From positions 1,599,029 through 1,663,028 of the forward strand of contig OX638350.1 of the NCBI GenBank assembly GCA_951813325.1: a stretch of 64,000 nt of DNA. Direction: 5' to 3'. Within the stretch, counting starts at the first letter, position 1; each line of letters starts with the position of its first letter. This stretch comes from an uncultured Acidimicrobiales bacterium (GTDB lineage Bacteria > Actinomycetota > Acidimicrobiia > Acidimicrobiales > Bin134). Below, piece by piece: positions 1-64,000 of the stretch. The notes beneath the pieces were generated by a model. That model searched no databases and was not told the DNA's origin. It saw only the letters and a list, made by a program, of their open reading frames with translations. The translations under genes and the position numbers were made by a program.

Positions 1-199
1 CCGTCACTCCAACATGAAGGAGCTGCGGGTGGGAGCGCTTCGGATTCTCTTCGCCTTCGACCCCCTGCGGAAGGCGATCCTTTTGCTGGGAGGGGACAAG
101 TCCGGACAGTGGACCCGGTGGTACCCACGGGCAATCCGTCGAGCCGATGACCTCTATGACCAGCATCTGGCATCCCTGCGAGACGAAGGATTGATCTGA
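1..199 (+). CDS. HigB/RelE-type toxin, phage Gp49-like family (5' end outside window)
   Basis: The reading frame is open from the left edge (first full codon at base 2) to the TGA at 197-199, so the N-terminus is missing. The visible part reads RHSNMKELRVG, then LRILFAFDP, AILLLGGDKSG and WTRWYPRAI, the conserved second half of the HigB-like/Gp49 mRNA interferase family. Members cleave translated mRNA and are neutralised by the HTH antitoxin encoded next. The TGA overlaps the antitoxin ATG by one base, so the two are translationally coupled in toxin-first order, as in higBA systems. The family call is firm; activity is inferred. Confidence 0.85.
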   Translation, partial: RHSNMKELRVGALRILFAFDPLRKAILLLGGDKSGQWTRWYPRAIRRADDLYDQHLASLRDEGLI

Positions 200-522
200 T
201 GGCCAAGAAATTCAAGGACCTTGCTGCGCCCCTTTATGCCGACCCCGAGTCTCGGGCGCAGATCGAACGGGACAAACGGGAGATGGAGGCCGAGATCTTC
301 GCATGCAAGCTGGTCGATCTACGCCAGGAGTTGGGGGTCAGCCAGACTGATCTGGCCGAGCGCCTGGGGATTTCCCAAGCTGGTGTCTCCAAGCTGGAGA
401 GATCCACCAACCCCAAGCTCTCCACCATGCGCAAGCTCACCGAAGCCCTCGGAGGAACCCTCCACATCCAAGTGCGCGTCGGCGACCGCTCCATCGAGCT
501 CGGCACAGACGTCAATGAGTAG
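199..522 (+). CDS. HigA-type XRE/Cro helix-turn-helix antitoxin
   Basis: This 107-residue protein has an HTH_3 domain at about residues 40-90: LRQELGVSQTDLAERLGIS forms the first helices and QAGVSKLER the recognition helix. The short N-terminal stretch before it probably contacts the toxin. It should bind and neutralise the HigB-like toxin encoded immediately upstream and repress their shared promoter, which lies left of the window. The ATG overlaps the toxin stop by one base (TGATG), which fixes the start. Downstream there is no clear gene for several hundred bases. Confidence 0.88.
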   Translation: MAKKFKDLAAPLYADPESRAQIERDKREMEAEIFACKLVDLRQELGVSQTDLAERLGISQAGVSKLERSTNPKLSTMRKLTEALGGTLHIQVRVGDRSIELGTDVNE

Positions 523-755
523 AAATAATCTCTGAGCCGGGCTTCGAATACCATCCGGCTTCCTCACACGAATGAACCCGACTGTCAACGACCTCCGTTA
601 GTCTGAGAATGGACTACAGCTCGGCCAACGCCTGCGGCGGCAAGATTCTAGCCGACGCCTTTGCCATGCTCGGCCGGGAATGCAAGATCATCCAGGTCAC
701 CGAATATGGCTTCTGAGAGCGAAGGCTGCAAGCTCTCGGGCCACGCCACACCGGA
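523..755. other. Intergenic region without a convincing gene
   Basis: The best candidate on the plus strand is a 35-codon frame at 609-716 (starts MDYSSANACGG, ends QVTEYGF). It has no recognisable family and no strong ribosome-binding site. It may be a remnant of a longer gene, because the region ends near a mobile-element scar at 1003-1050. I see no promoter, tRNA or strong hairpin here. Confidence 0.4.
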
Positions 756-965
756 TTACCCCGCCATTGTGGTGCAACCTGGGCAGCCGGCTTGGTTCCC
801 GACGTGCTGAAGCCCGCAGTCAGGGCAGCGGATCCACTTCCTGCCTGTCGTCGCCATAGGGAAGCGAGGCGACTTTGGCGCAGGGGAAGGGACCGGCTCA
901 TCTGGCCGCGGCGAGGCCTCCCGGGTCTGGCGCGGGACAGTAGCGACGGTCGGGGCTTCGCCCAT
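756..965 (-). CDS. Possible small zinc-ribbon protein
   Basis: A 69-codon frame whose C-terminal third reads KWIRCPDCGL then AGCPGC, a CX2C...CX2C zinc-ribbon pattern. The N-terminal half is proline- and arginine-rich without recognisable structure. An in-frame TAG lies four codons upstream of the ATG. A competing frame on the same strand (614-1000) is arginine-rich and looks non-coding. The zinc-ribbon spacing is the only support. It could be a chance pattern or the tail of a decayed gene between mobile-element scars. Confidence 0.3.
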   Translation of the reverse strand: MGEAPTVATVPRQTREASPRPDEPVPSPAPKSPRFPMATTGRKWIRCPDCGLQHVGNQAGCPGCTTMAG

Positions 966-1002
966 CTCAGCCGACGCCTACGCTTGAGCCGCTTGTCCAA
1001 GA

Positions 1003-1050
1003 CTAGTGGTGTGTCGTGGGTTTATTCGCGCGTGTCCTGCTAGGCATCGA
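1003..1050. repeat. Mobile-element scar, copy A
   Basis: Bases 1003-1024 are identical over 22 nt to 3499-3520 (begins CTAGTGGTGTGTCG). Bases 1034-1050 (GTCCTGCTAGGCATCGA) are the exact reverse complement of 3619-3635. The two blocks are 9 nt apart here and about 100 nt apart in copy B. On the minus strand both 22-mers encode NPRHTT, which suggests the 3' end of a lost transposase or a short non-autonomous element. The element family is not identified. Confidence 0.6.
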
Positions 1051-1130
1051 TTGCTTCCACCGGAAGAATCCTATGCCGCGGTGGCTTTGGACCATCGGGA
1101 AATAGTCATAGGTGGGTGGTTTGAGCAGAT

Positions 1131-1967
1131 TCAGGCCGGCCAGTAGCCGCCGGGGTAGGGGGCGCTGGCGTCGAGGGTCATCACCGTGAGACCCAGTTCG
1201 TCGAGCAGGGGGAGGCTGGAGAGAATCTCACCGCAGCGGTCGATGGGGCAGTGGCACAGGGCTACGGCTGCTTCCACCATGGCCTCCATCGACTCGATCT
1301 GGTCGGGGCGCAGGATGTTGCCCACCAGCTCGTCGGCGCCCTCAGATAGCACGGCGGCTTGGGGCTCGATGGTGTTGATGCGGATGTTTCGGGGGTGCAG
1401 CTCCACGGCCAGTGCGCTGGTCATGCGGTTCAGGGCCGCCTTGGTGGTGCCGTAGAACCCGAAGATGCCCTTCACGCCGTCGGCCGGGAACGGCGGGCCG
1501 ACGGCCAGGTTGGCGGTGGCACTGGAGAGGTTGACGATCCAGCCCTCCCCGGCGGCCTCCATGTCGGGCAGCACCGCGTCGATAAGGTCGTGGGGGGCGA
1601 GAAGATTGATCTCCAGCATCAGGCGGCGCCGCTTGAGCGGGTAGCCCACCATCGGCTGGTAGATGGCGGCCGCCGCGTTGTTGACCAGGATGTCGATCGG
1701 TCCCAGCGCCTCCTTGGCCTGGGGGACGACGGCCGCCCGGCTTTCGGCGTCGGCCAAGTCGGCCTGGATGGCGATGTGGGTGCCAGGGTGGGCGTTGAGC
1801 TCGGCCAGGGTCTCGTTGAGCGAGCCGGGCAGGGTGGGGTGGGAATCCAGGGTTCGAGCGGTAATGGCCACGTTGGCCCCCTCGGCGGCCAGCCGCTGGG
1901 CAATGCCTTTGCCGATGCCTCGACTGGCCCCGGTGACGATGGCGTTCTTGCCCTCGAATCGCTTCAT
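1131..1967 (-). CDS. SDR family NAD(P)-dependent oxidoreductase
   Basis: A 278-residue classical short-chain dehydrogenase/reductase. It shows the glycine-rich cofactor loop TGASRGIG near the N-terminus, NNAAA after the fourth strand, the serine of NLSSATAN and the catalytic YGTTK (Tyr-x3-Lys). The C-terminus has a family extension after the Rossmann fold. I chose the ATG at 1967 (MKRFEGKNAIVTG), which places the cofactor loop at the usual distance; the ATG at 1976 is equally possible. The substrate is unknown. It diverges from the peroxiredoxin gene with about 90 bp between starts. Confidence 0.88.
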   Translation of the reverse strand: MKRFEGKNAIVTGASRGIGKGIAQRLAAEGANVAITARTLDSHPTLPGSLNETLAELNAHPGTHIAIQADLADAESRAAVVPQAKEALGPIDILVNNAAAAIYQPMVGYPLKRRRLMLEINLLAPHDLIDAVLPDMEAAGEGWIVNLSSATANLAVGPPFPADGVKGIFGFYGTTKAALNRMTSALAVELHPRNIRINTIEPQAAVLSEGADELVGNILRPDQIESMEAMVEAAVALCHCPIDRCGEILSSLPLLDELGLTVMTLDASAPYPGGYWPA

Positions 1968-2059
1968 GGCGAGCATCCTAAGTTCACAGGCCTTCACACC
2001 TTGCAGTGTGGCGCTTCCAACTGCTCCGTCTCTGACTGCCGGTACTAGGGTCACCACCC

Positions 2060-2530
2060 ATGCTGAGCGAAGGAACGAAGGCCCCGGAGTTCACCGCACC
2101 GGACCAGGATGGCAACGATTTGGCTCTGGCCGACTTGAGGGGCAATTGGGTGGCGTTCTGGTGGTACCCGAAAGCGTCCACCAGAGGTTGAACGATCCAG
2201 GGACAGGGATTCCGTGACCGAATCTCCGAGTTTGAGGCCCTAGGCGCAGTTGTTGTGGGGGCGTCGTTTGACACTGTTGAAGATCAAAAGGGCTTCGTAG
2301 ATGGCGAGAGCTTCCCGTTCAAGCTGATCGCCGACCCCGACCGGACCGTCGGGCGGGCCTATGACGCCGAGCGGGCCGAAGGCGAGCCCTACTTCGAACA
2401 CGGCCTGCCCCGCCGGATCAGTTACCTGATCTCGCCTGATGGCACCGTGGCCAAGGCCTACGACCTCGAGGGCCAGGACCTGGCCCAGCACGCTGCCGAG
2501 ATCATCGCCGACATCAAAGCGTTGAGCTAG
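2060..2530 (+). CDS. BCP-type peroxiredoxin, probable selenoprotein (TGA at codon 44 read as Sec)
   Basis: Reading through the TGA at 2189-2191 gives one 156-residue AhpC/TSA-BCP peroxiredoxin. Before the TGA: APEFTAPDQDG and VAFWWYPKASTRG. After it: TIQGQGFRDRISEFEALGA, ASFDT, LIADPDRTVGRAY and the usual C-terminus. In the family the motif is YPKAxTPGCT, so the TGA falls exactly on the peroxidatic cysteine; proline of TPG is arginine here. No cysteine exists anywhere in the protein, and the resolving-cysteine position of BCP (five residues later) is Gln, so Sec would act alone with an external reductant. It would reduce hydroperoxides in the cytoplasm. A stem-loop follows the TGA. A nonsense mutation is the alternative, but frame and family conservation continue intact downstream. 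Confidence 0.86.
2192..2227 (+). promoter_or_regulatory. Candidate bacterial SECIS element of the peroxiredoxin
   Basis: The seven-pair stem GGGATTC (2206-2212) with GAATCTC (2220-2226), one pair being G-U, closes a 7-nt loop CGTGACC with G at its second position. The loop starts 22 nt after the TGA. Bacterial SECIS elements sit in the coding sequence directly after UGA, with the loop about 16-37 nt away and a G among the first loop bases, so geometry and loop fit. SelB binding is inferred. Confidence 0.7.
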
Positions 2531-2545
2531 TAACCCCGAGCTAAC

Positions 2546-3487
2546 TCAGAACTCGATGACCCAGCGGCCCCGGGTGCCGCCAGCCTCCAACCGGGCGTGG
2601 GCCTCGGAAGCGTTCTCCATAGGTACCGTGCCGGCCACCCGCAGCGATACCTGGCCGTCTTCGGCCTGTTGGCGCAAGCAGTCAAGCTTTGCCTGCTCTT
2701 TGAAGTAGTCGAACACCCAGGTGACGTGGAATTGAATGCCCCGCTCGCCGTTGCCCGGCCATCCTCGCACCGAGGCGAAGCCTCCGCCGTCGCGCACTGC
2801 GGCTACCAGATGCTCCATTTGCACTGACCCGTCGGCCAGACCGTCCACCCCATCAGGAGCGTGCTCTCGTATCCGATCGGCCACGTCGTCGCCCCGGCGC
2901 ACGATCACGTCGGCACCGAACGAGGCCACCAACTCCTCGTCGGCCTCGGAAGAATCAGCAATTACCCGTAGGCGATCGGCTTTGGCCAACTCCACCATGT
3001 AGCCGCCATAGCACCCCGCCGCGCCGGTGACGGCCAGAGTCTGGCCGGGCTGAAGGGCGAGCTGATCCAGGCTGAGCCGGGCGGTGAGGCCGTTCATGGG
3101 CAGAGTGCTGGCCTCGGCGAACGACGAACCCTCCGGCATCGGGGCCACCGATTCGGCCGGCAGCACCACATATTCCGAGTAGGCCCCGTGAGAACCCCGG
3201 GGCAGCACGATGGCCATCACTTGATCGCCCACTTGCAAGTCGGTCTCGGTGCCTTCGCCGATCTGGTCCAGCACCCCGGCCACGTCCATGCCCGGCACGT
3301 AGGGCGGCGGGCCGGTCTTGGCTTGCTCCGCCGCCCGAAGGCCCGAGCGCGTAATGGTATCGGTAGGGCTGACCGCGGTGGCCCGCACCCGAATCCTCAC
3401 CTTGCCGGGACCAGCCTCTGGAGTGGGGAGCTCCACCACTTCCAGCGCTTCGGGCCCGCCGTACTCGATAACGCCTACTGCTCGCAT
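2546..3487 (-). CDS. Quinone oxidoreductase-like zinc-independent MDR alcohol dehydrogenase
   Basis: A 313-residue medium-chain dehydrogenase/reductase. The GroES-like N-terminal half has VRATAVSPTDT and PGMDVAGVLDQIGEG followed by VGDQVMA. The Rossmann half begins VTGAAGCYGGYMVELAK, the NADPH-binding loop. No structural-zinc cysteine cluster is visible, matching the quinone oxidoreductase (QOR) branch. It likely reduces quinones or enones with NADPH. It starts at ATG 3487, 12 nt from a mobile-element scar, and converges on the peroxiredoxin gene with 15 bp between stops. Confidence 0.88.
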   Translation of the reverse strand: MRAVGVIEYGGPEALEVVELPTPEAGPGKVRIRVRATAVSPTDTITRSGLRAAEQAKTGPPPYVPGMDVAGVLDQIGEGTETDLQVGDQVMAIVLPRGSHGAYSEYVVLPAESVAPMPEGSSFAEASTLPMNGLTARLSLDQLALQPGQTLAVTGAAGCYGGYMVELAKADRLRVIADSSEADEELVASFGADVIVRRGDDVADRIREHAPDGVDGLADGSVQMEHLVAAVRDGGGFASVRGWPGNGERGIQFHVTWVFDYFKEQAKLDCLRQQAEDGQVSLRVAGTVPMENASEAHARLEAGGTRGRWVIEF

Positions 3488-3498
3488 GGGCCGGGAGC

Positions 3499-3635
3499 CT
3501 AGTGGTGTGTCGTGGGTTTAGCGCCGTGGATTGCGACGGCAGCGGCGTTCCTCGCAAGGCGCACCGACGCAGCCATACCCGGAGCGTACGGCAAGGAGGC
3601 GCAACGCCGCGAGGGATGTCGATGCCTAGCAGGAC
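3499..3635. repeat. Mobile-element scar, copy B (about 137 bp)
   Basis: The left block 3499-3520 matches 1003-1024 exactly. The right block 3619-3635 (TCGATGCCTAGCAGGAC) is the reverse complement of 1034-1050. Between them lies GC-rich DNA with partly complementary stretches around 3537-3615. Read on the minus strand the segment encodes a short basic peptide ending NPRHTT, like the tail of a transposase. It is probably a MITE or insertion-sequence remnant. Bases 3636-3685 show nothing further. Confidence 0.55.
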
Positions 3636-3685
3636 GCCCTGATCAACTTGCAGACGGACCACTTGGGGTCAGGTGTCGTGCCTGT

Positions 3686-4546
3686 TCAGTCCCAGCAGTC
3701 GATGTCGCTGCTGTCGCGCACCCCGCACGAATGGTCGGCGCCTGACGAAATGGCTATGAATCGCCTAATCGGCGGGTCGGCCGCCCCGCCAGTGCCCCAG
3801 CACCGGGGAGTGCCGTCGTCACGCAGGCCGCAGGTGTGCTCCCAGCCGGCGGAGATGGCGATGAACCGGTCGCCCGGAGGCTCGGCCCGGCCTCCGGCGT
3901 TGTCGCCCCAGCACTTCACGGTGCCATCGTTGAGAATCCCGCAGGCATGAGATTGGCCGACGGAGACGGCTGTGAATCGGCCCTCTGGAGGATCACGCCA
4001 TCCGTAAGCGCCCCAGCACTCCACGCTGCCGTTGTCGCGGACGCCGCAAGAGTTCTCACCCCAACCGGCGGAAAAATCGGTGTATTGAACCTGCCGAATG
4101 ACTGGCACTTCTGGATTGGCCTTACTGTTGGCCCAGCATCTGACGGTGCTGTCTTCACGGATGCCACACGACCGCAATCCTCCAACGGAGATGGCGACAA
4201 AGCGGCCCTGGGGAGGAAGACTGCGCACTTCGTAGTTGTCGCCCCAGCAGTCGATGGCGCCGCCGTCGCGGATCCCGCACGAATAGCCCGAACCGGCGGA
4301 GATGGCAGTGAAAGTGCCCTTGGGGACATAGGCCCAACCGGCATTGGTCCAGTTGTCGCCCCAACACCAGACGGTGCTGTTGGTTGTGATGCCGCAGGTG
4401 TGGTCCTCCCCGGCAGATATGGACGTGAATTGGTCTCCTGGAGTGTCCGCGTCATCTATGACACAAGCGGTGGCCAACACCGCGACCGCGGCCACCACGG
4501 CCACGAAGGCTGTGGTCGATTTCCGGTGATTCGACAGCCCGACCAA
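3686..4546 (-). CDS. RCC1-repeat lipoprotein
   Basis: A 286-residue secreted protein. Residues 1-28 form a lipoprotein signal peptide with lipobox LATAC. The mature part is seven RCC1/BLIP-II-like beta-propeller repeats of about 35 residues, each with a CG(I/V/L)...CW(G/A) core such as HTCGITTNST then VWCWGDN, and linked by FxAISAG. Paired cysteines in every repeat suggest a disulfide per blade, consistent with extracytoplasmic location. The role is unknown; such propellers usually bind ligands or proteins. Codon use matches the neighbours. Confidence 0.85.
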   Translation of the reverse strand: MVGLSNHRKSTTAFVAVVAAVAVLATACVIDDADTPGDQFTSISAGEDHTCGITTNSTVWCWGDNWTNAGWAYVPKGTFTAISAGSGYSCGIRDGGAIDCWGDNYEVRSLPPQGRFVAISVGGLRSCGIREDSTVRCWANSKANPEVPVIRQVQYTDFSAGWGENSCGVRDNGSVECWGAYGWRDPPEGRFTAVSVGQSHACGILNDGTVKCWGDNAGGRAEPPGDRFIAISAGWEHTCGLRDDGTPRCWGTGGAADPPIRRFIAISSGADHSCGVRDSSDIDCWD

Positions 4547-4564
4547 TGGATCCGCCGAAATTGA

Positions 4565-5392
4565 TCAGGATCGGGAGCGAGAGGCGACGACGTCGGTGAA
4601 GTCCACGAAAGAGCGCAGGGTGTGGCCGCCGTCCACGGTAATGAACTGGCCGGTGGTGAAGCTCGACTCTGGACCGGCCAGAAAGCGGATGGCTTCGGCG
4701 ATGTCGTCGGGGCGGCCAATGCGCTGGAGGGGCTGCTGATCGAGATACTGGGCCACTACCGAGTCGTTGTTCACCAGTCCTTGGGTGGTGTCGGTGGCGG
4801 TCAGCCCCGGTCGCACTGCGTTGATTCGCACGCCGAGAGCGCCCAACTCGTCGGCGGCTACTCGGACCAAGGCGTCAACACCCGCTTTGCCCGCGCAGTA
4901 GGCGGCCAGGAAGCGGCACGATTGGATGGCTGCGGTAGACGACACCGCCACGATGGAACCGCCTCCGGCGTCGGCCATGTGCTGTCCGGCGTGTTTAATC
5001 ATGATGAACGGAGCCACCACGTTGAAGCTGACGATTTCGGCGACCTGCTCTGGCTCGTAGTCGAGCACCGCGGCCATTGCGCCCCCTCCAGGGACCGATA
5101 CCGCCATATCCAGCCGCCCGGTGGGCCCAGCGGCCATGGCCACCGCGGCCAGTACCTGGTCGCTGCCGGTGGCGTCGCAGGTGGTCCAGCGGATGGAGCC
5201 TCCGGTCTCGGCCGCTAGGGGGGACAACTCGTCGGCGACCTCTTGCAGGTGGCCCGAGCTGCGGCTGGCGATCACCACATGAGCGCCGTCGCCCACCAGC
5301 AGCCGGGCGGTGGACCGGCCGATGCCGCCCGCACCCCCGGTGACCAGGGCGGACATTCCGGCAAGGGGCAGGCTCTCAGAAGGGTTGCTCAT
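4565..5392 (-). CDS. SDR family NAD(P)-dependent oxidoreductase
   Basis: A 275-residue classical SDR with TGGAGGIGRSTARLL for cofactor binding, SVPGGG in place of the usual NNAG, VSSTAA holding the catalytic serine, and YCAGK as catalytic Tyr-x3-Lys. The C-terminal INAVRPGLTAT and GQFITVDGG are typical of FabG-like members. The start ATG at 5392 overlaps the stop of the upstream LLM oxidoreductase as ATGA, which fixes the start and shows a two-gene operon. The pair likely oxidises a shared catabolic intermediate; the substrate is unknown. Confidence 0.9.
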   Translation of the reverse strand: MSNPSESLPLAGMSALVTGGAGGIGRSTARLLVGDGAHVVIASRSSGHLQEVADELSPLAAETGGSIRWTTCDATGSDQVLAAVAMAAGPTGRLDMAVSVPGGGAMAAVLDYEPEQVAEIVSFNVVAPFIMIKHAGQHMADAGGGSIVAVSSTAAIQSCRFLAAYCAGKAGVDALVRVAADELGALGVRINAVRPGLTATDTTQGLVNNDSVVAQYLDQQPLQRIGRPDDIAEAIRFLAGPESSFTTGQFITVDGGHTLRSFVDFTDVVASRSRS

Positions 5393-6360
5393 AGGCCAGC
5401 TACTCCTTCTCTCACAACAGTGCACAGCAACTCGGCGTGGCGGTGGGCCAAGTCGTCGGGCATGCCGGCGATGCTGGCCCAGCAGTAGGCCTCCACCATG
5501 GGGATGCTCTCGGACAGTTGGCGCAGGTGCTCGATGGCGTCGTCGGGAGTGAGCACCTCCATCGGGGAGATGACCCCCATGGTGCTGCGGCGCTCCCGAA
5601 GCTTCTCCACCGTGAGCGGGCTGGGGGTCTTGCCGGTGCCCGCCGCCCCCGCGGCCCGGTAGGTGTTCATCTGCCACGCCAAGTGGGGGAGGATGCGCTC
5701 GTAGGCCTCGTCGGGGTCGTCGGCCACCACCATGCTCACCACCCCGGCCATTTTGGCTGTGCCCGGGTCGTGGCCTCCCTCGTCCAAGCCCTCGGTGTAG
5801 GGCTCCAGCGAGGCCGGGTTGATGGACAGCAGGCCGCAACCCAGCCGGCCGGCCCGCCGGGCGCCCTGGGGGCCGTTATAGCCCAGCCAGATGGGGAAGG
5901 GGTTCTGCACTGCCGGCGGGGTGACGACGCCGCCGTCCAACAGCTCCCGCACCTCTCGCACCCGCTGGTCGGTGATGGTGTAGCGCTTGGACAAGTCGGC
6001 CCCGTAAGCCTCGAACTCGTCGTGCACGTAACCCGCACCCAGCCCCAGGTCGATCCGGCCGTTGCTGATCTGGTCGGCCACCGCGGTTTCCTCGGCAATC
6101 TGGGGAGCGAGGCGGAGCGGGGCCAGCAGAACAGCGGTGCCGATCCGCACCCGCTGGGTTCGGGCGGCCACCGCCGCGGCGAAGGTGAGCGGCTGGGGCA
6201 GATAGCCGTCCTCGAAGAAGTGGTGCTCGCTGAGCCACACCGAGTCGGCCCCCCACTCGTCGGCTTGGACGGCCAGCTCCAGCGACTGCCGGTAGAAATC
6301 GGGCCAGGGCTTTCGCCATTCCGGCGGATTCCGCAGGTCCAGGTAGATGCCTATACGCAT
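5389..6360 (-). CDS. LLM class flavin-dependent oxidoreductase
   Basis: A 323-residue luciferase-like monooxygenase. It has the N-terminal LAVQADEWGADSVWLSEHHF signature, RIGTAVLLAPL, and GRIDLGLGAGYVHDEFEAYG, all typical of the TIM-barrel flavin/F420 binding domain. Members oxidise substrates with FMNH2 and O2, or act as F420-dependent dehydrogenases; the sequence does not settle which. Its stop overlaps the start of the following SDR (ATGA), so both are co-translated. Confidence 0.88.
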   Translation of the reverse strand: MRIGIYLDLRNPPEWRKPWPDFYRQSLELAVQADEWGADSVWLSEHHFFEDGYLPQPLTFAAAVAARTQRVRIGTAVLLAPLRLAPQIAEETAVADQISNGRIDLGLGAGYVHDEFEAYGADLSKRYTITDQRVREVRELLDGGVVTPPAVQNPFPIWLGYNGPQGARRAGRLGCGLLSINPASLEPYTEGLDEGGHDPGTAKMAGVVSMVVADDPDEAYERILPHLAWQMNTYRAAGAAGTGKTPSPLTVEKLRERRSTMGVISPMEVLTPDDAIEHLRQLSESIPMVEAYCWASIAGMPDDLAHRHAELLCTVVREGVAGL

Positions 6361-6388
6361 TCTGTGACCCTACAGATCCTGGGTGGCT

Positions 6389-7222
6389 CTACTCGTCTTG
6401 AGTGGCAGGGGGCATCCAGTCGGGCCAGTGTTCGGCCAGGGTGAGCGACCACTCTGGCGGGCGCTTCTCCAGAAAGGCCATAACTCCCTCCGTGGCGTCG
6501 GGCTGGCCCATGACGTGGAGGTGGATGCGGCGCTCCAAGTCGTTGATCACACCCTGGTCTCCGGGCGAGGTGGTCCACAGCAGGCGCTTGCTGAGGGCGA
6601 CCGATACCGGGGCGACATTGACTGCGATGTCTTTGGCGGCCTCCATGGCGGTGGGCAGAACTTTGTCAGCGGGCATAGCTGCGCTGACCAGGCCCATCTC
6701 GGCCGCTTCGGTGCCGGTGTACATCTTTCCGGTGAGCAGGATCTCCAGCGCCTTGGCGTGGCCCACGGTGCGGGGCAGGGTCCAGTGGGAGCGAAAATCG
6801 GGCAGTACTCCCCGGCGGTTCTGCACGATGCCCCATCGGGCGTCGGCCGCGATGTAGCGGATGTCGCACTGGAGGGCCATGGTCATGCCCAAGCCCACGG
6901 CATGGCCGTTGACGGCGGCGATGACCGGCTTGCGCACGTCCCAGGGATGGAACTCGAGGGCGTCGGAGCGGAATCCGTCAGGGTTGGGGGTGCCGAACAC
7001 GCCCGGACCCCCCGAGAAGTCGGCGCCCGCGCAGAAGGCCCGACCCGCCCCAGTGATGACCACCGCCCGCACATCCTCGTCGCCATCACCGCGGCGCAGG
7101 GCGTCGGACACCTCTGTGCCCATCAGAGCGCTGAAGGCGTTGAGCTTCTCCGGGCGATTCAAAGTGATCACCGCCACCCGGTCATTCACCGAGTAGGCGA
7201 TGTCTTGGTAGTCGTCACTCAC
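6389..7222 (-). CDS. Enoyl-CoA hydratase/isomerase family protein
   Basis: A 277-residue crotonase. It shows ITLNRPEKLNAF, the first oxyanion-hole loop RAFCAGADFSGG, the second at AVNGHAVGLGMTMAL, and a C-terminal domain with AKALEILLTGKMYTG. The start is the GTG at 7222, preceded by GAGGAG about 9 nt upstream and overlapping the P-type ATPase stop by one base (TAGTG). It hydrates or isomerises an enoyl-CoA in beta-oxidation or a related path; the catalytic glutamates are not clearly canonical, so the reaction is open. Confidence 0.86.
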   Translation of the reverse strand: MSDDYQDIAYSVNDRVAVITLNRPEKLNAFSALMGTEVSDALRRGDGDEDVRAVVITGAGRAFCAGADFSGGPGVFGTPNPDGFRSDALEFHPWDVRKPVIAAVNGHAVGLGMTMALQCDIRYIAADARWGIVQNRRGVLPDFRSHWTLPRTVGHAKALEILLTGKMYTGTEAAEMGLVSAAMPADKVLPTAMEAAKDIAVNVAPVSVALSKRLLWTTSPGDQGVINDLERRIHLHVMGQPDATEGVMAFLEKRPPEWSLTLAEHWPDWMPPATQDE

Positions 7223-9594
7223 TAGTGCTGGTATCTCCTCACGGCTCGGGGGATGGTGACCACGCCGGCACCAGCGATCACCACTGCGGCGATGGTGGGG
7301 ATCCACATCCAGGCCGGGGGGATGTCCAGTTCGAAGAAATTCCGGGCCCACGGCCACACCATCACCAGCAAGTACGACCCGGCCATGGCCGCGGCAAGCC
7401 CGATCTTCCACGGTCGCAGCGGCCGGCTGATCACCACCAATATCACCAGCCCCACTCCCAACAGAGTGAATGTGGCCACTGTTCGGGCCTCGGGCAGGGT
7501 GACTCCATCGTGGCGGCGGGCGATCTCATAGACGAAGAAAGACGCCACCGCGGCCAGCACACCGGCGGGGATGGAGAACCGCAGCACTCTGGTGAGAAAG
7601 CCGGGGCGGATCAGCTCGGTGCTGGGGGCCAGGGCCAGAAACAGGCCGGGCACTCCGATGGAGAAGGTGCCCACGAGCGTGAGGTGGCGGGGCAAGAACG
7701 GGTATTCCACGGTGAAGATGCCCACCAGCACGGTGAGCAGCACGGCGTAGGCCGCCTTGGTCACGAACAGGTTGGCCACCCGCTCAACGTTGTTGATCAC
7801 CTTGCGGCCTTGGGCCAGCACCTCGGGCAGGGTGGCGAAAGAGTTGTCGAGCAGCACCAGCTGGGCCACCGCCCGGGTGGAAGCCGAGCCGCTGCCCATG
7901 GCGATGCCCATGTCGGCGCTTTTGAGGGCCAGCACATCGTTCACCCCGTCACCGGTCATGGCCACTGTGTGGCCCCTCGACTGGAGGGCGTCCACCATGG
8001 CCCGCTTCTGCTGGGGGGTGACCCGGCCGAACACTGCATTGTCAGCCAACGCCGCAGCCATCTCGTCGGTGTCGTCAGGCAGATCCCGGGCGTCCATGTG
8101 GCGGTGGGCGTTGGGAATGCCGGCCCGCTGGGCCACTGCGGCCACCGTGGCGGTGTGGTCGCCGGAGATCACCTTGAGGTTCACTCCCTGCTCTCGGAAG
8201 AAGGCCAGGATCTCGGGGGCGTCGGGGCGGATGGTGTCCTCCAGCAGGATCAGGGCCAACGGGGTCCGGCTCTCCGGCAGCGTCTCGTCGGCCAGAGATT
8301 CGGGGCTCCGGGCCAATAGCAGGGTGCGCCTGCCTGCCTCGGCGTGTATCGCCACCCGTCTCATCACATCGGGCAGGTCTCCGGCGATCACGTCCGGCGC
8401 CCCGAAGTAGAAGGCGCCGTGGCTGCGGAACTCCATAGCCGACCATTTTCGGGCGCTGGAGAACGGCGTGGCCCCCACCGGCGCCCACCCGCCGGTGGCG
8501 CCTGCGTCGGGAGCGGGATAAGCATCGCGCACGGCCAACATGGTGGCGTTGGGGGCCTCATCAGCATGGGCCATGGCCCCGAGAGCGGCGGCGACTAGGG
8601 CCGGATCAACGCCGGGCAGGCTCTCCATCTCCCCGAAGCTGATGTGCCCGGTGGTGATGGTGCCGGTCTTGTCCAGGCACAAGACATCGGTGCGGGCTAG
8701 CAGCTCCACGGTGGCCAGCTCTTTGGCCAGCGCCCGGCGGCGGGCCAGGGCCACGACCCCGGCGACGAAGGAGAGGCTGGTGAGCAGCACCAGCCCGTCG
8801 GGGACCATGGCCACCGCGGCGGCCACCGTGCCCTGGAGGGCGTTGTGCCAGCGACCCTCGGTATCGAGCAGCACCAGGATGAGCAGCGCCGAGGCGGGGG
8901 GGATGATGATGATCAGCCAGCGCAGCACGGTGTCGATGCCCCGGCGCAGCTCGCTGTTGACCAGGGTGAACCGCTTGGCCTCCTCCGACAGCGAGCTGGC
9001 GTAGGACTCGGCTCCGATGCGAGCAGCCTGGTACCGCCCACTGCCCGCCGCCACGAAGCTGCCCGACAGCAGCTCGTCGCCGATCTCCTTCTCGATGGGA
9101 TCGGCCTCGCCGGTGAGCAGCGACTCGTCGGCTTCCAGCCCGGAAGAGGCGAGGACCATCCCGTCCACCACCACCTGGTCGCCGGGGACCAAATCCAGCA
9201 CCTCATCGACCACTACTTCGCTGACGCCGACCTCGGAGACGTCCCCGTCACGTACCACCCGGGCCTTGGGAGCGCTGAGCACCGCCAGCCTGTCCAGTTC
9301 CCGCTTGGCCCGGATCTCCTGGGCCACCCCGATGACGGCGTTGGACACCACCACTCCGACGAACAGCCCGTCTTTGGGAAACCCGGCCACCAGGATGGCG
9401 GCAAACAGCGCCAGCATGATCCCGTTCACCGGGGAGAACACGTTGGCCCGCAGTATCTCGGGCAGCGTGCGCACCGGGGCATCCGGCACCTGGTTGGTGC
9501 GCCCCGCGGCCGCCCGCTCGGCCACCTGCTCGCTGGTAAGCCCCCGCGCCGGCTCGACGTTGGCTGCGGGGGTGGAGGCGGTTTCAGGAGCCAT
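7222..9594 (-). CDS. CtpE-like P-type cation-transporting ATPase
   Basis: A 790-residue P-type ATPase. The actuator domain has ADESLLTGEADP (about 155-166), the phosphorylated Asp lies in LCLDKTGT (308-312), and the hinge is MTGDGVNDVLALKSADMGIA. Transmembrane helices flank these domains, with VAMVPDGLVL in the ion path. The N-terminal ILRANVFSPVNGI and SNAVIGVAQEIRAKR closely resemble mycobacterial CtpE, a calcium importer, so Ca2+ transport is the best guess. No N-terminal heavy-metal domain is present. Its last base overlaps the enoyl-CoA hydratase start, an odd pairing suggesting coupled translation. Confidence 0.92.
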   Translation of the reverse strand: MAPETASTPAANVEPARGLTSEQVAERAAAGRTNQVPDAPVRTLPEILRANVFSPVNGIMLALFAAILVAGFPKDGLFVGVVVSNAVIGVAQEIRAKRELDRLAVLSAPKARVVRDGDVSEVGVSEVVVDEVLDLVPGDQVVVDGMVLASSGLEADESLLTGEADPIEKEIGDELLSGSFVAAGSGRYQAARIGAESYASSLSEEAKRFTLVNSELRRGIDTVLRWLIIIIPPASALLILVLLDTEGRWHNALQGTVAAAVAMVPDGLVLLTSLSFVAGVVALARRRALAKELATVELLARTDVLCLDKTGTITTGHISFGEMESLPGVDPALVAAALGAMAHADEAPNATMLAVRDAYPAPDAGATGGWAPVGATPFSSARKWSAMEFRSHGAFYFGAPDVIAGDLPDVMRRVAIHAEAGRRTLLLARSPESLADETLPESRTPLALILLEDTIRPDAPEILAFFREQGVNLKVISGDHTATVAAVAQRAGIPNAHRHMDARDLPDDTDEMAAALADNAVFGRVTPQQKRAMVDALQSRGHTVAMTGDGVNDVLALKSADMGIAMGSGSASTRAVAQLVLLDNSFATLPEVLAQGRKVINNVERVANLFVTKAAYAVLLTVLVGIFTVEYPFLPRHLTLVGTFSIGVPGLFLALAPSTELIRPGFLTRVLRFSIPAGVLAAVASFFVYEIARRHDGVTLPEARTVATFTLLGVGLVILVVISRPLRPWKIGLAAAMAGSYLLVMVWPWARNFFELDIPPAWMWIPTIAAVVIAGAGVVTIPRAVRRYQH

Positions 9595-9645
9595 CAGGCT
9601 CCGAAGTTACCGGCTCGGAACTGGGGTGGGTGGGCTTGTGGTCTC

Positions 9646-11010
9646 TCACTGCCAGATGCGAAGAGAGCCCTCGACGGTGGCCGCGGCCACCGACAGGGTG
9701 CCATCGGGGCGGGTGAGCACCGCGATGTTGGTGGCCAGCGTGCCTCCGAGCGGGCGGCTCCACATGTCCACCGCTCCGTCGGGACCATGGCGGACGCCGG
9801 CGATGTGCTGGCGGTCGAGCGTGGGGAGGATCACTTCGACATGGCCGTCCCGGTCGACGTCGGCGGCCACGGCCTGCTCGAGGTTCCGGGCGCCGAATTC
9901 GTGGGACCGGTAGCCCGTCCGTGTCGCCACAATCCCCAATTTGCCCCCACTCATGCTCAAGAATCTCACCGATCCCTGGGCGTCCGGGTAGAGGACTTCG
10001 ACGATCTCGGTTTGTCCGGTGGGACCGAGCGGTCCCACCGCTACCAGCTGGCGCCAGCCCAACAATCGGTCCACCGGGTCGCTGATCGCCATCACGCCAC
10101 CGCCGGTACTCGATGCCACCAGGATCCAGGCGTCTCGGTCGTTGCTCACGGTGAGGGCCACATCGTCGATTCCGTCGCCGTCCACGTCGGCCAGCAGGGG
10201 AGCGATGGACTCGATGACATTGTCTTCGGACCGATAGATGGTCTCCACTTCATTCACTCCCACAGTGACCACCACCACCGCCGTGGCCTCGAGATTGTCG
10301 CCCAAGGCGGAATGGGGGAAGCGATTGGTGGGCTCGGCCAGCACCAACACCTTTTCGGGGCTGATCTGGACGACTCGGGTGTCGGGAAGCACCTTGAGGT
10401 CGGGTCGCCACAGCGTGCCGTCGGGCTCCAGCACGGTTAGCCGTTGAAGGTTGTCTACATAGGCGGCTCGACTGCCGGTCAGATACACGGGCACGCTATT
10501 GGGCGACGCGTTGGCCGGGGTAGTGGCCAGTCGCACCGTATTGCCCTGCACGGCCAACACCGGTGGCTGGCCTGGAGTCAGCCGCTCGCCGGGGACATCG
10601 ATGGGGGAGGGTTGGCCCCCAATGGGGATCAGATAGCTGTACACCGTTCCGTCGGCCAAGGCCACCACCCATACATCACCGTCGGGGGTGCTGGTCCCGG
10701 TGACCCAGGTTGAGACATCGCCCAGGTTGATGTCTTTGGTGGTGACTTGCTGGATGAACCCGGAACCCAGCCCCGAGCCGAGGGCTAGGCGGTTGCCGTT
10801 GGGCTGGTAGACGGGGTCGACATAGGTGATTGAGCCGAGCTCGAGGGCAGGGGTGACGGTGGCGGGAGGTGGGGAGGCATCTGGGGTGGCGGTGGGATTG
10901 ACCTGGTTGGCTGAGTCCGAACCGCAGGCAGTGATAGCAGCGAGCAAGAAGACGAGGAGTGCCAACGGAGAAGCGAAAGCCGCGGCTCGGCGGGAGGCGC
11001 CGCCTTTCAT
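9646..11010 (-). CDS. FG-GAP/VCBS-repeat lipoprotein
   Basis: A 454-residue lipoprotein. The signal peptide has an arginine-rich start, a hydrophobic core LALLVFLLAA and lipobox ITAC, followed by a Thr/Pro-rich linker. The body contains beta-propeller-like repeats with acidic calcium loops such as ADVDGDGIDDVAL and ADVDRDGHVEVIL, as in FG-GAP/integrin-alpha-like modules. The start is set by ATGA overlap with the upstream Nudix gene (11007-11010). It is anchored outside the cytoplasmic membrane. The function is unknown; linkage to a Nudix hydrolase and an SDR is not easily explained. Confidence 0.82.
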   Translation of the reverse strand: MKGGASRRAAAFASPLALLVFLLAAITACGSDSANQVNPTATPDASPPPATVTPALELGSITYVDPVYQPNGNRLALGSGLGSGFIQQVTTKDINLGDVSTWVTGTSTPDGDVWVVALADGTVYSYLIPIGGQPSPIDVPGERLTPGQPPVLAVQGNTVRLATTPANASPNSVPVYLTGSRAAYVDNLQRLTVLEPDGTLWRPDLKVLPDTRVVQISPEKVLVLAEPTNRFPHSALGDNLEATAVVVVTVGVNEVETIYRSEDNVIESIAPLLADVDGDGIDDVALTVSNDRDAWILVASSTGGGVMAISDPVDRLLGWRQLVAVGPLGPTGQTEIVEVLYPDAQGSVRFLSMSGGKLGIVATRTGYRSHEFGARNLEQAVAADVDRDGHVEVILPTLDRQHIAGVRHGPDGAVDMWSRPLGGTLATNIAVLTRPDGTLSVAAATVEGSLRIWQ

Positions 11011-11744
11011 GTCTGCTCGAACTGCCAGCCGCCCTTGTGCAGGGTGAGACGGTGCCGGGGGCCGGGCGCTGCGGCATCGTGGGTGTCGTAGCCGGCGTCG
11101 CCGTGCCACAGCGACACCGGGACGCCATCGTCGAGGGCGATGTGGGTTTCGTAGTGGGGGATGTCGTCGGCTCGGCCGCGGGCGGCGGCCAAGGCTTCAG
11201 CGACGGTGAGGTGTCCGGTCAGCTCCATCAGGGTGATGAACGTGGGCGGGACCATGTCGATTTCGCCCGCTTTGTGGCGGGCCAGGGTGTCGGCCGGACG
11301 CCACCAGGCGTGCTCTTTTATCTCTCCGCCGTCCACGGTGACTGAGCCAGAGGGCGCGGGGGCGAGGAAGAACCAGGTGGCGAAGCGCTTGTTGATGGTG
11401 GTGGGGGGCACCCAATGGGAGTAGGGGACCAGATCATCGGCAGCAATGACCAGATCAGATTCCTCGGCGGCCTCTCGCACCGCCGCGACCCGGCTGGCCG
11501 CGAATATGTCATCGGGCTGCTCGGCGGGGAAGTCGTCATCGTCTACCCGGCCGCCGGGGAACACCCAATTCCCGCCGACGAAACTGAGCTTGGAGCTGCG
11601 CCGCATCATCAGGGTCTCCAGTCCCCCGGGGGCATCCCGCAGCAAGACCACGGTTGCGGCGGCAACCAATTCGGGGGCGTTGTCGTCTTGGCCGGCCCAG
11701 TCGGTGAATCGCTCGCGCCCGGCGCTGCGGGGGGAGTCGCTCAT
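11007..11744 (-). CDS. Nudix hydrolase, NUDT19-like
   Basis: A 245-residue Nudix protein. The Nudix box begins GGRVDDDDF and ends VAAVREAAEESDL, with an insertion between the glycines and the REXXEE catalytic part, as in the NUDT19/acyl-CoA-diphosphatase-like subgroup. PFGGNWVFPGG-like residues precede the box (FVGGNWVFPGG). It probably hydrolyses a nucleoside diphosphate derivative, possibly a CoA ester. It is the middle gene of a three-gene operon with ATGA overlaps at both ends (SDR upstream, FG-GAP lipoprotein downstream). Confidence 0.87.
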   Translation of the reverse strand: MSDSPRSAGRERFTDWAGQDDNAPELVAAATVVLLRDAPGGLETLMMRRSSKLSFVGGNWVFPGGRVDDDDFPAEQPDDIFAASRVAAVREAAEESDLVIAADDLVPYSHWVPPTTINKRFATWFFLAPAPSGSVTVDGGEIKEHAWWRPADTLARHKAGEIDMVPPTFITLMELTGHLTVAEALAAARGRADDIPHYETHIALDDGVPVSLWHGDAGYDTHDAAAPGPRHRLTLHKGGWQFEQT

Positions 11745-12580
11745 GGGGATTCACTTCCCATCATCCGCGCCCGCACCTCGGGGTCGGCGACGAACACCGG
11801 GGCGTTGTCGTCGCCCAGCATGGCCAACTTCACCGACATGCCTCCGTCCACAGCCAGCACTTGTCCGGTGATGTAGCTGGCCTGGGGGCTGAGCAGGAAC
11901 GCCGCGGCCGCGGCAATCTCGCCGGGTTGGCCTCGGCGGCCGAGGGGAATGGCCCGCTTGGCCGCTTCGGGGGACTCATGGTCCCCGGCTCGGGGAGTGG
12001 TGATGGTGCCGGGGGCGATGGCATTGACCCTGATGCCGTGGCCGCCCCACTCCACGGCCATGGTGCGGGTCAGAGAGTTGAGCCCGGCTTTTGCCGCCCC
12101 GTAGGCGGCGAGGAAGGGCTGGGAGGCCAGGCTGCTAACGGAGGAGACGTTGACCATGGCACCGCCGGTGCCTGCGTCGATCATGGCCCGGGCCACAGCC
12201 CGGTTGAGGAATGCCACATAGCGGAGGTTGTTGGCCATGACCCGGTCCCAGCCTCGGTGGTCGATGTCCACCAGGGGGCCGAAGTCGTCTATGCCGGTGC
12301 CGCCGGCCACGTTGATGAGCCCGTCGATGCGGTCGTGGGCGTTGAGTGCAGCCCGGACGACGCCTGCCGGGGCCTCGGGGTCGGTGAGGTCGGCTTGGAC
12401 TTTGACCACCGGGCGGGAAAGCAGGTCGAGCTTGTCCAATTCCTCCGGAGACCGCTCCACAGCCACCACTTCGGCCCCAGCGGCCAGCGCGGCCTGGCAG
12501 GAACAAGTGCCGATGCCACCTCCTCCGGCCCCGGCCACGATCACAATGGCGCCGGCGAGGTCGGCAACAGGATCAGCCAT
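11741..12580 (-). CDS. SDR family oxidoreductase
   Basis: A 279-residue SDR with an unusual glycine-rich loop VAGAGGGGIG, NVAGG, VSSVSSLAS and catalytic YGAAK. The C-terminal INAIAPGTITTP and GQVLAVDGGMSV are FabG-like. The ATG at 12580 (MADPVADLAG) gives the usual distance to the cofactor loop. Its stop overlaps the Nudix start as ATGA. It is the first gene of the SDR-Nudix-lipoprotein operon and diverges from another SDR at 12704. Confidence 0.9.
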   Translation of the reverse strand: MADPVADLAGAIVIVAGAGGGGIGTCSCQAALAAGAEVVAVERSPEELDKLDLLSRPVVKVQADLTDPEAPAGVVRAALNAHDRIDGLINVAGGTGIDDFGPLVDIDHRGWDRVMANNLRYVAFLNRAVARAMIDAGTGGAMVNVSSVSSLASQPFLAAYGAAKAGLNSLTRTMAVEWGGHGIRVNAIAPGTITTPRAGDHESPEAAKRAIPLGRRGQPGEIAAAAAFLLSPQASYITGQVLAVDGGMSVKLAMLGDDNAPVFVADPEVRARMMGSESP

Positions 12581-12703
12581 CCCCCCCACCCTACGGCCTG
12601 TCGCCCTGGCCGCCTTGTCATGGCCGCGTCGGCCAGAAATCATCGACTCACGAACAGCCCTGGCAATATGAGGCTCCGGAGGAGCAAGAGAGAGGTCGTG
12701 GTC

Positions 12704-13537
12704 ATGAAGGAGCTCAATGGCAAGGTCGCCGTGGTCACCGGGGCGGCCAGTGGGATCGGTTTCGCGATGAGCAAGCGGTTCGTGTCCGAGGGGATGCAGG
12801 TGGTGATGGCCGACGTGGAGGAAGAGGCGCTGGCCCGGTCGGCCACCCAACTCGAGGCTGAGGGCGCCGATGTGCTGGGCGTGCTGTGCGATGTGAGCGA
12901 CGCGGCCTCGGTGCAAGACCTGGCCGAGCAAACCCTGTCGTCATACGGCGGCGTGCATGTGTTGTGCAACAACGCTGGCGTGGGGCCGGCCGGGCTGATG
13001 CTGGAGACCACCCCCGAGGAGTGGGAGTGGATCGTGGGAGTGAACGTGATGGGCGTGGCCCACGGAGTGATCACCTTTGCGCCGCTCATGGTGGAAGCCG
13101 GGGAGGGCCACATCGTCAATACCGCGTCGGAGGCTGGGCTGGTCACCAACAGCTTGCTGGGCATGTACTGCGCCACCAAGCACGCCGTTGTGGGTTTGAC
13201 CGAGTCGCTGTGGCGGGAGGTACACCCCCAGGGTGTGGGGGTGTCGTGCCTGTGCCCCAACCTGGTGAACACCCGGATTTTCCACTCCGAGCGCAACCGC
13301 CCCTACGGCAGCGAGCTGACCGCCACCCAGAACGCCATCATGACCCCGCTGCGGGAGACCCTCAGCGCTCGGGGCATTGCCCCATCGGATGTGGCCGCCA
13401 AGGTTGTGGATGCCATCACCGAGGACCGGTTCTGGGTGTTCACCCATGACACAACCCCAGAGGCGGCCGCGGTTCGCTTCGCCGACATCGAAGCCCGCCG
13501 CAATCCCACCGACCCCTATGCGGGAAGGGAGTTCTAG
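12704..13537 (+). CDS. SDR family oxidoreductase
   Basis: A 277-residue classical SDR: TGAASGIGFAMSKRF for cofactor, LCNNAGVGP, NTASEAGL in the serine region and YCATK as the catalytic Tyr-x3-Lys. The ATG at 12704 follows GAGAGAGG at a reasonable distance. The 123 bp between it and the divergent SDR hold both promoters, but I could not pick out clear -35/-10 boxes. The substrate is unknown. Confidence 0.9.
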   Translation: MKELNGKVAVVTGAASGIGFAMSKRFVSEGMQVVMADVEEEALARSATQLEAEGADVLGVLCDVSDAASVQDLAEQTLSSYGGVHVLCNNAGVGPAGLMLETTPEEWEWIVGVNVMGVAHGVITFAPLMVEAGEGHIVNTASEAGLVTNSLLGMYCATKHAVVGLTESLWREVHPQGVGVSCLCPNLVNTRIFHSERNRPYGSELTATQNAIMTPLRETLSARGIAPSDVAAKVVDAITEDRFWVFTHDTTPEAAAVRFADIEARRNPTDPYAGREF

Positions 13538-13594
13538 CTCGGTCTCCTCCAGTCGCTTCGGGGTCCCTCGGCCGCGGTGGACTAAATTCTCGTC

Positions 13595-14803
13595 ATGGCT
13601 GTAGTGGACCAAGCCCCCCGTCTTCCCCTGTTCGACACCCTGGACTTCGACGACTTCCATGCCGATGAGCTGCCCCGGCGCCTGGCCGAGGGCCATGGAG
13701 CGCTGGCCGCGGATATCGGAGCCGGGGCCCTGGTCAACAGCTTCGCCTGGCGGCTGACCGACGGGCGGTCGATTACCTATGTGATCGGCGACAACGGAGT
13801 GGAGCTCCGCCCCGGCGACGACGCCGACCTGGTGGTGGAGGTCAGCGAGCAGGACTGGTCGAACTATGTGGCCGAGCTGTGGACCTGGGTCGGCTTGCTG
13901 TATGCCGAGGCCGCCGAGATGGTCCGGGGTGATTTCGGGCTGTTCGAGGACTTCGAGCCGGTGCTGTTGGCCATGTACCACGGCCGACCCCTCTATGAGG
14001 GGTGGGCGCCCACGGTGGACCTCTCGCGGAGCTTCACCCTGGACGACGATCACGAGGAGATGAGCCGGTTCCTCGACGAGGCCGGGTTCCTCCACATCCG
14101 AGGCGTGTTCAGCGCCGAGGAGGTCGAATCTCTGCGGGCCGAGGTGGAGCGCCAGCGAAGCGCGGCCACCCCCGTTGATCACCGCTCCTGGTGGGCCACC
14201 AACGCCGATGGCGAGGAGGTGTGCTGCCGGGTGACCCATATGGACGACCGCAGCGAGCTGATGCTCGGACTGACCGATGATCGCCGACTGGATTCCATCG
14301 GCGCGCTGGGCGGGGACGACTTCGCCACCTATCCCGAGCGGGGCGACGGCATATCGGTGGTCATCAAGCTGCCCGCCATCGTGGAGGGCCTGGCCGACCT
14401 GCCCTGGCACCGGGACTGCGGCACCGGCGGGCACTCCGTCACCTGTCCTGCGGTGAGCATCGGCATCCAGCTCGACGAGTGCACCGAGGCCAACGGCCAG
14501 CTCCATTACCTGGCCGGCTCCAACAAATCGTCCAACCGGGCTCGCCAGGTGCGCGACGACTGGCCCACGGTGGCCATCAGCGCCTCGCCCGGCGACGTCA
14601 CCGTCCACTACGGCCACACCATGCACGGCGCCCCGCCCCCCACCGCGGCGCCCGAATCCGGTGGCCGTCGCACCATCTACGTGGGCTACCACAAACCCAT
14701 CTGGGCCGAGTTCATCCCCCCCGGCCAGGGCTACAACGACATACTGTTCAAAGACGGCGGCCGCATCAAAAGCCCCGAGGAATTCCAAGAGCAGAGCGGC
14801 TGA
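13595..14803 (+). CDS. Phytanoyl-CoA dioxygenase (PhyH) family protein
   Basis: A 402-residue protein. The C-terminal half is a PhyH-type Fe(II)/2-oxoglutarate dioxygenase: FLDEAGFLHIRGVFS opens the fold, WHRDCG (His272, Asp274) and HGAPP (His344) supply the metal triad, and GRRTIYVGYH carries the likely 2-oxoglutarate-binding arginine. The N-terminal 140 residues resemble no domain I recognise; they may be a sterol-carrier-like ligand module. It is expected to hydroxylate a hydrophobic or CoA-linked substrate. It converges on the UGSC gene with 24 bp between stops. Confidence 0.85.
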   Translation: MAVVDQAPRLPLFDTLDFDDFHADELPRRLAEGHGALAADIGAGALVNSFAWRLTDGRSITYVIGDNGVELRPGDDADLVVEVSEQDWSNYVAELWTWVGLLYAEAAEMVRGDFGLFEDFEPVLLAMYHGRPLYEGWAPTVDLSRSFTLDDDHEEMSRFLDEAGFLHIRGVFSAEEVESLRAEVERQRSAATPVDHRSWWATNADGEEVCCRVTHMDDRSELMLGLTDDRRLDSIGALGGDDFATYPERGDGISVVIKLPAIVEGLADLPWHRDCGTGGHSVTCPAVSIGIQLDECTEANGQLHYLAGSNKSSNRARQVRDDWPTVAISASPGDVTVHYGHTMHGAPPPTAAPESGGRRTIYVGYHKPIWAEFIPPGQGYNDILFKDGGRIKSPEEFQEQSG

Positions 14804-14827
14804 GCAGCAGTCCGGCTGCCCGGCCGT

Positions 14828-15376
14828 TCAGCGAATCAGCAGCCGGTCGACGATCTCTTCCAGCAGGGGCTCGAGTTTTTTGGCGATGGCGTCGTTGTCC
14901 TCGCTCAGGTAGTCGTGGGGGATGACGACTCGGGGGACGTCGGGCAGGCCCAGGGAGCGGGCGACGGTATCGGCGGCGACGGCGAAGGGCTCGGTGACCA
15001 AGGTGACGGTGGGGATGCCCAGCCTCTCCAGGTTCACGGCGTCGAGCACACTGCCCGACGTGCATGAGCCTCATTTGGCCAGGCCATTGACCACCCCCGC
15101 GCAGGCCCGGAACGAGGCCAGCATATCGTCGCCGGCCGGGCGGCTGAGCACCGGCTTGTGCTGGCGGACCACGGCGGTCACATCCAGACGGTGGCGGAAC
15201 TCCCGTTCCAGCACCTCGGTGTAGCGGGTGAAGTCGGGGCCCGATGAGGGGTTGAATTCGTTGACCAGGAATCCGATGGTCAGCGTGCCTTGGGTGTGGC
15301 CCCTCCGAGGGGCTAGTTCGCCGTGGTTGACCACTACCTCGCCCCGGGGATCAACCAGCTCGCCGAGCAACTTCAT
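14828..15376 (-). CDS. UGSC family selenoprotein (TGA at codon 102 read as Sec)
   Basis: Reading the TGA at 15071-15073 (minus strand) as selenocysteine joins two halves into one 182-residue protein. Around it: GVVNGLAK-Sec-GSCTSGSVLDAV, exactly the U-G-S-C motif that names this family, followed by the conserved ERLGIPTVTLVTEPF and PHDYLSEDND. Cysteine (CGSC) or Sec versions are known; the function is unresolved but the pair looks like a redox centre. A nine-pair stem-loop follows the TGA. The start at ATG 15376 is 21 nt after the stop of the 345-residue gene upstream, suggesting an operon. Confidence 0.9.
15040..15070 (-). promoter_or_regulatory. Candidate bacterial SECIS element of the UGSC gene
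   Basis: On the minus strand, ten nt after the TGA, CGTCGGGCA (15060-15052) pairs with TGCTCGACG (15048-15040) in nine consecutive pairs, one G-U, around a GTG loop. The loop begins 20 nt after the TGA and its first base is G, matching bacterial SECIS rules. It is the strongest of the three stems in the window. Confidence 0.76.
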
Positions 15377-15397
15377 CCCTCAATCCTGCCAGTTCTC

Positions 15398-16435
15398 TCA
15401 GCCCAGCGCCCGGCTCACTGCGTAGCCGCCCAGGTTGCCCCATCCAGCGCACACCGCCATCCAGGGGATCGATTCGGCGCCGGTGACCATCACGTGGACG
15501 TCCTCGGGCCGCTCGGTGACTGGCACTAGCGTGTCGGGATCGGCGGCGTCCACCCAGTCGGGCCACCAGGCGTAGGGGGGTACGCCGGGAGAGAGCAGGT
15601 CGCCGATGCGCCGCCGGGCCTGTTGCCACAGTTCTTGTTGTACTGCGGCCCGGTCGTAGCCCTGCTCGGCTAGGTGGCGGGCCTCGTTGGGGGTGAGCAC
15701 CACCAGGGTTTCGCCCATGGTGTGGGTGTTGTTGCATCCCTTGATGGCCATGGCGTCGGCCACCTGAGCGAGGCGATTGATCGGGGTGTCATCGGCTCCC
15801 CACATGGCCACGCTGGTGGGGGACTCGCAGGCGAAAACGGTGATGCCGCTGTCGGCGTCGACGCCGCGGGCCTGGTGCAGGGCGGGCCACGGGCTGATGG
15901 GCGACTCAGCCACGCAGAAGGCGTAGCGGCCGGGATGGCCGAACACCTCTTTGACCGGTTCGCCGGGGGTGGCCCCGCCCGCGTTCCACAGCAGCAGCTT
16001 GACGGCTCGGCCGATGGCGGCGTTGGCGTGGGCCCCGCCACCGCTGAACACCGACTCGGTGTGGGCCATTTCGAGCCGCTCCACCGCCGGCCCCGACACG
16101 ATGACCAGCGGCCAGCACGGATGGGTAGTGGTGACCACCCCCCGGAGGTTGAAGCGATCTTCCAGCATGGCCTCGACGGCGGTCAGCACCACCTCGAAGT
16201 GATCGGGCTTGCAGCCGGCCATGACCGCGTTGGCCGCCACTACCTCGACGGTGGCTGCCCCGCCCCTGGGGGGTATGGCGCCCAGTAGTTGACTGGGATC
16301 CCGGCCTGAGGCGGCCACCAGGGCGTCCACCGCCTCCCGAGTGGGGGGATACACCGGGAGCCCGTCGGTCAGCCTCTCGGCGAGGGCCAGCTCCACCCAC
16401 TCCTCGATGGTTCGAGCCGTGGCTATAGCAGTCAT
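15398..16435 (-). CDS. Conserved protein of unknown function, UGSC operon partner
   Basis: A 345-residue soluble protein I cannot assign to a named domain. It has SRGRDPSQLLGAIPPRGG-like N-terminal sequence, an AVMAGCKPDHFEVVL segment, GGGAHANAAIGRAVKLLLWN, and NNTHTMGETLVVLTPNEA. Several conserved-looking cysteines (MAGC, THPC, VFACE, IKGC, AVCAG) could act in thiol chemistry. It is followed 21 nt later by the UGSC selenoprotein, so the two probably act together on the same redox or thiol substrate (inference). It lies 4 nt from the amidohydrolase stop upstream, so all three may share a transcript. Confidence 0.75.
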   Translation of the reverse strand: MTAIATARTIEEWVELALAERLTDGLPVYPPTREAVDALVAASGRDPSQLLGAIPPRGGAATVEVVAANAVMAGCKPDHFEVVLTAVEAMLEDRFNLRGVVTTTHPCWPLVIVSGPAVERLEMAHTESVFSGGGAHANAAIGRAVKLLLWNAGGATPGEPVKEVFGHPGRYAFCVAESPISPWPALHQARGVDADSGITVFACESPTSVAMWGADDTPINRLAQVADAMAIKGCNNTHTMGETLVVLTPNEARHLAEQGYDRAAVQQELWQQARRRIGDLLSPGVPPYAWWPDWVDAADPDTLVPVTERPEDVHVMVTGAESIPWMAVCAGWGNLGGYAVSRALG

Positions 16436-16439
16436 CGGC

Positions 16440-17516
16440 TCAATCCCACCCGAAGAGCCGCTTGGGGTTGGCCTCGAACATAGCCTGCTTGGTGTGGTCG
16501 TCCAGATCGGGTCGCCCGGTCACGCCGGTCACGCTGGTGGGGAATTCGCTGTCCCAGTGGGGGTAGTCCGATGCCCACACGATGATGTCGCTGCCGATCT
16601 GCTCGACCACTTGAGGCAGCCCCTCCTCGCCCTCGGTGGACACGAACAGCCGCCCTTCGGCCAGGTACTCACCCGGCGGCTTGGTGATGGCGTCGAACTC
16701 GTGGCTCCGGTGCTCGTAGTGCTCGTTGAGGCGCTCCAGCGTGTGGGGCACCCAGCCCGCGCCGCCCTCCAGCAAGGCCACCCGCAGCCGCTCGAACCGC
16801 TCGAACACCCCACCGCAGATCAACGTGGTGGCCGCGAACATCAAGTTGAACGGGAACTCGATCACGTGAAGCTGGGCGTAGGCGTCGGTGAACCGGCCGT
16901 TGGCGAACCGGCAGCCCCCGGCGTGGAACCCGAGGGGCACGTCGAGCTGTTCGGCCAGTTCGTAGAGGGGGTCGTTGTCGGGGTGGTCAGGATTGCGGTC
17001 GCCCACCGCGCAGGGAACGGTCAGCGACACGAACCCCAGTTCGGTCACGCACCGCTCAGCCTCGGCCACCGCCTCGGCCATCCACTTCAGCGGCAGTGCC
17101 GGGGTGGCCCGCAGCCGCTTGGGGTCGGCCGAGCACCAGTCGGCCAGCCAGTTGTTGTAGGCCCGGCAGCAGGCGACGGTGAGGTCCCGGTCTGATCCGG
17201 CGTACAGGCCGAGCGACATGGCTCCGTACAGCACGGCGATGTCGATGCCCTCGGTGTCCATGTCGGCCAGCCGCAGCACCGGGTCCACCCCGCCCTCGCG
17301 GTGGGTGGTCGACTCCCGGATGCCCTCGGGTGCCCAGGCCCCTGTGCCGGTGCCCGGCGGGATCACCTTGCCCTCGATCACATAGCGAGTAGTGCCCCGC
17401 TCGTCGATGATCAGCCGGGGCCGGCGCTCGTGGAACTGGGCCGGCAGGTACTGCTCCCAAAGCTCGTCGGGCTCGAATACGTGGCCGTCCACGTCGATCA
17501 CCAGATGCTCCGGCAT
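16440..17516 (-). CDS. Amidohydrolase family protein (Amidohydro_2, ACMSD-like)
   Basis: A 358-residue metal-dependent TIM-barrel hydrolase. The N-terminal VIDVDGHVFEPDELW carries the metal-binding Asp/His start of the barrel; LGFHAGG and the late WASDYPHWDSEFP provide further ligands. The family includes aminocarboxymuconate-semialdehyde decarboxylase and related C-C hydrolases of aromatic breakdown. It is first in a likely operon with the 345-residue protein and the UGSC gene. It diverges from the LLM gene at 17584 with 67 bp between starts. Confidence 0.87.
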   Translation of the reverse strand: MPEHLVIDVDGHVFEPDELWEQYLPAQFHERRPRLIIDERGTTRYVIEGKVIPPGTGTGAWAPEGIRESTTHREGGVDPVLRLADMDTEGIDIAVLYGAMSLGLYAGSDRDLTVACCRAYNNWLADWCSADPKRLRATPALPLKWMAEAVAEAERCVTELGFVSLTVPCAVGDRNPDHPDNDPLYELAEQLDVPLGFHAGGCRFANGRFTDAYAQLHVIEFPFNLMFAATTLICGGVFERFERLRVALLEGGAGWVPHTLERLNEHYEHRSHEFDAITKPPGEYLAEGRLFVSTEGEEGLPQVVEQIGSDIIVWASDYPHWDSEFPTSVTGVTGRPDLDDHTKQAMFEANPKRLFGWD

Positions 17517-17583
17517 TCCACGAAGCTAACCCCTCTGGGGTGCAGTGGCCCGTGCCGGGCGGGCAGTGCGTAATCTTCTGCCC

Positions 17584-18486
17584 ATGGTCAGCCTTGGAGT
17601 CCTTCCCCACATGCACGAGTCGGTCGTTACCGATCCCCGCTGGGTCACCCAGTTCGCCCAAGCAATGGATGAAGAGGGAGTGGAGTCGATTTGGACGGTG
17701 GAGCACGTGGTGGTGGCCAACGACTACGAGCCCCGCTACTCGTACTCGGAGTCGGGCCGCATGCCCGGCGCTCCCGGCGTGGTGATGCCCGACCCGTTAG
17801 AGATGCTGGCGTTCATGGCGTCGGTTACCGAGCGGGTGCGGTTGGGCACCGGGGTGGTGGTACTACCCCTGCACCCGGCGGCGGTAATGGCCAAGCGGGT
17901 GGCCACCCTCGACGCCTTGAGCGGAGGCCGGGTGATCCTCGGAGTGGGCAGCGGCTGGCAGGTCGAGGAGTACGCCGCCTGCGGAGTGCCCTATGAGGGC
18001 CGGGGCGAGCGGCTCGACGAGTGCATCGGCGCCCTGCGGGAGCTTTGGGCCCCCGGGTACCGCACCTACCAATCCGAGGCGGTGAGCTTCACCGAGTGCG
18101 AGAGCCTGCCCAATCCGGCCCAGCCCGGCGGCCCGCCCATAGTCATCGGGGGCAGCACCGGCCGGGCCGCCCGGCGAGCCGGGCGCATCGGCGACGGCTT
18201 CTACCCTTATGTGATCTCCCCGGAGGACTACGCCGACCGGGTGGCTACCATCCGGGCCACCGCCGTTGAGCACGGCCGGGACCCCGACGCCATCGAGATG
18301 ACCGTGTGGCCGGGCAGTTATCAGCGGGGCGGGTCGTTCGACCTGGGCCTCATCGAGAAGTACGCCGAGTCGGGCCTCGACCGGCTGATCGTGTCGGCCG
18401 CAGAGTCGGGCAGCACCGACATCGAGGACATCCGGCGCTTTGTCGGCCGCTACCGGGGCGAAGTCCTGGACAAGATCGGAGGATGA
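17584..18486 (+). CDS. LLM class oxidoreductase, probably F420-dependent
   Basis: A 300-residue luciferase-like protein. It has WTVEHVVVANDYEPRY, RVRLGTGVVVLPLHPA, TLDALSGGRVILGVGSGW, and IGGSTGRAARRAGRIGDGF, typical of the actinobacterial F420-dependent LLM subgroup. I chose ATG 17584, which places the first strand correctly. GGAGG at its 3' end serves as ribosome-binding site for the following metallo-hydrolase gene, so the two form an operon. It is likely to oxidise or reduce a hydrophobic catabolite with F420 or FMN. Confidence 0.87.
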   Translation: MVSLGVLPHMHESVVTDPRWVTQFAQAMDEEGVESIWTVEHVVVANDYEPRYSYSESGRMPGAPGVVMPDPLEMLAFMASVTERVRLGTGVVVLPLHPAAVMAKRVATLDALSGGRVILGVGSGWQVEEYAACGVPYEGRGERLDECIGALRELWAPGYRTYQSEAVSFTECESLPNPAQPGGPPIVIGGSTGRAARRAGRIGDGFYPYVISPEDYADRVATIRATAVEHGRDPDAIEMTVWPGSYQRGGSFDLGLIEKYAESGLDRLIVSAAESGSTDIEDIRRFVGRYRGEVLDKIGG

Positions 18487-18488
18487 CC

Positions 18489-19346
18489 ATGGCACTGACT
18501 ACCCAGATCGGCAACGTGAAGGTCATGCTGGTGCGGGAGACCCTGCAACCGGTTCCCGCCGAGGGGATGTATGTGGAGCCCGACATGGCGGTGTTCGAGG
18601 CCAACGCCGACTGGCTGGCCCCCCACTTCTTGGATGAGTCCGGCGACCTGGCCTTGTCCATCCACGCTCTGGTACTGGAGTCGGAGGGCCAGACCATCAT
18701 GGTGGACACCTGCATCGGCAACCGGCCCATCGACTTGGTCCCCCAGATGAGCCACCTGGGCAACGGGTTCCTCGATGAGCTGGCCGCCGCCGGCTATGAG
18801 CCCGAAGACATCGACATCGTGTTGTGTACCCACCTGCACTTCGACCATGTGGGCTGGAACACGATCATGGTGGACGGCCAGTGGGTGCCCACCTTCCCCA
18901 ACGCCCGCTATCTGTTCAACCGCACCGAATACGAATACTGGGACTCCGGCGCCGAGGGCGCCGCCATCACCTTCGGCGACGCCGTACGCCCCGTGCTGGC
19001 CGCCGGCCAGGCCGATCTAGTGGGCAGCGACCACGCGGTGACCGACGAGATCCACTTGGAGCCCACGCCCGGTCACACCCCCGGCCATGTCAGTGTGCGC
19101 ATCTCGTCCGCCGGCCAAGAGGCGGTGATAACCGGCGATCTCGTCCACCACCCCGTGCAGTTCACCGTCCCCGAGTGGGTGATGACCGCCGACGACAACC
19201 CGCCCCAAGCCTCCGCCACCCGAGTGGATTTCCGCCAGCGCTACGCCGACTCCGGCATCCTCATCTTCGGCACCCACTTCGCCGGCCCCAGCTGCGGCCA
19301 CCTGTCCAACGCCGACGGCCGCTGGGTGTTCACCGCCAAGTCGTAA
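18489..19346 (+). CDS. MBL fold metallo-hydrolase
   Basis: A 285-residue metallo-beta-lactamase fold protein with THLHFDHVGW (residues 114-123, the HxHxDH zinc motif), PTPGHTPGHV, ITGDLVHHP and a final GTHFAG. Length and motifs match the lactonase/glyoxalase II-like branch. Two ATGs compete: 18483 overlaps the LLM stop as ATGA, but GGAGG at 18478-18482 lies 6 nt from the ATG at 18489, so I prefer the latter. It probably hydrolyses a lactone or ester produced upstream. Confidence 0.88.
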   Translation: MALTTQIGNVKVMLVRETLQPVPAEGMYVEPDMAVFEANADWLAPHFLDESGDLALSIHALVLESEGQTIMVDTCIGNRPIDLVPQMSHLGNGFLDELAAAGYEPEDIDIVLCTHLHFDHVGWNTIMVDGQWVPTFPNARYLFNRTEYEYWDSGAEGAAITFGDAVRPVLAAGQADLVGSDHAVTDEIHLEPTPGHTPGHVSVRISSAGQEAVITGDLVHHPVQFTVPEWVMTADDNPPQASATRVDFRQRYADSGILIFGTHFAGPSCGHLSNADGRWVFTAKS

Positions 19347-19386
19347 CCAGTTCTCTCCTCGGCCGCTGGAATGCTGCTAGTGGAAG

Positions 19387-19818
19387 CTACGACCTCAGGA
19401 GCACGTCGGTTGTTCGGTGTACCCCATGCAGCACAAGTTGGGGACACCCTGGTGCGGAGTTCGCGGCCTCTGAGCCCCTGAGCTCTGCGGGTTTCTCGCC
19501 ATTGGGGGCGGTTTCGCCACACCAGTCCATGTCGATACCTCCGGCTGCGGTCACCTCCGCAATGACCGCCATGGCGTGCGCTGTTGCCTTCTTGGCGATG
19601 TCTGACCTGGGCAAGCAGAACTCCAGCTCGATCTGGCCGGTTGATGCCTGACCCCACAAGCTCGGATCCACAAGGCCGTCGATTTCGTAGAGCTTCTCAG
19701 CCATCTGCTCGAACGCAACCGAAAACTCTTCGCTGGTCAGCTTCCGCTCAGCATCGCCATTAACGGCCATAAGAGCACCCTCGTACGTCACCTCCACATG
19801 GGTGGTTTCCACCGTCAT
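19387..19818 (-). CDS. Unknown protein paired with HicA-like gene
   Basis: A 143-residue acidic protein of unknown family; it starts MTVETTHVEVTYEG and includes FEQMAEKLYEIDG and GIDMDWCGETAP. The ATG at 19818 overlaps the stop of the preceding HicA-like gene (ATGA), and GGAGGG sits directly before it, so the pair is translationally coupled. A GTG at 19812 has better spacing to GGAGGG and is an alternative start. As the downstream partner of a HicA-like toxin it is an antitoxin candidate, but no HicB fold is recognisable. The base composition is less GC-rich than its neighbours. Confidence 0.65.
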   Translation of the reverse strand: MTVETTHVEVTYEGALMAVNGDAERKLTSEEFSVAFEQMAEKLYEIDGLVDPSLWGQASTGQIELEFCLPRSDIAKKATAHAMAVIAEVTAAGGIDMDWCGETAPNGEKPAELRGSEAANSAPGCPQLVLHGVHRTTDVLLRS

Positions 19819-20051
19819 CCCTCCTTCCGCCAACCAAGGCAGCGCTCAAAGCGCTTGCGTGTGTTCAACAGGGTACGAGACCCAGACGGCGTAAGCACGA
19901 CTGATGTCGAGCACTGGCAAGGCTCTTGGCAAAGCGCTCGGAAGTAACGCTTCTGCCGTATTACCCGCCACTCGCGCTTCTCTGCTGCCTTCAAGAGCAA
20001 CTCGAAGTCTTTGTTCGGATGTCTTGGCCGCCGCCGTTCAGCAGGATTCAC
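19815..20051 (-). CDS. HicA-like small basic protein (toxin candidate)
   Basis: A 78-residue basic protein: KDFELLLKAAEKREWRVIR, then YFRALC and VVLTPSGSRTLLNTRKRF. The layout, with an N-terminal helix, a central WRV strand and a C-terminal LTPSG followed by a basic helix, resembles HicA-like mRNA interferases, whose catalytic His lies in the middle strand. I do not see a clear His there, so either the catalytic residue differs or the fold is only related. The start is GTG 20051, inside an inverted-repeat operator. The downstream gene overlaps as ATGA. Confidence 0.6.
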   Translation of the reverse strand: MNPAERRRPRHPNKDFELLLKAAEKREWRVIRQKRYFRALCQEPCQCSTSVVLTPSGSRTLLNTRKRFERCLGWRKEG

Positions 20052-20070
20052 AGTACATAAAATATACTGT
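20050..20070 (-). promoter_or_regulatory. Inverted-repeat operator at the start of the HicA-like pair
   Basis: ACAGTA (20050-20055) and TACTGT (20065-20070) form a perfect six-base inverted repeat with a 9-nt AT spacer. The right arm on the minus strand runs into the GTG start, and TATATT/TATTTT within the spacer could be the -10 box. This layout fits autoregulation by a toxin-antitoxin complex. The 8-mer TTACAGTA recurs near 20531. Confidence 0.5.
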
Positions 20071-20105
20071 AACTACTATAAAATACTTCTTAGGGGTTCT
20101 TGTCC

Positions 20106-20450
20106 TCAGCCAGTTGCGTCGCGTTCGGCAAAAATGTCGGTGGCGATCTCGAATGCCTTCATGGCTGCGGGGAAGCCGGCGTAGATGGCGGCCTGGATCA
20201 TGACCTCGAGGATCTCCTCTCGGCTGAGGCCGAAGGAGTCCAAGCCCATGATGATGTGCTCGCGGATGGCGAACTCGTTGCCCAATGCAGTCACCATGGC
20301 GATGGTGGCCAGGCTGCGCTCCCGTCGGCTCAGCACCGGACGACCCCACACCGCTGATGGGCCGACTCTCAACATCTCCATCACGTCGTTGCGGACTTCC
20401 TCAGGAATCGGCAGGCGGCTCAGCACATCGGGTTGACGAGGTTCGGTCAT
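20106..20450 (-). CDS. Carboxymuconolactone decarboxylase (CMD) family protein
   Basis: A 114-residue protein with the CMD/AhpD-like helical core: RRERSLATIAMVTALG, IREHIIMGL, and REEILEVMIQAAIYAGFPAA. The AhpD CxxC motif is absent, so peroxidase activity is unlikely; the sequence is closer to 4-carboxymuconolactone decarboxylase, a step of protocatechuate breakdown. I prefer ATG 20450 (MTEPRQPD); an alternative start lies at 20468. It sits alone between two AT-rich segments, flanked by accessory genes. Confidence 0.82.
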   Translation of the reverse strand: MTEPRQPDVLSRLPIPEEVRNDVMEMLRVGPSAVWGRPVLSRRERSLATIAMVTALGNEFAIREHIIMGLDSFGLSREEILEVMIQAAIYAGFPAAMKAFEIATDIFAERDATG

Positions 20451-20530
20451 GGCCCGACCGTACCCCACGCTTGGAGGACCGCAAGTCCAAAGCTTGCCAA
20501 TACTCGGTCTATGTCGTGCTGTTTAATTAT

Positions 20531-20541
20531 ATTACAGTAAT
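20531..20541 (+). promoter_or_regulatory. Palindrome in AT-rich promoter region
   Basis: ATTAC-A-GTAAT is a near-perfect palindrome within an AT-rich stretch (20521-20542) upstream of the accessory operon at 20619. It shares TTACAGTA with the HicA-like operator 470 bp away. It may be an operator read by the same regulator. Confidence 0.35.
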
Positions 20542-20618
20542 TGGTGCATCAGCTTGGGCAAGGGTGTGAACTTGGAAGAAGCGGAAGTGCATTCGACGAG
20601 GAGGAGGGCAGTCGGACG

Positions 20619-21071
20619 GTGACCTCGGACTGGGAAATTGAGTCGATTCTCATGGACGAGGGCAAGCAGGTTGAGGTCGACCTTAGATGGCGCGCAGACG
20701 GGGGGCGTTTCGATAGCTATCTCTTCAGGGCGCCAGTGGAATCTCATCAGAAGTACCTGATTGAGGTTCTTGGTAGGTGGAATCGCCCCGCTGGAAAGTT
20801 GTCATACGTTCTGCTTCTCCAGGGTGTGGGGCGGATCTACGGACTCGACATGGGTGTCGGTCACCGCAATCCGGACGGTGAGAGAGTTGGGAGTCCGCAC
20901 AAATATCGATGGACAGCTCAGCATGGAGACCGGCAGGCCTACGAGCCCTCCGATATCACCGCGCCATGGAACGAGCCTGTGAATGTGTGGAGACAATTCT
21001 GCGCGGAGGCGCGGATCGTTCATTTGGGTAGGCTTAGTGAACCGCCTCGTATGGGGGAAGACCGGCTATGA
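20619..21071 (+). CDS. Unknown accessory protein preceding DUF1828 gene
   Basis: A 150-residue protein of unknown function: DWEIESILMDEGK, VEVDLRWRADGG, HQKYLIEVLGRW, GHRNPDG. It resembles the small proteins that often accompany DUF1828 genes (a DUF6978-like role is possible; this is from memory and untested). I chose GTG 20619, after GAGGAGG; a TTG at 20541 would add 26 residues with little protein-like character. The stop overlaps the next ATG as ATGA, so the two are co-translated. Codon use is less GC-rich than in core genes. Confidence 0.65.
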   Translation: MTSDWEIESILMDEGKQVEVDLRWRADGGRFDSYLFRAPVESHQKYLIEVLGRWNRPAGKLSYVLLLQGVGRIYGLDMGVGHRNPDGERVGSPHKYRWTAQHGDRQAYEPSDITAPWNEPVNVWRQFCAEARIVHLGRLSEPPRMGEDRL

Positions 21072-21544
21072 AGCCAGTTGGCTTGCGCGAGTTTCTACAA
21101 GAAGTGCTTGGGCCGAGCTTTGAGTGCTCAGTGACCCACTTGGAGGCGGTGCAAGTGAGGACGCCTTTCTTCTATCCAGATGGCGATCTCATTGATGTGT
21201 ATATCGAGTCACAGGACTCCCGATTTCTGGTCACCGACTACGGGGAGACTTGGGGGCAGGTCCAGATGCAGTCGTTCAGCGACGTGTTCTCCTGGGAGCA
21301 GAAGCGATACGGAGAGAAGATCTGCAAACGGTGGGGGATTGCATTGAACCGGGGACATTTGGTGGTTCTGGTGAGTAATAGGGAACATATTCGGGATGCT
21401 GTCCATGTCCTCGGACAGGCATCCACGGAACTTGCAAAGACCTGGCTTGAGCTGGCCCCTATGACCAGAAAAGAAATAGCAGAACGAAGTGACAAAAAGC
21501 ATCGGGGGCCAGGGTCAGATTCAGGTCTTGGATTGGACTTCTGA
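21068..21544 (+). CDS. DUF1828-like protein
   Basis: A 158-residue protein with TPFFYPDGDLIDVYIE, FLVTDYGETW and GIALNRGHLVVLV. The sequence LxVTDxGxTW after an exposed strand pair is characteristic of DUF1828 proteins, found in accessory and defence-type loci next to short unknown partners. The C-terminal 20 residues are polar and probably disordered. It starts by ATGA overlap with the preceding gene. Function is unknown. Confidence 0.7.
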   Translation: MKPVGLREFLQEVLGPSFECSVTHLEAVQVRTPFFYPDGDLIDVYIESQDSRFLVTDYGETWGQVQMQSFSDVFSWEQKRYGEKICKRWGIALNRGHLVVLVSNREHIRDAVHVLGQASTELAKTWLELAPMTRKEIAERSDKKHRGPGSDSGLGLDF

Positions 21545-21563
21545 GGGGCCGCGGGAGCGAGGG

Positions 21564-21956
21564 ATGGAAAACGAAGTCAATTTGAACCGCCCGATCGAGG
21601 TGTCACCCCGAGAGGGATACCGAGTCTGGCTTCGGTACGCGGACGGTGTAGCCGGCGAGGTTGACCTGTCTGATTTAGCTGGCCGAGGCGTGTTCCAGGC
21701 ATGGGAGAGTCGAGCTCGCTTTGAGGCGGTGCGAGTTGCCGCAGATGGAGGGATCGCTTGGGGAGACGAGATCGAGCTTTGTCCGGATGCCCTCTACACG
21801 AGGCTCACGGGTAAGTCGGTTGAGGCTCTTGCACGACGACAGGAGGGCAATCATGTAGGCCAATGGCTAGTCGAGAACATGCCGCGCGGTATCAATCTCG
21901 AACTGCCCGGCAGGAGTGAACCTGATCGAGAGATTCCCTTTCTTGGCGGCGATTAG
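21564..21956 (+). CDS. DUF2442 domain protein
   Basis: A 130-residue protein. Its DUF2442 core has VSPREGYRVWLRYADGVAGE, VDLSDLAGRGVFQ and VAADGGIAWGDEIELCPDAL. The family is usually encoded next to a DUF4160 toxin-like partner; here it follows the DUF1828 gene instead. ATG 21564 with GGGAGCGAGGG in front is preferred over the upstream start at 21489, which would overlap the DUF1828 gene. The stop overlaps the BrkB-like gene on the other strand by 4 nt. Confidence 0.76.
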   Translation: MENEVNLNRPIEVSPREGYRVWLRYADGVAGEVDLSDLAGRGVFQAWESRARFEAVRVAADGGIAWGDEIELCPDALYTRLTGKSVEALARRQEGNHVGQWLVENMPRGINLELPGRSEPDREIPFLGGD

Positions 21957-22759
21957 GCGTTGCGCTGATCCAGGGCGCCAGCCACGGCGGCACCGGCGGT
22001 GACGCCGCAGGCGGCGGCCCATAGCCAGCTCAGAGCGGCCAGGGTTCCGGCGGTGGCCACGGTGATGGCGGTGCCGCCCACCGTCCAGTTCACGGCTATT
22101 GCGGCGATGGTCGATACCACCGAGAACCAGAGGGCCGAGACGAAGCCGCCGATCAGGTCATGGCGCAGGGGTCGCCGGGGGCAGGCCACCTTTTGCACGA
22201 GGGAGAACACGGCCACTGCGGCCAAGAAGCCGACTACTGGGGCCAAACGGCGGTCGATCCAAACCGCAATCGCGGCGGGGCCGGCAATCAGGGGAACAGA
22301 CCCGATCAGGAGCCAGAATCCGGCAAATCTCTCCAGCCACCACGACCGGCGGGATTCGCCCCGCACTCGGCGGACAGCCCGGCAGGCGGCGGCCGCGGCC
22401 CTCATGGTGCCCCACACCGCAACGACCGCGGCGATCGACGTGGCGGCCACCGGCGCCGACACCACCTCCGCGAATTCCTCCCCGATGGTGCTGTCCACGT
22501 CGCTGAGCGCGGTCTGGCCGGCGTCGGCCAGCCACTCGTTGAAGCGGTCGGCGATCCGGTCGGAAACCGCTCGAACCGTCGAGGCGATGGCGGCCACGGC
22601 CACTGCGGCGGGGAACAGCGACACCGCCGACCAGAAGGCGATCTCCGCTGCTCCGGTACCGCCCTCTCCCTCCTGCCAGCACGACACTGATCGCTTGATG
22701 AGGGAAACAACCCTGGCGAACCAATTCTCAGCCGCGGCCGGTGCTTCGCCAGCGCTCAT
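21953..22759 (-). CDS. YihY/BrkB-like membrane protein
   Basis: A 268-residue integral membrane protein of the YihY/virulence factor BrkB family. It has GAAEIAFWSAVSLFPAAVAV in the first transmembrane region, where the family has AxxxAffaLfsLfPlll, then further hydrophobic helices ending in ALSWLWAAACGVTAGAAV. About six helices are expected. Transport function is not established for the family. The ATG at 22759 lies just after the Etf stop (15 nt), so it may be co-transcribed with the fused electron-transfer flavoprotein. Confidence 0.82.
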   Translation of the reverse strand: MSAGEAPAAAENWFARVVSLIKRSVSCWQEGEGGTGAAEIAFWSAVSLFPAAVAVAAIASTVRAVSDRIADRFNEWLADAGQTALSDVDSTIGEEFAEVVSAPVAATSIAAVVAVWGTMRAAAAACRAVRRVRGESRRSWWLERFAGFWLLIGSVPLIAGPAAIAVWIDRRLAPVVGFLAAVAVFSLVQKVACPRRPLRHDLIGGFVSALWFSVVSTIAAIAVNWTVGGTAITVATAGTLAALSWLWAAACGVTAGAAVAGALDQRNA

Positions 22760-22773
22760 CAGCGAGCAGTGGG

Positions 22774-24612
22774 TCAGGTGGCCTGGGCTTCGGCCAGGCG
22801 GGGGATCAGGGCGTCGAACACCTCGGCCCAATCGCCCACGAAGCCGATGTCCACCACTTCCCATAGAGGAGCGTCGGGGTCGGGGTTGATGCCCACCACC
22901 GTCCCGGCGTTGCGGACTCCCACAGTGTGGTTGAACTTCCCGCTCATGCCGATGGCGAAGTAGAGGCGGGGGCTGATGCTGTGGCCGGTGATGCCCACTT
23001 GGCGGGCCCGGGGCATCCACCCGTAGTCGGTGACCTTGCGGGTGGCGCACAAGGCGGCCCCGATGGCGGCCTGGTGCTTTTCCAGCTTGGGGTAGTCGGC
23101 CGGGTCCACCCCCTGGCCCACTCCGATCACCACCGAGGCGTTGGCCAGCTCATCGCTGTCGTCGTCCCGGTAGCGCCGGATGATCTCGAGGCGGCTGCGG
23201 CCCGAAGAGTCCAGCGACAATCGGCGGGCCGGTGGACGGTCGGCATTGAATCGGGGGAGGGGCAGCACCCCGGGTCGCACCGTGGCCATCTGCACCGAGG
23301 AAGCGCAGAGGATCTCGGCCACCAGCCATCCGCCGAAGGCCGGTTTCATGGCGACCAGCTTTCCGGCGTCGTCCACTCTCAGCCCCACCGCGTCACCGGT
23401 GAGCCCCGCGCCCAGCGTTGCCGCCAACCGGGAGGCCACCTCGCGGCCCCAAGCGGTGCCCGGCGCCAACACGGCCCACGGCTGGGTCTCGGCTGCCCAG
23501 GGCGAAACGGCCGACGCCAAGTCTTCCTCGACCGGGGCATTTCCATTACCTCCGCCGCCGATGGCGATCTGCCTGTCGGCCCCCCACGGACCCAGATCCT
23601 CGTCGGGGTCGTCCAGGCCGGGACCCAAAGCGGCCACCCACCCGTCGATCTCGGCGGCCAGCTCGGCGGCAGCGCCCAACAGCTCCCGGTTCACCCGCTC
23701 TCGGCCAGGCTCCACCAACACCGCAATGGCTGGGCCGTCGAAACCAGCCCCGGTAGGGTTGGGAACCAGGGGCGGCTCGGCGCTCAAACCGCTGGCCAGC
23801 GCCCCCTTCTCGGCCAAAATAGACATTGCCCGGTCAATCTGCTCGTCCGCCGTGCCGGTCATCACGTGGCGGCGGCGCTCCACGTCGATCATCTGGACTG
23901 GGCCTACCGAGGTGGGGCTGGCGGCCTGGCCCCAAGGGCCGGGGCCCAGGTCGGCGGCGCTCACCATCTGGATGTGCGAGCCGTCGACGGTGGCCCAGGC
24001 CTCGGGATCTTTGATCTTGCAGGGGTCGCACAACCGCTCAGCGCACGACACCACGCAAGGCAGTTCCACTGCCACGTCCACCCACTCGTCGTCGTGCTCC
24101 AATCGCAGTTCCAAGCGGTCGCCGTGAAGGGAGAAGTAGCGAACTCCGGTGGCGAACGGCAGTCCCAACAGCTCGGCAAGCTGCGGCGGCACCTGGCCGG
24201 TATCGGAGTCCACCGAGTTGCGTCCCATCATCACCAGGTCGAACGGCCCGAAGCGCTCCAGGGTGGTGGCCAGGGCCTTGGCGGTGGCCCAGGTGTCGGA
24301 ACCGGCGAAATCCGGGTCGCAGATGTGGATTCCGGCGTCCACCCCGAAAAGAAGGGCCTCCCGGCAGACATTTTCGGCCGACGGCGGGCCCAGGGTGAAC
24401 ACGGTGACCGTGCCCCCGCTGGCCCGGGCCACCTCGGTGCCCTTGGCCACGGCGCGGCGGCAGTAGTCGTTCATGTGCATATCAATGCCGTCTCGGACCA
24501 TGCGGCCATCGGGCCCCAGCACCATGTCCTCGAACACCGGGATCTGCTTGACCAACACGGCTACTCGCAGGGGCCGGTCCGGGGCGATCACTTCGGCGGG
24601 AGGGTCAACCAT
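22774..24612 (-). CDS. Fused electron transfer flavoprotein (EtfB-EtfA)
   Basis: A 612-residue fusion. Residues 1 to about 260 are EtfB: VAVLVKQIPVFEDM, MHMNDYCRRAVAKGTEVA, DLVMMGRNSVDSDTGQVPP. Residues from about 290 to 612 are EtfA, ending with the FAD-binding ARQVGITGHSISPRLYFAIG, GKFNHTVGVRNAGTVVGIN and DPDAPLWEVVDIGFVGDW. Etf carries electrons from acyl-CoA or other dehydrogenases to the quinone pool. Etf subunits are usually separate genes, so a B-A fusion is unusual. In this catabolic neighbourhood it probably serves one pathway. Confidence 0.9.
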   Translation of the reverse strand: MVDPPAEVIAPDRPLRVAVLVKQIPVFEDMVLGPDGRMVRDGIDMHMNDYCRRAVAKGTEVARASGGTVTVFTLGPPSAENVCREALLFGVDAGIHICDPDFAGSDTWATAKALATTLERFGPFDLVMMGRNSVDSDTGQVPPQLAELLGLPFATGVRYFSLHGDRLELRLEHDDEWVDVAVELPCVVSCAERLCDPCKIKDPEAWATVDGSHIQMVSAADLGPGPWGQAASPTSVGPVQMIDVERRRHVMTGTADEQIDRAMSILAEKGALASGLSAEPPLVPNPTGAGFDGPAIAVLVEPGRERVNRELLGAAAELAAEIDGWVAALGPGLDDPDEDLGPWGADRQIAIGGGGNGNAPVEEDLASAVSPWAAETQPWAVLAPGTAWGREVASRLAATLGAGLTGDAVGLRVDDAGKLVAMKPAFGGWLVAEILCASSVQMATVRPGVLPLPRFNADRPPARRLSLDSSGRSRLEIIRRYRDDDSDELANASVVIGVGQGVDPADYPKLEKHQAAIGAALCATRKVTDYGWMPRARQVGITGHSISPRLYFAIGMSGKFNHTVGVRNAGTVVGINPDPDAPLWEVVDIGFVGDWAEVFDALIPRLAEAQAT

Positions 24613-24697
24613 CTGCTTCGAGGCTACCTACTAGGCATCGGGATTCTTGGATTGGGCGGCGTGCACCGGGGTTGCTGCGGGCCGCTACGGTTGCCGG

Positions 24698-25651
24698 ATG
24701 GCATTCACAAGACGGCGAGTCGTAACCGGCCACGACGCATCGGGAGCACCGGTGATCGTCTCCGACGGTCAGGCCGAGTCGAGTTTCTTGGGACGGAGCA
24801 CGGCCAGCATGTGGTACATCGGCCAGCATCCCGCAACCGTGGATGACGGCGGGGACGAGCCGGCCGACCGCAAGGACTTCGTTCCCCCGCCCGGGGGGAT
24901 CTCGTGGCGGTTCTTTTCGCTCAAGCCCTCGGGAGGAAAGGCGATCGGCCCGCTCGACGACCCCCGGTTCGACCAAGACCGGGTCGGCTTTCACGCCACC
25001 CCCACCATCGACTTCATCGAGATCATCTCGGGCCAGATCCGCTTGGAGCTGAACGACCATTGGGTGGAGCTCGAAGCGGGCGACTGCGTGATCCAGCGGG
25101 GCACGTGGCATCGGTGGATCGTCATCGGCGACGAGCCCTGCGTGTTCAGCGCCACCATGCTGGCCGCCACCGAGGGCGCCGATCCCGGATTTGCCGGAGC
25201 GTCCACCGGCACCGTGGGTCCTCGCCGGATCGTCACCGACGGCGACGGGGTGGGCGCCGATGGCCCGCCCGGCACCGCCACCCAATCAGAGGGCGGGTCA
25301 GTGACCGCCGAGCTGTGGCACACCTTCGCCCCGGTGGCCAGTGAGCTCCAGGGCGGTGATGCCCCGTCGTCGGAGATGCAGCTCAACCCGCCCGGTGGGG
25401 GGATCACCTGGAAGCACGTAACCATCCCGGCGGCGATGGCCGACCGGGCGGCCATGATGCACCAGACTCCCACCATCGATTTCGTGCGAATTGTTGAGGG
25501 CACGGTGGATTTGGAGCTCCCCGGCCAGCCGCCGGTACACCTCACCGCCGGCGACTGCGTGATCCAGCGGGGCACCGATCATGCCTGGCGGAATACCGGC
25601 GACGGACCGTTCACCCTGTCGGCGGTGATGATCGGGGTGGGCTGTGGCTAA
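24698..25651 (+). CDS. Bicupin domain protein
   Basis: A 317-residue protein with two cupin_2 domains, at about residues 60-165 and 220-315. Both end with the same GDCVIQRGTxH signature (LEAGDCVIQRGTWHRW and TAGDCVIQRGTDHAW) and carry TPTIDF(I/V) strands, so the gene arose by internal duplication. Cupins with this histidine pattern bind a metal and act as dioxygenases or sensors; this one could be gentisate-dioxygenase-like, but the reaction is unknown. ATG 24698 is preferred. The stop overlaps the next gene's GTG by 8 nt. Confidence 0.85.
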   Translation: MAFTRRRVVTGHDASGAPVIVSDGQAESSFLGRSTASMWYIGQHPATVDDGGDEPADRKDFVPPPGGISWRFFSLKPSGGKAIGPLDDPRFDQDRVGFHATPTIDFIEIISGQIRLELNDHWVELEAGDCVIQRGTWHRWIVIGDEPCVFSATMLAATEGADPGFAGASTGTVGPRRIVTDGDGVGADGPPGTATQSEGGSVTAELWHTFAPVASELQGGDAPSSEMQLNPPGGGITWKHVTIPAAMADRAAMMHQTPTIDFVRIVEGTVDLELPGQPPVHLTAGDCVIQRGTDHAWRNTGDGPFTLSAVMIGVGCG

Positions 25652-26213
25652 TCAATCGGGGGCTGATCAATCGGGGGTTGATCTGGACCCCCGGCTTCAA
25701 GCGCTGGTCGACAAGGACGAGATCACCGACACCATCCACCGGGTGGCCCGGGGCACCGACCGGCTCGACAAGGAGCTCATCATCTCCGGCTATCACCCCG
25801 ATGGCTTCGACGACCACAACAACTTCCGCGGCAGCCCGGTGGAGTTCGCCGACTGGGTGCTGGAGGTGCTCACAACCTTCGACTACACCCAGCACCTTTT
25901 AGGCCAGTGCCGCATCCAACTGGAGGGGGACGTGGCCTTCGTGGAGACCTACTGCAACGCCCACCACGTGGTGCACCCCACCGAGGAGGGGCCGGGGTCC
26001 GACATGCGCATGGGACTTCGCTATGTGGACCGATTCGAGCGTCGCGACGGAGGGCCCTGGCTGATCGCTACCCGCATCTGTGCTTTCGAATGGCGCTACA
26101 CGCTCACGCTGAACTATTCGTTTCCCTATGGCGACGACTTCACCATCGGCCACCGGGACCGCACCGATATCACCTACACCCGCCAAGGGCTGATGGGGGA
26201 GCCCAGAAGGTGA
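25644..26213 (+). CDS. SnoaL-like / nuclear transport factor 2 fold protein
   Basis: A 189-residue protein of the SnoaL-like cone-fold family: LVDKDEITDTIHRVARGTDRLD, then DGFDDHNNFRG, HLLGQCRIQLEGDVAFVETY and LRYVDRFERRDGGPWLIA. Many members are cyclases, isomerases or hydroxylase partners in aromatic catabolism. The GTG at 25644 overlaps the bicupin stop, so they are coupled. The start region is a short tandem repeat of ATCAATCGGGGG that encodes QSGADQSGVD. Confidence 0.8.
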   Translation: MANQSGADQSGVDLDPRLQALVDKDEITDTIHRVARGTDRLDKELIISGYHPDGFDDHNNFRGSPVEFADWVLEVLTTFDYTQHLLGQCRIQLEGDVAFVETYCNAHHVVHPTEEGPGSDMRMGLRYVDRFERRDGGPWLIATRICAFEWRYTLTLNYSFPYGDDFTIGHRDRTDITYTRQGLMGEPRR

Positions 26214-26255
26214 GACCCGGCCGGGCCGGAGCGGCTCCGCATCGCAGGAGGGGAT

Positions 26256-26738
26256 ATGGCGCTCGATAGGCGGCCCATCCGGTTCGAGCGGTTGGACACC
26301 GGAGAGGTTGTCCACGAAATGCTGACCCTGGCCGCCCGGGGCGACGGGTCGGGCTGGTTGAACGTGCAGCCGCTGGTGGCCGACGAGGATCGGCCTCCCG
26401 AGTCGCCGATATTCAAGCTGTTCACCGCCAAGGGTCCGGCTGTTCCCCTGGGCACTTGGGTACCGGGTCACCACTACCGGGACAAGTGGCAGCCCGCCTC
26501 GGCGGGCTTGCAGCACGCCGGTGGGCGCCATGCTGCAAAGCTCCTGGAGGAGCGGGGAGTGACCGAGCCGGAAGGTTGGAACCGGCGCCAAGACCACATC
26601 AAGCGGGGCTTGGTCTATGAGCTGCCCGAGGGCCAAGACCCGAAGGTGACGCTGGAGTTCTTGGTCGACGCCATGGCCCAGCTTGTCGAGTTCCCGCTCA
26701 GCGGGCGCTGGCAGGCAATATTCCTGACCCAGCGCTAA
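26256..26738 (+). CDS. Conserved hypothetical protein in bicupin operon
   Basis: A 160-residue soluble protein without a recognised domain. It begins MALDRRPIRFERLDTGEVV and has WLNVQPLVADEDR and PLGTWVPGHHYRDKW. An excellent ribosome-binding site, GCAGGAGGGG, precedes the ATG. It lies 42 nt after the SnoaL-like gene and is probably the third gene of that operon. Its stop overlaps the convergent acyl-CoA synthetase stop by 4 nt. Confidence 0.75.
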   Translation: MALDRRPIRFERLDTGEVVHEMLTLAARGDGSGWLNVQPLVADEDRPPESPIFKLFTAKGPAVPLGTWVPGHHYRDKWQPASAGLQHAGGRHAAKLLEERGVTEPEGWNRRQDHIKRGLVYELPEGQDPKVTLEFLVDAMAQLVEFPLSGRWQAIFLTQR

Positions 26739-28411
26739 CTGGCGCCCAACCGGTCAGCAGCGTCTTTCTTGAGCCGGCCCTTGGCCACCTTGCCCCCCGA
26801 GGACCGGGGCAGGGCGTCGACCACGAACAGGTGCTCGGGCCACCACTCCCGGGACACGCCGCGACCGGCCAGGTGCTCCCGGAGCTCGCCCAAGGCCAGG
26901 CTGGAGCCAGCCACCAGCTCCACGTAGGCGGCCACCCGTTCGCCGAACACCGGGTCGGGCGCGGCCACCGCGGCCACCATGGCCACCGCCGGATGGGTCG
27001 CCACCTCGTCCTCCACCGCGGGGGCGCTGATGTTCTTGCCCCCTCGGATGATGAAATCCGAGGTGCGCCCCACCACCCGGAGATAGCCGTCGTCGTCGAT
27101 CTCCACGATGTCGCCCATAAGCATCCGGCCATCGTCGGTCATCAGCTCGGCGTTGGCCTTGGCATCGTCGTAGTAGCCCAGTGCGGTGGCCGGCCCTCGA
27201 CAGGCGGGCTGTCCTCGACCTCGCAGCTCTGGAAGCCGCTGCCCGTCATCGGGGTCGTACAGTGCGCAGTCCATCTCCGGCTCGCACTTGCCCCCGGAGC
27301 GCAGCCGGGCCGACCGGGGGTCGCTCAGGCGGGTGCCGCTGAGCATCCCGGTTTCGTTGGAGCCGTAGAAGTTCAACACCGTGCAGCCGGTGCGGTCCTC
27401 GAACTCGGAGGCCCGCTGGTAGGGGATGGCCTCGCCGCCGGTGAACATCAGCCGCAGCGACGACAAGTCGTGGTCGTCGAACACCGGCGAGTTGAGCATC
27501 ATGATGAACTGGGTGGTGACCGCGCACAGCACCGTCACCCGCTCGGCCTCGATGAGGCGGATTAGCGCGGTGGCATCGAAATCGGCCATAACCACGGTGG
27601 GCACTCCCAGGATGGTGGGGGTGTAGTGGGCGGTCCACAGCCCGAAGCCGAACGGGGCCGGCACCGGCACGCAGAACACCTCGTCGGATCCCAGGCCGCT
27701 GTACTCCACTGCCTTCTGGTGGAAGTAGAACCAGCGGTTGTGGGTCTGCATCACGCACTTGGGCAACCCGGTGGTGCCCGACGTGGAGTTCAGCAGGCAC
27801 AGCTCAGAAGCCCTCAGGCGGCGCTCTTCCACGGCATCGGCGAAACCGGGGACTGACTCAGGCAGGGGAGCCGGATCGCCGTCGAGAGCGATGGCTGCAC
27901 CCTGGCCCGGGCCGTCCACGATGATGTGGTGCTGGAGGTCGGGCAGGCCTCGGCGCAACTCGGCCACCGCGTCGCCTGCTGGACAACCTCGATGCTCAGC
28001 GGGAGTCATGATGGCTCGGGCGCCGGATTTCTGCACCAGATGGGCGATCTCTGCCGGCCCGGCCCGATGACCGATCCCCATGACCACCACCCCGGCCTTG
28101 TCGGCTCCCGTGAAAGCAGCGTGCACCCCAGCACCGTCGGGCAAGATCACCGCCGCCCGGGCGCCGCGGTCCAGCCCCGCAGCCAGCAACGCGGCCGCCA
28201 CCCGATCCGAAAGCCGGTCATAACCCGCCCACGTGGTCCGATCGACGCTTCCAGAAGAGTCTGAGCCCGGTTGGCGGCGCCAAGTGACATAGGCAGTGTT
28301 GTCGGGCCGCTCCGCAGCATTGCGCCAGATCAGGTCGGTGGGAGTGTCGTGTCCCCACCAGCGCGCCGCTACGTAGCCGGCAGCAACCTCAGGGTCAGCG
28401 GCGATCGCCAT
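26735..28411 (-). CDS. Acyl-CoA synthetase (AMP-forming)
   Basis: A 558-residue ANL-superfamily enzyme. The AMP-binding signature is LNSTSGTTGLPKCVMQTH, followed by VLNFYGSNETGM, the hinge region GRTSDFIIRGGKNISAPAVE and a C-terminal lysine in SGGKVAKGRLKKD. It activates a carboxylic acid (fatty, bile-acid-like or aromatic) to its CoA thioester. The start ATG 28411 (MAIAADPEVAAGY) fits the family length; the stop codon of the amidohydrolase lies 13 nt upstream, so the two are likely an operon. Confidence 0.9.
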   Translation of the reverse strand: MAIAADPEVAAGYVAARWWGHDTPTDLIWRNAAERPDNTAYVTWRRQPGSDSSGSVDRTTWAGYDRLSDRVAAALLAAGLDRGARAAVILPDGAGVHAAFTGADKAGVVVMGIGHRAGPAEIAHLVQKSGARAIMTPAEHRGCPAGDAVAELRRGLPDLQHHIIVDGPGQGAAIALDGDPAPLPESVPGFADAVEERRLRASELCLLNSTSGTTGLPKCVMQTHNRWFYFHQKAVEYSGLGSDEVFCVPVPAPFGFGLWTAHYTPTILGVPTVVMADFDATALIRLIEAERVTVLCAVTTQFIMMLNSPVFDDHDLSSLRLMFTGGEAIPYQRASEFEDRTGCTVLNFYGSNETGMLSGTRLSDPRSARLRSGGKCEPEMDCALYDPDDGQRLPELRGRGQPACRGPATALGYYDDAKANAELMTDDGRMLMGDIVEIDDDGYLRVVGRTSDFIIRGGKNISAPAVEDEVATHPAVAMVAAVAAPDPVFGERVAAYVELVAGSSLALGELREHLAGRGVSREWWPEHLFVVDALPRSSGGKVAKGRLKKDAADRLGAS

Positions 28412-28424
28412 CGCTCGAACGGCC

Positions 28425-29681
28425 TCAGAAGCTATTGGGGTTGGCGACCACGGAGTCGGGGACGGGGTGGCGGAACAGGTCGCTGGCGTTGGCCCAGCAG
28501 ATTTTGGCGACCTCATCGGCAGCAATGCCGGTGAGCTGTCGGCGGAGCAGATCCTGGGTATCGGGCCAGCTTGAGTCGGCGTGGGGATAGTCGGACTCCA
28601 CCATCAGGTTCTGCACCCCGATGTAGTGACGGTGGTCGTAGGCCGAGGGGTCGTCGATGGCGCAGAACCAGAAGTTGCGACGCAGCGTGTCGGCCGGCGA
28701 CAGCTCCACATCGTTCCAGGTGCCGTACATGGAGTCGTACTTGCGGATGTGCTCCAAGCGGTCCAGCAGCCCGGCCACCCACCCGGTGCCCCCCTCGCTG
28801 AGGGCGATCTTGATGTTGGGGAAGCGCACCGGGATCTTGGAGTAGAGCCAGTCCACCGCGGCGAACATGGCGTAGCCGAAGAACAGCACCCCCACGGTGT
28901 CTGACGGGGCGTCGGGAGCGGTGGCCGGCGCGGAGCCCGAGGAGCCGACGTGGAGGCACACCACCGTCTCGGTCTCCTCGCAGGCGGCCATGATCGGGTC
29001 CCAGTGGCCGGAGTGAAGCGTGGGGTACCCCAGCGAGTGGGGCGCCTCAGAGAAGCTGATGGCCCGGTAGCCCCGCTCGGCGTTGCGGTACACCTCGGCC
29101 GCGCCCGCCTCAGGGTCCATGAAGTAGGTGATCTGACACGGGATCATGCGGTCGGGATGGGCCCCAGACCACTCTTCGATGTTCCAGTCGTTCCAAGCCC
29201 GCACCGCGGCCAGGGCCAGGTCGGGGTCGTCGGTCAGCTGCTGGAAGCGCTGGCCGCAGAAGCCGGGCAGAAACGACGGGAAGCACAGCGACGCGTAGAT
29301 CCCGTTGAGATCCATGTCGGCGATCCGGGCGTCGATGTCCCACGCTCCCCGGCGCATGTCCGCGAAACGGGCGGGGTCGAAGCTGTATTCGCCAACCGGT
29401 CGGCCAGCCACCGCGTTGAATCCCACGTTGGGCAGCGAGTGTCCGGCGTACAGCCAGGTTTCCGAGCCGTCCTCGAGGGTGGCCACCCGGGGGGCGTCGG
29501 CGGCGTACTTGGCCGGGAACCGGTCGGCGAATGCGCCGGGGGGCTCCACGATGTGGTCATCCACCGAGATCACCGGGGTCCACCGAGGAGCCCGCTGCGG
29601 CTCGGGCAAAAACGTCACCTGGCCCTTGACGTTTTGGGTGAAGGATGTGTCGGCGGTGAGGTCGTCCAGCGATATGGCCAT
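28425..29681 (-). CDS. Amidohydrolase family protein (Amidohydro_2)
   Basis: A 418-residue metal-dependent hydrolase: VISVDDHIVEPPGAF at the N-terminal metal site, CFPSFLPGF, and VESDYPHADSSWPDT near the end. It belongs with ACMSD-like/TIM-barrel amidohydrolases common in actinobacterial aromatic and steroid catabolism. ATG 29681 is chosen over a TTG at 29687. It precedes the acyl-CoA synthetase by 13 nt, suggesting that hydrolysis or decarboxylation and CoA activation act in series. Confidence 0.88.
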   Translation of the reverse strand: MAISLDDLTADTSFTQNVKGQVTFLPEPQRAPRWTPVISVDDHIVEPPGAFADRFPAKYAADAPRVATLEDGSETWLYAGHSLPNVGFNAVAGRPVGEYSFDPARFADMRRGAWDIDARIADMDLNGIYASLCFPSFLPGFCGQRFQQLTDDPDLALAAVRAWNDWNIEEWSGAHPDRMIPCQITYFMDPEAGAAEVYRNAERGYRAISFSEAPHSLGYPTLHSGHWDPIMAACEETETVVCLHVGSSGSAPATAPDAPSDTVGVLFFGYAMFAAVDWLYSKIPVRFPNIKIALSEGGTGWVAGLLDRLEHIRKYDSMYGTWNDVELSPADTLRRNFWFCAIDDPSAYDHRHYIGVQNLMVESDYPHADSSWPDTQDLLRRQLTGIAADEVAKICWANASDLFRHPVPDSVVANPNSF

Positions 29682-29699
29682 GCTCAAGCTTCTCGCGAA

Positions 29700-30158
29700 C
29701 TAACCGGGCGAGGCCACTGAGAGATGCACGTGGAGGTCGGTGAAGCTGGGCGGGCCGAGGCCGTCGCTGCAATGCAGGGCCAAGTGCCGCTCGCCGGATT
29801 CAACGATCATGCCGGCGTTGCCCAGCCAGGCTGTTTCGAGCCCGCCCAGATCCCAGGCGTTCCACACCTCCAAGCGCCGGGCATGGGCGCCGACCACGGT
29901 CAACTCCACATCTGCCGGGCTGGTGTCTGACCACACGGAGATGATCTCCGAGGAGGCCCCGTTCACCTCAAGGAGGCCGTTGACGGCGGCGAGCTTGAGA
30001 GCTTGGCGCCGATCGGGCCGGGCGGAGATTCGCTCCAACCGCACCCTGGTTCCCTCGGACACCGCCAACCGCAGCAGGGGGCGCACATCGTGCCCGCCAT
30101 GGACGACGATCTCGGCCCCATCGGCAAATTGATCGCTGAGCGTGGGACGGTCAGTCAT
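29700..30158 (-). CDS. Hypothetical protein
   Basis: A 152-residue protein of unknown family: GAEIVVHGGHDVRPLLRLA, RVRLERISARPDR, LEVWNAWDLGG, and LALHCSDGLGPP. It lacks a signal peptide and membrane segments. Its ATG overlaps the stop of the preceding membrane-anchored protein (ATGA), so the two are co-translated. It stops 18 nt before the amidohydrolase start. Confidence 0.68.
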   Translation of the reverse strand: MTDRPTLSDQFADGAEIVVHGGHDVRPLLRLAVSEGTRVRLERISARPDRRQALKLAAVNGLLEVNGASSEIISVWSDTSPADVELTVVGAHARRLEVWNAWDLGGLETAWLGNAGMIVESGERHLALHCSDGLGPPSFTDLHVHLSVASPG

Positions 30159-30790
30159 GGCCGGGCGAAGGGGTCAAGGCCCCTGTCCTCCCACGTGGGA
30201 GTGGGCTTGCGCCCGGTGGTCCAGCAGTGCCGCAGCATGGGCTCGGGCAGGCTCAGCTCCTCTGTGGCGCCGCGGCGGGGATTGAAGCGCTGGGGGGCCT
30301 GGCCGATGGCCATCAGGGCGCGGTTGTCCTCGCCGAACACTGCCGACGACGGGCGCTCGGACAGGTTCTTCCAGTAGCGGCGGCGCACGGCGATGATCGA
30401 GGGAGGGGTTCCCCGAGGGGTGAGCTTGAAAATGGAGTCGCCCGCCTGCCAAGGCTGCGATGACGGAGATTCCCCCTGCCCGGCGGCCGGGTTGTGGGTG
30501 AGGTGTTCGGGGGGTTGGCCGGGGGGAGATCCAGCGACGGCTTCGGCCTGTTCACGGGCGGGAGGTTCGGCGGTGATCTCCGCAGGCTGGTAGCCGGGTT
30601 TCTCGGCAAAGCTCGAGGCGGGATTTTCCGGGGGCAGGGGGGTGTCGACCATGAGCCATGCGGGAGTTCCGGTAGTGCGGGGGCGGAATGGGCGGCGGAT
30701 TGGCTTGCCCATCCAGTCCAAGATGATGGCCAGGGTGGCCAGCGCCAGCATTACCAGCAAGAAGACGAAGAAGGCGGCAACCGGGGACAT
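30155..30790 (-). CDS. Membrane-anchored hypothetical protein
   Basis: A 211-residue protein with an N-terminal membrane anchor (VAAFFVFLLVMLALATLAI, about residues 4-24). A proline/glutamate-rich linker (about 55-115) follows, then a basic C-terminal domain with VRRRYWKNLSER and GRKPTPTWEDRGLDPF. No domain is recognised. It is coupled to the 29700 gene by ATGA overlap and is likely a scaffold or adaptor at the membrane (inference). Confidence 0.65.
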   Translation of the reverse strand: MSPVAAFFVFLLVMLALATLAIILDWMGKPIRRPFRPRTTGTPAWLMVDTPLPPENPASSFAEKPGYQPAEITAEPPAREQAEAVAGSPPGQPPEHLTHNPAAGQGESPSSQPWQAGDSIFKLTPRGTPPSIIAVRRRYWKNLSERPSSAVFGEDNRALMAIGQAPQRFNPRRGATEELSLPEPMLRHCWTTGRKPTPTWEDRGLDPFARP

Positions 30791-30814
30791 AGCAGTGTGC
30801 CGTCTATTTTATTC

Positions 30815-31612
30815 TCAACTCCCCTGGAAACGGGGTTCGCGGTGTTGGGCGAAGGCCGCCCGGCCCTCGGCAAAGTCCGCGCTGGCCCAGCAATCGGCAA
30901 TGGCTTCCAGCGCCGGCTGTCGATCGCCCCGGCCGGTCGCCGCGGCGATCGACAACTTCGCGGCCCGCAGGGTGAGCGGGGCGTTGGCCACCAGGCGGGC
31001 GCACAACCGGTCGACCTCGGCACCCAGCTGTTTGGCGGGCACCACCGAGTGGGCCAGTCCCATTCTCGCGGCTTCCTCGGCGCTGAACCGGCCCCCGGTC
31101 ATCAAGATCAGGGCCGCGTTGGCATCGCCCACTCGGCCCACCAGCTGCTCGACTCCCTCGATGGGATAGCCCACTCCGAGACGGGCGGCCGGGATGCCGA
31201 ACTGCGACCTGTCGGTGGCCACCAGAAGGTCGGCGTGCAGGGCCGCCAAAAGCCCGCCTCCGAGGCAGTAGCCGTCCACCGCGGCGATCAAGGGCTTGGT
31301 CAGGCGGCCCAGCGCAGCCGGGCCCCGGCTATTGCTTACCCCCTGTGAGGACGGATCTCGGCTCGGGCCCCGGGCGGAGTCCAGGCTTGCGATGTCGGCC
31401 CCAGAGGCGAAAGCCCGGCCCCCGGCGCCGGATATGACCACGACCCGGATCTCGGGATTGTGCTGGTAGGCGTCGACAACGGCGGCCAGCGCCGCGAACA
31501 TATCGGTCGTGATGGAATTGTGCCTCTCGGGGTTGTCGAACACGATGCGGCCGACCGCGCCCTCCACCTCGCCGATCAGCTTGTCGGTGCCGGTCTCTAC
31601 TCTCTGGGCCAT
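30815..31612 (-). CDS. Enoyl-CoA hydratase/isomerase family protein
   Basis: A 265-residue crotonase: IVFDNPERHNSIT, the first oxyanion loop RAFASGADIASLDS and the second DGYCLGGGLLAALHADL, then MTGGRFSAEEAARMGLAH. ATG 31612 (MAQRVETG) gives normal length. It diverges from the CaiB-type CoA-transferase, with only 17 bp between starts, so their promoters overlap each other's coding sequence. Both enzymes work on CoA thioesters and are likely one pathway. Confidence 0.88.
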   Translation of the reverse strand: MAQRVETGTDKLIGEVEGAVGRIVFDNPERHNSITTDMFAALAAVVDAYQHNPEIRVVVISGAGGRAFASGADIASLDSARGPSRDPSSQGVSNSRGPAALGRLTKPLIAAVDGYCLGGGLLAALHADLLVATDRSQFGIPAARLGVGYPIEGVEQLVGRVGDANAALILMTGGRFSAEEAARMGLAHSVVPAKQLGAEVDRLCARLVANAPLTLRAAKLSIAAATGRGDRQPALEAIADCWASADFAEGRAAFAQHREPRFQGS

Positions 31613-31629
31613 CCGGTAGTAGTACCACG

Positions 31630-32841
31630 ATGTCGATGTACGACCGCGCAAAGCCGGGAAACGGGCCGCTCGATGGCCTACGGGTGATTGACCTGACCCG
31701 AGCTCGGGCCGGTCCCACCTGCACCCGGCAGCTGGCTGACATGGGGGCCGACGTGACCTGCGTGGTCGACCCCCATCGCCGGTACTTGGGCGGGTCCGAC
31801 AACAACAACCTCCAGCGCAACAAGCGGTCGATGGAGTTGGACCTGACCGATGACCGGGCCCGGGAGGCGTTTTTCCGGCTGGCCGACCGGGCCGACGTAG
31901 TCGTGGAGAACTTCCGCCCGGCAGTCAAAGACCGCCTGGGTATCGGCTACGGGGTGCTGTCGGCCAGAAGCCCCCGACTGGTGTACGCCAGCATCTCGGG
32001 ATTCGGGCAACAGGGTCCGTACGCCAACCGACCCGGGGTAGATCAGATCGCCCAGGGATTGAGCGGGCTTATGAGCGTGACCGGCCCTCCCGGCAGCGGC
32101 CCGTGGCGGGTGGGGATCGCCGTTTCCGACACCGCGGCGGGCACGTTCTTGACTCAAGGGGTGCTGGCCGCGCTGTTGGCCCGGGAGCGCACCGGGCGGG
32201 GGCAGTGGGTCCACACCTCGCTGCTGGAGGCGGCCGTCAACTTCATGGACTTCCAGGCCGTGCGCTGGCTGACCGATGGGGAGATCCCCCCGCAGGAGGG
32301 CAACCACCATCCCACTGTTGCGCCCATGGGCATGTTCGCCACCGCCGACGGGCACGTCAACGTGGCCCCGATGGCCCGGTGGGAGGCGTTTGCCGAGGCG
32401 CTGGATGCTCCCGAGCTGGTGACCGATCCCCGGTTCAACGACCGCGACACCCGCATGGCCTACCGGAAGGAGGTGGCCGAGATCGTCCAAGCCCGCCTGA
32501 CCACCGCCACCACTGCCCACTGGGTGGAGCGGCTGAACGCCGCGGGCTGCCCTTGCGGGCCGGTGCTGGCCGTGGACGAGGCTTTCGCCGATCCCCAGGT
32601 GGAGCATCTGAACGTGTTCTCGATGGTTCCCGGCCCCGACGGCGGCGAGCTGGCGGCGCTGCGGCTGCCCCTCACGTTCACCGACACCCCCGCCGCCGTG
32701 GGCGCCGGCCCTGTCCACCCCGGCTATCACACCCGCGAGATCCTGGCTGAACTGGGCTATGACCAAGCCGAGGTCGACTACCTGGCGGGCTCCGCCGGCC
32801 AATTGCCGCGCTGCCTACGGCAGACGGGCGAGGAGGGTTAG
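31630..32841 (+). CDS. CaiB/BaiF family CoA-transferase
   Basis: A 403-residue class III CoA-transferase. LDGLRVIDLTRARAG opens the fold, RSMELDLTDDRAREAFFRL follows, and the catalytic aspartate lies in VSDTAAGTF. HPTVAPMGMFATADGHVNV is typical of the family. It moves CoA between acids, as in carnitine, bile-acid or formyl-CoA systems. The start is ATG 31630 or ATG 31636. Its last 27 nt overlap the convergent nucleoside hydrolase gene. Confidence 0.9.
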   Translation: MSMYDRAKPGNGPLDGLRVIDLTRARAGPTCTRQLADMGADVTCVVDPHRRYLGGSDNNNLQRNKRSMELDLTDDRAREAFFRLADRADVVVENFRPAVKDRLGIGYGVLSARSPRLVYASISGFGQQGPYANRPGVDQIAQGLSGLMSVTGPPGSGPWRVGIAVSDTAAGTFLTQGVLAALLARERTGRGQWVHTSLLEAAVNFMDFQAVRWLTDGEIPPQEGNHHPTVAPMGMFATADGHVNVAPMARWEAFAEALDAPELVTDPRFNDRDTRMAYRKEVAEIVQARLTTATTAHWVERLNAAGCPCGPVLAVDEAFADPQVEHLNVFSMVPGPDGGELAALRLPLTFTDTPAAVGAGPVHPGYHTREILAELGYDQAEVDYLAGSAGQLPRCLRQTGEEG

Positions 32842-33774
32842 CAGCAGCTCGTAGAAGCCGTCGGAGTCCACTTCGGTGATGTAGTAGCAGTTGGGCGGGC
32901 GGTCGGTGACGTCCCACCAGTCCACCGCGGTCATCCCCAGGGTGAGGGGAGAGCCGGTCTCTACTTCGACGTTGCAGTGGCGGCCGCGGTACAGGTCGGG
33001 GCGCAGCAGGTAGGCGATCACGTTGGGATCGTGGAGGGGGCCGCCGGTCGTGCCGTACTTGTCAACGTCGAAGCGCTCGTAGAAGTCCAGCATGCCGGCG
33101 GCAGCGGCCCCGGTGCGGTTGCCCAAGGCCCGCACCTGGTTGATCCAGGCATCGGTCATCAGCGCTTTGTGGGTGACGTCCAGGGGCACCATGGTGACCG
33201 GGGCCCCGCAGTGGAGAACGATCTGGGCGGCATCGGGGTCGACGAAGACGTTGAACTCCGCAGTGGGCGTCGTGTTGCCACCCTCGAAGAACCCGCCACC
33301 CATGCAGACGATCTCCCTTATGTGCTTGGCCGCCTCGGGAGCGGTCTCCAGCACCCTGGCCACATTGGTCATCGGACCCACCGGGCAAATGGTGATCGCC
33401 CGCTCTCCGGCGGCCAAAAGGGTGTCGACCATCCAGTCCACCGCATGCCGGGGTTGCAGGGAAGTGACGGGATCGGGCAGGTCGGCGCCGTCGATCCCGG
33501 TGGCTCCGTGGACGTGCTCGGCGGTGACCAGCTCCCGGCGCAGTGGGCGATCGCAGCCGGCGAACACAGGAATGTCAGGTCGGCCGGCCAGCTCCACGAG
33601 GATGCGGGCGTTGCGGGCGGTGAGCTCGAGGGGCACGTTTCCGGCCACCGCGGTGATACCCAGTACCTGGAGTTGGGGGGCAGCCAGTGCAGCCAGAATG
33701 GCGATGGCGTCGTCTTGGCCGGGGTCGGTGTCGATGATGATCGGCCGGGGGCGGCTGTTGGGGGTAGGGCTCAT
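32815..33774 (-). CDS. Nucleoside hydrolase (inosine/uridine-preferring family)
   Basis: A 319-residue nucleoside hydrolase. The calcium-binding DTDPGQDDA motif (about residues 15-23) is intact; VGPMTNVA, MGGGFFEGGN and AEFNVFVDPDAA match the active site. It cleaves the N-glycosidic bond of ribonucleosides for salvage. The ATG 33774 overlaps the GatD stop as ATGA, placing it third in a murT-gatD-nucleoside hydrolase operon. Its final 27 nt overlap the CaiB gene on the other strand. Confidence 0.9.
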   Translation of the reverse strand: MSPTPNSRPRPIIIDTDPGQDDAIAILAALAAPQLQVLGITAVAGNVPLELTARNARILVELAGRPDIPVFAGCDRPLRRELVTAEHVHGATGIDGADLPDPVTSLQPRHAVDWMVDTLLAAGERAITICPVGPMTNVARVLETAPEAAKHIREIVCMGGGFFEGGNTTPTAEFNVFVDPDAAQIVLHCGAPVTMVPLDVTHKALMTDAWINQVRALGNRTGAAAAGMLDFYERFDVDKYGTTGGPLHDPNVIAYLLRPDLYRGRHCNVEVETGSPLTLGMTAVDWWDVTDRPPNCYYITEVDSDGFYELLLTLLARLP

Positions 33775-34517
33775 CGCTTTCGCCCTGCTCTTGTTCGGGC
33801 AACCGCGTGGGCCGCATGTTCTATGGAGTCGTCTAGGGGCTCCAAGCCGGCCGGGCCCCCGGCGTGGTCCAGCGCCCAACCCAGCAGGGCATCGGCCAGC
33901 CAGGGGTTCTTGGGCAGCAGCGGCCCGTGGACATAGGTGCCCACCAGGCGGCCGGCCACCGCACCCTCGCAGCCGTCGTCCCCGTTGTTGCCGTGGCCTC
34001 GGCGGAGGCGACCGAGCGGTGTGCACCCCCCGCCCAGATGGGTGCGCCCAGCGTGGTTCTCATAGCCGACCACTTCGCTGGTCTGCCCCATAAGCGTCAC
34101 ATCCAGCACGACATCGCCGATCAACCGGCTGTTGCCCGCCGCGGTCTCCAAGTCCAACAACCCGGTGCCGGGCATCCGCCGACCGTCAGAGGCGGTATAG
34201 CTGTGGCCCAAGAGCTGGTAGCCGCCGCACACTCCCAGCACCACTGCGCCATCTTCTGCGGCTTGGCGAAGGGGGCCGGCCTTGCGGGCCAGGTTCTCGG
34301 CCACCAGCGCCTGATCGCGGTCTTGGCCGCCGCCCAGGTAGTAGAGGTGGCAATCGGCGGGGATGGAATCGCCGAGTCCGACTTCCGCCACTTCCAACTT
34401 CAGCCCCCGCCATTCCAGACGGCGCCGGAACACCGCGATGTTCCCCCGGTCGGCGTAGATGTTCATGTGCTCTGGGTACAGGTGGCAGAGCCTGACGGCG
34501 GACGGGCCGGCGCTCAC
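33771..34517 (-). CDS. gatD: Lipid II isoglutaminyl synthase, glutamine amidotransferase subunit GatD
   Basis: A 248-residue class I glutamine amidotransferase of the CobB/CobQ-like GatD type. The nucleophile is Cys97 in GVCGGYQLLG, the catalytic histidine His197 in GTYVHGPLLPKNPWLAD, and the N-terminal LCHLYPEHMNIYADRGN fits GatD. It supplies ammonia to MurT, which amidates the D-glutamate of lipid II to isoglutamine. The GTG start overlaps the murT stop (GTGA), and its stop overlaps the nucleoside hydrolase ATG. Confidence 0.93.
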   Translation of the reverse strand: MSAGPSAVRLCHLYPEHMNIYADRGNIAVFRRRLEWRGLKLEVAEVGLGDSIPADCHLYYLGGGQDRDQALVAENLARKAGPLRQAAEDGAVVLGVCGGYQLLGHSYTASDGRRMPGTGLLDLETAAGNSRLIGDVVLDVTLMGQTSEVVGYENHAGRTHLGGGCTPLGRLRRGHGNNGDDGCEGAVAGRLVGTYVHGPLLPKNPWLADALLGWALDHAGGPAGLEPLDDSIEHAAHAVARTRAGRKR

Positions 34518-35899
34518 TTGTCCTCCCAGAATGCGGGTACGAGGCCGCGGCCGGCCAGCACGGACTGCAATTCGAGCAGAGCGGTATAGGTGGGCATCAC
34601 GTACAGGTCGCCATCGGCGCCACAGGCCCGCAGGGCGGCGTCGAGGGCAGCCGACACCGAGGGGACCACCGACAAGCGGTCGGCGTCGAATCCGGCGTAG
34701 CGGAACCGAAGCGCCATGTCGTAGGCCCGGTCGCCGCCCAGGGTGAGCGAGGCCAGCCGATCATCCTCCAGCAGGAACTCGTAGTCCACGTCCCAGATCC
34801 ACGACACGTCCTGTCCGTCGGCGGTGCGGTCGTTGAGCAGCACCAGCAGGTGCAGCGGGCAGTCCTCCAGCAGCATGGTCCGGATGTTCTCGTTGGCCCC
34901 CGCCGGATTCTTGGCCAAAAGCGTGGTCACCCGCCTCGTTCCGATCGGGGTGCGCTCGGCCCGCCCGAAGGCGGACTCCCGCTTGGCCAGCGCCGGGCCG
35001 ATGGCCTCGGGGGCCAGGCCGAGGGCCAAAGCGGTCGCCGTGGCGGCAACGGCGTTGTAGGTGTTGTGCATGCCCGGCAGGCGCAACGACAGTTCCATCG
35101 GGCCCTCGGGGGTGGCCATGGCCAGTCGCTGGCCGTCCAAGCCGTGCAACTCCACCCGGGTGGCCTGGACATCGGGCTGGACCCGGGCCAAGCCGCACTC
35201 TCGACACGACCACCGGCCGAGGTGCGCGATGGTTACCATCTCGTAGTGCAGCGGGGTGCCGCAGCTCCGGCACTCGGTGGTGTCGGCGGCGTGGGGCAGC
35301 TTGTCGCGCCCCACCCGGGAATCCTCGATGCCGTAGGACACGGTGTTGGGATGTCCCGCCGCGATCTCGGCCACCGCAGGATCGTCGGCGTTGTAGATCA
35401 CTGTCGATGCCGGATCGAGATCGGCTACCGCCTCCTGCCAGCGCTCGACGATATGCTCGAGCTCGCCGTAGCGGTCGAGCTGGTCGCGGAACAGGTTCAT
35501 CAGGGTGACAACCCGCGGCCGGGTCTGCTGCGCAATCCCCGGAAGGGCGGCCTCGTCCACCTCGAAGAGGGCTACTTCGGCGCCATCGGCGTTGAGCAGC
35601 GCGGTGGCCACCCCCCGCTCCAGATTGGAGCCGGCGGTGTTGGCCGCCACTTTGGCCCCCGCGGCATCCAGCGCCGCCCTGACCAGGCGAGCAGTGGTGG
35701 TCTTGCCGTTGGTCCCCGATATCAGGATCACGCCGTCGGGGACCGCGAGGGCCATCTCGGCGGTGGCCTCGGGCCTCAGCCGGGTGAGCACCAGGCCGGG
35801 CAGGGTGGTGCCGCCTCCCTGCCCCAGCTTTTGCGACAGCCGTCCCGCGCCCCGGGCCGCACCGGCGGCCAGTCCCGGAGGCAGCGACGGCTTCCTCAT
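34514..35899 (-). CDS. murT: Lipid II isoglutaminyl synthase, Mur ligase subunit MurT
   Basis: A 461-residue Mur-ligase-like protein. The ATP loop is ISGTNGKTTTARLV (GTNGKTT at 62-68). MurT-specific features are a four-cysteine zinc ribbon (CRSCGTPLHYE then CRECG, about residues 200-235) inserted in the middle domain and a DUF1727-type C-terminal domain with DVSWIWDVDYEFL. With GatD it amidates lipid II. ATG 35899 follows a purine-rich AGAAAGAA. The operon continues into gatD and a nucleoside hydrolase. Confidence 0.94.
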   Translation of the reverse strand: MRKPSLPPGLAAGAARGAGRLSQKLGQGGGTTLPGLVLTRLRPEATAEMALAVPDGVILISGTNGKTTTARLVRAALDAAGAKVAANTAGSNLERGVATALLNADGAEVALFEVDEAALPGIAQQTRPRVVTLMNLFRDQLDRYGELEHIVERWQEAVADLDPASTVIYNADDPAVAEIAAGHPNTVSYGIEDSRVGRDKLPHAADTTECRSCGTPLHYEMVTIAHLGRWSCRECGLARVQPDVQATRVELHGLDGQRLAMATPEGPMELSLRLPGMHNTYNAVAATATALALGLAPEAIGPALAKRESAFGRAERTPIGTRRVTTLLAKNPAGANENIRTMLLEDCPLHLLVLLNDRTADGQDVSWIWDVDYEFLLEDDRLASLTLGGDRAYDMALRFRYAGFDADRLSVVPSVSAALDAALRACGADGDLYVMPTYTALLELQSVLAGRGLVPAFWEDK

Positions 35900-35919
35900 A
35901 GCGATTTCTTTCTCGTTGA

Positions 35920-37050
35920 CTAGCGGAATCGGCGGAAGAAGTCGCGGATGTCCTGCGCCAAGGCCAGAGGTTCTTCCATTGCCGCGAAGTGGCCCCCTTC
36001 TGCCATGTCGGTCCAGTGGACGATGTTGTAGCGGTCTTCCATCCAGCGCCGGGGGGCCTGAAGGATCTCCATGGGGAAGTTGGCCACGCCGATGGGAGTG
36101 TCGAGGGGGTCGGTGACGCCCGCCGCTCCGGAGTTCATCACCTCGTAGTACATGCGGGCCGACGACCCCGCGGTGGCGGTGAACCAATACAGCGAGATGT
36201 TGGTGAGGAGCCGGTCGCGGCTGACGGCTGATTCGATGGTGCCGTCGTTGTCGGTCCACGCCAGGAACTTCTCGGCGATCCAGGCCAGCTGGCCGACGGC
36301 GGAGTCGGTCAGGCCGTACGCCAGAGTCTGGGGTTTGGTGCTCTGGATCTGCATGTAGCCCGCGCCCTCGGTGAAGTAGAGGTTGGTGCGGGCCATCCCG
36401 GCCTCCTCGGTCTCGGTGAGCTCGCCGGATCCGTCCTCGGGGGGCGTTGCGAACAGAAAGTTCACGTGGACGGCCTCGCAGTGCTCGGGATCGCCGCGAC
36501 CGATGTTCTGGGAGATGAACGACCCCCAGTCGCCTCCCTGGGCGCCGTAGCGCTCGTACCCCAGTCGCCCCATCAGCTGGGCGAAAGCTCTGGCAGTGCG
36601 AACGGCGTCCCAACCCCGATCGGCGGTCGGCCCCGAGAAGCCGTATCCCGGCAGAGAGGGGGCGACGACGTGGAAGGCGTCGGCCGGGTCGTCCGGGTCG
36701 GTCAGCGGGCCGATCATGTCGAGGAACTCCACCACCGAGCCGGGCCATCCGTGGCTGATCACCAGGGGATAGGCGTCGGGATGGGGCGAGCGCTGGTGGA
36801 TGAAGCCGATGTTCTGTCCGTCAATGGTGGTGGTGAAGTGGTCCAGTTGGTTGAGCTCGGCCTCGGCGGCCCGCCAGTCGTACTCGTCGGCCCAGTAGCG
36901 GGCCAGCTCTTGGATGTAGCCCTTCTCCGCCCCGTAGTCCCAGCCGGCGCCGGGAAGCTGGTCGGGCCAGCGGGCCCCGTTCAGGCGGCGGCGCAGATCT
37001 TCCAGTGCGGCATCGGGGATATCGACGGTGAATGCGGTGATCTCGGACAT
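35920..37050 (-). CDS. Epoxide hydrolase, EHN/microsomal type
   Basis: A 376-residue alpha/beta hydrolase with an N-terminal EHN domain: DAALEDLRRRLNGARWPD and WDYGAEKGYIQELARYWADE. The oxyanion loop is HGWPGS, the nucleophile Asp sits in GGDWGSF, and the C-terminal GGHFAAMEEP supplies the catalytic histidine. It opens epoxides to diols, probably in degradation of terpenoid or aromatic compounds. It lies 20 nt from murT and from trpS, so co-transcription with either is possible. Confidence 0.9.
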   Translation of the reverse strand: MSEITAFTVDIPDAALEDLRRRLNGARWPDQLPGAGWDYGAEKGYIQELARYWADEYDWRAAEAELNQLDHFTTTIDGQNIGFIHQRSPHPDAYPLVISHGWPGSVVEFLDMIGPLTDPDDPADAFHVVAPSLPGYGFSGPTADRGWDAVRTARAFAQLMGRLGYERYGAQGGDWGSFISQNIGRGDPEHCEAVHVNFLFATPPEDGSGELTETEEAGMARTNLYFTEGAGYMQIQSTKPQTLAYGLTDSAVGQLAWIAEKFLAWTDNDGTIESAVSRDRLLTNISLYWFTATAGSSARMYYEVMNSGAAGVTDPLDTPIGVANFPMEILQAPRRWMEDRYNIVHWTDMAEGGHFAAMEEPLALAQDIRDFFRRFR

Positions 37051-37070
37051 AGGGCTCCTTGGGTCGGGTT

Positions 37071-38066
37071 CTACGTGGGGGAGCGGGGAATCAGGCCCGC
37101 GTTGGCTCTGGCCCGCGCCAGCGTGGCCGCGGCCACGCTGCGGGCCTTGTCGGCGCCGGCGTGCAGCAGACGGGCGATCTCTCCGGGGTCCGAAGCCAGC
37201 TGGCGGTATCGCTCCCGGATCGGGTCGAGCAGCTCGTTCACCGCGTCGGCGGTATCGGCCTTGAGCGGCCCGTACTGGGCGTAGCCCTCGGCCACCGCCT
37301 CCGGTGTCCTCCCCGTGGCCGAGGCCAGAATGCCCAGCAGGTTGGACACCCCCGGCTTGGCCTCGGGGTCATAGCGCACCTCGTTGTCGCTGTCGGTCAC
37401 CGCCCGCTTGAACTTGCGGGCCACGGTCTCGGAGTCTTCCAGCACCCCGACCGCTCCGGCTGTCGCCCGCGACTTGGACATTTTGTCGGCTGGATTCTGG
37501 AGATCCATGACCCGGGCGCCTGCCGCGGGAATGACATGGGCGGGCACCACAAAAGTAGCGCCGTAGCGGTGGTTGAACCGCTCGGCGATGTCCCGGCACA
37601 ACTCGATGTGCTGGCGCTGATCGTCGCCCACCGGCACCAAGTCGGTGTCGTACAGCAAGATATCGGATGCCTGAAGGGCGGGGTAGGTGAAAAGCCCGGC
37701 GGACACGAAGTCGGCCTGGTCGGACTTGTCCTTGAACTGGGTCATGCGCCGCAACTCCCCGAAGCCCACCGTACACTCCATCATCCAGGCCAACTCGGCA
37801 TGCTCGCTCACGGCGCTCTGCACGAACAGCGTGGACCGCTCCGGGTCGATGCCCACGGAGAGCAGCATGGTGGCCGCGGCCAGGGTGTTGTCTCGCAGCT
37901 CGGCCGGATCGGGGGCAGTGGTCAGGGCGTGGAGATCGACCACGCAGTACACCGCGTCGTGCTCATGCTGATAGGCCACCCAGTTGCGCAGCGCGCCCAG
38001 CAGGTTGCCCAAATGCATGCCGCCGGACGGCTGTATCCCCGAGAACACACGAGCCACGCCGGTCAA
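37071..38066 (-). CDS. trpS: Tryptophanyl-tRNA synthetase
   Basis: A 331-residue class I synthetase. The HIGH-equivalent is GGMHLGN (15-21) and the KMSKS loop is at 195-199, with the usual SDILLYDTDLVPVGDDQRQH. It charges tRNA-Trp. The start is uncertain: TTG 38066 follows AAGGGG at 4-5 nt, and GTG 38057 would drop three residues. It diverges from scpA with about 100 bp between starts. Confidence 0.95.
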   Translation of the reverse strand: MTGVARVFSGIQPSGGMHLGNLLGALRNWVAYQHEHDAVYCVVDLHALTTAPDPAELRDNTLAAATMLLSVGIDPERSTLFVQSAVSEHAELAWMMECTVGFGELRRMTQFKDKSDQADFVSAGLFTYPALQASDILLYDTDLVPVGDDQRQHIELCRDIAERFNHRYGATFVVPAHVIPAAGARVMDLQNPADKMSKSRATAGAVGVLEDSETVARKFKRAVTDSDNEVRYDPEAKPGVSNLLGILASATGRTPEAVAEGYAQYGPLKADTADAVNELLDPIRERYRQLASDPGEIARLLHAGADKARSVAAATLARARANAGLIPRSPT

Positions 38067-38165
38067 ACTACCCCTTGGTATGGCTGTGAATCGTGTTCAA
38101 ATCCACCCTTCGGCGTGCTCGTTCAAAAGCGCTTGGCCAAAGGAGGGGGGTTCTAGACTCATCGA

Positions 38166-38975
38166 GTGGCCGCAGAGGTGCGAACGAAGGTTTCCGAAGG
38201 GCCGCTCGCGGTGCGAACCGAGGTTTTCGAGGGCCCGTTCGATCTGCTGTTGCACCTCATCTTGCGCGACGAGGTGGATCTCTATGACGTGATGGTGGGC
38301 GACATCGTGGATGCCTACCTGGCCGAGTTGGACCGGATGGAGCATCTCAACCTGGAGGTGGCCACCGAGTTCTTGCTGATCGCGGCCACGCTGGTCCAGT
38401 TGAAAAGCAGTCGGCTGCTGCCCGACAGCGAGCCGCTGGACCTGGACGAGGAACTGGCCCTGTGGTCCGAGCGCGACCTGTTGTTGGCCCGGCTGCTGGA
38501 GTGTCAGACCTTCAAGGCCGCCGCTGCCGCCCTGGAGCAGATGGCTGCGGTTGCCGGCCGCAGCCACCCCCGCGCCTCGGGTCCCGACGAGCGCTATCTC
38601 GACCTGGTTCCCGACTTCCTGGAGGGCATCGGCCCCGACGACATCCGGGCCGCCTTTCTTCGAGCCACCGCCACCCGACCCGCCCCTCATGTGGATATCG
38701 CCCACGTCACCGACATTCCCATCAGCGTGGCCGAGGTGACCGCCGACCTGGTGGCCCGGCTGCCCGAAATCGGAAGGGTGGGATTCCGGGAGCTGACCGA
38801 GGATCTGGCCACCGGCATCGAGGTCGTGGTGTACTTCCTGGCCGTCCTAGAGCTCTACAAGCGAGGCATGGTGGATGTCTCGCAGGCCTCCACCTTCGGC
38901 CGCATTGCCATCACTTGGAGCGGCGAGGCCGAGGAATACGAGCCTCTGGCAGGAGTGGACGCCTATGACGGATGA
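38166..38975 (+). CDS. scpA: Segregation and condensation protein A
   Basis: A 269-residue kleisin. FEGPFDLLLHLILRDEVDLYDV begins the conserved N-terminal SMC-binding helices (written here as FEGPFDLLLHLI then DEVDLYDV), ATEFLLIAATLVQLKSSRLL follows, and the winged-helix C-terminus ends FLAVLELYKRGMVDVSQ. With ScpB and SMC it forms the condensin that organises the chromosome. The GTG start is at 38166. The last 11 nt overlap scpB. Confidence 0.95.
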   Translation: MAAEVRTKVSEGPLAVRTEVFEGPFDLLLHLILRDEVDLYDVMVGDIVDAYLAELDRMEHLNLEVATEFLLIAATLVQLKSSRLLPDSEPLDLDEELALWSERDLLLARLLECQTFKAAAAALEQMAAVAGRSHPRASGPDERYLDLVPDFLEGIGPDDIRAAFLRATATRPAPHVDIAHVTDIPISVAEVTADLVARLPEIGRVGFRELTEDLATGIEVVVYFLAVLELYKRGMVDVSQASTFGRIAITWSGEAEEYEPLAGVDAYDG

Positions 38976-39651
38976 GAACCGCGAGGCCCGCCAGGCGGTG
39001 GAGGCCATCGTGATGGTGGCCGATGAGCCGGTGCCACCGGGGCTGATGGCCCAACTCATCGAGATTTCCACCGATCAGGTGGAGGAGATCTGCACCCAGC
39101 TGGCCGAGGAGTATCGATCAGAGGTCCGCGGGTTTGAGCTGGTCCGGGTGGCCGGCGGCTACCGCTTCCGCAGCCATCCCGATGCCGAGCCGTATGTGAA
39201 GCGATTCGTGGTCAGCGGCCAGAGCGCCCGCCTGTCATCGGCCGCCCTGGAGACGCTGGCCATCGTGGCCTACAAGCAGCCACTGTCGCGGGCTCAGGTG
39301 TCGGCCATCAGAGGGGTGAACGCCGAGGGCGCCATGCGCACGCTTCAGCAGCGGGGGCTGGTTTGCGAAGTGGGCAGAGATCCCGGCCCGGGCAACGCCC
39401 GGCTGTTCGCCACCACATCGGCGTTCTTGGAGCGGCTGGGTCTGGACGCCATCGATGAGCTGCCGCCGCTGGTCGACTTCGTTCCCGGCCCCGAGGTCAT
39501 CGAAGCCCTGGAGACCAGCTTGATGGCCGACGGCCGATCCGGGCTATCTGGAGCCGACGGCCGAGACGGGGCTGGTCAAGGGCAAGATCATGGCGTTCCC
39601 ACGCCGGCCCCGGAGCGGGGGCGCGGCAACGGCGATGCCCCAGCGGTGTGA
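38965..39651 (+). CDS. scpB: Segregation and condensation protein B
   Basis: A 228-residue protein with tandem winged helices: AVEAIVMVADEPVPPG, ALETLAIVAYKQPLSRAQV, and IRGVNAEGAMRTLQQRGLV. It binds ScpA as a dimer in the SMC complex. ATG 38965 lies inside the end of scpA. The C-terminal 45 residues are polar, Gly/Asp-rich and likely disordered. The stop overlaps the next gene's GTG (GTGA). Confidence 0.95.
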   Translation: MTDENREARQAVEAIVMVADEPVPPGLMAQLIEISTDQVEEICTQLAEEYRSEVRGFELVRVAGGYRFRSHPDAEPYVKRFVVSGQSARLSSAALETLAIVAYKQPLSRAQVSAIRGVNAEGAMRTLQQRGLVCEVGRDPGPGNARLFATTSAFLERLGLDAIDELPPLVDFVPGPEVIEALETSLMADGRSGLSGADGRDGAGQGQDHGVPTPAPERGRGNGDAPAV

Positions 39652-40361
39652 GCGAGGCCGAGCGGATCCAAAAGGTCCTGGCCGCCGCCGGAGTGGCCAG
39701 CCGGCGGGCGGTGGAGGAGATGGTGGTCCAGGGTCGGATCACCGTGAACGGCAAGTCGGCACGGCTGGGCCAGCGGATTGATCCCGACCGCGACGCGGTG
39801 GAGGTGGACGGCATTCCGGTGGGGCTGCGGGCCGATTTGGCGTACTACCTGTTGAACAAGCCGCCAGGGGCGGTAACCACCGCATCAGACCCCCAGGGAC
39901 GCCCCACTGTGGTCGCGATGGTTCCCGATGAACCCCGGGTCTTCCCGGTGGGCCGATTGGATGCCGACAGCGAGGGACTGCTGTTGCTCACCAATGACGG
40001 AGAGCTGACCCACCGTCTGACCCATCCCTCATTTGGGGTGGACAAGGAGTACCTGGCCCATGTTGGGGGCCGTCCTGGTCGGGGGGCGCTCAGGCAACTG
40101 CGCGAGGGGGTGGAGTTGGACGACGGTCTCGCCCGGGCAGTGGCTGTGTCGCTGCTGGCGCCGTCGGTTGTCCGAATCGTGGTCCATGAGGGCCGCAACC
40201 GGATGGTCCGGCGGATGTGTGATGCGGTCGGCCATCCGGTGATCCGGTTGGTGCGGACTCGGATCGGGGCGCTGGCCGACCGCAAGCTGCCGCCGGGGCA
40301 GTGGCGGGAGCTGAGCCGCAGCGAAGTTCGGATGCTGGAGCGCCAGACCGCTGACCGGTAG
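39648..40361 (+). CDS. rluB: Ribosomal large subunit pseudouridine synthase, RluB type
   Basis: A 237-residue protein. An S4 RNA-binding domain (IQKVLAAAGVASRRAVEEMV, about 6-60) precedes a pseudouridine synthase domain with the catalytic aspartate in VGRLDADSEGLLLLTNDG. C-terminal GRNRMVRRMCDAVGHPVIRL is diagnostic of the RsuA/RluB group. It modifies 23S rRNA. The place after scpB is conserved in actinobacteria. GTGA overlap couples it to scpB. Confidence 0.93.
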   Translation: MSEAERIQKVLAAAGVASRRAVEEMVVQGRITVNGKSARLGQRIDPDRDAVEVDGIPVGLRADLAYYLLNKPPGAVTTASDPQGRPTVVAMVPDEPRVFPVGRLDADSEGLLLLTNDGELTHRLTHPSFGVDKEYLAHVGGRPGRGALRQLREGVELDDGLARAVAVSLLAPSVVRIVVHEGRNRMVRRMCDAVGHPVIRLVRTRIGALADRKLPPGQWRELSRSEVRMLERQTADR

Positions 40362-40403
40362 CAGAACTCTGGACGGGGAGCTGAGGTCGGTACAATTCAG
40401 GCC

Positions 40404-40772
40404 GTGAGCACCGCTGTGCGCGCCCTGCGGGGCGCCACCACCGTCGACGGCGACACCGCCGAGCAGGTCGAGGAGCGGATCGTCGCGCTGCTGTCCCAGT
40501 TGTTCGAGCGCAATGACATCCACCACGACGACCTGATCAGCATTGTCTTCACCGCTACCCCCGACATCAATTCAGCTTTCCCGGCAGCCGCGGCCCGAGT
40601 ATTCGGCTTGGGCGACGTGCCGTTGCTGTGCGCCCAGGAGCTGGATATCCAAGGCGGCACGCCGCACTGCCTTCGGGTGCTCATCCACCTGAACACCCCC
40701 CGGAGGCGCGAAGACCTGCACCATATCTACTTGGAAGGCGCACAAGGTCTGCGCGACAACCTCCCTGGGTGA
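40404..40772 (+). CDS. aroH: Chorismate mutase, AroH class
   Basis: A 122-residue monofunctional chorismate mutase of the trimeric AroH fold: VRALRGATTVDGDTAEQV at the start, FTATPDINSAFPAAAAR, and CLRVLIHLNTP. It converts chorismate to prephenate. It is next to tyrA, which uses prephenate, and aroA, which makes the chorismate precursor. The GTG start follows weakly. The stop overlaps the tyrA start (TGATG). Confidence 0.93.
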   Translation: MSTAVRALRGATTVDGDTAEQVEERIVALLSQLFERNDIHHDDLISIVFTATPDINSAFPAAAARVFGLGDVPLLCAQELDIQGGTPHCLRVLIHLNTPRRREDLHHIYLEGAQGLRDNLPG

Positions 40773-41833
40773 TGATGGCTAGGCGGGCAGCCATTGTCGG
40801 CACCGGCCTCATTGGCGGCTCCATCGGCCTGGCCTTGAAGGAGCGGGGCTGGTGGGTGGTGGGCTCGGACCAGGATGAGGCGGTGGCCGCCGACGCGCTG
40901 AGCCGGGGCGCGCTCGACGCGGTGGGCCCGCCGACCGATGCCGATATGACTTTTGTGGCCACCCCGGTGAGCTCGGCCGCCGCCGAGGCCAGGAGGGCTT
41001 TGGCCTCCACCAAGGGGCCGGTCACCGATGTGGCCAGCGTCAAGGCGCCCATCGTGGCCGCGGTGGCCGACCCCCGCTTCGTGGGCGGCCACCCCATGGC
41101 GGGCAGCGAGCAGGACGGCGTGGCCGGCGCCCGGGCCGACCTGTTTCAGAACGCGGTGTGGGTGCTCACCCCCACCGATGAGACCGACGACGACTCCCTG
41201 GTTCAGATCCGCTCGGCGGCGGCCTCGCTGGGGGCCGACGTCGTATCGCTCACACCCGAGCGCCACGATGCCCTGGTGGCAGTGGTGTCGCACGTGCCCC
41301 ACCTCACCGCGGCCACGCTCATGGCGCTCGCCGACGAGCGCTCCGAGGAGCACCAGGCAATGCTGCGGCTGGCCGCCGGGGGATTTCGCGACATGACCCG
41401 CATCGCCTCGGGGCACCCCGGCATCTGGCCCGACATCTGCCAGGAGAACTCCGCTGCCATCTGCTCGGCACTCGACCGCTTCATAGACGCTCTGAGCGAT
41501 GTTCGCGCTCTGGTGGCCGACGGGAATCGGGCCGGGCTGCTGGGACTGTTGGAGAAAGCCCGAAGTGCCCGGGCCCATTTGCCGTATGGCTCGGACCGAG
41601 AGGGATCACTGGCTGAAGTCAGGGTTCGGGTGTTCGATCGCCCGGGCGAACTGGCCCGCATCACCAGTCTTACCACCGATATCGGGGTGAACATCTACGA
41701 CCTCGAGATCGCCCACTCGGTGGAGGGGAGCCAGGGAGTGGCCATCTTGGTGGTTGACGATGAAGCGGTGGACAGCCTGCTGCATGCCCTGAAGCAGCAG
41801 GGCTACGCCCCGTCGTCGAGACCTCTGCCGTGA
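40772..41833 (+). CDS. tyrA: Prephenate dehydrogenase
   Basis: A 353-residue TyrA. AAIVGTGLIGGSIGLALKE is the NAD(P)-binding loop, VGGHPMAGSEQDGVAGA the substrate region, and VVSHVPHLTA follows. The C-terminal ACT domain (DRPGELARITSLTTDIGVN, about residue 280 on) suggests feedback control by an aromatic amino acid. It makes 4-hydroxyphenylpyruvate for tyrosine. GTG 40769, ATG 40772 and ATG 40775 are possible starts; ATG 40772 overlaps the aroH stop. Confidence 0.94.
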   Translation: MMARRAAIVGTGLIGGSIGLALKERGWWVVGSDQDEAVAADALSRGALDAVGPPTDADMTFVATPVSSAAAEARRALASTKGPVTDVASVKAPIVAAVADPRFVGGHPMAGSEQDGVAGARADLFQNAVWVLTPTDETDDDSLVQIRSAAASLGADVVSLTPERHDALVAVVSHVPHLTAATLMALADERSEEHQAMLRLAAGGFRDMTRIASGHPGIWPDICQENSAAICSALDRFIDALSDVRALVADGNRAGLLGLLEKARSARAHLPYGSDREGSLAEVRVRVFDRPGELARITSLTTDIGVNIYDLEIAHSVEGSQGVAILVVDDEAVDSLLHALKQQGYAPSSRPLP

Positions 41834-41861
41834 GTCTGCGGCGGGGGAGCGGGGGCCGGTC

Positions 41862-43136
41862 GTGAGCTCGATCACCGTCGACGGGCCTCGGCGCTTCACC
41901 GGCCGTGTGCGGGTGCCCGGCGACAAGTCGATCTCCCACCGGGCGCTGATGATCGCCGCCCTCAGCCGTCGGCCGTCCACCATCCGGAGCCTGTCAGACG
42001 GCGAAGATGTGGCCCACACCCGCCGGGCTATCGAGGCTCTGGGCGCCCGGGTCGAAGACCACGGGTCTGGGGGTGTGACCGTCATCGGAGGGCTGAGAGG
42101 CGCTCGGGGCCCCATCTACCTGGGGAATTCAGGCACCGGCATCCGGCTTCTGGCCGGCTTGGTGGCCGGCTGCGACTTCACCACCACCCTGGACGGAGAC
42201 GCCTCCATCCGGCGCCGCCCGATGGACCGGATCATCCACCCGCTGTCGGCCATGGGGGCCCAGGTGCAGGGCAGTGGGGCAGGCGGCACGAGAGCGCCCC
42301 TGACCATCGAGGGCCGTTCGCTGCGGGGCATCGAGTACACCCTGCCGGTGGCGTCGGCCCAGGTGAAGAGCGCGGTATTGCTGGCCGCGCTGGGGGCCGC
42401 AGGGCCCACCACCGTTCACGAGCCGGCGCCCACCCGGATCCACACCGAGGAAATGCTGGCCGCCGCCGGGGTGAGGGTGCAGCGACGGGACTGCACGGTG
42501 ACCGTTTGGCCCGGCGAGGTGGCACCGCCCGACATCGATGTTCCCGGCGACCCTTCGCAGGCAGCATTCTGGCTGGTGGGGGCGTGTGTGGCCGACGGCA
42601 GCGACCTCACGGTGGAGAACGTCTACGCCGGACAGGCCCGGGGGGGGTTCATTGAAGTGCTGCATCGCATGGGCGCCGATATCACGGTCGACCCCGGCTC
42701 GGGAGATGTCCGGGCCCGCTCCAGCGAGCTCGGAGCCACTCGGGTAACCGCTGACGAGCTGCCGGGCTGCATCGACGAGGTGCCGGTTCTGGCGGTGGCC
42801 GCCGCGGTGGCCGACGGGGTCACGACCTTCGAGGGCATCGACGAGTTGCGGGTCAAAGAGAGCGACCGAGTAGCTGCCATCGTCGAGATGCTGGCCGGCA
42901 TCGGGGCGGAATGCCGGATCGACGGCCGCACGCTGGCGATCACCGGGGTCGGCCAGGCCAGCGAGCTGGGCAGCGCAACCGTGGACTCGCAAGGAGACCA
43001 CCGGATGGCCATGGCCGCGGCCATCGCTGGGGCAGCGGGGTCCGGGGCGATGACGGTCGAGGGGTTTGAGTCGACCGCCACCAGCTATCCGGGCTTTGCC
43101 AACCACTTGGCTCAGAGCACAGGATGGACCCCGTGA
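41862..43136 (+). CDS. aroA: 3-phosphoshikimate 1-carboxyvinyltransferase (EPSP synthase)
   Basis: A 424-residue EPSP synthase. It has GDKSISHRALMIAALS, LGNSGTGIRLLAGLVAG, RPMDRIIHPL and DELRVKESDRVA, the family's substrate-binding signatures. It joins shikimate-3-phosphate and phosphoenolpyruvate in the step before chorismate. The GTG start at 41862 fits the motif spacing. The last 13 nt overlap cmk. The aroH-tyrA-aroA insertion lies between rluB and cmk. Confidence 0.95.
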   Translation: MSSITVDGPRRFTGRVRVPGDKSISHRALMIAALSRRPSTIRSLSDGEDVAHTRRAIEALGARVEDHGSGGVTVIGGLRGARGPIYLGNSGTGIRLLAGLVAGCDFTTTLDGDASIRRRPMDRIIHPLSAMGAQVQGSGAGGTRAPLTIEGRSLRGIEYTLPVASAQVKSAVLLAALGAAGPTTVHEPAPTRIHTEEMLAAAGVRVQRRDCTVTVWPGEVAPPDIDVPGDPSQAAFWLVGACVADGSDLTVENVYAGQARGGFIEVLHRMGADITVDPGSGDVRARSSELGATRVTADELPGCIDEVPVLAVAAAVADGVTTFEGIDELRVKESDRVAAIVEMLAGIGAECRIDGRTLAITGVGQASELGSATVDSQGDHRMAMAAAIAGAAGSGAMTVEGFESTATSYPGFANHLAQSTGWTP

Positions 43137-43798
43137 GCACCGGGATTTCGCTGTCCGATGATGGAGTTCGGGTGATAGCCATCGATGGCCCGGCTGGGTC
43201 GGGCAAATCCACGGTGGCCCGGAGGCTGGCTGAGCGGCTGGGTTTGGAATATCTGGATACCGGGGCGATGTACCGATCGGTGGCGTTCGCCGTCATGGCC
43301 CGGGAGATCGACTTGGCCGATGCCGGCGCCATCGTCGAGGTAGCCCGAAACAGCGACATCCAGGTGGACGACGCATCGGTCCTCGTCGACGGGATTGACG
43401 CCACCACCCAGATCAGAGGCCCGGAGGTGACCCGGTCGGTGAGCACGGTGGCGGCTATTTCCGGAGTGCGCGATGTGCTCCGAGTACGCCAGCGGGCCTG
43501 GGCGATCGAGCGGGGCGGCGGCGTGCTGGAGGGTCGCGACATCGGCACGGTGGTGTTTCCCGATGCCGAGCTGAAGGTGTACCTGAGCGCCTCCGCCGAG
43601 GTTCGAGCCGAGCGCCGGGCGGGCGAGGTGAGTGCGCTCGACTACGAGACAGTGGCCGCCGACCTGGCCGCCCGAGACGCAGCCGACTCCACCCGCCAGC
43701 ACGATCCGCTGACCCAGGCCCCCGACGCGGTTCACATCGACACCACCGACCTCTCCGTCGACGAAGTGGTGGACGAGTTGATCGTCCGGCTGGGTTGA
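43124..43798 (+). CDS. cmk: Cytidylate kinase
   Basis: A 224-residue (d)CMP kinase. The P-loop is AIDGPAGSGKSTVARRLA, LEYLDTGAMYRSVAF follows, and EGRDIGTVVFPDAELKVYL is the family signature; the lid region has RRAGEVSALDYETV. It converts CMP and dCMP to diphosphates. It overlaps aroA by 13 nt, with plsC 15 nt after. Confidence 0.95.
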   Translation: MDPVSTGISLSDDGVRVIAIDGPAGSGKSTVARRLAERLGLEYLDTGAMYRSVAFAVMAREIDLADAGAIVEVARNSDIQVDDASVLVDGIDATTQIRGPEVTRSVSTVAAISGVRDVLRVRQRAWAIERGGGVLEGRDIGTVVFPDAELKVYLSASAEVRAERRAGEVSALDYETVAADLAARDAADSTRQHDPLTQAPDAVHIDTTDLSVDEVVDELIVRLG

Positions 43799-43813
43799 AC
43801 GGGGGGGGGATTG

Positions 43814-44536
43814 GTGGACCACGCCGACAAACTTCGTCCTGAGGAACTGGAGGCCAAGGGCCGGGTGGCGGGAGTGGTGGTTCACTTTCTGGTGCAACGG
43901 CTGGTCCGAGCTGTGTCCGGTGCGTATTTCCGGTGCTACACCCGAGGGCGGCGCAATTTGCCCAGCCACGGCGGGGTGATCATCGCCCCCACCCACCGCT
44001 CCAATCTGGACACCCCGCTGGTCGGGGGGTCGGCCGGCCGGCCGCTGCGGTACTTCGCCAAGAGCGGCTTGTTCCGAGGCCCGATCACCACATGGCTGTT
44101 GGTGGCTATGGGCGCCTTTCCCGTTCGGCGGGACATGGTCGACCGGAGCGCGCTGAAGGCCGCGCTTGCGGTGCTGGAAGCCGGAAAGGCGCTGGTGGTG
44201 TTTCCTGAGGGAGAGCGCAAGTCGGGTACCCGCATCCATCCGCTGTTGGACGGAGTGGCCTGGCTGGCGGCCAAAGCCCAGGTGCCGGTGGTGCCGGTGG
44301 CCATCGGGGGCACAGAGCGGGCGATGGGCATCGGCGTCCGCATGCCCCGGCCCCGCACCGTCCGGATCGTGTGGGGTGAGCCGCTGGCCCCGCCCGCGGT
44401 CGATGGCCGGGGCCGGCATGACCGGGAGGAATTGACTGCGTACTCCGCGAATTTGCGAGAGATCCTCCAGCGCATGTTCGACGAGGTTCAACAAGAGCTG
44501 GGAATACCCTCCGAGACAGCTGACGCCCCGGTGTAG
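43814..44536 (+). CDS. plsC: 1-acyl-sn-glycerol-3-phosphate acyltransferase (PlsC-like)
   Basis: A 240-residue acyltransferase. APTHRSNLDTPL carries the catalytic HX4D motif and VVFPEGERKSGTR the substrate-binding FPEG motif. It is expected to acylate lysophosphatidic acid at the inner membrane. GTG 43814 follows a G-rich ribosome-binding site; TTG 43811 would add one residue. It is the last gene of the scpA-plsC operon and converges on ispH. Confidence 0.9.
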   Translation: MDHADKLRPEELEAKGRVAGVVVHFLVQRLVRAVSGAYFRCYTRGRRNLPSHGGVIIAPTHRSNLDTPLVGGSAGRPLRYFAKSGLFRGPITTWLLVAMGAFPVRRDMVDRSALKAALAVLEAGKALVVFPEGERKSGTRIHPLLDGVAWLAAKAQVPVVPVAIGGTERAMGIGVRMPRPRTVRIVWGEPLAPPAVDGRGRHDREELTAYSANLREILQRMFDEVQQELGIPSETADAPV

Positions 44537-44566
44537 CGCCCGTCGGTCCTGGAGGGGTCCGCGGCG

Positions 44567-45616
44567 CTAGTTCTGGGACACACCGCTTGCGATGAGGCCG
44601 TCGAGCACATCGCTGGCCGCAACCTTGCGGTCTACCATCGGGGCGGGCGACGGAGGTCCTCCCAAGCTGAAGGAGGCCAATGAGCCCGAGGCCTCGATCA
44701 GCTCGCGGAGGTTGCGAGGCGGGGGGAAGTACTCGTCCTCCGAGGTGATCGTTACCTCCTCGAAGCCCTTGGCCGGGGCCAGGCGGTCCAGCACTTCGCT
44801 GATCAGCTCCTCGGGAGCCGAGGCTCCGGCGGTCAGACCCACCATCCCGGAGATGCCGTCGGGCAGCTCTGAGGCCCGGTTCACCCGGTACACGTTTTCG
44901 CAGCCCAGCTCCCGAGCCAGCTTCTCCAGAGCCCGGGTGTTGGAGGAGTTGGCCGAGCCGACTATGACAACGGTGCTGCACCGCTCGGCGATGGCGGTCA
45001 GCGCGGCCTGGCGGTTGGTGGTGGCAAAGCACAGGTCGCTGCGACCCGGCGTCCACATGTCGGGGAATCGGTCGCGGGCCGCATGCAGCACTCCCTCCCA
45101 GTCGCGGTGCGACAAGGTGGTCTGGGCCAGAAGCGCCACCGGCTCTTCGAACTCGGGAAGGGCATCGACGTCGGCGACGCACTCCACCGGATGGATGGCC
45201 TCGGGGGCCACCGCCATGGTGCCCACCGCCTCCTCGTGGTCCTCGTGGCCGACGTAGACGATGCGGTAGCCCTTGCCGGCTCGCACTTTGACCTCGTGGT
45301 GCACCTTGGTGACCAGCGGGCACACCGCATCGACCATGTAGCTGGCCTGTTCGGTGGCCGCGGCCACAACCTCGGGGGCCGAGCCGTGGGCTGACAGCAT
45401 GATGGGGTGGCCGGGAGGAACCTCGGAGATGTCGTCCACGAACACCACGCCGAGCCGCTCGAAGCGGCGGACCACCAGCTTGTTGTGGACGATCTCGTGA
45501 TAGCAGTAGACCGGACCGTCGAACGTGCGGACCAGCCAGGCCAGCGCTTTGATGGCCATCTCCACTCCGGCGCAGAAACCCCGGGGCGCGGCCAGAATCA
45601 CCTTCTCAACGTCCAC
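44567..45616 (-). CDS. ispH: 4-hydroxy-3-methylbut-2-enyl diphosphate reductase
   Basis: A 349-residue IspH (LytB). The three iron-sulfur cysteines are Cys15 (APRGFCAGVEMA), Cys99 (DAVCPLVTKVH) and Cys196 (SDLCFATTNRQ). It makes isopentenyl and dimethylallyl diphosphate in the MEP pathway. The GTG start is at 45616. It diverges from the radical SAM gene with about 40 bp between starts. The C-terminus is longer than in many homologues by about 30 residues. Confidence 0.95.
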   Translation of the reverse strand: MDVEKVILAAPRGFCAGVEMAIKALAWLVRTFDGPVYCYHEIVHNKLVVRRFERLGVVFVDDISEVPPGHPIMLSAHGSAPEVVAAATEQASYMVDAVCPLVTKVHHEVKVRAGKGYRIVYVGHEDHEEAVGTMAVAPEAIHPVECVADVDALPEFEEPVALLAQTTLSHRDWEGVLHAARDRFPDMWTPGRSDLCFATTNRQAALTAIAERCSTVVIVGSANSSNTRALEKLARELGCENVYRVNRASELPDGISGMVGLTAGASAPEELISEVLDRLAPAKGFEEVTITSEDEYFPPPRNLRELIEASGSLASFSLGGPPSPAPMVDRKVAASDVLDGLIASGVSQN

Positions 45617-45656
45617 CCTGCCAATCTACCCCTCTGGGCCTCGTATCCTTTCACCC

Positions 45657-47018
45657 ATGTCCGCGCCTCGGGTGACAGCGGTCGCCGAAGGATCAGTGGC
45701 CCAGTATGTGGGCCTGAAGGCCGGCGACGAGATCTTGTCCGTGAACGGCAGCATCCCCAAAGACGTGATCGAATACCAGCAGCTCGTGGACGAGCCCGAG
45801 CTCAGCCTGGACATCCGCCGCGACGGGGTGGTGCTGGAGCTCGATGTGCTCAAACGGGCCGGTGAACCGCTGGGCGCCCAGGTGGACTCGGCGCTGTTCG
45901 ACCGGGTGCGGACCTGCGACAACCACTGCGAGTTCTGTTTCATCTACCAGCTCCCGCCCGGAATGCGTCCCAGCCTGTATTTGAAAGACGACGACTACCG
46001 CCTCTCGTTTCTGTACGGGAACTTCACCACCCTCACCCGCTTCACCGAGGCCGACCTGGAGCGGGTGGTGACCGAGCGGCTCTCGCCGCTGAACGTGAGC
46101 ATCCACGCCACCGATCCCGATGTGAGGGCCGCCATGCTCCGCAATCGCCGAGGGGCTACCAGCCTGCGGTGGCTGCGGGCGCTGCTCGACCACGGCATCG
46201 AGGTGCACGGCCAGGTAGTGGTGTGCCCGGAGGTCAACGACGGCCACGTGCTGGAGGACACTCTGGCCGGTGTCGTCGACGAATACCCCGAACTGGCCAG
46301 CGTGTGCGTCGTGCCCCTGGGGGTGTCCCGCCACACCTCCGAGACCCGGCTGAGGCCCCACACCGAGGCCGAGGCGGTTGCGGTGGTCGAAACGGTGCAC
46401 CAGTGGCAGGAGATCAACCAGCAGATACTGGGGCGCCGCCTGGTTTTCGCCGCCGACGAGTACTATCTGCTGGCCGGAATCGACTTCCCCGCCCCGGAGG
46501 CCTACGAGGGATTCGCCATGCACGAGGACGGGGTGGGCATGGCGGCCACGCTTCAAATGGAGTTCTTGGGCCAGAGCGAGGACACAACCGGGACCCGGGC
46601 CGGTTTCTTCGCCTGGGTTGAGGGAGCACCGGCTGCCGGCTACCGGGCCCCACGGTCCGACGGATCGGCGCCCATAGTCCTCCGGCCCCGCAGGAGCGCT
46701 CCCGTGGGCGTGGTCACCGGGGCATACGGGGCTGCGGTTCTGGCACCGCTGTTGGATTCTCTGGGCCGAGACGATGTGCGGGTGGTGCCGGTGGAGAACC
46801 GGTTCTTCGGCGGGACCACCGCGGTGGCCGGACTGCTGGTGGGTGAGGACATCGCCCGCACGCTGGCCGACCAGCCCGAGGGCCACCGCTACCTGCTGCC
46901 CGACGTGTGCCTGTCACAGGGGATGTTCTTGGACGGCACCCGGCCGGACGACCTGCCCCGCCCGGTAGAGGTGGTGCCCACCGAAGGCGCCGCCCTGCGA
47001 AAGGCGCTCGATGGCTAG
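45657..47018 (+). CDS. DUF512 radical SAM protein with PDZ domain
   Basis: A 453-residue protein. Residues 1-65 form a PDZ-like domain (GLKAGDEILSVNGS). Cys87, Cys91 and Cys94 (CDNHCEFCFIYQLP, a CX3CX2C motif) bind the radical SAM iron-sulfur cluster, and the C-terminal half is DUF512 (VGVVTGAYGA, ENRFFGG, LPDVCLSQG). The family's reaction is unknown; it often lies next to der, as here, with 8 nt overlap. It is probably involved in RNA or ribosome-associated modification (inference). Confidence 0.9.
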   Translation: MSAPRVTAVAEGSVAQYVGLKAGDEILSVNGSIPKDVIEYQQLVDEPELSLDIRRDGVVLELDVLKRAGEPLGAQVDSALFDRVRTCDNHCEFCFIYQLPPGMRPSLYLKDDDYRLSFLYGNFTTLTRFTEADLERVVTERLSPLNVSIHATDPDVRAAMLRNRRGATSLRWLRALLDHGIEVHGQVVVCPEVNDGHVLEDTLAGVVDEYPELASVCVVPLGVSRHTSETRLRPHTEAEAVAVVETVHQWQEINQQILGRRLVFAADEYYLLAGIDFPAPEAYEGFAMHEDGVGMAATLQMEFLGQSEDTTGTRAGFFAWVEGAPAAGYRAPRSDGSAPIVLRPRRSAPVGVVTGAYGAAVLAPLLDSLGRDDVRVVPVENRFFGGTTAVAGLLVGEDIARTLADQPEGHRYLLPDVCLSQGMFLDGTRPDDLPRPVEVVPTEGAALRKALDG

Positions 47019-48438
47019 TGCGAACGCCTCGGCCGCATCACCGGCGCTCTCCCGCCGCCGGCCCACGGTGGCGATTGTGGGGCGGCCCAACGTGGGCAAG
47101 TCCACGCTCATGAACCGCATATTGGGCCGCCGGGAGGCCATCGTGGCCGAGCAGGCCGGCATCACCCGCGACCGCAAGGAGATGCCGGCCAGTTGGCAGG
47201 GGAGGGAGTTCACGGTGGTGGACACCGGCGGATGGCTGCCCCATGGCACAGGCGACAACGCCCTGATGGACGCCAAGGTCTCGGCCCAGAGCGAGAAGTC
47301 CATGATCGACGCCGATGTGGTGGTAGTGGTGGTGGACTCCCAGGCGGGCATCACCGGCGACGACGAGGCGGTGGCGGGGCGGCTGCGGGGCCGGGCCGGA
47401 CCGGTGCTGGTGGCGGTCAACAAGGTGGACGACGAGGCCCACGAGAGTCTCATCTGGGAGTTCGTGAAGCTGGGTTTGGGCGATCCTTTCCCGGTGAGCG
47501 CGCTCCACGGACGGGGGGTGGGGAACTTGCTGGATGCAGCGATGGCCGCCCTCCCCAATGAGCCGGATGCAACCCTTGGCCGCGGTGCACAGCAGCTTGA
47601 GTCGAAAGCCAAGCCGGAAGCCGTGTCGGTGTTCGATGCTGGCGCGGGGTCGTCGTCTGATTCCAGAATCTTGGCGGTTTCCATCGTGGGCCGGCCCAAC
47701 GCGGGCAAGTCCACCTTGTTCAACCGGCTCATCGGCGACGACCGCTCAGTCGTCCACGACCAGCCGGGCACCACCCGCGACGCCATCGACACCGTGGTGC
47801 AGACCGAGCTGGGACCGATGCGCTTCGTGGACACCGCGGGCATGCGCCGCCGGGCCCGCATCGACCAAGCCGCCGAGTACTATTCCCTGCTGCGGGCGTT
47901 GGCCGCGGTCGACCGCTCCGACATCGCCCTTTTGGTGGTCGACGCCACCGTGGGGGTCACCCACCAAGATCAGCGCTTGGCCGAGCGCATCGACGCCGCC
48001 GGCTGTCCGATTGTGGTGCTGCTCAACAAGTGGGATCTGCTCGACACCGAAGCCCGCGAGGCGATAGCCCTCGACATGGACCGCCGTCTGCATTTTCTGG
48101 GCGAAGCGGCGGTGCTGCGGGTCAGCGCGTTGTCGGGCAAGGGGGTGAACCGACTGCTGCCGGAGCTTCGGGGGGTGATCGCCGAGTACCGGCGCCGCAT
48201 CCCCACCCAGGCGGTGAACCGGGTGCTGCGCGAAGCTCAGGCCGCCCATCCCGCCCCGGACGGGGTGCGGGTGCTGTACGCCACCCAGGGGGCGGCCGAT
48301 CCTCCCACCTTCACGCTGTTCGCCAACCGGACCCTGCCCCGCACCTATCTGCGCTACCTGGAACGCCGGTTCCGGGAGGCATTCGAGCTGGGGTCGGTCC
48401 CGGTAAAGCTGCGGGTGCGCCGCCGCTCCGGGGACTAG
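47011..48438 (+). CDS. der: Ribosome biogenesis GTPase Der
   Basis: A 475-residue tandem GTPase. The first domain has IVGRPNVGKSTLMNR and DTGGW, and the second IVGRPNAGKSTLFNR and DTAGMRRRARI, with NKxD at VNKVDD and LNKWDLLD. A C-terminal KH-like domain follows. It aids 50S ribosome assembly. The linker between the G domains is about 40 residues and acidic. It overlaps the DUF512 gene by 8 nt. Confidence 0.95.
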   Translation: MASANASAASPALSRRRPTVAIVGRPNVGKSTLMNRILGRREAIVAEQAGITRDRKEMPASWQGREFTVVDTGGWLPHGTGDNALMDAKVSAQSEKSMIDADVVVVVVDSQAGITGDDEAVAGRLRGRAGPVLVAVNKVDDEAHESLIWEFVKLGLGDPFPVSALHGRGVGNLLDAAMAALPNEPDATLGRGAQQLESKAKPEAVSVFDAGAGSSSDSRILAVSIVGRPNAGKSTLFNRLIGDDRSVVHDQPGTTRDAIDTVVQTELGPMRFVDTAGMRRRARIDQAAEYYSLLRALAAVDRSDIALLVVDATVGVTHQDQRLAERIDAAGCPIVVLLNKWDLLDTEAREAIALDMDRRLHFLGEAAVLRVSALSGKGVNRLLPELRGVIAEYRRRIPTQAVNRVLREAQAAHPAPDGVRVLYATQGAADPPTFTLFANRTLPRTYLRYLERRFREAFELGSVPVKLRVRRRSGD

Positions 48439-48499
48439 TCGGGGAGGATCGAGGAGAAAGCGGCAAGAACTCCAGGAATGAGCGGGGTAGCCTTCGGGA

Positions 48500-49609
48500 A
48501 TGGAGAACCTCCTCCTTGTGATTACCGCGGGGGTCTGCGCGGTTGCCGCCGGCGTGTTCACCCGAGCGGCCCGGCACCGCAATCGGTTCTTGCTCAGGCT
48601 CGAGCACACCCACGCCGGGGAGGGGTACGACGAAGAGGGTGAGAGCGCCTACGAGGCCGCTCACACACTGGCCCGGTCCAGCTTCCGCCGGGATGCCCAT
48701 GCCGCCCTGCTCTATGGGGCACTGACCGTGGTGGCCGCGATGACGGCCGCACTGGAGTCCCGCGCGGTGGCCGCCGTCTTGGCCCTGGTGGTGATCCCTG
48801 CCCTGTTCCCGCTGTGGTGGGGGCGCCGCTCGGTGGCTGAGGCCCGGCTCACCCAGGAGCGGTTCGAGATGGAGCGCCGGGCCGAGGAGACGCTGATCCA
48901 GGGAGATCTCGCCCCGCTGGCCTGGGCCGGGCGGCTGGCCCCCGACGACTTGCCCGATTTCGCCGGCTACGAGATGGGCCGGGTGTACCAGGCTGGCGAG
49001 GGGGTCATGGCCGGCGACTTCTTCGACGTGTTCCGGGTGGGCCCGACCCGGGTGGCCGCGGTGATCGGCGACGTGGCTGGCCGGGGCATTGAGTCGTCCA
49101 TCACCGCTTTCCAGGCCAAATACCTGCTCAGGGTGTTTCTGCGCCAGTTCCGCGACCCGGCCCAGGCCCTGGAGGAGCTGAACGCCCAGATGTCGTCCAT
49201 CGAGCGGGCCGAGGAGTTCATCTCGGCGGTGATCGTGGTTTTCGACACCGAGGCCCAGACCATGCGCTACGCATCGGCGGGCCACCCGGCGGCCTGGCTG
49301 TGGCATGAGCGGGAGGTGCAGCCGTTGCGGGCCACCGGCGCCCTTTTGATGTTGGACGCCAACAGCACTTACTTCAGCCGGGAGATCCCCCTGGACTCGG
49401 GGGACATGGTGCTCATGTACACCGACGGGCTGGCCGAAGTCCGCTACGGGGATGCCCAATTCGGCGAAGACCGGATCGCTCAGCATCTGCGCCGGGATCC
49501 CACTGTCTCACCCGACGTGCTGTGCAAGATGCTGCTGGAGGCCGCCCGCGACTTCGCCGACGGCACCATCGGCGACGATGTGGCCATCCTGGCCGTCCGC
49601 CGAGCCTGA
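48500..49609 (+). CDS. SpoIIE/RsbU-type PP2C phosphatase with membrane anchor
   Basis: A 369-residue protein. Two or three N-terminal membrane segments lie within residues 1-105, then a coiled region (RFEMERRAEETLIQ), then a SpoIIE-type PPM phosphatase: GEGVMAGDFFDVF and VAAVIGDVAGRGIESS bind metals and DMVLMYTDGLAE and GDDVAILAV complete the site. Such enzymes dephosphorylate anti-sigma antagonists or signalling lipid/protein partners. No linked anti-sigma factor is in the window. Confidence 0.88.
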   Translation: MENLLLVITAGVCAVAAGVFTRAARHRNRFLLRLEHTHAGEGYDEEGESAYEAAHTLARSSFRRDAHAALLYGALTVVAAMTAALESRAVAAVLALVVIPALFPLWWGRRSVAEARLTQERFEMERRAEETLIQGDLAPLAWAGRLAPDDLPDFAGYEMGRVYQAGEGVMAGDFFDVFRVGPTRVAAVIGDVAGRGIESSITAFQAKYLLRVFLRQFRDPAQALEELNAQMSSIERAEEFISAVIVVFDTEAQTMRYASAGHPAAWLWHEREVQPLRATGALLMLDANSTYFSREIPLDSGDMVLMYTDGLAEVRYGDAQFGEDRIAQHLRRDPTVSPDVLCKMLLEAARDFADGTIGDDVAILAVRRA

Positions 49610-49648
49610 TCTACGACTGCACGCCCCAACGAGGGGTCGGACGGACCG

Positions 49649-51316
49649 TTATCGGGATGGGGCGCCGCTTCTGGGCTTGCGCCGTGTTTGCTGTTGACGG
49701 CGACTGTGCGGCCTGCCGTTTGAATTCTGTTGGCCGCGGTTGTCGTTTTCCCGCTCGGTTCGGTCGCGGCGATTTTGCGAGCTTCCCTTCGAATTCTGTT
49801 GGCCGCGGTTGTCGGTTTCCCGCTCGGTTCGGTCGCGGCGATTTTGCGAGCTTCCCTTCGAATTCTGTTGGCCGCGGTTGTCGTTTTCCCGCTCGGGCCG
49901 TTTGCGGCTGTTTTGCGAGCTTCCCTTCGAATTCTGTTGGCCGCGGTTGTCGTTTTCCCGCTCGGTTCGGTCGCGGCGACTGTGCGGCCTGCCGTTCGAA
50001 TTCTGTTGGCCGCGGTTGTCGTTTTCCCGCTCGGTTCGGTCGCGGCGATTTTGCGAGCTTCCCTTCGAATTCTGTTGGCCGCGGTTGTCGTTTTCCCGCT
50101 CGGGCCGTTTGCGGCTGTTTTGGGGTCTGCTGGTTGGCTTTTGGCCGCCGCGGTGTGCTGTGCGAGTTTGGGACCGCCTTTGGGGACGGGGTGGTACCGC
50201 GCTTGCGTCGATATGGTCTGGGCTGGTGATGGGCTGGTTCAGGCCGAGTTGGTGCTGGATCTGCTTGGTGTCGGCGTGCTGGCCGGGCTGGATCAGCGAC
50301 ACTACGAGGCCGGTCTGGCCGGCGCGGGCCGTGCGACCCGAGCGGTGCAGATACGCCTTGTGGTCTTCGGGCGGGTCGAAGTGGACAACGCAGGCCACGC
50401 AGTCCACGTGGATCCCCCGAGCGGCGACATCGGTGGCGACCAGGGCTTCGACCCGGCCGTCGATGAACTCCTGGAGCGTTCGGGTGCGGCGGTTCTGGGC
50501 GTGGCCGCCGTGAATTGCGGCCGCGCCGACCCCGCGCTGGGCGAGTTGGCGGGCCAGCCGGTCTGAACCGTGACGGGTCCGGCAGAACACGATGGTCGGC
50601 CCTATGGCCGAAATCACCTCGGCGCAGACATCCACCCGCTCCGTCTTGTCCACCGTCCAGAACCGGTGGTCGGCTGCCTTGACATCGGGTGTGGCGTCGC
50701 CTACCTCATAGGTGATGGGGCGATCCTGATAGTCCCGGGTGAGCTTGGCCACGTCGTTGTCAAGCGTGGCCGAGAACATAACGGTCTGGCGCCCGGCGGC
50801 AGTTTGGTCGAGGATGCGCCGGACAGCGGGCAGGAATCCCATGTCGGCCATACGGTCGGCCTCGTCGATAACCACGTGGTCGGCTTCGTGAAGGCTCACC
50901 GCCCCCTGGCCGATCAGATCCTCAAGCCGGCCAGGGCACGCGACCAGAATGTCCACTCCCTTTTGCAGCTGCTTGCGCTGGTTGACGTAGCCGACGCCCC
51001 CGTAAACCGCGGCCACGCTGGTCGGGCCGGAAATAGCGCGCAGCTCCGATGCGATCTGGTCGGCGAGCTCGCGGGTGGGGGACAAGATCAACGCCCGCGG
51101 CCGCCGAGGCTGGGCTTGGCTGACGTTGGCGATCAGCGGGATGCCGAAGGCGAGCGTCTTGCCCGACCCGGTAGGCGCCCGACCGCAGATGTCGCGGCCC
51201 TCCATGGCATCGGCGATGACGGCGGACTGGATCTCGAACGGCTTGTGGATGCCGCTGCGCTCCAGCGCGCGGCAAATGGATTCGGGCACGCCCAGCTGGG
51301 CGAAAGTGGGGGGCAT
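49649..51316 (-). CDS. DEAD-box RNA helicase with repetitive C-terminal tail
   Basis: A 555-residue helicase. Motifs in order: Q-motif PFEIQ, I APTGSGKTLAF, Ia PTRELADQ, Ib CPGRLEDL, II VIDEADRMADMGF, III SATLDN, IV IVFCRTRHGSDRLA, V ATDVAARGIHV, VI HRSGRTARAG. The core ends near residue 370. The tail to residue 555 is basic and contains six 23-residue repeats (RRDRTERENDNRGQQNSKG type), likely disordered and RNA-binding. It remodels RNA structure, for example in ribosome assembly or cold response. Confidence 0.92.
   Translation of the reverse strand: MPPTFAQLGVPESICRALERSGIHKPFEIQSAVIADAMEGRDICGRAPTGSGKTLAFGIPLIANVSQAQPRRPRALILSPTRELADQIASELRAISGPTSVAAVYGGVGYVNQRKQLQKGVDILVACPGRLEDLIGQGAVSLHEADHVVIDEADRMADMGFLPAVRRILDQTAAGRQTVMFSATLDNDVAKLTRDYQDRPITYEVGDATPDVKAADHRFWTVDKTERVDVCAEVISAIGPTIVFCRTRHGSDRLARQLAQRGVGAAAIHGGHAQNRRTRTLQEFIDGRVEALVATDVAARGIHVDCVACVVHFDPPEDHKAYLHRSGRTARAGQTGLVVSLIQPGQHADTKQIQHQLGLNQPITSPDHIDASAVPPRPQRRSQTRTAHRGGQKPTSRPQNSRKRPERENDNRGQQNSKGSSQNRRDRTERENDNRGQQNSNGRPHSRRDRTERENDNRGQQNSKGSSQNSRKRPERENDNRGQQNSKGSSQNRRDRTERETDNRGQQNSKGSSQNRRDRTERENDNRGQQNSNGRPHSRRQQQTRRKPRSGAPSR
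49699..50112 (-). repeat. 69-bp coding minisatellite in the helicase tail
   Basis: GAATTC recurs at 49722, 49791, 49860, 49929, 49998 and 50067, exactly 69 nt apart, giving six tandem units. Two unit types alternate in part (ending SKGSSQN or SNGRPHS, starting RRDRTERE or SRKRPERE), so they have diverged in a mosaic rather than random way. As 69 is divisible by 3, unit gain or loss keeps the reading frame. There are no unique spacers, so it is not a CRISPR array. Confidence 0.9.
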
Positions 51317-51589
51317 GGGGCTCCTCGCCCGCGTCTGGCGGGCACTCAGGCAAATGGTCGGCGCCGGAAGTCGTTAGCGAGGCGCAGCACATCTTCGGGC
51401 AGCTTGCCCGGCATCAGAGAAGAAACTCGGAGGCAGCCCGCTCGGCAGAAATCTTCGGCCAAGTGAGCCCCAGGTTACCACCCTCACCGGAAAAACCCTC
51501 ATCTTCGGTGGTCTCGAGGCAATCGCTGGCCGATCAGAGCACTTCGACGGCTCCAGCGGCGCGGTCTCGGCGGCTGACGGTGGCAAGCT
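51317..51589. other. Intergenic region upstream of the helicase and zinc-ribbon genes
   Basis: This holds the divergent start regions of the helicase (minus) and the small zinc-ribbon protein (plus). The frames found here are shadows without protein-like composition. I see no clear promoter box or hairpin. Confidence 0.45.
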
Positions 51590-51808
51590 ATGGCCGTGCC
51601 CTGGTGCGAGCCGTGTGAGCGCTTCTGGAACCCTGCCTCGGTAAGCGCCGACGGCGCCTGCCCCACCTGCGGCGCCGCCGTCGAAGCCCGGCCCGACTCT
51701 GATGCCGCTGCTGCCCACAAAGTCCCCTGGCACTTCTGGGTGGCCATAACCGCCGCCGCCATCTACCTCGGCTGGCGCGCCATCCAGGGCATCGTGCTGC
51801 TGTTCTGA
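51590..51808 (+). CDS. Small zinc-ribbon membrane protein
   Basis: A 72-residue protein with two CX2C knuckles (WCEPCERFW and CPTCGAAV) in the first 30 residues and one C-terminal transmembrane helix (VAITAAAIYLGWRAI, about residues 49-65). The first motif and spacing are typical of a zinc ribbon. Such short tail-anchored zinc ribbons are common in actinobacteria and of unknown role. It stands alone, followed by a decayed fragment and a tRNA. Confidence 0.78.
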   Translation: MAVPWCEPCERFWNPASVSADGACPTCGAAVEARPDSDAAAAHKVPWHFWVAITAAAIYLGWRAIQGIVLLF

Positions 51809-51819
51809 AAGGGCTTTTT

Positions 51820-51972
51820 CGAAGGTCTCTGCGAACGGCGGTCTGATCGTGACGCGCGGTAAATCTTGGCGAAGTCGTCGATGGGGGTTCGGGCCACGAC
51901 CTCGCCGACCAGCTCTAGCGGCAGGTCGTCGAGTTTTCGGAAGAGGCCGCATCGCCATCGGCTCAGGATCAA
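51820..51972 (-). pseudogene. Fragment resembling the C-terminus of a DUF1801/YdhG-like protein
   Basis: The minus-strand frame reads GLFRKLDDLPLELVGEVVA then RTPIDDFAKIYRASR, which has the composition and pattern of a real protein end and resembles the tail of DUF1801/YdhG-like proteins (recollection, untested). Nothing precedes it: the tRNA gene begins 17 nt upstream. It is best read as the 3' remnant of a gene cut off by rearrangement next to the tRNA. Confidence 0.35.
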
Positions 51973-51988
51973 CCACCACCTCGCCTAG

Positions 51989-52066
51989 TGGTCGGGCTGC
52001 CGGGATTTGAACCCGGGACCTTCGGTCCCCCAGACCGACGCGCTAACCAAGCTGCGCCACAGCCCG
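51989..52066 (-). tRNA. tRNA-Pro (GGG anticodon)
   Basis: On the minus strand the acceptor arms CGGGCTG and CAGCCCG pair fully. The D arm GCGC...GCGC, anticodon stem TCGGT/ACCGA with loop CTGGGGG (anticodon GGG) and T arm CCGGG/CCCGG with TTCAAAT are intact, and CCA is encoded. It decodes the proline codon CCC. The gene lies between the DUF1801-like remnant and the amidohydrolase, so it is also a plausible integration site. Confidence 0.96.
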
Positions 52067-52123
52067 CAGGGCGACGAGCATAGTGCCGGTGCGTGGGGGC
52101 GCCCCATCTGTATAAGTAGGATT

Positions 52124-53851
52124 GTGCCCGTGTTGGACCTGGTTATCCGCAACGGGACAATCATCGACGGCACGGCAAGCCCCGGTTTCTCCGGCGACAT
52201 CGGCGTGAGCGGCGGGCGCATCGCCGCCATCGGCGAGGTTGCCGCGCCCGGACACACCGAGATCGACGCCGCCGGCCGGGTAGTTTGCCCCGGATTCGTG
52301 GATCCCCACACCCACTACGACGCCCAGCTGTTTTGGGATCCGGCTGCCTCTCCCTCCAACCTGCACGGGGTAACCACCGTCATCGGCGGCAACTGCGGCT
52401 TCACCCTGGCCCCCCTCAACCCCGGCGACGCCCCCTACCTCCAGCGCATGATGGCCCAGGTGGAGGGCATGCCGCTTTCGGCACTGGAGTCGGGGCTGGA
52501 CTGGTCGTGGCAGACCTTTGCCGACTACCTGAGCCGATTGGACGGCAACCTCGGGGTCAACGCCGGATTCCTGGTGGGTCATTGCGCTATACGCCGAGCG
52601 GCCATGGGGTCCGACGCCACCGGCAACGAGGCCGACTCCGATCAGCTCGAGGCGATGAAATCCCTTTTGGCCGACGGCATCCGGGCGGGGGGGTTGGGCT
52701 TTTCCACCTCGCTTTCCTATACCCACAACGACGGCGACGGCGCCCCGGTGGCCTCGCGGTCTGCCGGCAGCGACGAGGTGGTCGCGCTGTGCTCGGTGGT
52801 GTCCGAGCACGAGGGAACCACCCTGGAATACGTCACCGACGGCTGTATGCAGGGCTTCACCGACGAGGAGCTCGATCTCATGGTGGCCATGTCCCGCGCC
52901 GCCCGCCGCCCGCTGAACTGGAACGTGCTCACCATCGACTCGGCCGATCCCGACCGGTACCGGGCTCAGCTCGGCGCCTCGATTCGGGCCGCCGAGCACG
53001 GCGCTCGCGTGGTGGCGCTCACCATGCCGGTGCTGGTGGGAATGAACATGAGCTTCCTCAACTATTGCGCCCTCAACATGCTGCCCGACTGGGGGGAAGT
53101 GCTCGGCCTGCCGGTGCCCGAGCGGACGGCCCGACTGGCCGATCCCCGAACCAGGGCGTATCTGGCCGAGCGGGCCTCCTCTCCCGACGCCGGAGTGTTC
53201 AGCCGGCTCACCGGCTGGGGCGGGTATCGCATCGGCGACACCTTCAGCTCGGCCAACGACGGGCTGAGCGGGCGCACGGTGGCCGATATCGCCGCCGAGC
53301 GAGGTGCCGGGCCCTTCGACACCCTGGTCGACATCGTTCTGGCCGATGAGCTGCGCACCGTGCTGTGGCCGGCCCCCACCGACGACGACGACGAGAGCTG
53401 GCGGCTCCGGGCTGAGGCCTGGCACAGCGAGCACACCCTTTTGGGCGGCTCCGACGCCGGCGCCCACTTGGACCGGATGTGCGGCGCCCCCTATACCTCC
53501 GCCTTTCTGGGCGACTGCCTGCGGGGCCGGCGGCTGGCTTCGCTGGAAACCGCCGTCAGCATGCTGACAGATGCTCCCGCTCGGCTGTTCGGACTACGAG
53601 AACGGGGCTGCATCAAACCGGGGTGGCACGCCGACCTGGTGGTGTTCGATCCCCGCACCATCGACTCCGGCGCCATGCACATGGTGGAGGATCTCCCGGG
53701 GGGCTCGTCCCGCCTGTTCGCCGCCGCAGTGGGAGTAGACCATGTGCTGGTGAACGGCCAGCCGATAGTGAGCCACGGCCAGGCGACCCAAAACCGACCC
53801 GGCACCCTGCTGCGATCAGGGCGCGACACCGACACCGTGCTGGTCGGATAG
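52124..53851 (+). CDS. N-acyl-D-amino-acid deacylase-like amidohydrolase
   Basis: A 575-residue amidohydrolase of the D-aminoacylase/dihydroorotase superfamily. LVIRNGTIIDGT opens, CPGFVDPHTHYDAQLFWDP carries the first metal HxH, and LGGSDAGAHLDRMCGAPY holds the late catalytic aspartate; ERGCIKPGWHADLVVFDP closes. It probably hydrolyses an N-acyl amide. I use GTG 52124; TATAAG at about 52111 lies close enough to suggest a leaderless transcript. GTG 52130 is an alternative. Confidence 0.87.
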   Translation: MPVLDLVIRNGTIIDGTASPGFSGDIGVSGGRIAAIGEVAAPGHTEIDAAGRVVCPGFVDPHTHYDAQLFWDPAASPSNLHGVTTVIGGNCGFTLAPLNPGDAPYLQRMMAQVEGMPLSALESGLDWSWQTFADYLSRLDGNLGVNAGFLVGHCAIRRAAMGSDATGNEADSDQLEAMKSLLADGIRAGGLGFSTSLSYTHNDGDGAPVASRSAGSDEVVALCSVVSEHEGTTLEYVTDGCMQGFTDEELDLMVAMSRAARRPLNWNVLTIDSADPDRYRAQLGASIRAAEHGARVVALTMPVLVGMNMSFLNYCALNMLPDWGEVLGLPVPERTARLADPRTRAYLAERASSPDAGVFSRLTGWGGYRIGDTFSSANDGLSGRTVADIAAERGAGPFDTLVDIVLADELRTVLWPAPTDDDDESWRLRAEAWHSEHTLLGGSDAGAHLDRMCGAPYTSAFLGDCLRGRRLASLETAVSMLTDAPARLFGLRERGCIKPGWHADLVVFDPRTIDSGAMHMVEDLPGGSSRLFAAAVGVDHVLVNGQPIVSHGQATQNRPGTLLRSGRDTDTVLVG

Positions 53852-53870
53852 CCGAGGATATGAGCCGGGT

Positions 53871-55382
53871 ATGAGCACGCTGGCCCAGTGGAGGCGCCGG
53901 CTGGAGATCTTCTCGCTGCGCTGGCAGGCCCGCCTCGACACCAGGCAAGTCGATCGGGCCGTTCCGTGGGTCACCGCCCTCTTTCTGGGCGGGGCCCTGT
54001 CCGGGCTCTCGCTGGCCCGAGCAATTCAGCTCGACGCCGGCGCAGATCTGTCCTCCCAACTCCAAGGGTTGTGGCTCATCGGCGAGGGCTACGAGCCGCG
54101 CTCGAGCGTGGCCGGCCACAACCTGTTGTGGGAGCAGGCCGCGTACATCCTCTACCCGGTGGCCGGTCTGACCGCGTTGTTTCCCGACCAGCCAACACTG
54201 CTGGCCCTGCAAGCCTCGGCGCTGGCTTTGGCCGTGGTCCCGCTCTGGCGGATCGCCCGCGACGTGGGCGGCCTCAAATCCGGGGCCGCCGCCGCGGTGG
54301 TCTTCGCCTACTGCGTCTACCCGGCTGTCCACACGGTGAACCTCTCCGACTTCCACCCCGAGGCGCTGGCCGTGCCCGCACTGTTCGCCGCGGTGCTCAC
54401 GGCCCTGACCGGGCGGTGGAATTGGTTCGGGGTGTTCGCCCTGCTGGCAGTGGCCTGCCGGGCCGACCTGGCCTTCGCGCTCTCCGGGCTGGGCTTGCTG
54501 GTGCTGATGGAGGGCCGGCGCCGACCCGGCACCGCCATCTCCCTTGGCGGCCTGGCCTACGGGCTGGTCTCGATGACCGCCGTCCAGCCCCGGTTCAATG
54601 GTGGGAGGTTCCCCCACATCGAGGCGTTCTCCGACTTTGGAAGCGGACATCTGGGGTCGGTGCTGTGGGGCTTCGTCTCCGCCCCCCACCAGGTGCTGGC
54701 CGACGCCTCGTCGCAGGCCAATTTCCAGATGATCGTGTTCCTGCTCGCCCCGGTGATGCTGCTTCCTCTGGTGGCCCCCCGCTATCTGCTCCCGGTGGTG
54801 CCCTTGTTCGGGGCGTATTTGGTGGCCGACATGCCCCCGGGCCAGGTGGCCGAGGCTTCTCAGACGGTGCCGATGATTCCGTTCGTCTTCGCGGCCACCG
54901 TGTTCGCACTGGCCCGCTCGGGCCGAGTCCTGGTCGAGCGGGTGAACGTCGACCGCCGCCTTCTCACTGCGCTGGTGCTCACCGCCGGGCTCTTCTTCTT
55001 GCGCGACGCTCCCAGCTCGCTGTACCAGGAGCCCTGGGATTGGGGTCGGCGCGACGCGTTGGACCTTGCCCGACAGGAAGCGGCCGACACGATTCCGCCC
55101 GATGCGTCGGTGCGGGCCTCAGAGCGGATCCTCCCCCTGCTGTCGGATCGTACTCGGCTGTATGTGCTGAACACCGCGGACGATCCTGACCGCGCCGCGG
55201 TGGCGGCCACCCCCAAAGTGGAGTGGATCGTGTTCGACTCCGCTTCCGCGCCCGCTTGGAGCCCCCTGGACATCGAGAGCTTCGACTTGGATATACGGCG
55301 AACCGGTTTTGAGCGGCTGGAGCTGGAAGAGGGGGGAAGCGACCTGCGGCTCTACCGGCGCCGCAACGTGATTCAGAGCTAG
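53871..55382 (+). CDS. DUF2079 multi-spanning membrane protein
   Basis: A 503-residue integral membrane protein with about ten hydrophobic segments, for example LALQASALALAVVPLWRIA and IVFLLAPVMLLPLVAP. HNLLWEQAAYILYPVAG and VNLSDFHPEALAVPALF match DUF2079, a glycosyltransferase-like membrane family seen in actinobacteria. A soluble C-terminal region (about 400-503) follows. Function is unproven. It begins 20 nt after the amidohydrolase stop and is probably co-transcribed. Confidence 0.85.
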   Translation: MSTLAQWRRRLEIFSLRWQARLDTRQVDRAVPWVTALFLGGALSGLSLARAIQLDAGADLSSQLQGLWLIGEGYEPRSSVAGHNLLWEQAAYILYPVAGLTALFPDQPTLLALQASALALAVVPLWRIARDVGGLKSGAAAAVVFAYCVYPAVHTVNLSDFHPEALAVPALFAAVLTALTGRWNWFGVFALLAVACRADLAFALSGLGLLVLMEGRRRPGTAISLGGLAYGLVSMTAVQPRFNGGRFPHIEAFSDFGSGHLGSVLWGFVSAPHQVLADASSQANFQMIVFLLAPVMLLPLVAPRYLLPVVPLFGAYLVADMPPGQVAEASQTVPMIPFVFAATVFALARSGRVLVERVNVDRRLLTALVLTAGLFFLRDAPSSLYQEPWDWGRRDALDLARQEAADTIPPDASVRASERILPLLSDRTRLYVLNTADDPDRAAVAATPKVEWIVFDSASAPAWSPLDIESFDLDIRRTGFERLELEEGGSDLRLYRRRNVIQS

Positions 55383-55394
55383 CAGCGTGCGGAG

Positions 55395-55796
55395 CTAGCC
55401 GGCAGCCAGCTGGGAGCGCAGAAGCTCGGCGGAGTGGGCCAGCTCCTCAGGGGGAACCGAGGCTCTTGCGTTGGCGAAGCTCAGGTCGCCGACGTCGAAC
55501 ATGGGAATCACATGCAGGTGGGTATGGGGCACTTCGTGGCCGGCGATGACAAGGCCCACCCGAGGCGGCCCGAATGCGGCCATCTGGGCAGAGCCCACCG
55601 TCTGGGCCACCACCATGAGATGCGAGGCCAGTTCCGGGGGGACCTCCAGCCAGTGGTCGATCTCGGCCCGGGGCACGACCAGCGCGTGGCCGGTTTGAAT
55701 GGGATTGATGGACAAGATGGCGGCACAGTCGTCGTCCTCCCAAACGAAGTGCCCCGGCAGCTCGCGGTTGATGATCATGGTGAACACGCTGGCCAT
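55395..55796 (-). CDS. HIT family protein
   Basis: A 133-residue histidine-triad protein: HALVVPRAEIDHWLEVP, and HTHLHVIPMFD as the HxHxHxx active site near residue 97. HIT proteins hydrolyse nucleoside phosphoramidates or related nucleotides. ATG 55796 (MASVFTM) is chosen over a longer start at 55835, which would extend into the divergent pgsA promoter. Confidence 0.9.
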   Translation of the reverse strand: MASVFTMIINRELPGHFVWEDDDCAAILSINPIQTGHALVVPRAEIDHWLEVPPELASHLMVVAQTVGSAQMAAFGPPRVGLVIAGHEVPHTHLHVIPMFDVGDLSFANARASVPPEELAHSAELLRSQLAAG

Positions 55797-55843
55797 GGCC
55801 CCATGGTAGGAGGAATCGCCTCGAAGCCGTAACATCTCCGCTC

Positions 55844-56452
55844 ATGGGAGAAGCCCAGCCGCAGCCCGGCGCATCCAGGATCTTGACCGTTCCCAACTTC
55901 GTGTCCGTGCTTCGGCTGGGGTGTGTGCCGGTGTTCTGCGTGCTGCTGTTGGGCATGGGCAACCGGGCCGGCGCCGCCATACTGCTGGCAGTGCTGGGGG
56001 CCACCGACTGGGTGGACGGCTACATCGCCCGGCGGTTCGACCAGGGTTCCGAGCTGGGGAAGATCCTGGACCCCACCGCCGACCGGCTGCTGTTCTTGGC
56101 CGCGGCAGTGGCGATGATGGTCGACGGCGCCCTCCCCGTGGCGTTCGGAGCGGCCATGCTGGCGAGGGAGGCCGTCGTCTCTGTGGCCGCGGTGGTGCTG
56201 GGCGCTTTGGGGGCGCGCCGCATCGACGTGACCTGGACGGGCAAGACAGCCACTTTCGGCCTCATGGCCGCGCTCCCGCTCCTGTTGCTGGGCAACTCCA
56301 GCGTGGCCGGGGGAACTGCCCTCGGCGGCGTCGGCTGGGGCTTCGGCTTGCCGTCTTTGGCGCTCAGCTACTACGCGGCGGTGGAATACGTCCCCCGGGC
56401 CCGCCAGGCACTCGCTGAGGGCCGCGCCCGCCGAACCGCAGCCTCAAGCTAA
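55844..56452 (+). CDS. pgsA: CDP-alcohol phosphatidyltransferase (PgsA family)
   Basis: A 202-residue membrane enzyme. The CDP-alcohol signature DWVDGYIARRF...GKILDPTADR has the full DGxxARx8Gx3Dx3D pattern, and several transmembrane helices follow. It makes phosphatidylglycerol phosphate or a related lipid head group from CDP-diacylglycerol. Together with gcvH, the garA-like gene and the ftsR-like gene it matches the order pgsA-gcvH-garA-ftsR in Mycobacterium. Confidence 0.92.
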   Translation: MGEAQPQPGASRILTVPNFVSVLRLGCVPVFCVLLLGMGNRAGAAILLAVLGATDWVDGYIARRFDQGSELGKILDPTADRLLFLAAAVAMMVDGALPVAFGAAMLAREAVVSVAAVVLGALGARRIDVTWTGKTATFGLMAALPLLLLGNSSVAGGTALGGVGWGFGLPSLALSYYAAVEYVPRARQALAEGRARRTAASS

Positions 56453-56490
56453 GGTTGAGAGTTTTCCCGCCAGCCAGTACGGTTGCCCGT

Positions 56491-56877
56491 ATGAACGTTC
56501 CCGGCGAGCTGCGTTACTCCGAAGACCACGAATGGACCAGGGCCGAAGGCAGCCAGGTCAGCTTGGGCATTACCGACTATGCCCAAGACGCCCTCGGCGA
56601 CGTGGTCTACATAGAACTGCCCGAGGTGGGAACCGAGGTGTCCTGCGGGGACCCCTTCAGCGAGGTTGAGTCCACCAAGTCGGTCTCGGAGATCTATGCG
56701 CCGGTTTCCGGTGTGGTGGTCGAGGTGAACACCGACTTGATCGACCACCCTGAGCGACTGAACGAAGACCCCTACGGCGAGGGCTGGATCTGTGTCATCG
56801 AAGCCTCCGACCTCACGGAGCTGGACAGGCTTTTGGACGCGTCGGCCTACACCGACCTGACGGAGATCGTCGATTGA
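56491..56877 (+). CDS. gcvH: Glycine cleavage system H protein
   Basis: A 128-residue H protein. The lipoylated lysine is Lys63 in EVESTKSVSEIYAP, preceded by LGITDYAQDALGDVVYIELP. It shuttles the aminomethyl intermediate of glycine between the cleavage enzymes. The start is ATG 56491. The stop overlaps the garA-like gene (TTGA). gcvT lies 3.3 kb downstream, and gcvP is not in the window. No glycine riboswitch precedes it. Confidence 0.95.
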   Translation: MNVPGELRYSEDHEWTRAEGSQVSLGITDYAQDALGDVVYIELPEVGTEVSCGDPFSEVESTKSVSEIYAPVSGVVVEVNTDLIDHPERLNEDPYGEGWICVIEASDLTELDRLLDASAYTDLTEIVD

Positions 56878-57362
56878 CACCCCCACTCCACGAAGACGAG
56901 GCCAACGAGGCCACCTGTCGGCAATGCGGCTATCTCAGCGGCTCAGGGGTCAACTTCTGCGCCTCGTGCGGGCATCGCCTCGATGCCGATGGCGACTCTG
57001 GGGGAGCCATTTCGGTGGATGAGCCCACCACGGAACTGGAGCTAGACGCCGATCTGGTCCGGTACCCGGCGGTGCTGGTGGTTACCCAGGGACCGGCCGC
57101 GGGGAGCCGTTTCGAGCTGTCGCAGGACCGAGTGGCCGTGGGCCGCCATCCCGACTCTGACATATTCCTGGACGACATCACCGTGTCCCGGCGGCACGCC
57201 GAGGTATATAGAGACGGCTTGGTGCAACAAGTAAGGGACATGAGCTCGCTGAACGGCACTTACCTGAACAGTCGGCGGGTAGAAGATGCCGGGCTGAAAA
57301 ACGGCGACGAGCTCCAAATCGGCCGCTTCAAGCTGGTCTACTACGACGGGAGCAGTGAATGA
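56874..57362 (+). CDS. garA: Zinc-ribbon FHA domain protein, GarA-like
   Basis: A 162-residue protein. An N-terminal zinc ribbon (CRQCGYLSGSGVNFCASCG) precedes a Thr-rich linker (EPTTELE) and an FHA domain with VGRHPDSDIFLDD, VSRRHAEVYRDG, and SSLNGTYLNSRRV. In mycobacteria GarA regulates 2-oxoglutarate metabolism after phosphorylation of an N-terminal threonine by PknB-type kinases; the TT pair here may serve that role. Starts at TTG 56874. ATGA overlap couples it to the MerR gene. Confidence 0.92.
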   Translation: MTPPLHEDEANEATCRQCGYLSGSGVNFCASCGHRLDADGDSGGAISVDEPTTELELDADLVRYPAVLVVTQGPAAGSRFELSQDRVAVGRHPDSDIFLDDITVSRRHAEVYRDGLVQQVRDMSSLNGTYLNSRRVEDAGLKNGDELQIGRFKLVYYDGSSE

Positions 57363-58084
57363 GCGCTCCCTACCGGTCGATCGGACAAGTCTTGGACTTG
57401 CTGAAGAGCGAATTCGCCGACATAAGCATCTCCAAGATCCGCTTCTTGGAAAGCCAGGGTCTGATCGATCCCGAGCGCAGCCAATCCGGCTACCGGAAGT
57501 TCACCGATGCCGACATCGGCCGCCTGCGGTGGATCCTGGAGCAGCAACGGGATCATTTCCTGCCCCTGAAAGTGATCAAGGAGCGCATCGACCACGAGGA
57601 GCTGGGAGAAGCCACCGGCGCCATGGGGTCCAGCGAAGACGGCGCCGGATCCGGCACCCACCGCACCGGGCGGCCGAACCCCCTGGATTCGGGGGCGGTC
57701 TCGGTGTCGATGACCCTTGACGAGTTGGCATCAGCCAGCGGGCTGAGCCGGTCCAAAGTCTTGGACCTGCAGAAGTTCGGCCTCATCGAGCCCCTTGGCG
57801 ACGGAGCTCTGGCGCACTACGGCGCCGAAGCGGTGATCGTGGCCAGAGTCGCGGCCGGATTTTTGGCTCATGGGGTGGAGCCCCGCCATTTGCGGGCCTA
57901 TAAATCGGCGGCAGAGCGGGAAGCGGGACTGCTGGAGCAGCGGATTATGCCCGTGGTGATGCAGCGCACGGCCCAGTCGAAACGGCAATCCCTGGACATG
58001 TTGGCAGAGCTGATCAACCTCGGTTCAGATCTGAGGCTCTCGCTGCTCCGGTGCGCTTTGGCCTGCCACACTCGGAATCACTAG
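57359..58084 (+). CDS. ftsR: MerR family regulator, FtsR-like
   Basis: A 241-residue regulator. The N-terminal winged helix has DISISKIRFLESQGLI and SGYRKFTDADIGRLRWIL, and a second winged domain follows at about 110-200 (MTLDELASASGLSRSKVLDL). It matches mycobacterial Rv1828/FtsR, an activator of ftsZ and division genes, in sequence and position. It starts by ATGA overlap with the FHA gene. Confidence 0.93.
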   Translation: MSAPYRSIGQVLDLLKSEFADISISKIRFLESQGLIDPERSQSGYRKFTDADIGRLRWILEQQRDHFLPLKVIKERIDHEELGEATGAMGSSEDGAGSGTHRTGRPNPLDSGAVSVSMTLDELASASGLSRSKVLDLQKFGLIEPLGDGALAHYGAEAVIVARVAAGFLAHGVEPRHLRAYKSAAEREAGLLEQRIMPVVMQRTAQSKRQSLDMLAELINLGSDLRLSLLRCALACHTRNH

Positions 58085-58088
58085 CCGA

Positions 58089-58646
58089 ATGGGCCGCGTC
58101 GAGCCCCAGCTCTTCGCCAGCCGAGAGGACATCGAGCTGGCTGTCGGGCGCATGGCGTCGGAGATCTCCCAGCAGTGCTCTGATGGGGCAGTGCTGGTGT
58201 CTGTGCTCAAGGGAAGCCTGCCGTTGCTCGCCGATCTGATCCGAGCGGTGGACATCGCGGTGGAGGTGGACTTCCTGGCCTTGTCCCGGTTCGCCGCCGA
58301 CTCGGGCCGGGTGCGGCTGGTGAAGGATCTGGATTGCGATGTGACCGGGCGCGAGGTCGTGCTCGTGGAGGACATCGTGGACACCGGGCTGAGCCTCGGC
58401 TACCTGGTTGGGGAGCTGCATCGCCGTTCGGCTGCTTCGGTGGCGGTCGCCGCGCTGCTCAACCGGGGGGCACGCCGCATTCTGCCCATTGAGCCCGACT
58501 ACACGGGGTTCGAGGCGCCCGATGAGTTCTTCTTGGGCTACGGACTGGACTGGGCCGGCCGCTATCGAAACCTCGACAGTCTGTTCATCGGAGATCCCGG
58601 CCTGCTGGCCGACGATCCTGACGCTTACATCCCTATGCTCTACTAA
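58089..58646 (+). CDS. hpt: Purine phosphoribosyltransferase (Hpt-like)
   Basis: A 185-residue type I phosphoribosyltransferase. The PRPP loop is VVLVEDIVDTGLSLGYL (residues 97-113) and LVSVLKGSLPLLADLI supplies the early PP-binding loop, with DFLALSRFAADSGRVRLVKD following. It salvages hypoxanthine or guanine. The usual mycobacterial order has no hpt between the MerR and bifunctional-nuclease genes, so it is an insertion. It lies 4 nt after the MerR stop. Confidence 0.88.
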   Translation: MGRVEPQLFASREDIELAVGRMASEISQQCSDGAVLVSVLKGSLPLLADLIRAVDIAVEVDFLALSRFAADSGRVRLVKDLDCDVTGREVVLVEDIVDTGLSLGYLVGELHRRSAASVAVAALLNRGARRILPIEPDYTGFEAPDEFFLGYGLDWAGRYRNLDSLFIGDPGLLADDPDAYIPMLY

Positions 58647-58656
58647 CGTGGGGACG

Positions 58657-59157
58657 ATGAAGGAGATGGAGCTGGTCGGGGTCCGAATCGAACTGCCTTC
58701 CAATGTTCCCATCGTGCTGCTGCGGGAGACCGACGGTGAATGCCGGCTGCTGCCCATCTTCATCGGGGGGGCAGAGGCTCAGGCCATAGCCCTGGCCATG
58801 GAGGAGGTGGAGACACCCCGTCCTATGACCCACGACCTGCTCAAGAACGTGTTGGACGACTTGGGAGTGCGGCTCGAGCGCATCGTGGTAACCGAGCTGC
58901 GTGATCGAACCTTTTATGCCGAGCTGGAGCTGGCGGGCGGAAACGGGGCCCGTCGGGTCTCCAGCCGCCCCTCGGATGCGGTGGCTCTGGCCGTGCGCGC
59001 CGGAGCACCCATTTTTGTCGACGAGTCGGTGCTGGACGCCGCCGGGCATACAGTGGCGCCCGAGGAGCCAGAAGGCGAAGAAGCGCCCGCCGAAGAAGTG
59101 CTGGACCAATTCCGCGAGTTCTTGGACCACGTGACCCCGGAGGACTTCAACGGCTGA
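58657..59157 (+). CDS. Bifunctional nuclease family protein
   Basis: A 166-residue DUF151/bifunctional nuclease protein: LLPIFIGGAEAQAIALAMEE, then TYAELEL-type strands (RTFYAELELAGG) and SSRPSDAVALAVR. The family has both DNase and RNase activity in plants and is conserved here between two MerR genes, as Rv1829 is between Rv1828 and Rv1830. The start could be GTG 58648, ATG 58657 or ATG 58666. The C-terminal tail is acidic. Confidence 0.9.
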   Translation: MKEMELVGVRIELPSNVPIVLLRETDGECRLLPIFIGGAEAQAIALAMEEVETPRPMTHDLLKNVLDDLGVRLERIVVTELRDRTFYAELELAGGNGARRVSSRPSDAVALAVRAGAPIFVDESVLDAAGHTVAPEEPEGEEAPAEEVLDQFREFLDHVTPEDFNG

Positions 59158-59169
59158 GGCCCTTCAGCC
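59152..59169 (+). terminator. Hairpin at the end of the bifunctional nuclease gene
   Basis: GGCTGA (59152-59157) pairs with TCAGCC (59164-59169) around GGCCCT. The stem includes the stop codon. There is no U-run after it, so intrinsic termination is uncertain. Confidence 0.3.
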
Positions 59170-59173
59170 ATCC

Positions 59174-59206
59174 TTGACAATCCACAGGGCGAGGTTTACC
59201 CTGTGG
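59174..59206 (+). promoter_or_regulatory. Promoter with palindromic operator before the second MerR gene
   Basis: TTGACA (59174-59179) is a consensus -35 box. 17 nt later TACCCT (59197-59202) fits the TANNNT -10 box. CCACAGGG (59182-59189) and CCCTGTGG (59199-59206) form a perfect eight-base inverted repeat over the spacer and -10 box, with a 9-nt gap. This is a likely binding site of the downstream MerR protein, so autoregulation is expected. Confidence 0.7.
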
Positions 59207-59276
59207 AAACCCAATGGCGTAGTTTCCCCGGTGCAATAAGCCGATTTGAGATCGCGCCCCGGCACTGGAGACTCAG

Positions 59277-59774
59277 ATGAGCGACCACCGACGGCTAGCC
59301 GGCGACTTCAGCTCGCCCCAGACCACTGAGATCATCGACATTACCTACCGCCAGCTGGACTATTGGACTCGTACCGGCCTGGTACGCTCCACTGCCCAGT
59401 CTGCGGTGGGAAGCGGCAGCCGCCGCCGATACTCCTATAGCGATTTGCTGGAGCTGAAGCTGATCAAGCGGCTGCTGGATGAGGGGATCGCCCTTCAGCG
59501 GGTTCGCGAGGTGTTCGACTACCTACGCGATGAGCTGGGTGAGGACGTGGCCAGCGCCGATTTGGTGATAAACGGCAACAAGTCGCTGCTGGTTCGCACC
59601 GACGAGCAGATTCTGGATGCGCTGCGCCAAGGCCAGGGAGCACTTTACCTCCGCATGGACGGCTTGGTCGAAGAGGTGGAAGCCGCGGTGAGGGAGCTGC
59701 CCGTCGAGGAAGGCCGGCCGGTGGACAAATCCGAGCCCGAACTCGGCGTCAGCGCGGCCCGAACCGGCTCCTAG
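59277..59774 (+). CDS. MerR family regulator, Rv1830-like
   Basis: A 165-residue MerR protein: IDITYRQLDYWTRTGLV, then SRRRYSYSDLLELKLIKRLL, and ALQRVREVFDYLRDEL. No metal-binding cysteines follow, so it is not a metal sensor. Position and size match mycobacterial Rv1830, and the strong promoter and palindrome lie just upstream. It likely controls division or growth genes together with the FtsR-like protein. Confidence 0.9.
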   Translation: MSDHRRLAGDFSSPQTTEIIDITYRQLDYWTRTGLVRSTAQSAVGSGSRRRYSYSDLLELKLIKRLLDEGIALQRVREVFDYLRDELGEDVASADLVINGNKSLLVRTDEQILDALRQGQGALYLRMDGLVEEVEAAVRELPVEEGRPVDKSEPELGVSAARTGS

Positions 59775-59791
59775 GGGAAGCCTCCGAAAGC

Positions 59792-60157
59792 GTGTTCGCC
59801 CACGATTCGGAGCGGCAGTTTGCCGAACTGCTCGACTTCTACGGTGTTGAGTGGCACTACGAGCCCGTCACCTTTGTGCTCTCCCGCAACGAGTCCGGCG
59901 AGGTGACCGAGGCGTTCACCCCTGATTTCTATCTGCCCCTGTTCGACCGCTATGTGGAGATCACCACGGCGCGCCAGAAGTACATCACTCGAAAGAACGG
60001 CAAAGTCCGCCGGTTGCGGGAATGCCATCCCGACATCGACGTGGTGGTCCTCTGCCAGCGGGACTACCGCAACCTGCTCAGCAAGTACGGCTTCGACGAT
60101 GCCTCCGGAGTGGACGGCAACCTGACCCATACCGGCGCGGGCCCCGGATCGAGCTAG
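59792..60157 (+). CDS. Small PD-(D/E)XK-like protein of unknown role
   Basis: A 121-residue protein whose layout fits a minimal restriction-endonuclease fold: SERQFAELLDFYGVEWHYEP, then TPDFYLPLFDRYVEITTARQKYI and VRRLRECHPDIDVVVL. The PD is present; the following E-I-T replaces the usual (D/E)-x-K, so catalysis may be lost or altered. The GTG start is at 59792. It sits between a MerR gene and gcvT and is probably co-transcribed. The nuclease link is inferred from pattern only. Confidence 0.65.
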   Translation: MFAHDSERQFAELLDFYGVEWHYEPVTFVLSRNESGEVTEAFTPDFYLPLFDRYVEITTARQKYITRKNGKVRRLRECHPDIDVVVLCQRDYRNLLSKYGFDDASGVDGNLTHTGAGPGSS

Positions 60158-60165
60158 CCGCCGAC

Positions 60166-61227
60166 ATGCGTTCCTCTCCGCTGGAGGGCCGGCATCGATC
60201 GCTGGGGGCCAAGATGGTTCCCTTCGGCGGCTGGGAGATGCCGCTCTCCTATCCGTCGGGAACGTTGGCCGAGCATCGGTCGTGTCGGACCGATGCGGTG
60301 GTTTTCGATGTGAGCCATCTGGGCACTCTTCGGGCCACCGGTACCGACGCCTATCACCGGCTTCAACAGGCGTTCACCAACGATCTGGCCCGGATCGGCC
60401 CCGGTCGCACCCAGTACACCCACCTGCTGGACGACGACGGCTCGGTGATGGACGACATCATCGTGTGGTGGGTGCAAGACCACAGCTTCGACGTGATGCC
60501 CAACGCGTCCAACACCGACCGGGTGCGCGACGCCCTACGCGGCATCGGCGCCGACTCCGGCTTCGAGGCCGTCGATGTGACCGGCAGCCGGGCGGTGCTC
60601 GCCGTTCAGGGTCCCGAGGCCCGCAGCCGGCTGGCCGCGGTGTCTCCCGGCGCGTCGGGGGTAGCCCGCAATTGCGTCGCCCCGGTGGAGTGGCAGGGCG
60701 CCCTTTTGACGGTGGCCGGCACCGGCTACACCGGTGAGGACGGCGTTGAGGTGGCCGTGCCTGCGGAGGCCGCCGAGCGATTCTGGGATGCGGTGATCGC
60801 AGCCGGGATCATCCCCGCCGGTTTGGGAGCCAGGGACACGCTGCGCTTGGAGGCCGGTTTGCCTCTGCACGGCCATGAGCTGGGTCCGGGCATCACCCCG
60901 CTGCAAGCGGGGCTGGCCTGGGTGGTGCGGTGGGACAAGCCGTCGTTCCGGGGGCGGGATGCGCTGGCTGCCGAGCGGGAGCAGGGGATCCACCGGCGGC
61001 TGCGGGGATTGCGAATCGAGGGCCGCCGCCCGCCCCGGAAAGGCCAGGCGGTGCTGAGGGACGGGGAGGTTGTGGGAGAGGTCACGTCAGGAAACTTCTC
61101 GCCCATGCTGGAAGCCGGCATCGCGCTGGCGTTCGTTCCCCCCGATACCGATATCGGCGATGAGCTGGCCGTGGACATGAGGGGCACGCCCACAACGGCC
61201 ACCGTGGTCAAGATGCCCTTTGTGTAG
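60166..61227 (+). CDS. gcvT: Glycine cleavage system T protein (aminomethyltransferase)
   Basis: A 353-residue GcvT. MVPFGGWEMPLSYPSGTLAEH begins the folate-binding fold (written MVPFGGWEMPLSYP then AEHRSCR), DVSHLG follows, and GARDTLRLEAGLPLHGHEL and the C-terminal EVTSGNFSPMLEAGIAL are family signatures. It transfers the aminomethyl carbon from the H protein to tetrahydrofolate. It converges with the thioredoxin-like gene, with 7 bp between stops. YgfZ-type paralogues are excluded by FGGWEMP. Confidence 0.93.
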   Translation: MRSSPLEGRHRSLGAKMVPFGGWEMPLSYPSGTLAEHRSCRTDAVVFDVSHLGTLRATGTDAYHRLQQAFTNDLARIGPGRTQYTHLLDDDGSVMDDIIVWWVQDHSFDVMPNASNTDRVRDALRGIGADSGFEAVDVTGSRAVLAVQGPEARSRLAAVSPGASGVARNCVAPVEWQGALLTVAGTGYTGEDGVEVAVPAEAAERFWDAVIAAGIIPAGLGARDTLRLEAGLPLHGHELGPGITPLQAGLAWVVRWDKPSFRGRDALAAEREQGIHRRLRGLRIEGRRPPRKGQAVLRDGEVVGEVTSGNFSPMLEAGIALAFVPPDTDIGDELAVDMRGTPTTATVVKMPFV

Positions 61228-61234
61228 TCGGACG

Positions 61235-61924
61235 CTAAGCGCCCACTGCATCCAGCACGCGGCTCTGGGGAATGCCGCCCCGCCATGAGGTGAGGATTGT
61301 ACCGTTGCGGTCCAGCAGCATCCCGGCGGGCTGACTGGAGATGCCCAGCTGCCGCCAAGATTCAAATGTCGAATCCCAGAGCATGGTGAAGGTGGTTCCG
61401 GTGGACTGCACGAAGGCTTCGGCCAGTCCGAGGTTGTCCTGGGTTCCGACTCCGATGACGGTGACCACCTCGGCGTTGTCTCGAGCGAACTGCTCGACGC
61501 CGGGGGCTTCCCGGCGGCAGGTGGGTCAATGGGGCGCCCAGAACCACAGCACGATGGGCCGCTCAGATGGGGCGAAGCTGGCCAGGTTCACGGTGGCGCC
61601 GCTGGCCACATCCACCAGCTCCACCGAGGGCAAGTCTGAATCGGGAACCGGTGTGGGTTCCGGCGCGGGCTCTGGGAGCCGGGGCGAAGCTCCCATGCTG
61701 CCGTCGTCAGAAGTCGACACCTCGGGAGCAGGATCCCCAGTGGGGACGGGCTCAGCTTCAGACAGATCGGGTGCTTGAGTACTGGTGGGCGCGGGTTCTA
61801 CCTCGGTGCTGTCGATCGCCGCAGGCTCGGCGTCTCCGCAGGCAGCCGCGAGGAGAGCGAGAGCGAGGCCCGCGGCGACAACCGCTCTCGATGGCCTGCC
61901 GCCACGGGGGATCAGACTGCTCAC
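61235..61924 (-). CDS. TlpA/thioredoxin-like lipoprotein, probable selenoprotein (TGA at 61526-61528 read as Sec)
   Basis: Reading the TGA as selenocysteine gives a 229-residue lipoprotein. The N-terminus has a basic start, hydrophobic VVAAGLALALLAAAC lipobox and a long Pro/Glu/Ser linker. The redox domain follows: RPIVLWFWAPH-Sec-PTCRREAPGVEQFA, where the thioredoxin CxxC is UPTC, then VTVIGVGTQDN and SQPAGMLLDRNG with the cis-proline (QP). Such extracytoplasmic proteins reduce or exchange thiols. The start is uncertain: GTG 61924 or GTG 61951. Reading on through the TGA keeps the frame and family match, so a simple nonsense mutation is less likely. Confidence 0.84.
61498..61525 (-). promoter_or_regulatory. 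Candidate bacterial SECIS element of the thioredoxin-like gene
   Basis: Nine nt after the TGA, CGCCGGG (61516-61510) pairs perfectly with CCCGGCG (61504-61498) around AAGCC. Opening the top pair gives a loop starting with G, 16 nt after the TGA, at the short end of the bacterial SECIS range. The high GC of the gene makes a chance hairpin more likely than in the other two cases. Confidence 0.6.
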
Positions 61925-61992
61925 CTTCCCGAGGCTATCGCCGATGGCCACAGAGCGCGACGGCGTGAGCACTCGGAGGGCCGGGGAAATCG

Positions 61993-63699
61993 CTATCCGA
62001 TGCGCCGGTAGGGGGCAGTCTGCTCGACGCAGGTGGGAATGTCGGGGTCGTTGGGACACGGGAACTGGAACACCAGCTCGGTCACCACATCGGGGGCCCC
62101 GAACTTGTCCGGGCCGAAGGTGGCGGGAAGCTGGTGCTGGATGTCCACCGAACCCAGGTTGGCAAAGGCGTTGTAGATCTCCTGGCGGGTGGGGTTGGGG
62201 CCGGCGTCATAGAGCGCCCGGGCCACCATGCGCATCTCGGTGCACACCGTGGAGGTCATCCCGTAGGCGCTGTCGTAGCTCCCGTACACCTCCCGCACGT
62301 GCCGGGCGCCAATAGCGCTGTTGGCCGCATAGGCCTCGTTGCACATGATGTTCAGAGGTGCGTTGAAGCTGACCACCGGGTTGTCGGGGACCCGGAAGTT
62401 TCCGGTGGGGGCGTCGTCGATGATGACGGTGCCGTTGTAAAGCTCTCCGGCGAGGTCGCCGCCAAACTGGACCACCTTGCCCGACACCAGATCGCCGGCC
62501 TGGCTGTTGAAATCCGAGTTGTAGAACTGCACGTCGCCGGGGGCGAATCCCTGGTTGACCATTTCAGAGATGAACTGGGGCAGACTCAAAACGTTGAGGC
62601 CGGGAAACAGCACATCCACACCCTCTTTCAGTATCTGCTCCACCGCGATGTCGTTGCCTTCGCGGCAAGTGGTGCCCCCGCCGCAGCCAATTTGCTCGGC
62701 TACTGCGACGTTGTAACCAGCTGCTTCCAGAGGTTCGATTGCTCCAGCTTGGAATGCCTCAGGTTGGCTTGGTGTGTCAGGCCATACCACACCGATCGTC
62801 TTGCCTTCCAGAGCGCCGCTAGCGATAATCGCCGCGACCATGTTGGACAACGAATCCTCAGCAATGGGGCTTAGGGAATACAAGCGTCCTGGGGCATTTT
62901 CGTGAAACTCTCGAGGATTGCCCTGGGTGGTCAGGAATAACGTGTCGTGATCTTTTGCGATGCACTCGGTGCCGCTGCCTTGGAACCCAGAGGTGTTGAC
63001 CACGATTACCGCGTTGTAGTCCTCGGTGGCCTCGATACAGGCTTGGTTGCGCAGGGTGTCGATGTCCTCGCCGCCACCGCCCAACGCGGACACCTCCACG
63101 AGACGGAGGTCGATCTTGCGGCCCCAGATGCCGTTGCAGTCCTCGTTGATCACCTTGGTGAAGGCCTCGAACATATCCACAACGTCGCCAACCGGGATAG
63201 CAAAGCCGATGCCCTCCAGCTCCTCCAGCTTGGTGCGGAGGTGGACGATGGTGATGGAGTCCTCGGTGATGCCGGCGCCGGTGGCCTGCGGCGGCGAATC
63301 CGGGTCGGGCGTGGCCGTGCAGAACACGTCGAGCGGCTGGAACGGATGCGACCGGTCGAATGTCTTGTGGAACTCGATGAAAAAGTCGCCCCGGGGCTCG
63401 TCGAAACCGATATCCACCGGCGCCTCGGGGGCCGGCTCGGATGACTCGTCTCCGTCACCGGAGTCAGATGGCCCATCGGGCTCGTCGGGGGCCGGGGCGG
63501 CCGCCTCCTCGGCCGGTGCGGGCTCGCCGCCGTCGCCGGAGTCGGATGGCTCATCAGGCCCGCCGGGCGCCGGGGCCGCCGTCTGCTCCGACTGTGCGGG
63601 CCCGGCACCGCCGTCGTCGTCGTTGCCGCCTCCACAGGCTACGGCCACGAGCACGAGCACCAGCAGCGCTCCCCAGAATTTCAGCATCCTATGAGACAC
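61993..63699 (-). CDS. ABC transporter substrate-binding lipoprotein (type 1, branched-chain amino acid-like)
   Basis: A 568-residue lipoprotein. The signal peptide has MLKFWGALLVLVLVAVAC as lipobox region. A long acidic linker follows (repeated EPSDSGDG, PAPAEE, about residues 30-105). The body is a type 1 periplasmic-binding fold: ITEDSITIVHLRTKL, AVIVVNTSGFQGSG, KTIGVVWPDTPSQP. Small amides or amino acids are likely ligands; permease genes are not in the window. GTG 63699 follows GAGAGGGG. The linker is a good recombination target. Confidence 0.88.
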   Translation of the reverse strand: MSHRMLKFWGALLVLVLVAVACGGGNDDDGGAGPAQSEQTAAPAPGGPDEPSDSGDGGEPAPAEEAAAPAPDEPDGPSDSGDGDESSEPAPEAPVDIGFDEPRGDFFIEFHKTFDRSHPFQPLDVFCTATPDPDSPPQATGAGITEDSITIVHLRTKLEELEGIGFAIPVGDVVDMFEAFTKVINEDCNGIWGRKIDLRLVEVSALGGGGEDIDTLRNQACIEATEDYNAVIVVNTSGFQGSGTECIAKDHDTLFLTTQGNPREFHENAPGRLYSLSPIAEDSLSNMVAAIIASGALEGKTIGVVWPDTPSQPEAFQAGAIEPLEAAGYNVAVAEQIGCGGGTTCREGNDIAVEQILKEGVDVLFPGLNVLSLPQFISEMVNQGFAPGDVQFYNSDFNSQAGDLVSGKVVQFGGDLAGELYNGTVIIDDAPTGNFRVPDNPVVSFNAPLNIMCNEAYAANSAIGARHVREVYGSYDSAYGMTSTVCTEMRMVARALYDAGPNPTRQEIYNAFANLGSVDIQHQLPATFGPDKFGAPDVVTELVFQFPCPNDPDIPTCVEQTAPYRRIG

Positions 63700-63701
63700 G
63701 G

Positions 63702-64000
63702 CTACCCCTCTCCGTTGCCTGGCGACGAACAGTAGCCGATGGTGTTGCCCGATGTGCGCTGTCGATGCCGGCGTCGAGCACATCCATCGGGCAGGCGACC
63801 GGCGACGACGCCCGAGGCGTTGGGGTGCAGCGGCTCGGGATCGCCGAACCCCAGGGTGCCGGGGAATTCCTCGGTATCGGCCAGATCGCGCCGGGCAACA
63901 GCGGCGGTGTTCAATTCCTCGGCATAGCGCTGCACGGTGGAATTGACCGTGGGACCGGGAACCGAGGGAGTGGTCTCAATGCGGGGCTTTTGGGTTTGTG
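63702..64000 (-). pseudogene. Truncated periplasmic adaptor-like gene (5' end outside window)
   Basis: The minus-strand frame is open from the right edge to a stop at 63702. Its first part reads VQRYAEELNTAAVARRDLAD then TEEFPGTLGFGDPEPLHPN, the signature of HlyD/peptidoglycan-binding-type efflux adaptors of actinobacteria (recollection). After GVVAG the sequence turns into arginine-rich, unrelated residues. Either a frameshift or a truncation occurred, or the true gene ends early. It lies directly upstream of the substrate-binding protein gene. Confidence 0.5.

Follow-up and report, generated by a model that had tools for sequence, protein, structure and literature searches.

In the selenoproteins GrdB and PrdB, the selenocysteine (Sec) attacks a substrate carbon that a second subunit has rendered electrophilic, with reductive cleavage of the C-X bond. 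Another selenoprotein family, UGSC, is described in the available part of a 2008 survey of the Global Ocean Sampling selenoproteome, where it was among the commonest selenoproteins (255 sequences, 37 samples; PMC2398784). In that part of the survey no function was assigned to UGSC, its fold was supposed to be thioredoxin-like from the UxxC motif, and a fusion with a domain termed 'Unknown_1' was mentioned (PMC2398784). A literature search on selenoproteins in Acidimicrobiia returned nothing relevant.

Here, a UGSC gene of an uncultured Acidimicrobiales bacterium was analyzed. The genome consists of one contig of 3.59 Mb, and the stretch under study, called the window below, covers 64,000 nucleotides of it (1599029-1663028).

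A UGSC-family gene with an in-frame TGA

The gene and its two key codons are located as follows.

14828..15376, minus strand: gene of a UGSC-family selenoprotein of 182 aa, Sec102 included; start codon ATG at 15376, stop codon TGA at 14830-14828
15071..15073, minus strand: TGA codon 102, the U of U-G-S-C, read as selenocysteine; Sec/Cys column in aligned homologues
15062..15064, minus strand: codon of Cys105, the putative resolving cysteine of UxxC; this residue does not vary among the 41 sequences of alignment A5

Translation from 15376 to 14828 gives MKLLGELVDPRG...VVNGLAK-U-GSCTSGSVLDAV...RLLIR. The coordinates, strand and frame of the gene were as claimed in a preliminary description made from the sequence, and the internal TGA at 15073-15071 is in frame. 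When the whole window was scanned by unsupervised codon usage for TGAs with coding sequence on both sides, this TGA ranked first.

The preliminary description had placed both halves of the protein in the UGSC family, joined in frame, and had proposed a UGSC-profile search with the joined protein. In this search the joined protein matched Pfam UGSC (PF24696) with an E-value of 2.1e-34 and 119.6 bits (cut-off 25 bits), residues 6-179 aligning with positions 1-170 of 172. The separate halves also matched the profile, with E-values of 3.6e-5 before the TGA and 5.4e-21 after it, and the family assignment was upheld. The NCBIfam UGSC model (NF041046) matched the window protein with an E-value of 5e-25 and 88.1 bits, which is under its curated equivalog cut-off of 125. 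With an E-value of 1 or better, this model found all 41 members of alignment A5, the window protein included. The window gene adds a new and somewhat divergent member to the known selenoprotein family UGSC.

Conservation and selection around the TGA codon

The selenoprotein reading depends on the residue that relatives carry in the TGA column. Among 120 aligned homologues, 110 have TGA at this position, nine have Cys and one divergent copy has Gln. Thus, the column is Sec or Cys in 119 of the 120, as the earlier reading had demanded. Holders of Cys-type UGSC include the haloarchaeon Natrialba and Sphingomonas. The genome of the window itself carries six UGSC genes, and all of them have a single internal TGA in this column.

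The closest relative found was a gene from an Acidimicrobiia MAG (locus L033), which keeps the TGA at the same codon. Comparison of the window gene with this relative gave an omega of 0.17 upstream and 0.13 downstream of the TGA, values that indicate purifying selection on both sides of it. Codons 98-125 did not show a single base change between the two genes, while dS was about 0.35 elsewhere (P about 0.001).

The SECIS hairpin

Bacterial SECIS elements are hairpins just downstream of the UGA, with the apical loop 16-37 nt away and a G early in the loop. The following candidate lies behind codon 102.

15040..15060, minus strand: bacterial SECIS hairpin of nine pairs; 15060-15052 with 15048-15040, GTG loop at 15051-15049

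The 5' arm (15060-15052) reads CGTCGGGCA and the 3' arm (15048-15040) reads TGCTCGACG; together they form eight Watson-Crick pairs and one G-T pair. The loop begins 19 nt past the TGA, and with this distance and its GUG loop the hairpin follows the bacterial rule. The nine-pair stem with a GTG loop had been claimed before, and its position and pairs were reproduced. Compared with synonymous shuffles that preserve the protein, the window stem had a z of about -2.5, and 2.5% of the shuffles were equally stable.

The family was compared over the 48 nt after the TGA. This comparison was made ungapped, because the protein is without gaps in this region. In an exhaustive stem scan of 102 distinct Sec genes, the top pairing excess was found for columns 12-19/23-30 with a three-base loop. 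The predicted stem of the window gene occupies exactly the same columns and has the family-wide SECIS geometry. At columns 18/24, for example, 51 of the 102 genes have C-G and 44 have G-C. The covariation score of 0.101 was reached in 0 of 1000 shuffles (mean 0.028), and when the register was slid the score did not rise above 0.045. All eight stem pairs were formed in 46 of the 102 Sec genes, compared with none of the nine Cys genes, and a G within the first two loop bases was present in 98 of 108. Stability against synonymous shuffles gave a mean z of -2.00 (s.e. 0.10), compared with -1.11 for the Cys genes (n = 9). For the pooled set, RNAalifold gave a weak consensus energy, and two paralogues of the same genome (L024 and L027) have no G at either of the two leading loop positions. 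Overall, the comparative evidence for a family-wide SECIS is strong but not uniform, because the counts are inflated by the relatedness of the sequences and because paralogue L024 keeps only three of the eight stem pairs. With the SECIS consensus, UGSC genes can be annotated correctly and need no longer appear as truncated fragments.

Standard annotation would stop the gene at 15071, in agreement with a TGA that is a real stop, created by a sequencing error, a nonsense mutation or the decay of a pseudogene, which leaves two fragments. This explanation is highly improbable, given that the TGA stands at one column in 110 homologues, that five further paralogues of the genome share it, that selection appears to be purifying on both sides of it and that the SECIS covaries across the family. 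Sequencing error and pseudogene were rejected on the column and covariation data.

Selenocysteine machinery of the genome

The genome encodes a tRNA-Sec with anticodon TCA and a SelB adjacent to SelA. Its SelD (locus L031) is a selenoprotein too and carries a TGA at the usual Sec position (GAG-U-AGKLG). SelA, SelB, SelD and tRNA-Sec are present together in one genome, as is expected for a bacterium that makes selenoproteins. Within the sampled phylum, all 22 genomes with Sec-type UGSC had a tRNA-Sec, compared with 2 of 12 others (Fisher 5e-7), where matches of 58 bits or more were called and two tRNA-Ser-like matches of 47-49 bits in one genome (G134) were discounted. The two others with tRNA-Sec were one of three genomes with Cys-type UGSC only and one of nine UGSC-free genomes.

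Read-through of an in-frame TGA would also be seen if this genome had reassigned TGA to an ordinary amino acid, such as Trp in table 4. Against this, genes here end in TGA, the window UGSC gene included, and each UGSC gene contains only one internal TGA. The column is Cys or Sec in relatives and not Trp, the tRNA with the TCA anticodon was typed as tRNA-Sec, and SelA, SelB and SelD are present. Code reassignment was rejected on these grounds, and we regard it as next to impossible.

Judged from the sequence data, the gene encodes a genuine selenoprotein, with UGA102 at the Sec/Cys position of the family, a SECIS element and a full Sec machinery. The earlier selenoprotein reading is supported by the homologue column, the complete machinery and the SECIS covariation.

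A second selenoprotein candidate was observed in the window at 61239-62059 (minus strand), with a TGA at 61528-61526. The product is probably a lipoprotein; it has a thioredoxin/Redoxin domain whose active site is WAPH-UGA-PTC (UxxC). Pfam Redoxin matched the joined protein with 3e-13 and the part after the TGA with 2e-6.

The partner gene and its neighborhood

Two genes lie upstream of the UGSC gene on the same strand.

15398..16435, minus strand: partner gene, 345 aa, of a 'TDGLPxxPPT' family, directly upstream of the UGSC gene
16440..17516, minus strand: Amidohydro_2 hydrolase/decarboxylase-like gene (Pfam PF04909, 1.6e-34)

The amidohydrolase, partner and UGSC genes probably form an operon with the amidohydrolase gene first, the spacings being 4 bases between amidohydrolase and partner and 21 bases between partner and UGSC. 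At locus L033, an ORF 91% identical to the window amidohydrolase is likewise found upstream of the partner gene. The amidohydrolase probably acts in the same pathway as UGSC and its partner, a link drawn from position only.

Neither the window partner nor its relatives could be placed convincingly in a Pfam-A or NCBIfam family; among 73 partner sequences, the matches to Pfam and NCBIfam were scattered, of only one or two members each. Members of the partner family did not match the GrdE/PrdA pyruvoyl-subunit families. A search of the genome with PF09338 (GrdE family) gave no match, and its control was equally silent.

The partner adjoins UGSC in all six paralogues of the genome. A genome scan with the partner alone returned at least 566 relatives. 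Of the best 80 partner-centred loci, which were sampled by similarity to the query and are not independent, 69 had UGSC on the same strand no more than 1.6 kb away and two more had it farther off; among the other nine, several are short contigs or close to the end of a contig. Loci centred on UGSC profile matches (L113-L137 and L141) contained the partner in 26 of 26 cases. Furthermore, the two are fused in 18 genes. In these fusions UGSC always comes first, no stop occurs between the two parts, and the sole inner TGA is that of Sec. Since UGSC and the partner are neighbors or fused nearly everywhere, they probably form one selenium-dependent enzyme. Conserved surface residues of the partner are D24, C75, R143 and E177.

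A Chloroflexi MAG (JACPQD01; L039, L065 and L105) carries several UGSC-partner pairs or fusions in tandem in one 13-kb stretch. At six loci with partner-family genes (L045, L052, L056, L063, L093 and L110), no UGSC was detected within about 6 kb on each side, contig permitting. The products of these partner genes may work with another Sec or Cys subunit or without any.

The neighborhood tally contained catabolic genes, for instance TctC receptors (19 of 200 neighbors), MmgE/PrpD, acyl-CoA dehydrogenases and enzymes using TPP. The neighbor-gene tallies were diverse; they revealed no single recurrent pathway and indicated no substrate.

Relationship to GrdB and PrdB

The model of glycine reductase selenoprotein B (TIGR01917) matched 22 of the 41 UGSC members, with a best E-value of 8.8e-7. 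A profile comparison of UGSC with GrdB-like sequences gave a probability of 91.7 and an E-value of 7.8e-7, with Sec aligned on Sec. For the window protein itself, the match to TIGR01917 was weak (E 0.13; 11.2 bits against a curated cut-off of 602) and PF07355 was not reported. At the level of primary structure, these comparisons show that UGSC and the Sec domain of GrdB/PrdB are remote relatives of common ancestry.

The preliminary description had missed this relationship, as well as the upstream partner gene and the six paralogues. In the literature examined, neither the link between UGSC and its partner nor the relationship to GrdB/PrdB was found, nor were the fusions, apart from the possible one with 'Unknown_1'; this domain of the survey may be the partner described here.

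A PrdB/GrdB-like gene with a TGA in the context TPV-U-PLC was observed elsewhere in the genome (L142:1471-2298; G000:C1 about 1802703-1803530). TGA-bearing relatives of its protein recur in other Actinomycetota genomes (L160-L171).

Structure models

A natural fusion from locus L071, which is a relative and not the two chains of the window, was modelled with a pLDDT of 93.8 and a pTM of 0.93. Whole-model fold searches of this fusion were dominated by its UGSC half. The UGSC half is predicted to be doubly wound alpha/beta, of the flavodoxin type or half-periplasmic-binding-like, with a best Z of 11.7 (127 residues, 3.1 A) and a next of 11.1. No thioredoxin chain was among the matches listed, although one outside the listing may still match. 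The model does not support a thioredoxin fold for UGSC, and the folds that it matches are common ones that show no function.

The window partner was modelled with a pLDDT of 94.9. Its best match in the VIA fold search had a Z of 5.5 (83 residues, 3.8 A), and the best Foldseek E-value was 2.5e-3. No structure in the PDB clearly corresponds to the predicted fold. The matches, with a TM of about 0.3 or less, were class I fumarases and cyclic-amide hydrolases, and they were not used to derive a function for the partner. A sequence search of solved structures with UGSC and partner returned chance-level matches only.

These models bear on a different view of UGSC, namely as a general thiol/selenol oxidoreductase, thioredoxin- or peroxidase-like as supposed in the 2008 survey, with the partner as a dedicated client or scaffold. 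The UxxC motif would suit such a protein, as would the lack of a known substrate. The predicted doubly wound fold, with no thioredoxin chain among the matches listed, argues against it, and the sequence kinship is with GrdB/PrdB. In addition, a fixed link to one partner and catabolic surroundings are ill-suited to a general reductant. We consider this view unlikely.

A proposed two-subunit selenoenzyme

UGSC and its partner very likely constitute a two-subunit enzyme. A two-subunit Sec-dependent reductase is favored because UGSC keeps the Sec domain and the following Cys, and the partner is the obvious second subunit. The window gene probably encodes the Sec-bearing subunit of such a reductase, for which we infer a small organic substrate and the chemistry. 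That this chemistry is of the GrdB/PrdB type is a possibility to which we give slightly less than even weight.

In the proposed mechanism, UGSC and partner would form a heteromer. The selenolate of Sec102, located at the N-terminus of a helix after a central strand, would attack a substrate that is bound for the most part by the partner. Cys105 would then resolve the Se adduct to a selenenylsulfide, which a cellular thiol/thioredoxin system would re-reduce. By analogy with GrdB/PrdB, which act on glycine, betaine and D-proline, the net reaction would be a catabolic one in which a small organic substrate, probably a carboxylic one, is reduced or reductively cleaved.

Taken together, the two components appear to represent a variant of the GrdB/PrdB type that has not been described. 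Tentatively, and with somewhat more doubt than belief, we propose the whole as an undescribed class of two-subunit selenoenzymes. It would be a branch of the GrdB/PrdB superfamily that spans many bacterial phyla, with a Cys-type in a haloarchaeon and a partner fold without a close PDB counterpart. Its members would carry out the Sec-dependent reductive cleavage of small organic acids, the six paralogues being specialized for different substrates. Now that UGSC has a partner to which it is linked and can be fused, and relatives in GrdB and PrdB, its function becomes a testable question.

Comparison with known systems

The window protein agrees with the UGSC family (PF24696, NF041046; 'UGSC-containing protein' in the available part of the survey, PMC2398784) in its full-length match, the U-G-S-C motif, a column with mostly Sec and few Cys, and a SECIS downstream. 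It differs in that it scores under the NCBIfam cut-off. The PrdB-like U-P-L-C selenoproteins of Actinomycetota, with one in the same genome (L142:1471-2298, TGA 1924-1926), belong to the same superfamily. In contrast to UGSC, they have the motif UPLC and another length, and they are classed by PF07355.

Compared with GrdB/PrdB (PF07355, TIGR01917, TIGR01918, TIGR04483), the partner of UGSC has no GrdE/PrdA match, and UGSC is without the N-terminal part of GrdB. UGSC occurs in Acidimicrobiia, Chloroflexota, Betaproteobacteria and others, and not in the classical amino-acid-fermenting anaerobes. What UGSC appears to share with GrdB/PrdB is a remotely homologous Sec-bearing half with Sec aligned in a UGx[TC] motif, the E..GIPT and HP elements, and a Sec subunit that works with a second subunit.

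Follow-up and report, generated by a model that had tools for sequence, protein, structure and literature searches.

A probable selenocysteine form of the actinobacterial DsbE/DsbF-type thioredoxin-fold lipoproteins in an uncultured Acidimicrobiales bacterium

In the window analyzed here, a 64,000-nucleotide stretch of the genome of an uncultured Acidimicrobiales bacterium, the frame of an exported thioredoxin-like lipoprotein meets a TGA where the first cysteine of the active site is expected. Does this codon end the protein or encode selenocysteine (Sec), and what would such an enzyme do? The preliminary description placed the TGA correctly in a UPTC motif but did not give the strand: the gene is on the minus strand (61924..61235), and the plus strand contains no such protein. 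Judged from sequence, the gene very probably encodes a selenoprotein that acts as a thiol-disulfide oxidoreductase, with a probability of about 0.93, a figure that excludes the direction of the exchange. The features of the locus are listed in Table 1.

Table 1. Features of the Sec gene and its upstream neighbor (window positions).
Feature	Position	Strand	Details and basis
Selenoprotein gene	61235..61924	-	229 aa, GTG start 61924, TAG stop 61237..61235, one in-frame TGA (Sec133); orthologues
Lipoprotein signal peptide, residues 1-29	61838..61924	-	Lipobox LAAAC with Cys29 (LALLAAAC); read from translation
Pro/Glu/Thr/Ser-rich low-complexity linker, residues 30-94	61643..61837	-	Read from translation
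Thioredoxin-fold domain, residues 95-229	61238..61642	-	Pfam Redoxin at 96-219, structure model, PDB matches 3ios and 1lu4
TGA, Sec133, first residue of UPTC	61526..61528	-	Translation, homologues
TGC, Cys136, presumed resolving cysteine	61517..61519	-	Invariant in family alignment
Second, less conserved GC-rich hairpin between UGA and SECIS	61498..61516	-	Pairing in 78.0% of cells
SECIS hairpin UCGAGC-AGUUC-GCUCGA	61481..61497	-	Apical loop begins 34 nt past UGA; conservation, covariation
Pro199 (SQP), candidate cis-Pro	61328..61330	-	Motif SQPAGM
Periplasmic-binding-protein-like lipoprotein, upstream, co-directional	61993..63783	-	Peripla_BP_6 24.6 bits, below cut-off 31.7

The active site reads WFWAPH-U-PTC-RREAP (in a longer stretch, VLWFWAPH-U-PTC-RREAPGVEQFAR), and the lipobox cysteine sits 104 residues ahead of Sec133. 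The protein qualifies as a lipoprotein by pattern, from its signal peptide and LAAAC box; the same crude rule finds a lipobox in 33 of the 53 family members, and several of the others are truncated where a contig or frame ends. The length of the linker differs among relatives. Both Redoxin (50.8 bits) and AhpC-TSA (50.5 bits) exceed their Pfam cut-offs and, together with the thioredoxin fold, place the protein in the Redoxin/AhpC-TSA superfamily. The second cysteine and the cis-proline had been described as intact: the former is Cys136, and Pro199 is the candidate for the latter. In the protein alignment (A3), which took in 42 of the 53 family genes, the Pro199 column holds Pro in 31 members, His in seven and Ser in four. 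The His form (SQH) is seen in tandem partner genes of congeners (e.g., L026, L027, L029, L032 and L041) and in L077 and L085, the Ser form in four other members. Either replacement could alter metal binding or the range of substrates.

The first question is whether the TGA is conserved. A search of 99 genomes, at the order level and closer and including the own genome, covered 21 congeners; in 19 of these, the best family match contains the in-frame TGA, and 15 of the 21 carry two tandem copies, each with the TGA. Of the two exceptions, the contig of G010 begins just past the codon, and in G012 both copies are missing the active-site stretch. In this latter case (L088, G012:C207), the SECIS stretch is missing as well, and the copy that was read shifts frame; the gap may be a true loss or an assembly fault at a hairpin-rich repeat. 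The own genome has one gene of the family at E<=1e-12. From the loci, 58 motif-bearing genes were extracted and 53 kept, leaving out three other thioredoxins (L063, L064 and L066), one gene at a contig edge (L042) and one spurious frame (L079 at 5835). Codon 133 is TGA in 46 of the 53 and TGC or TGT in seven, the in-frame UGA thus being aligned with Cys in homologues. The Cys-form members, from Microthrixaceae, a Sporichthya metagenome-assembled genome and genomes of the order, answer the call for CPTC homologues with CP[A/F/T/L]C at this site.

Among 396 Actinomycetota genomes searched with a profile at E<=1e-22, 44 have a match; 52 matches are listed, and an in-frame TGA lies within 31 of them (along with a TAG in one case), its placement having been read only where the locus was fetched. 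The remark that Sec is uncommon in such actinobacterial proteins is hence wrong for this lineage. Since the TGA is kept across independent genomes, chance is excluded, and so is sequencing error, which the preliminary description had proposed to check in the reads. A reading of TGA as Trp was also rejected: the codon ends 20 of the 38 long open reading frames picked in the window, so the genetic code is not changed, and the homologous residue is Cys. That the TGA is a true stop, an error or a mark of decay, with the frame continuing by chance, is hardly credible: it is the commonest stop in those 38 frames and a standard-code annotator would split the gene, but the congeners and many other families keep both the codon and an intact domain after it, Cys136 is invariant, and an RNA hairpin is under constraint. 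Codon 133 is very probably read as selenocysteine. The original proposal of Sec at the first CxxC position of an exported thioredoxin-fold lipoprotein is borne out by the Cys homologues, the SECIS-type hairpin and the independent genomes.

The genome also encodes the machinery that a selenoprotein calls for. SelA (396.5 bits), SelB (275.1), SelD (356.9) and tRNA-Sec (67.5) are all over cut-off; SelA and SelB adjoin at 3363270..3360348, SelD lies at 2952029 and tRNA-Sec at 3377883..3377792. The SelD gene itself has a TGA, and no hairpin was found there with the SECIS pattern used. Among the 77 order-level genomes outside the genus, a selA match is present in 15/15 with the TGA form (match at E<=1e-20, counts taken by hand) versus 32/62 without it (p = 2.5e-4). 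Over all 99 genomes, the figures are 34/35 versus 34/64, with a p of 2.3e-6 that is inflated by close relatives. G014, 93% complete, has two TGA copies and no selA match. In G040 (L046, L073), a strong selA match (450.1 bits) is found, yet the family matches that were read are only Cys forms.

A SECIS prediction had been proposed for 61490-61528. A hairpin is indeed present, but at 61497..61481, at the 3' end of that stretch and just past it. In the bacterial SECIS model, as given in the review PMC13188914, a G stands in the first two positions of the apical loop, 16-37 nt from the UGA, with an MFE <= -7.5; here, the loop is AGUUC, at 34 nt, and the hairpin alone reaches -8.0 kcal/mol. Both hairpins downstream of the TGA together give -23.7 kcal/mol (z -3.28). 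With at least five of six pairs and a loop AGUUN, the SECIS is formed in 44/46 Sec genes; the exceptions, without a hairpin at this offset, are the two L086 genes, which were left out of the hairpin alignment (A1), yet counted in the 44/46. Over the 44 aligned rows (39 distinct), 97.4% of the helix cells are paired. Two pairs are altered on both sides (6 cells), from C-G to G-C and from U-A and A-U to C-G, and the covariation score was equalled by none of 500 shuffles. Sliding the partner strand cuts the pairing to 13-43%. The seven Cys genes form at most three of six pairs at the SECIS position, where 38.1% of their cells are paired and no covariation signal is seen.

Genes fetched afterwards provided an independent check of this hairpin. 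At least five pairs and a loop starting with AG were found in 15/18 of these held-out Sec genes and in 0/17 Cys genes; the raw tallies were 16/19 and 0/18, before the removal of L093, which duplicates L076, and of a spurious frame at L133. The stems include new ones, TCGCGC/GCGCGA and TTGCAC/GTGCAG, the loops are AGUU or AGGU, and three of the Sec genes (L101, L106 and L142) have no hairpin at the offset. Over both strands of the window, 29 of 127,880 positions show a full match to the SECIS at that offset. An Rfam scan of 61300-61650 gave no SECIS or other match, so the case for the SECIS was built on comparison and not on a library.

The GC-rich hairpin at 61516..61498 was initially considered as the SECIS and then rejected for its lower conservation. 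It is more stable alone (-10.3 vs. -8.0 kcal/mol) and closer to the UGA; the 34-nt hairpin would then be incidental. This is very improbable, as the pairing of the GC-rich hairpin over the 44 genes is accompanied by slid controls that covary about as much, whereas the 34-nt hairpin is nearly always paired and recurs in the held-out genes. In several tandem copies, the GC-rich hairpin is also weaker. Its only role may be to bring the UGA nearer to the SECIS, as a possible spacer.

Other likely Sec genes are found in the same genome. A coding-potential scan of the window gave three sites, one of them credible; it missed the peroxiredoxin at 2189 and is therefore not exhaustive. At 15073 on the minus strand lies another likely Sec gene with the motif AK-U-GSC-TSG, resembling by eye a catalogued UGSC family; its hairpin, CGTCGGGC-AGTGT-GCTCGACG, lies 18 nt past the TGA, so that a loop of this kind is found there at another spacing. 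Further genes with an in-frame TGA (window 2189 on the plus strand, L002 and L006) encode two peroxiredoxins with RGUTIQ and PGUTTQ and a TlpA-like protein with SSWUGC, and their hairpins differ from the 34-nt SECIS. In total, 4/9 AhpC-TSA matches of the genome carry a TGA.

The gene neighborhood was considered as a clue to the substrate, with little gained. The upstream binding-protein-like gene and the downstream convergent gene recur in the same order in G007, and other neighbors surround the Sec gene in the more distant relatives looked at. By eye, the convergent gene (60022-61227, plus strand) reads like the aminomethyltransferase GcvT, and a GcvH-like gene is seen at 56455.

The AlphaFold2 model of the thioredoxin-fold domain is confident, with a pLDDT of 96.0 and a pTM of 0.91. 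Foldseek ranks Mycobacterium tuberculosis DsbF (3ios; TM 0.81/0.83, 34% identity) and MPT53/DsbE (1lu4; TM 0.77/0.79, 30% identity) first, with ResA from rank 3, and the nearest solved sequences agree (3ios, 6.9e-17; 1lu4, 3.4e-15). The closest characterized relatives by sequence and fold are DsbF and MPT53/DsbE, not TlpA proper. These share with the Sec protein a secreted or tethered thioredoxin-fold domain, EAP after the active site and a QPA cis-Pro loop. Their active sites, WFWAPWCPTC in DsbF and WFWTPWCPFC in MPT53/DsbE, have Cys and not Sec at the first position, a CxxC in place of the UxxC found here; DsbF reads KPAVLWFWAPWCPTCQGEAP where the Sec protein reads RPIVLWFWAPHUPTCRREAP. Bacillus subtilis ResA and StoA are likewise extracytoplasmic thioredoxin folds, but with Cys sites. 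No NCBIfam cut-off was reached by the window protein (bits/cut-off: DsbE TIGR00385, 39.2/123.15; ResA NF002854, 36.9/170; StoA NF041202, 35.9/210; TlpA NF047696, 22.7/230).

The protein is read here as the Sec form of an actinobacterial DsbE/DsbF/TlpA-type thiol-disulfide oxidoreductase, from which we infer its chemistry; a role in thiol-disulfide exchange is well supported by this family membership. SelB with Sec-tRNA(Sec) would decode UGA 133 as selenocysteine, guided by the hairpin that follows 34 nt later within the coding mRNA. The product would be exported and lipid-anchored via Cys29, the disordered linker keeping the thioredoxin-fold domain off the membrane. In thiol-disulfide exchange of the actinobacterial DsbE/DsbF (TlpA/ResA-like) type, Sec133 would be the attacking nucleophile and Cys136 would resolve the mixed selenenylsulfide.

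Sec could also be inserted into an enzyme that is mainly a peroxidase, in the manner of a peroxiredoxin, with peroxides oxidizing Sec133 and Cys136 resolving it. Sec accelerates peroxide chemistry, and AhpC-TSA and Redoxin match the protein equally well. This role is nevertheless unlikely: a UxxC in a WFWAP context resembles DsbE/DsbF, and the Sec peroxiredoxins of the own genome carry different motifs, PGUTTQ and RGUTIQ.

Within thiol-disulfide exchange, the direction is less clear. As an oxidant, the protein would insert disulfides in exported proteins like M. tuberculosis DsbE and DsbF and be re-oxidized by a DsbB-like partner. Two DsbB-family matches and no VKOR match are found in the genome, but no DsbB gene was seen adjoining the Sec gene. 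Moreover, a CxxC site usually has a lower redox potential when it contains Sec, which disfavors this role. An oxidant is therefore somewhat doubtful, even if the closest solved relatives are described as such: according to the available text of PMC3853704, M. tuberculosis DsbE and DsbF promote the oxidative folding of hirudin and show no reduction of insulin. Reduction or repair of extracytoplasmic thiols is slightly favored as the main role, its direction and partners being deduced; the same properties of DsbE and DsbF speak against it. The M. tuberculosis enzymes have been assigned to a DsbD-like or Rv2877c partner (PMC3853704); in the own genome, the only CcdA/DsbD-type match lies beside a Cys-type exported thioredoxin-like protein and not beside the Sec gene.

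The distribution of Sec and Cys was followed on a tree of 71 rows (47 Sec, 24 Cys) and 125 columns, with the Sec/Cys site masked, L026-L041 thinned to five, and L093 and the spurious L133 frame dropped. The Sec/Cys label needs five changes, against 20.2 in shuffles; a first tree (70 rows, less Cys-rich) likewise needed five. A Microthrixaceae-type Cys pair is nested within three successive Sec branches with starred support and is a good, well-supported case of Sec-to-Cys reversal. In bacteria, such reversals are described in PMC13188914 as rare, documented mainly for FdhA and SelD. Rooted with the outgroup, the tree implies two gains and three losses at equal costs; with a gain cost of two, one gain and five losses result, tied with a Sec root. 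The f88 rows, which share the MPT53 active-site motif and have no SECIS hairpin, fall in a mostly Sec clade of open branching order. The deeper order is only weakly fixed, because of the 125 columns and because loci were picked by likeness to a mostly Sec family. Tentatively, Sec might be ancestral in a large actinobacterial branch of the DsbE/DsbF type, the scattered Cys enzymes being later reversals; these would include the Microthrixaceae pair and perhaps also the rows that carry the mycobacterial MPT53/DsbE active-site motif.

Selenoproteins of this kind are already catalogued. Among the 119 Sec families or subfamilies counted in the 2026 review, its Table 1 contains a Redoxin family protein (PF08534, UxxC; high-confidence prediction, representative HEU0032618.1), with the same Pfam family and motif as the Sec protein (PMC13188914). 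The same table holds a thiol-disulfide isomerase-like protein (cd02966, UxxC) and a UGC-containing TlpA family, with Sec in a TlpA-like fold as here. Members of the latter carry WAxxUGC, and their NCBIfam model NF041054 gives the window protein 27.0 bits (cut-off 300). As UxxC redoxin and TlpA-like selenoproteins are catalogued, the Sec lipoprotein belongs to a known kind. The words Actinobacter-, Actinomycetota, lipoprotein and periplasm are absent from the main text of the review, and no paper naming the Sec lipoprotein family was found in the open-licence PMC literature. New here are the lineage-wide conservation, the covarying SECIS at a fixed spacing, the tandem copies and one well-supported Sec-to-Cys reversal.

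Standard gene callers would truncate these genes at their TGA. The clear actinobacterial SECIS (GC-AGUU/AGGU-GC at a fixed 34 nt) can serve as a search pattern for further overlooked selenoproteins, and the natural Sec/Cys pairs of a DsbE/DsbF-like enzyme allow the advantage of Sec to be measured. For the organisms themselves, the Sec lipoprotein would place selenium chemistry on the cell exterior in a large actinobacterial group that is mostly uncultured.
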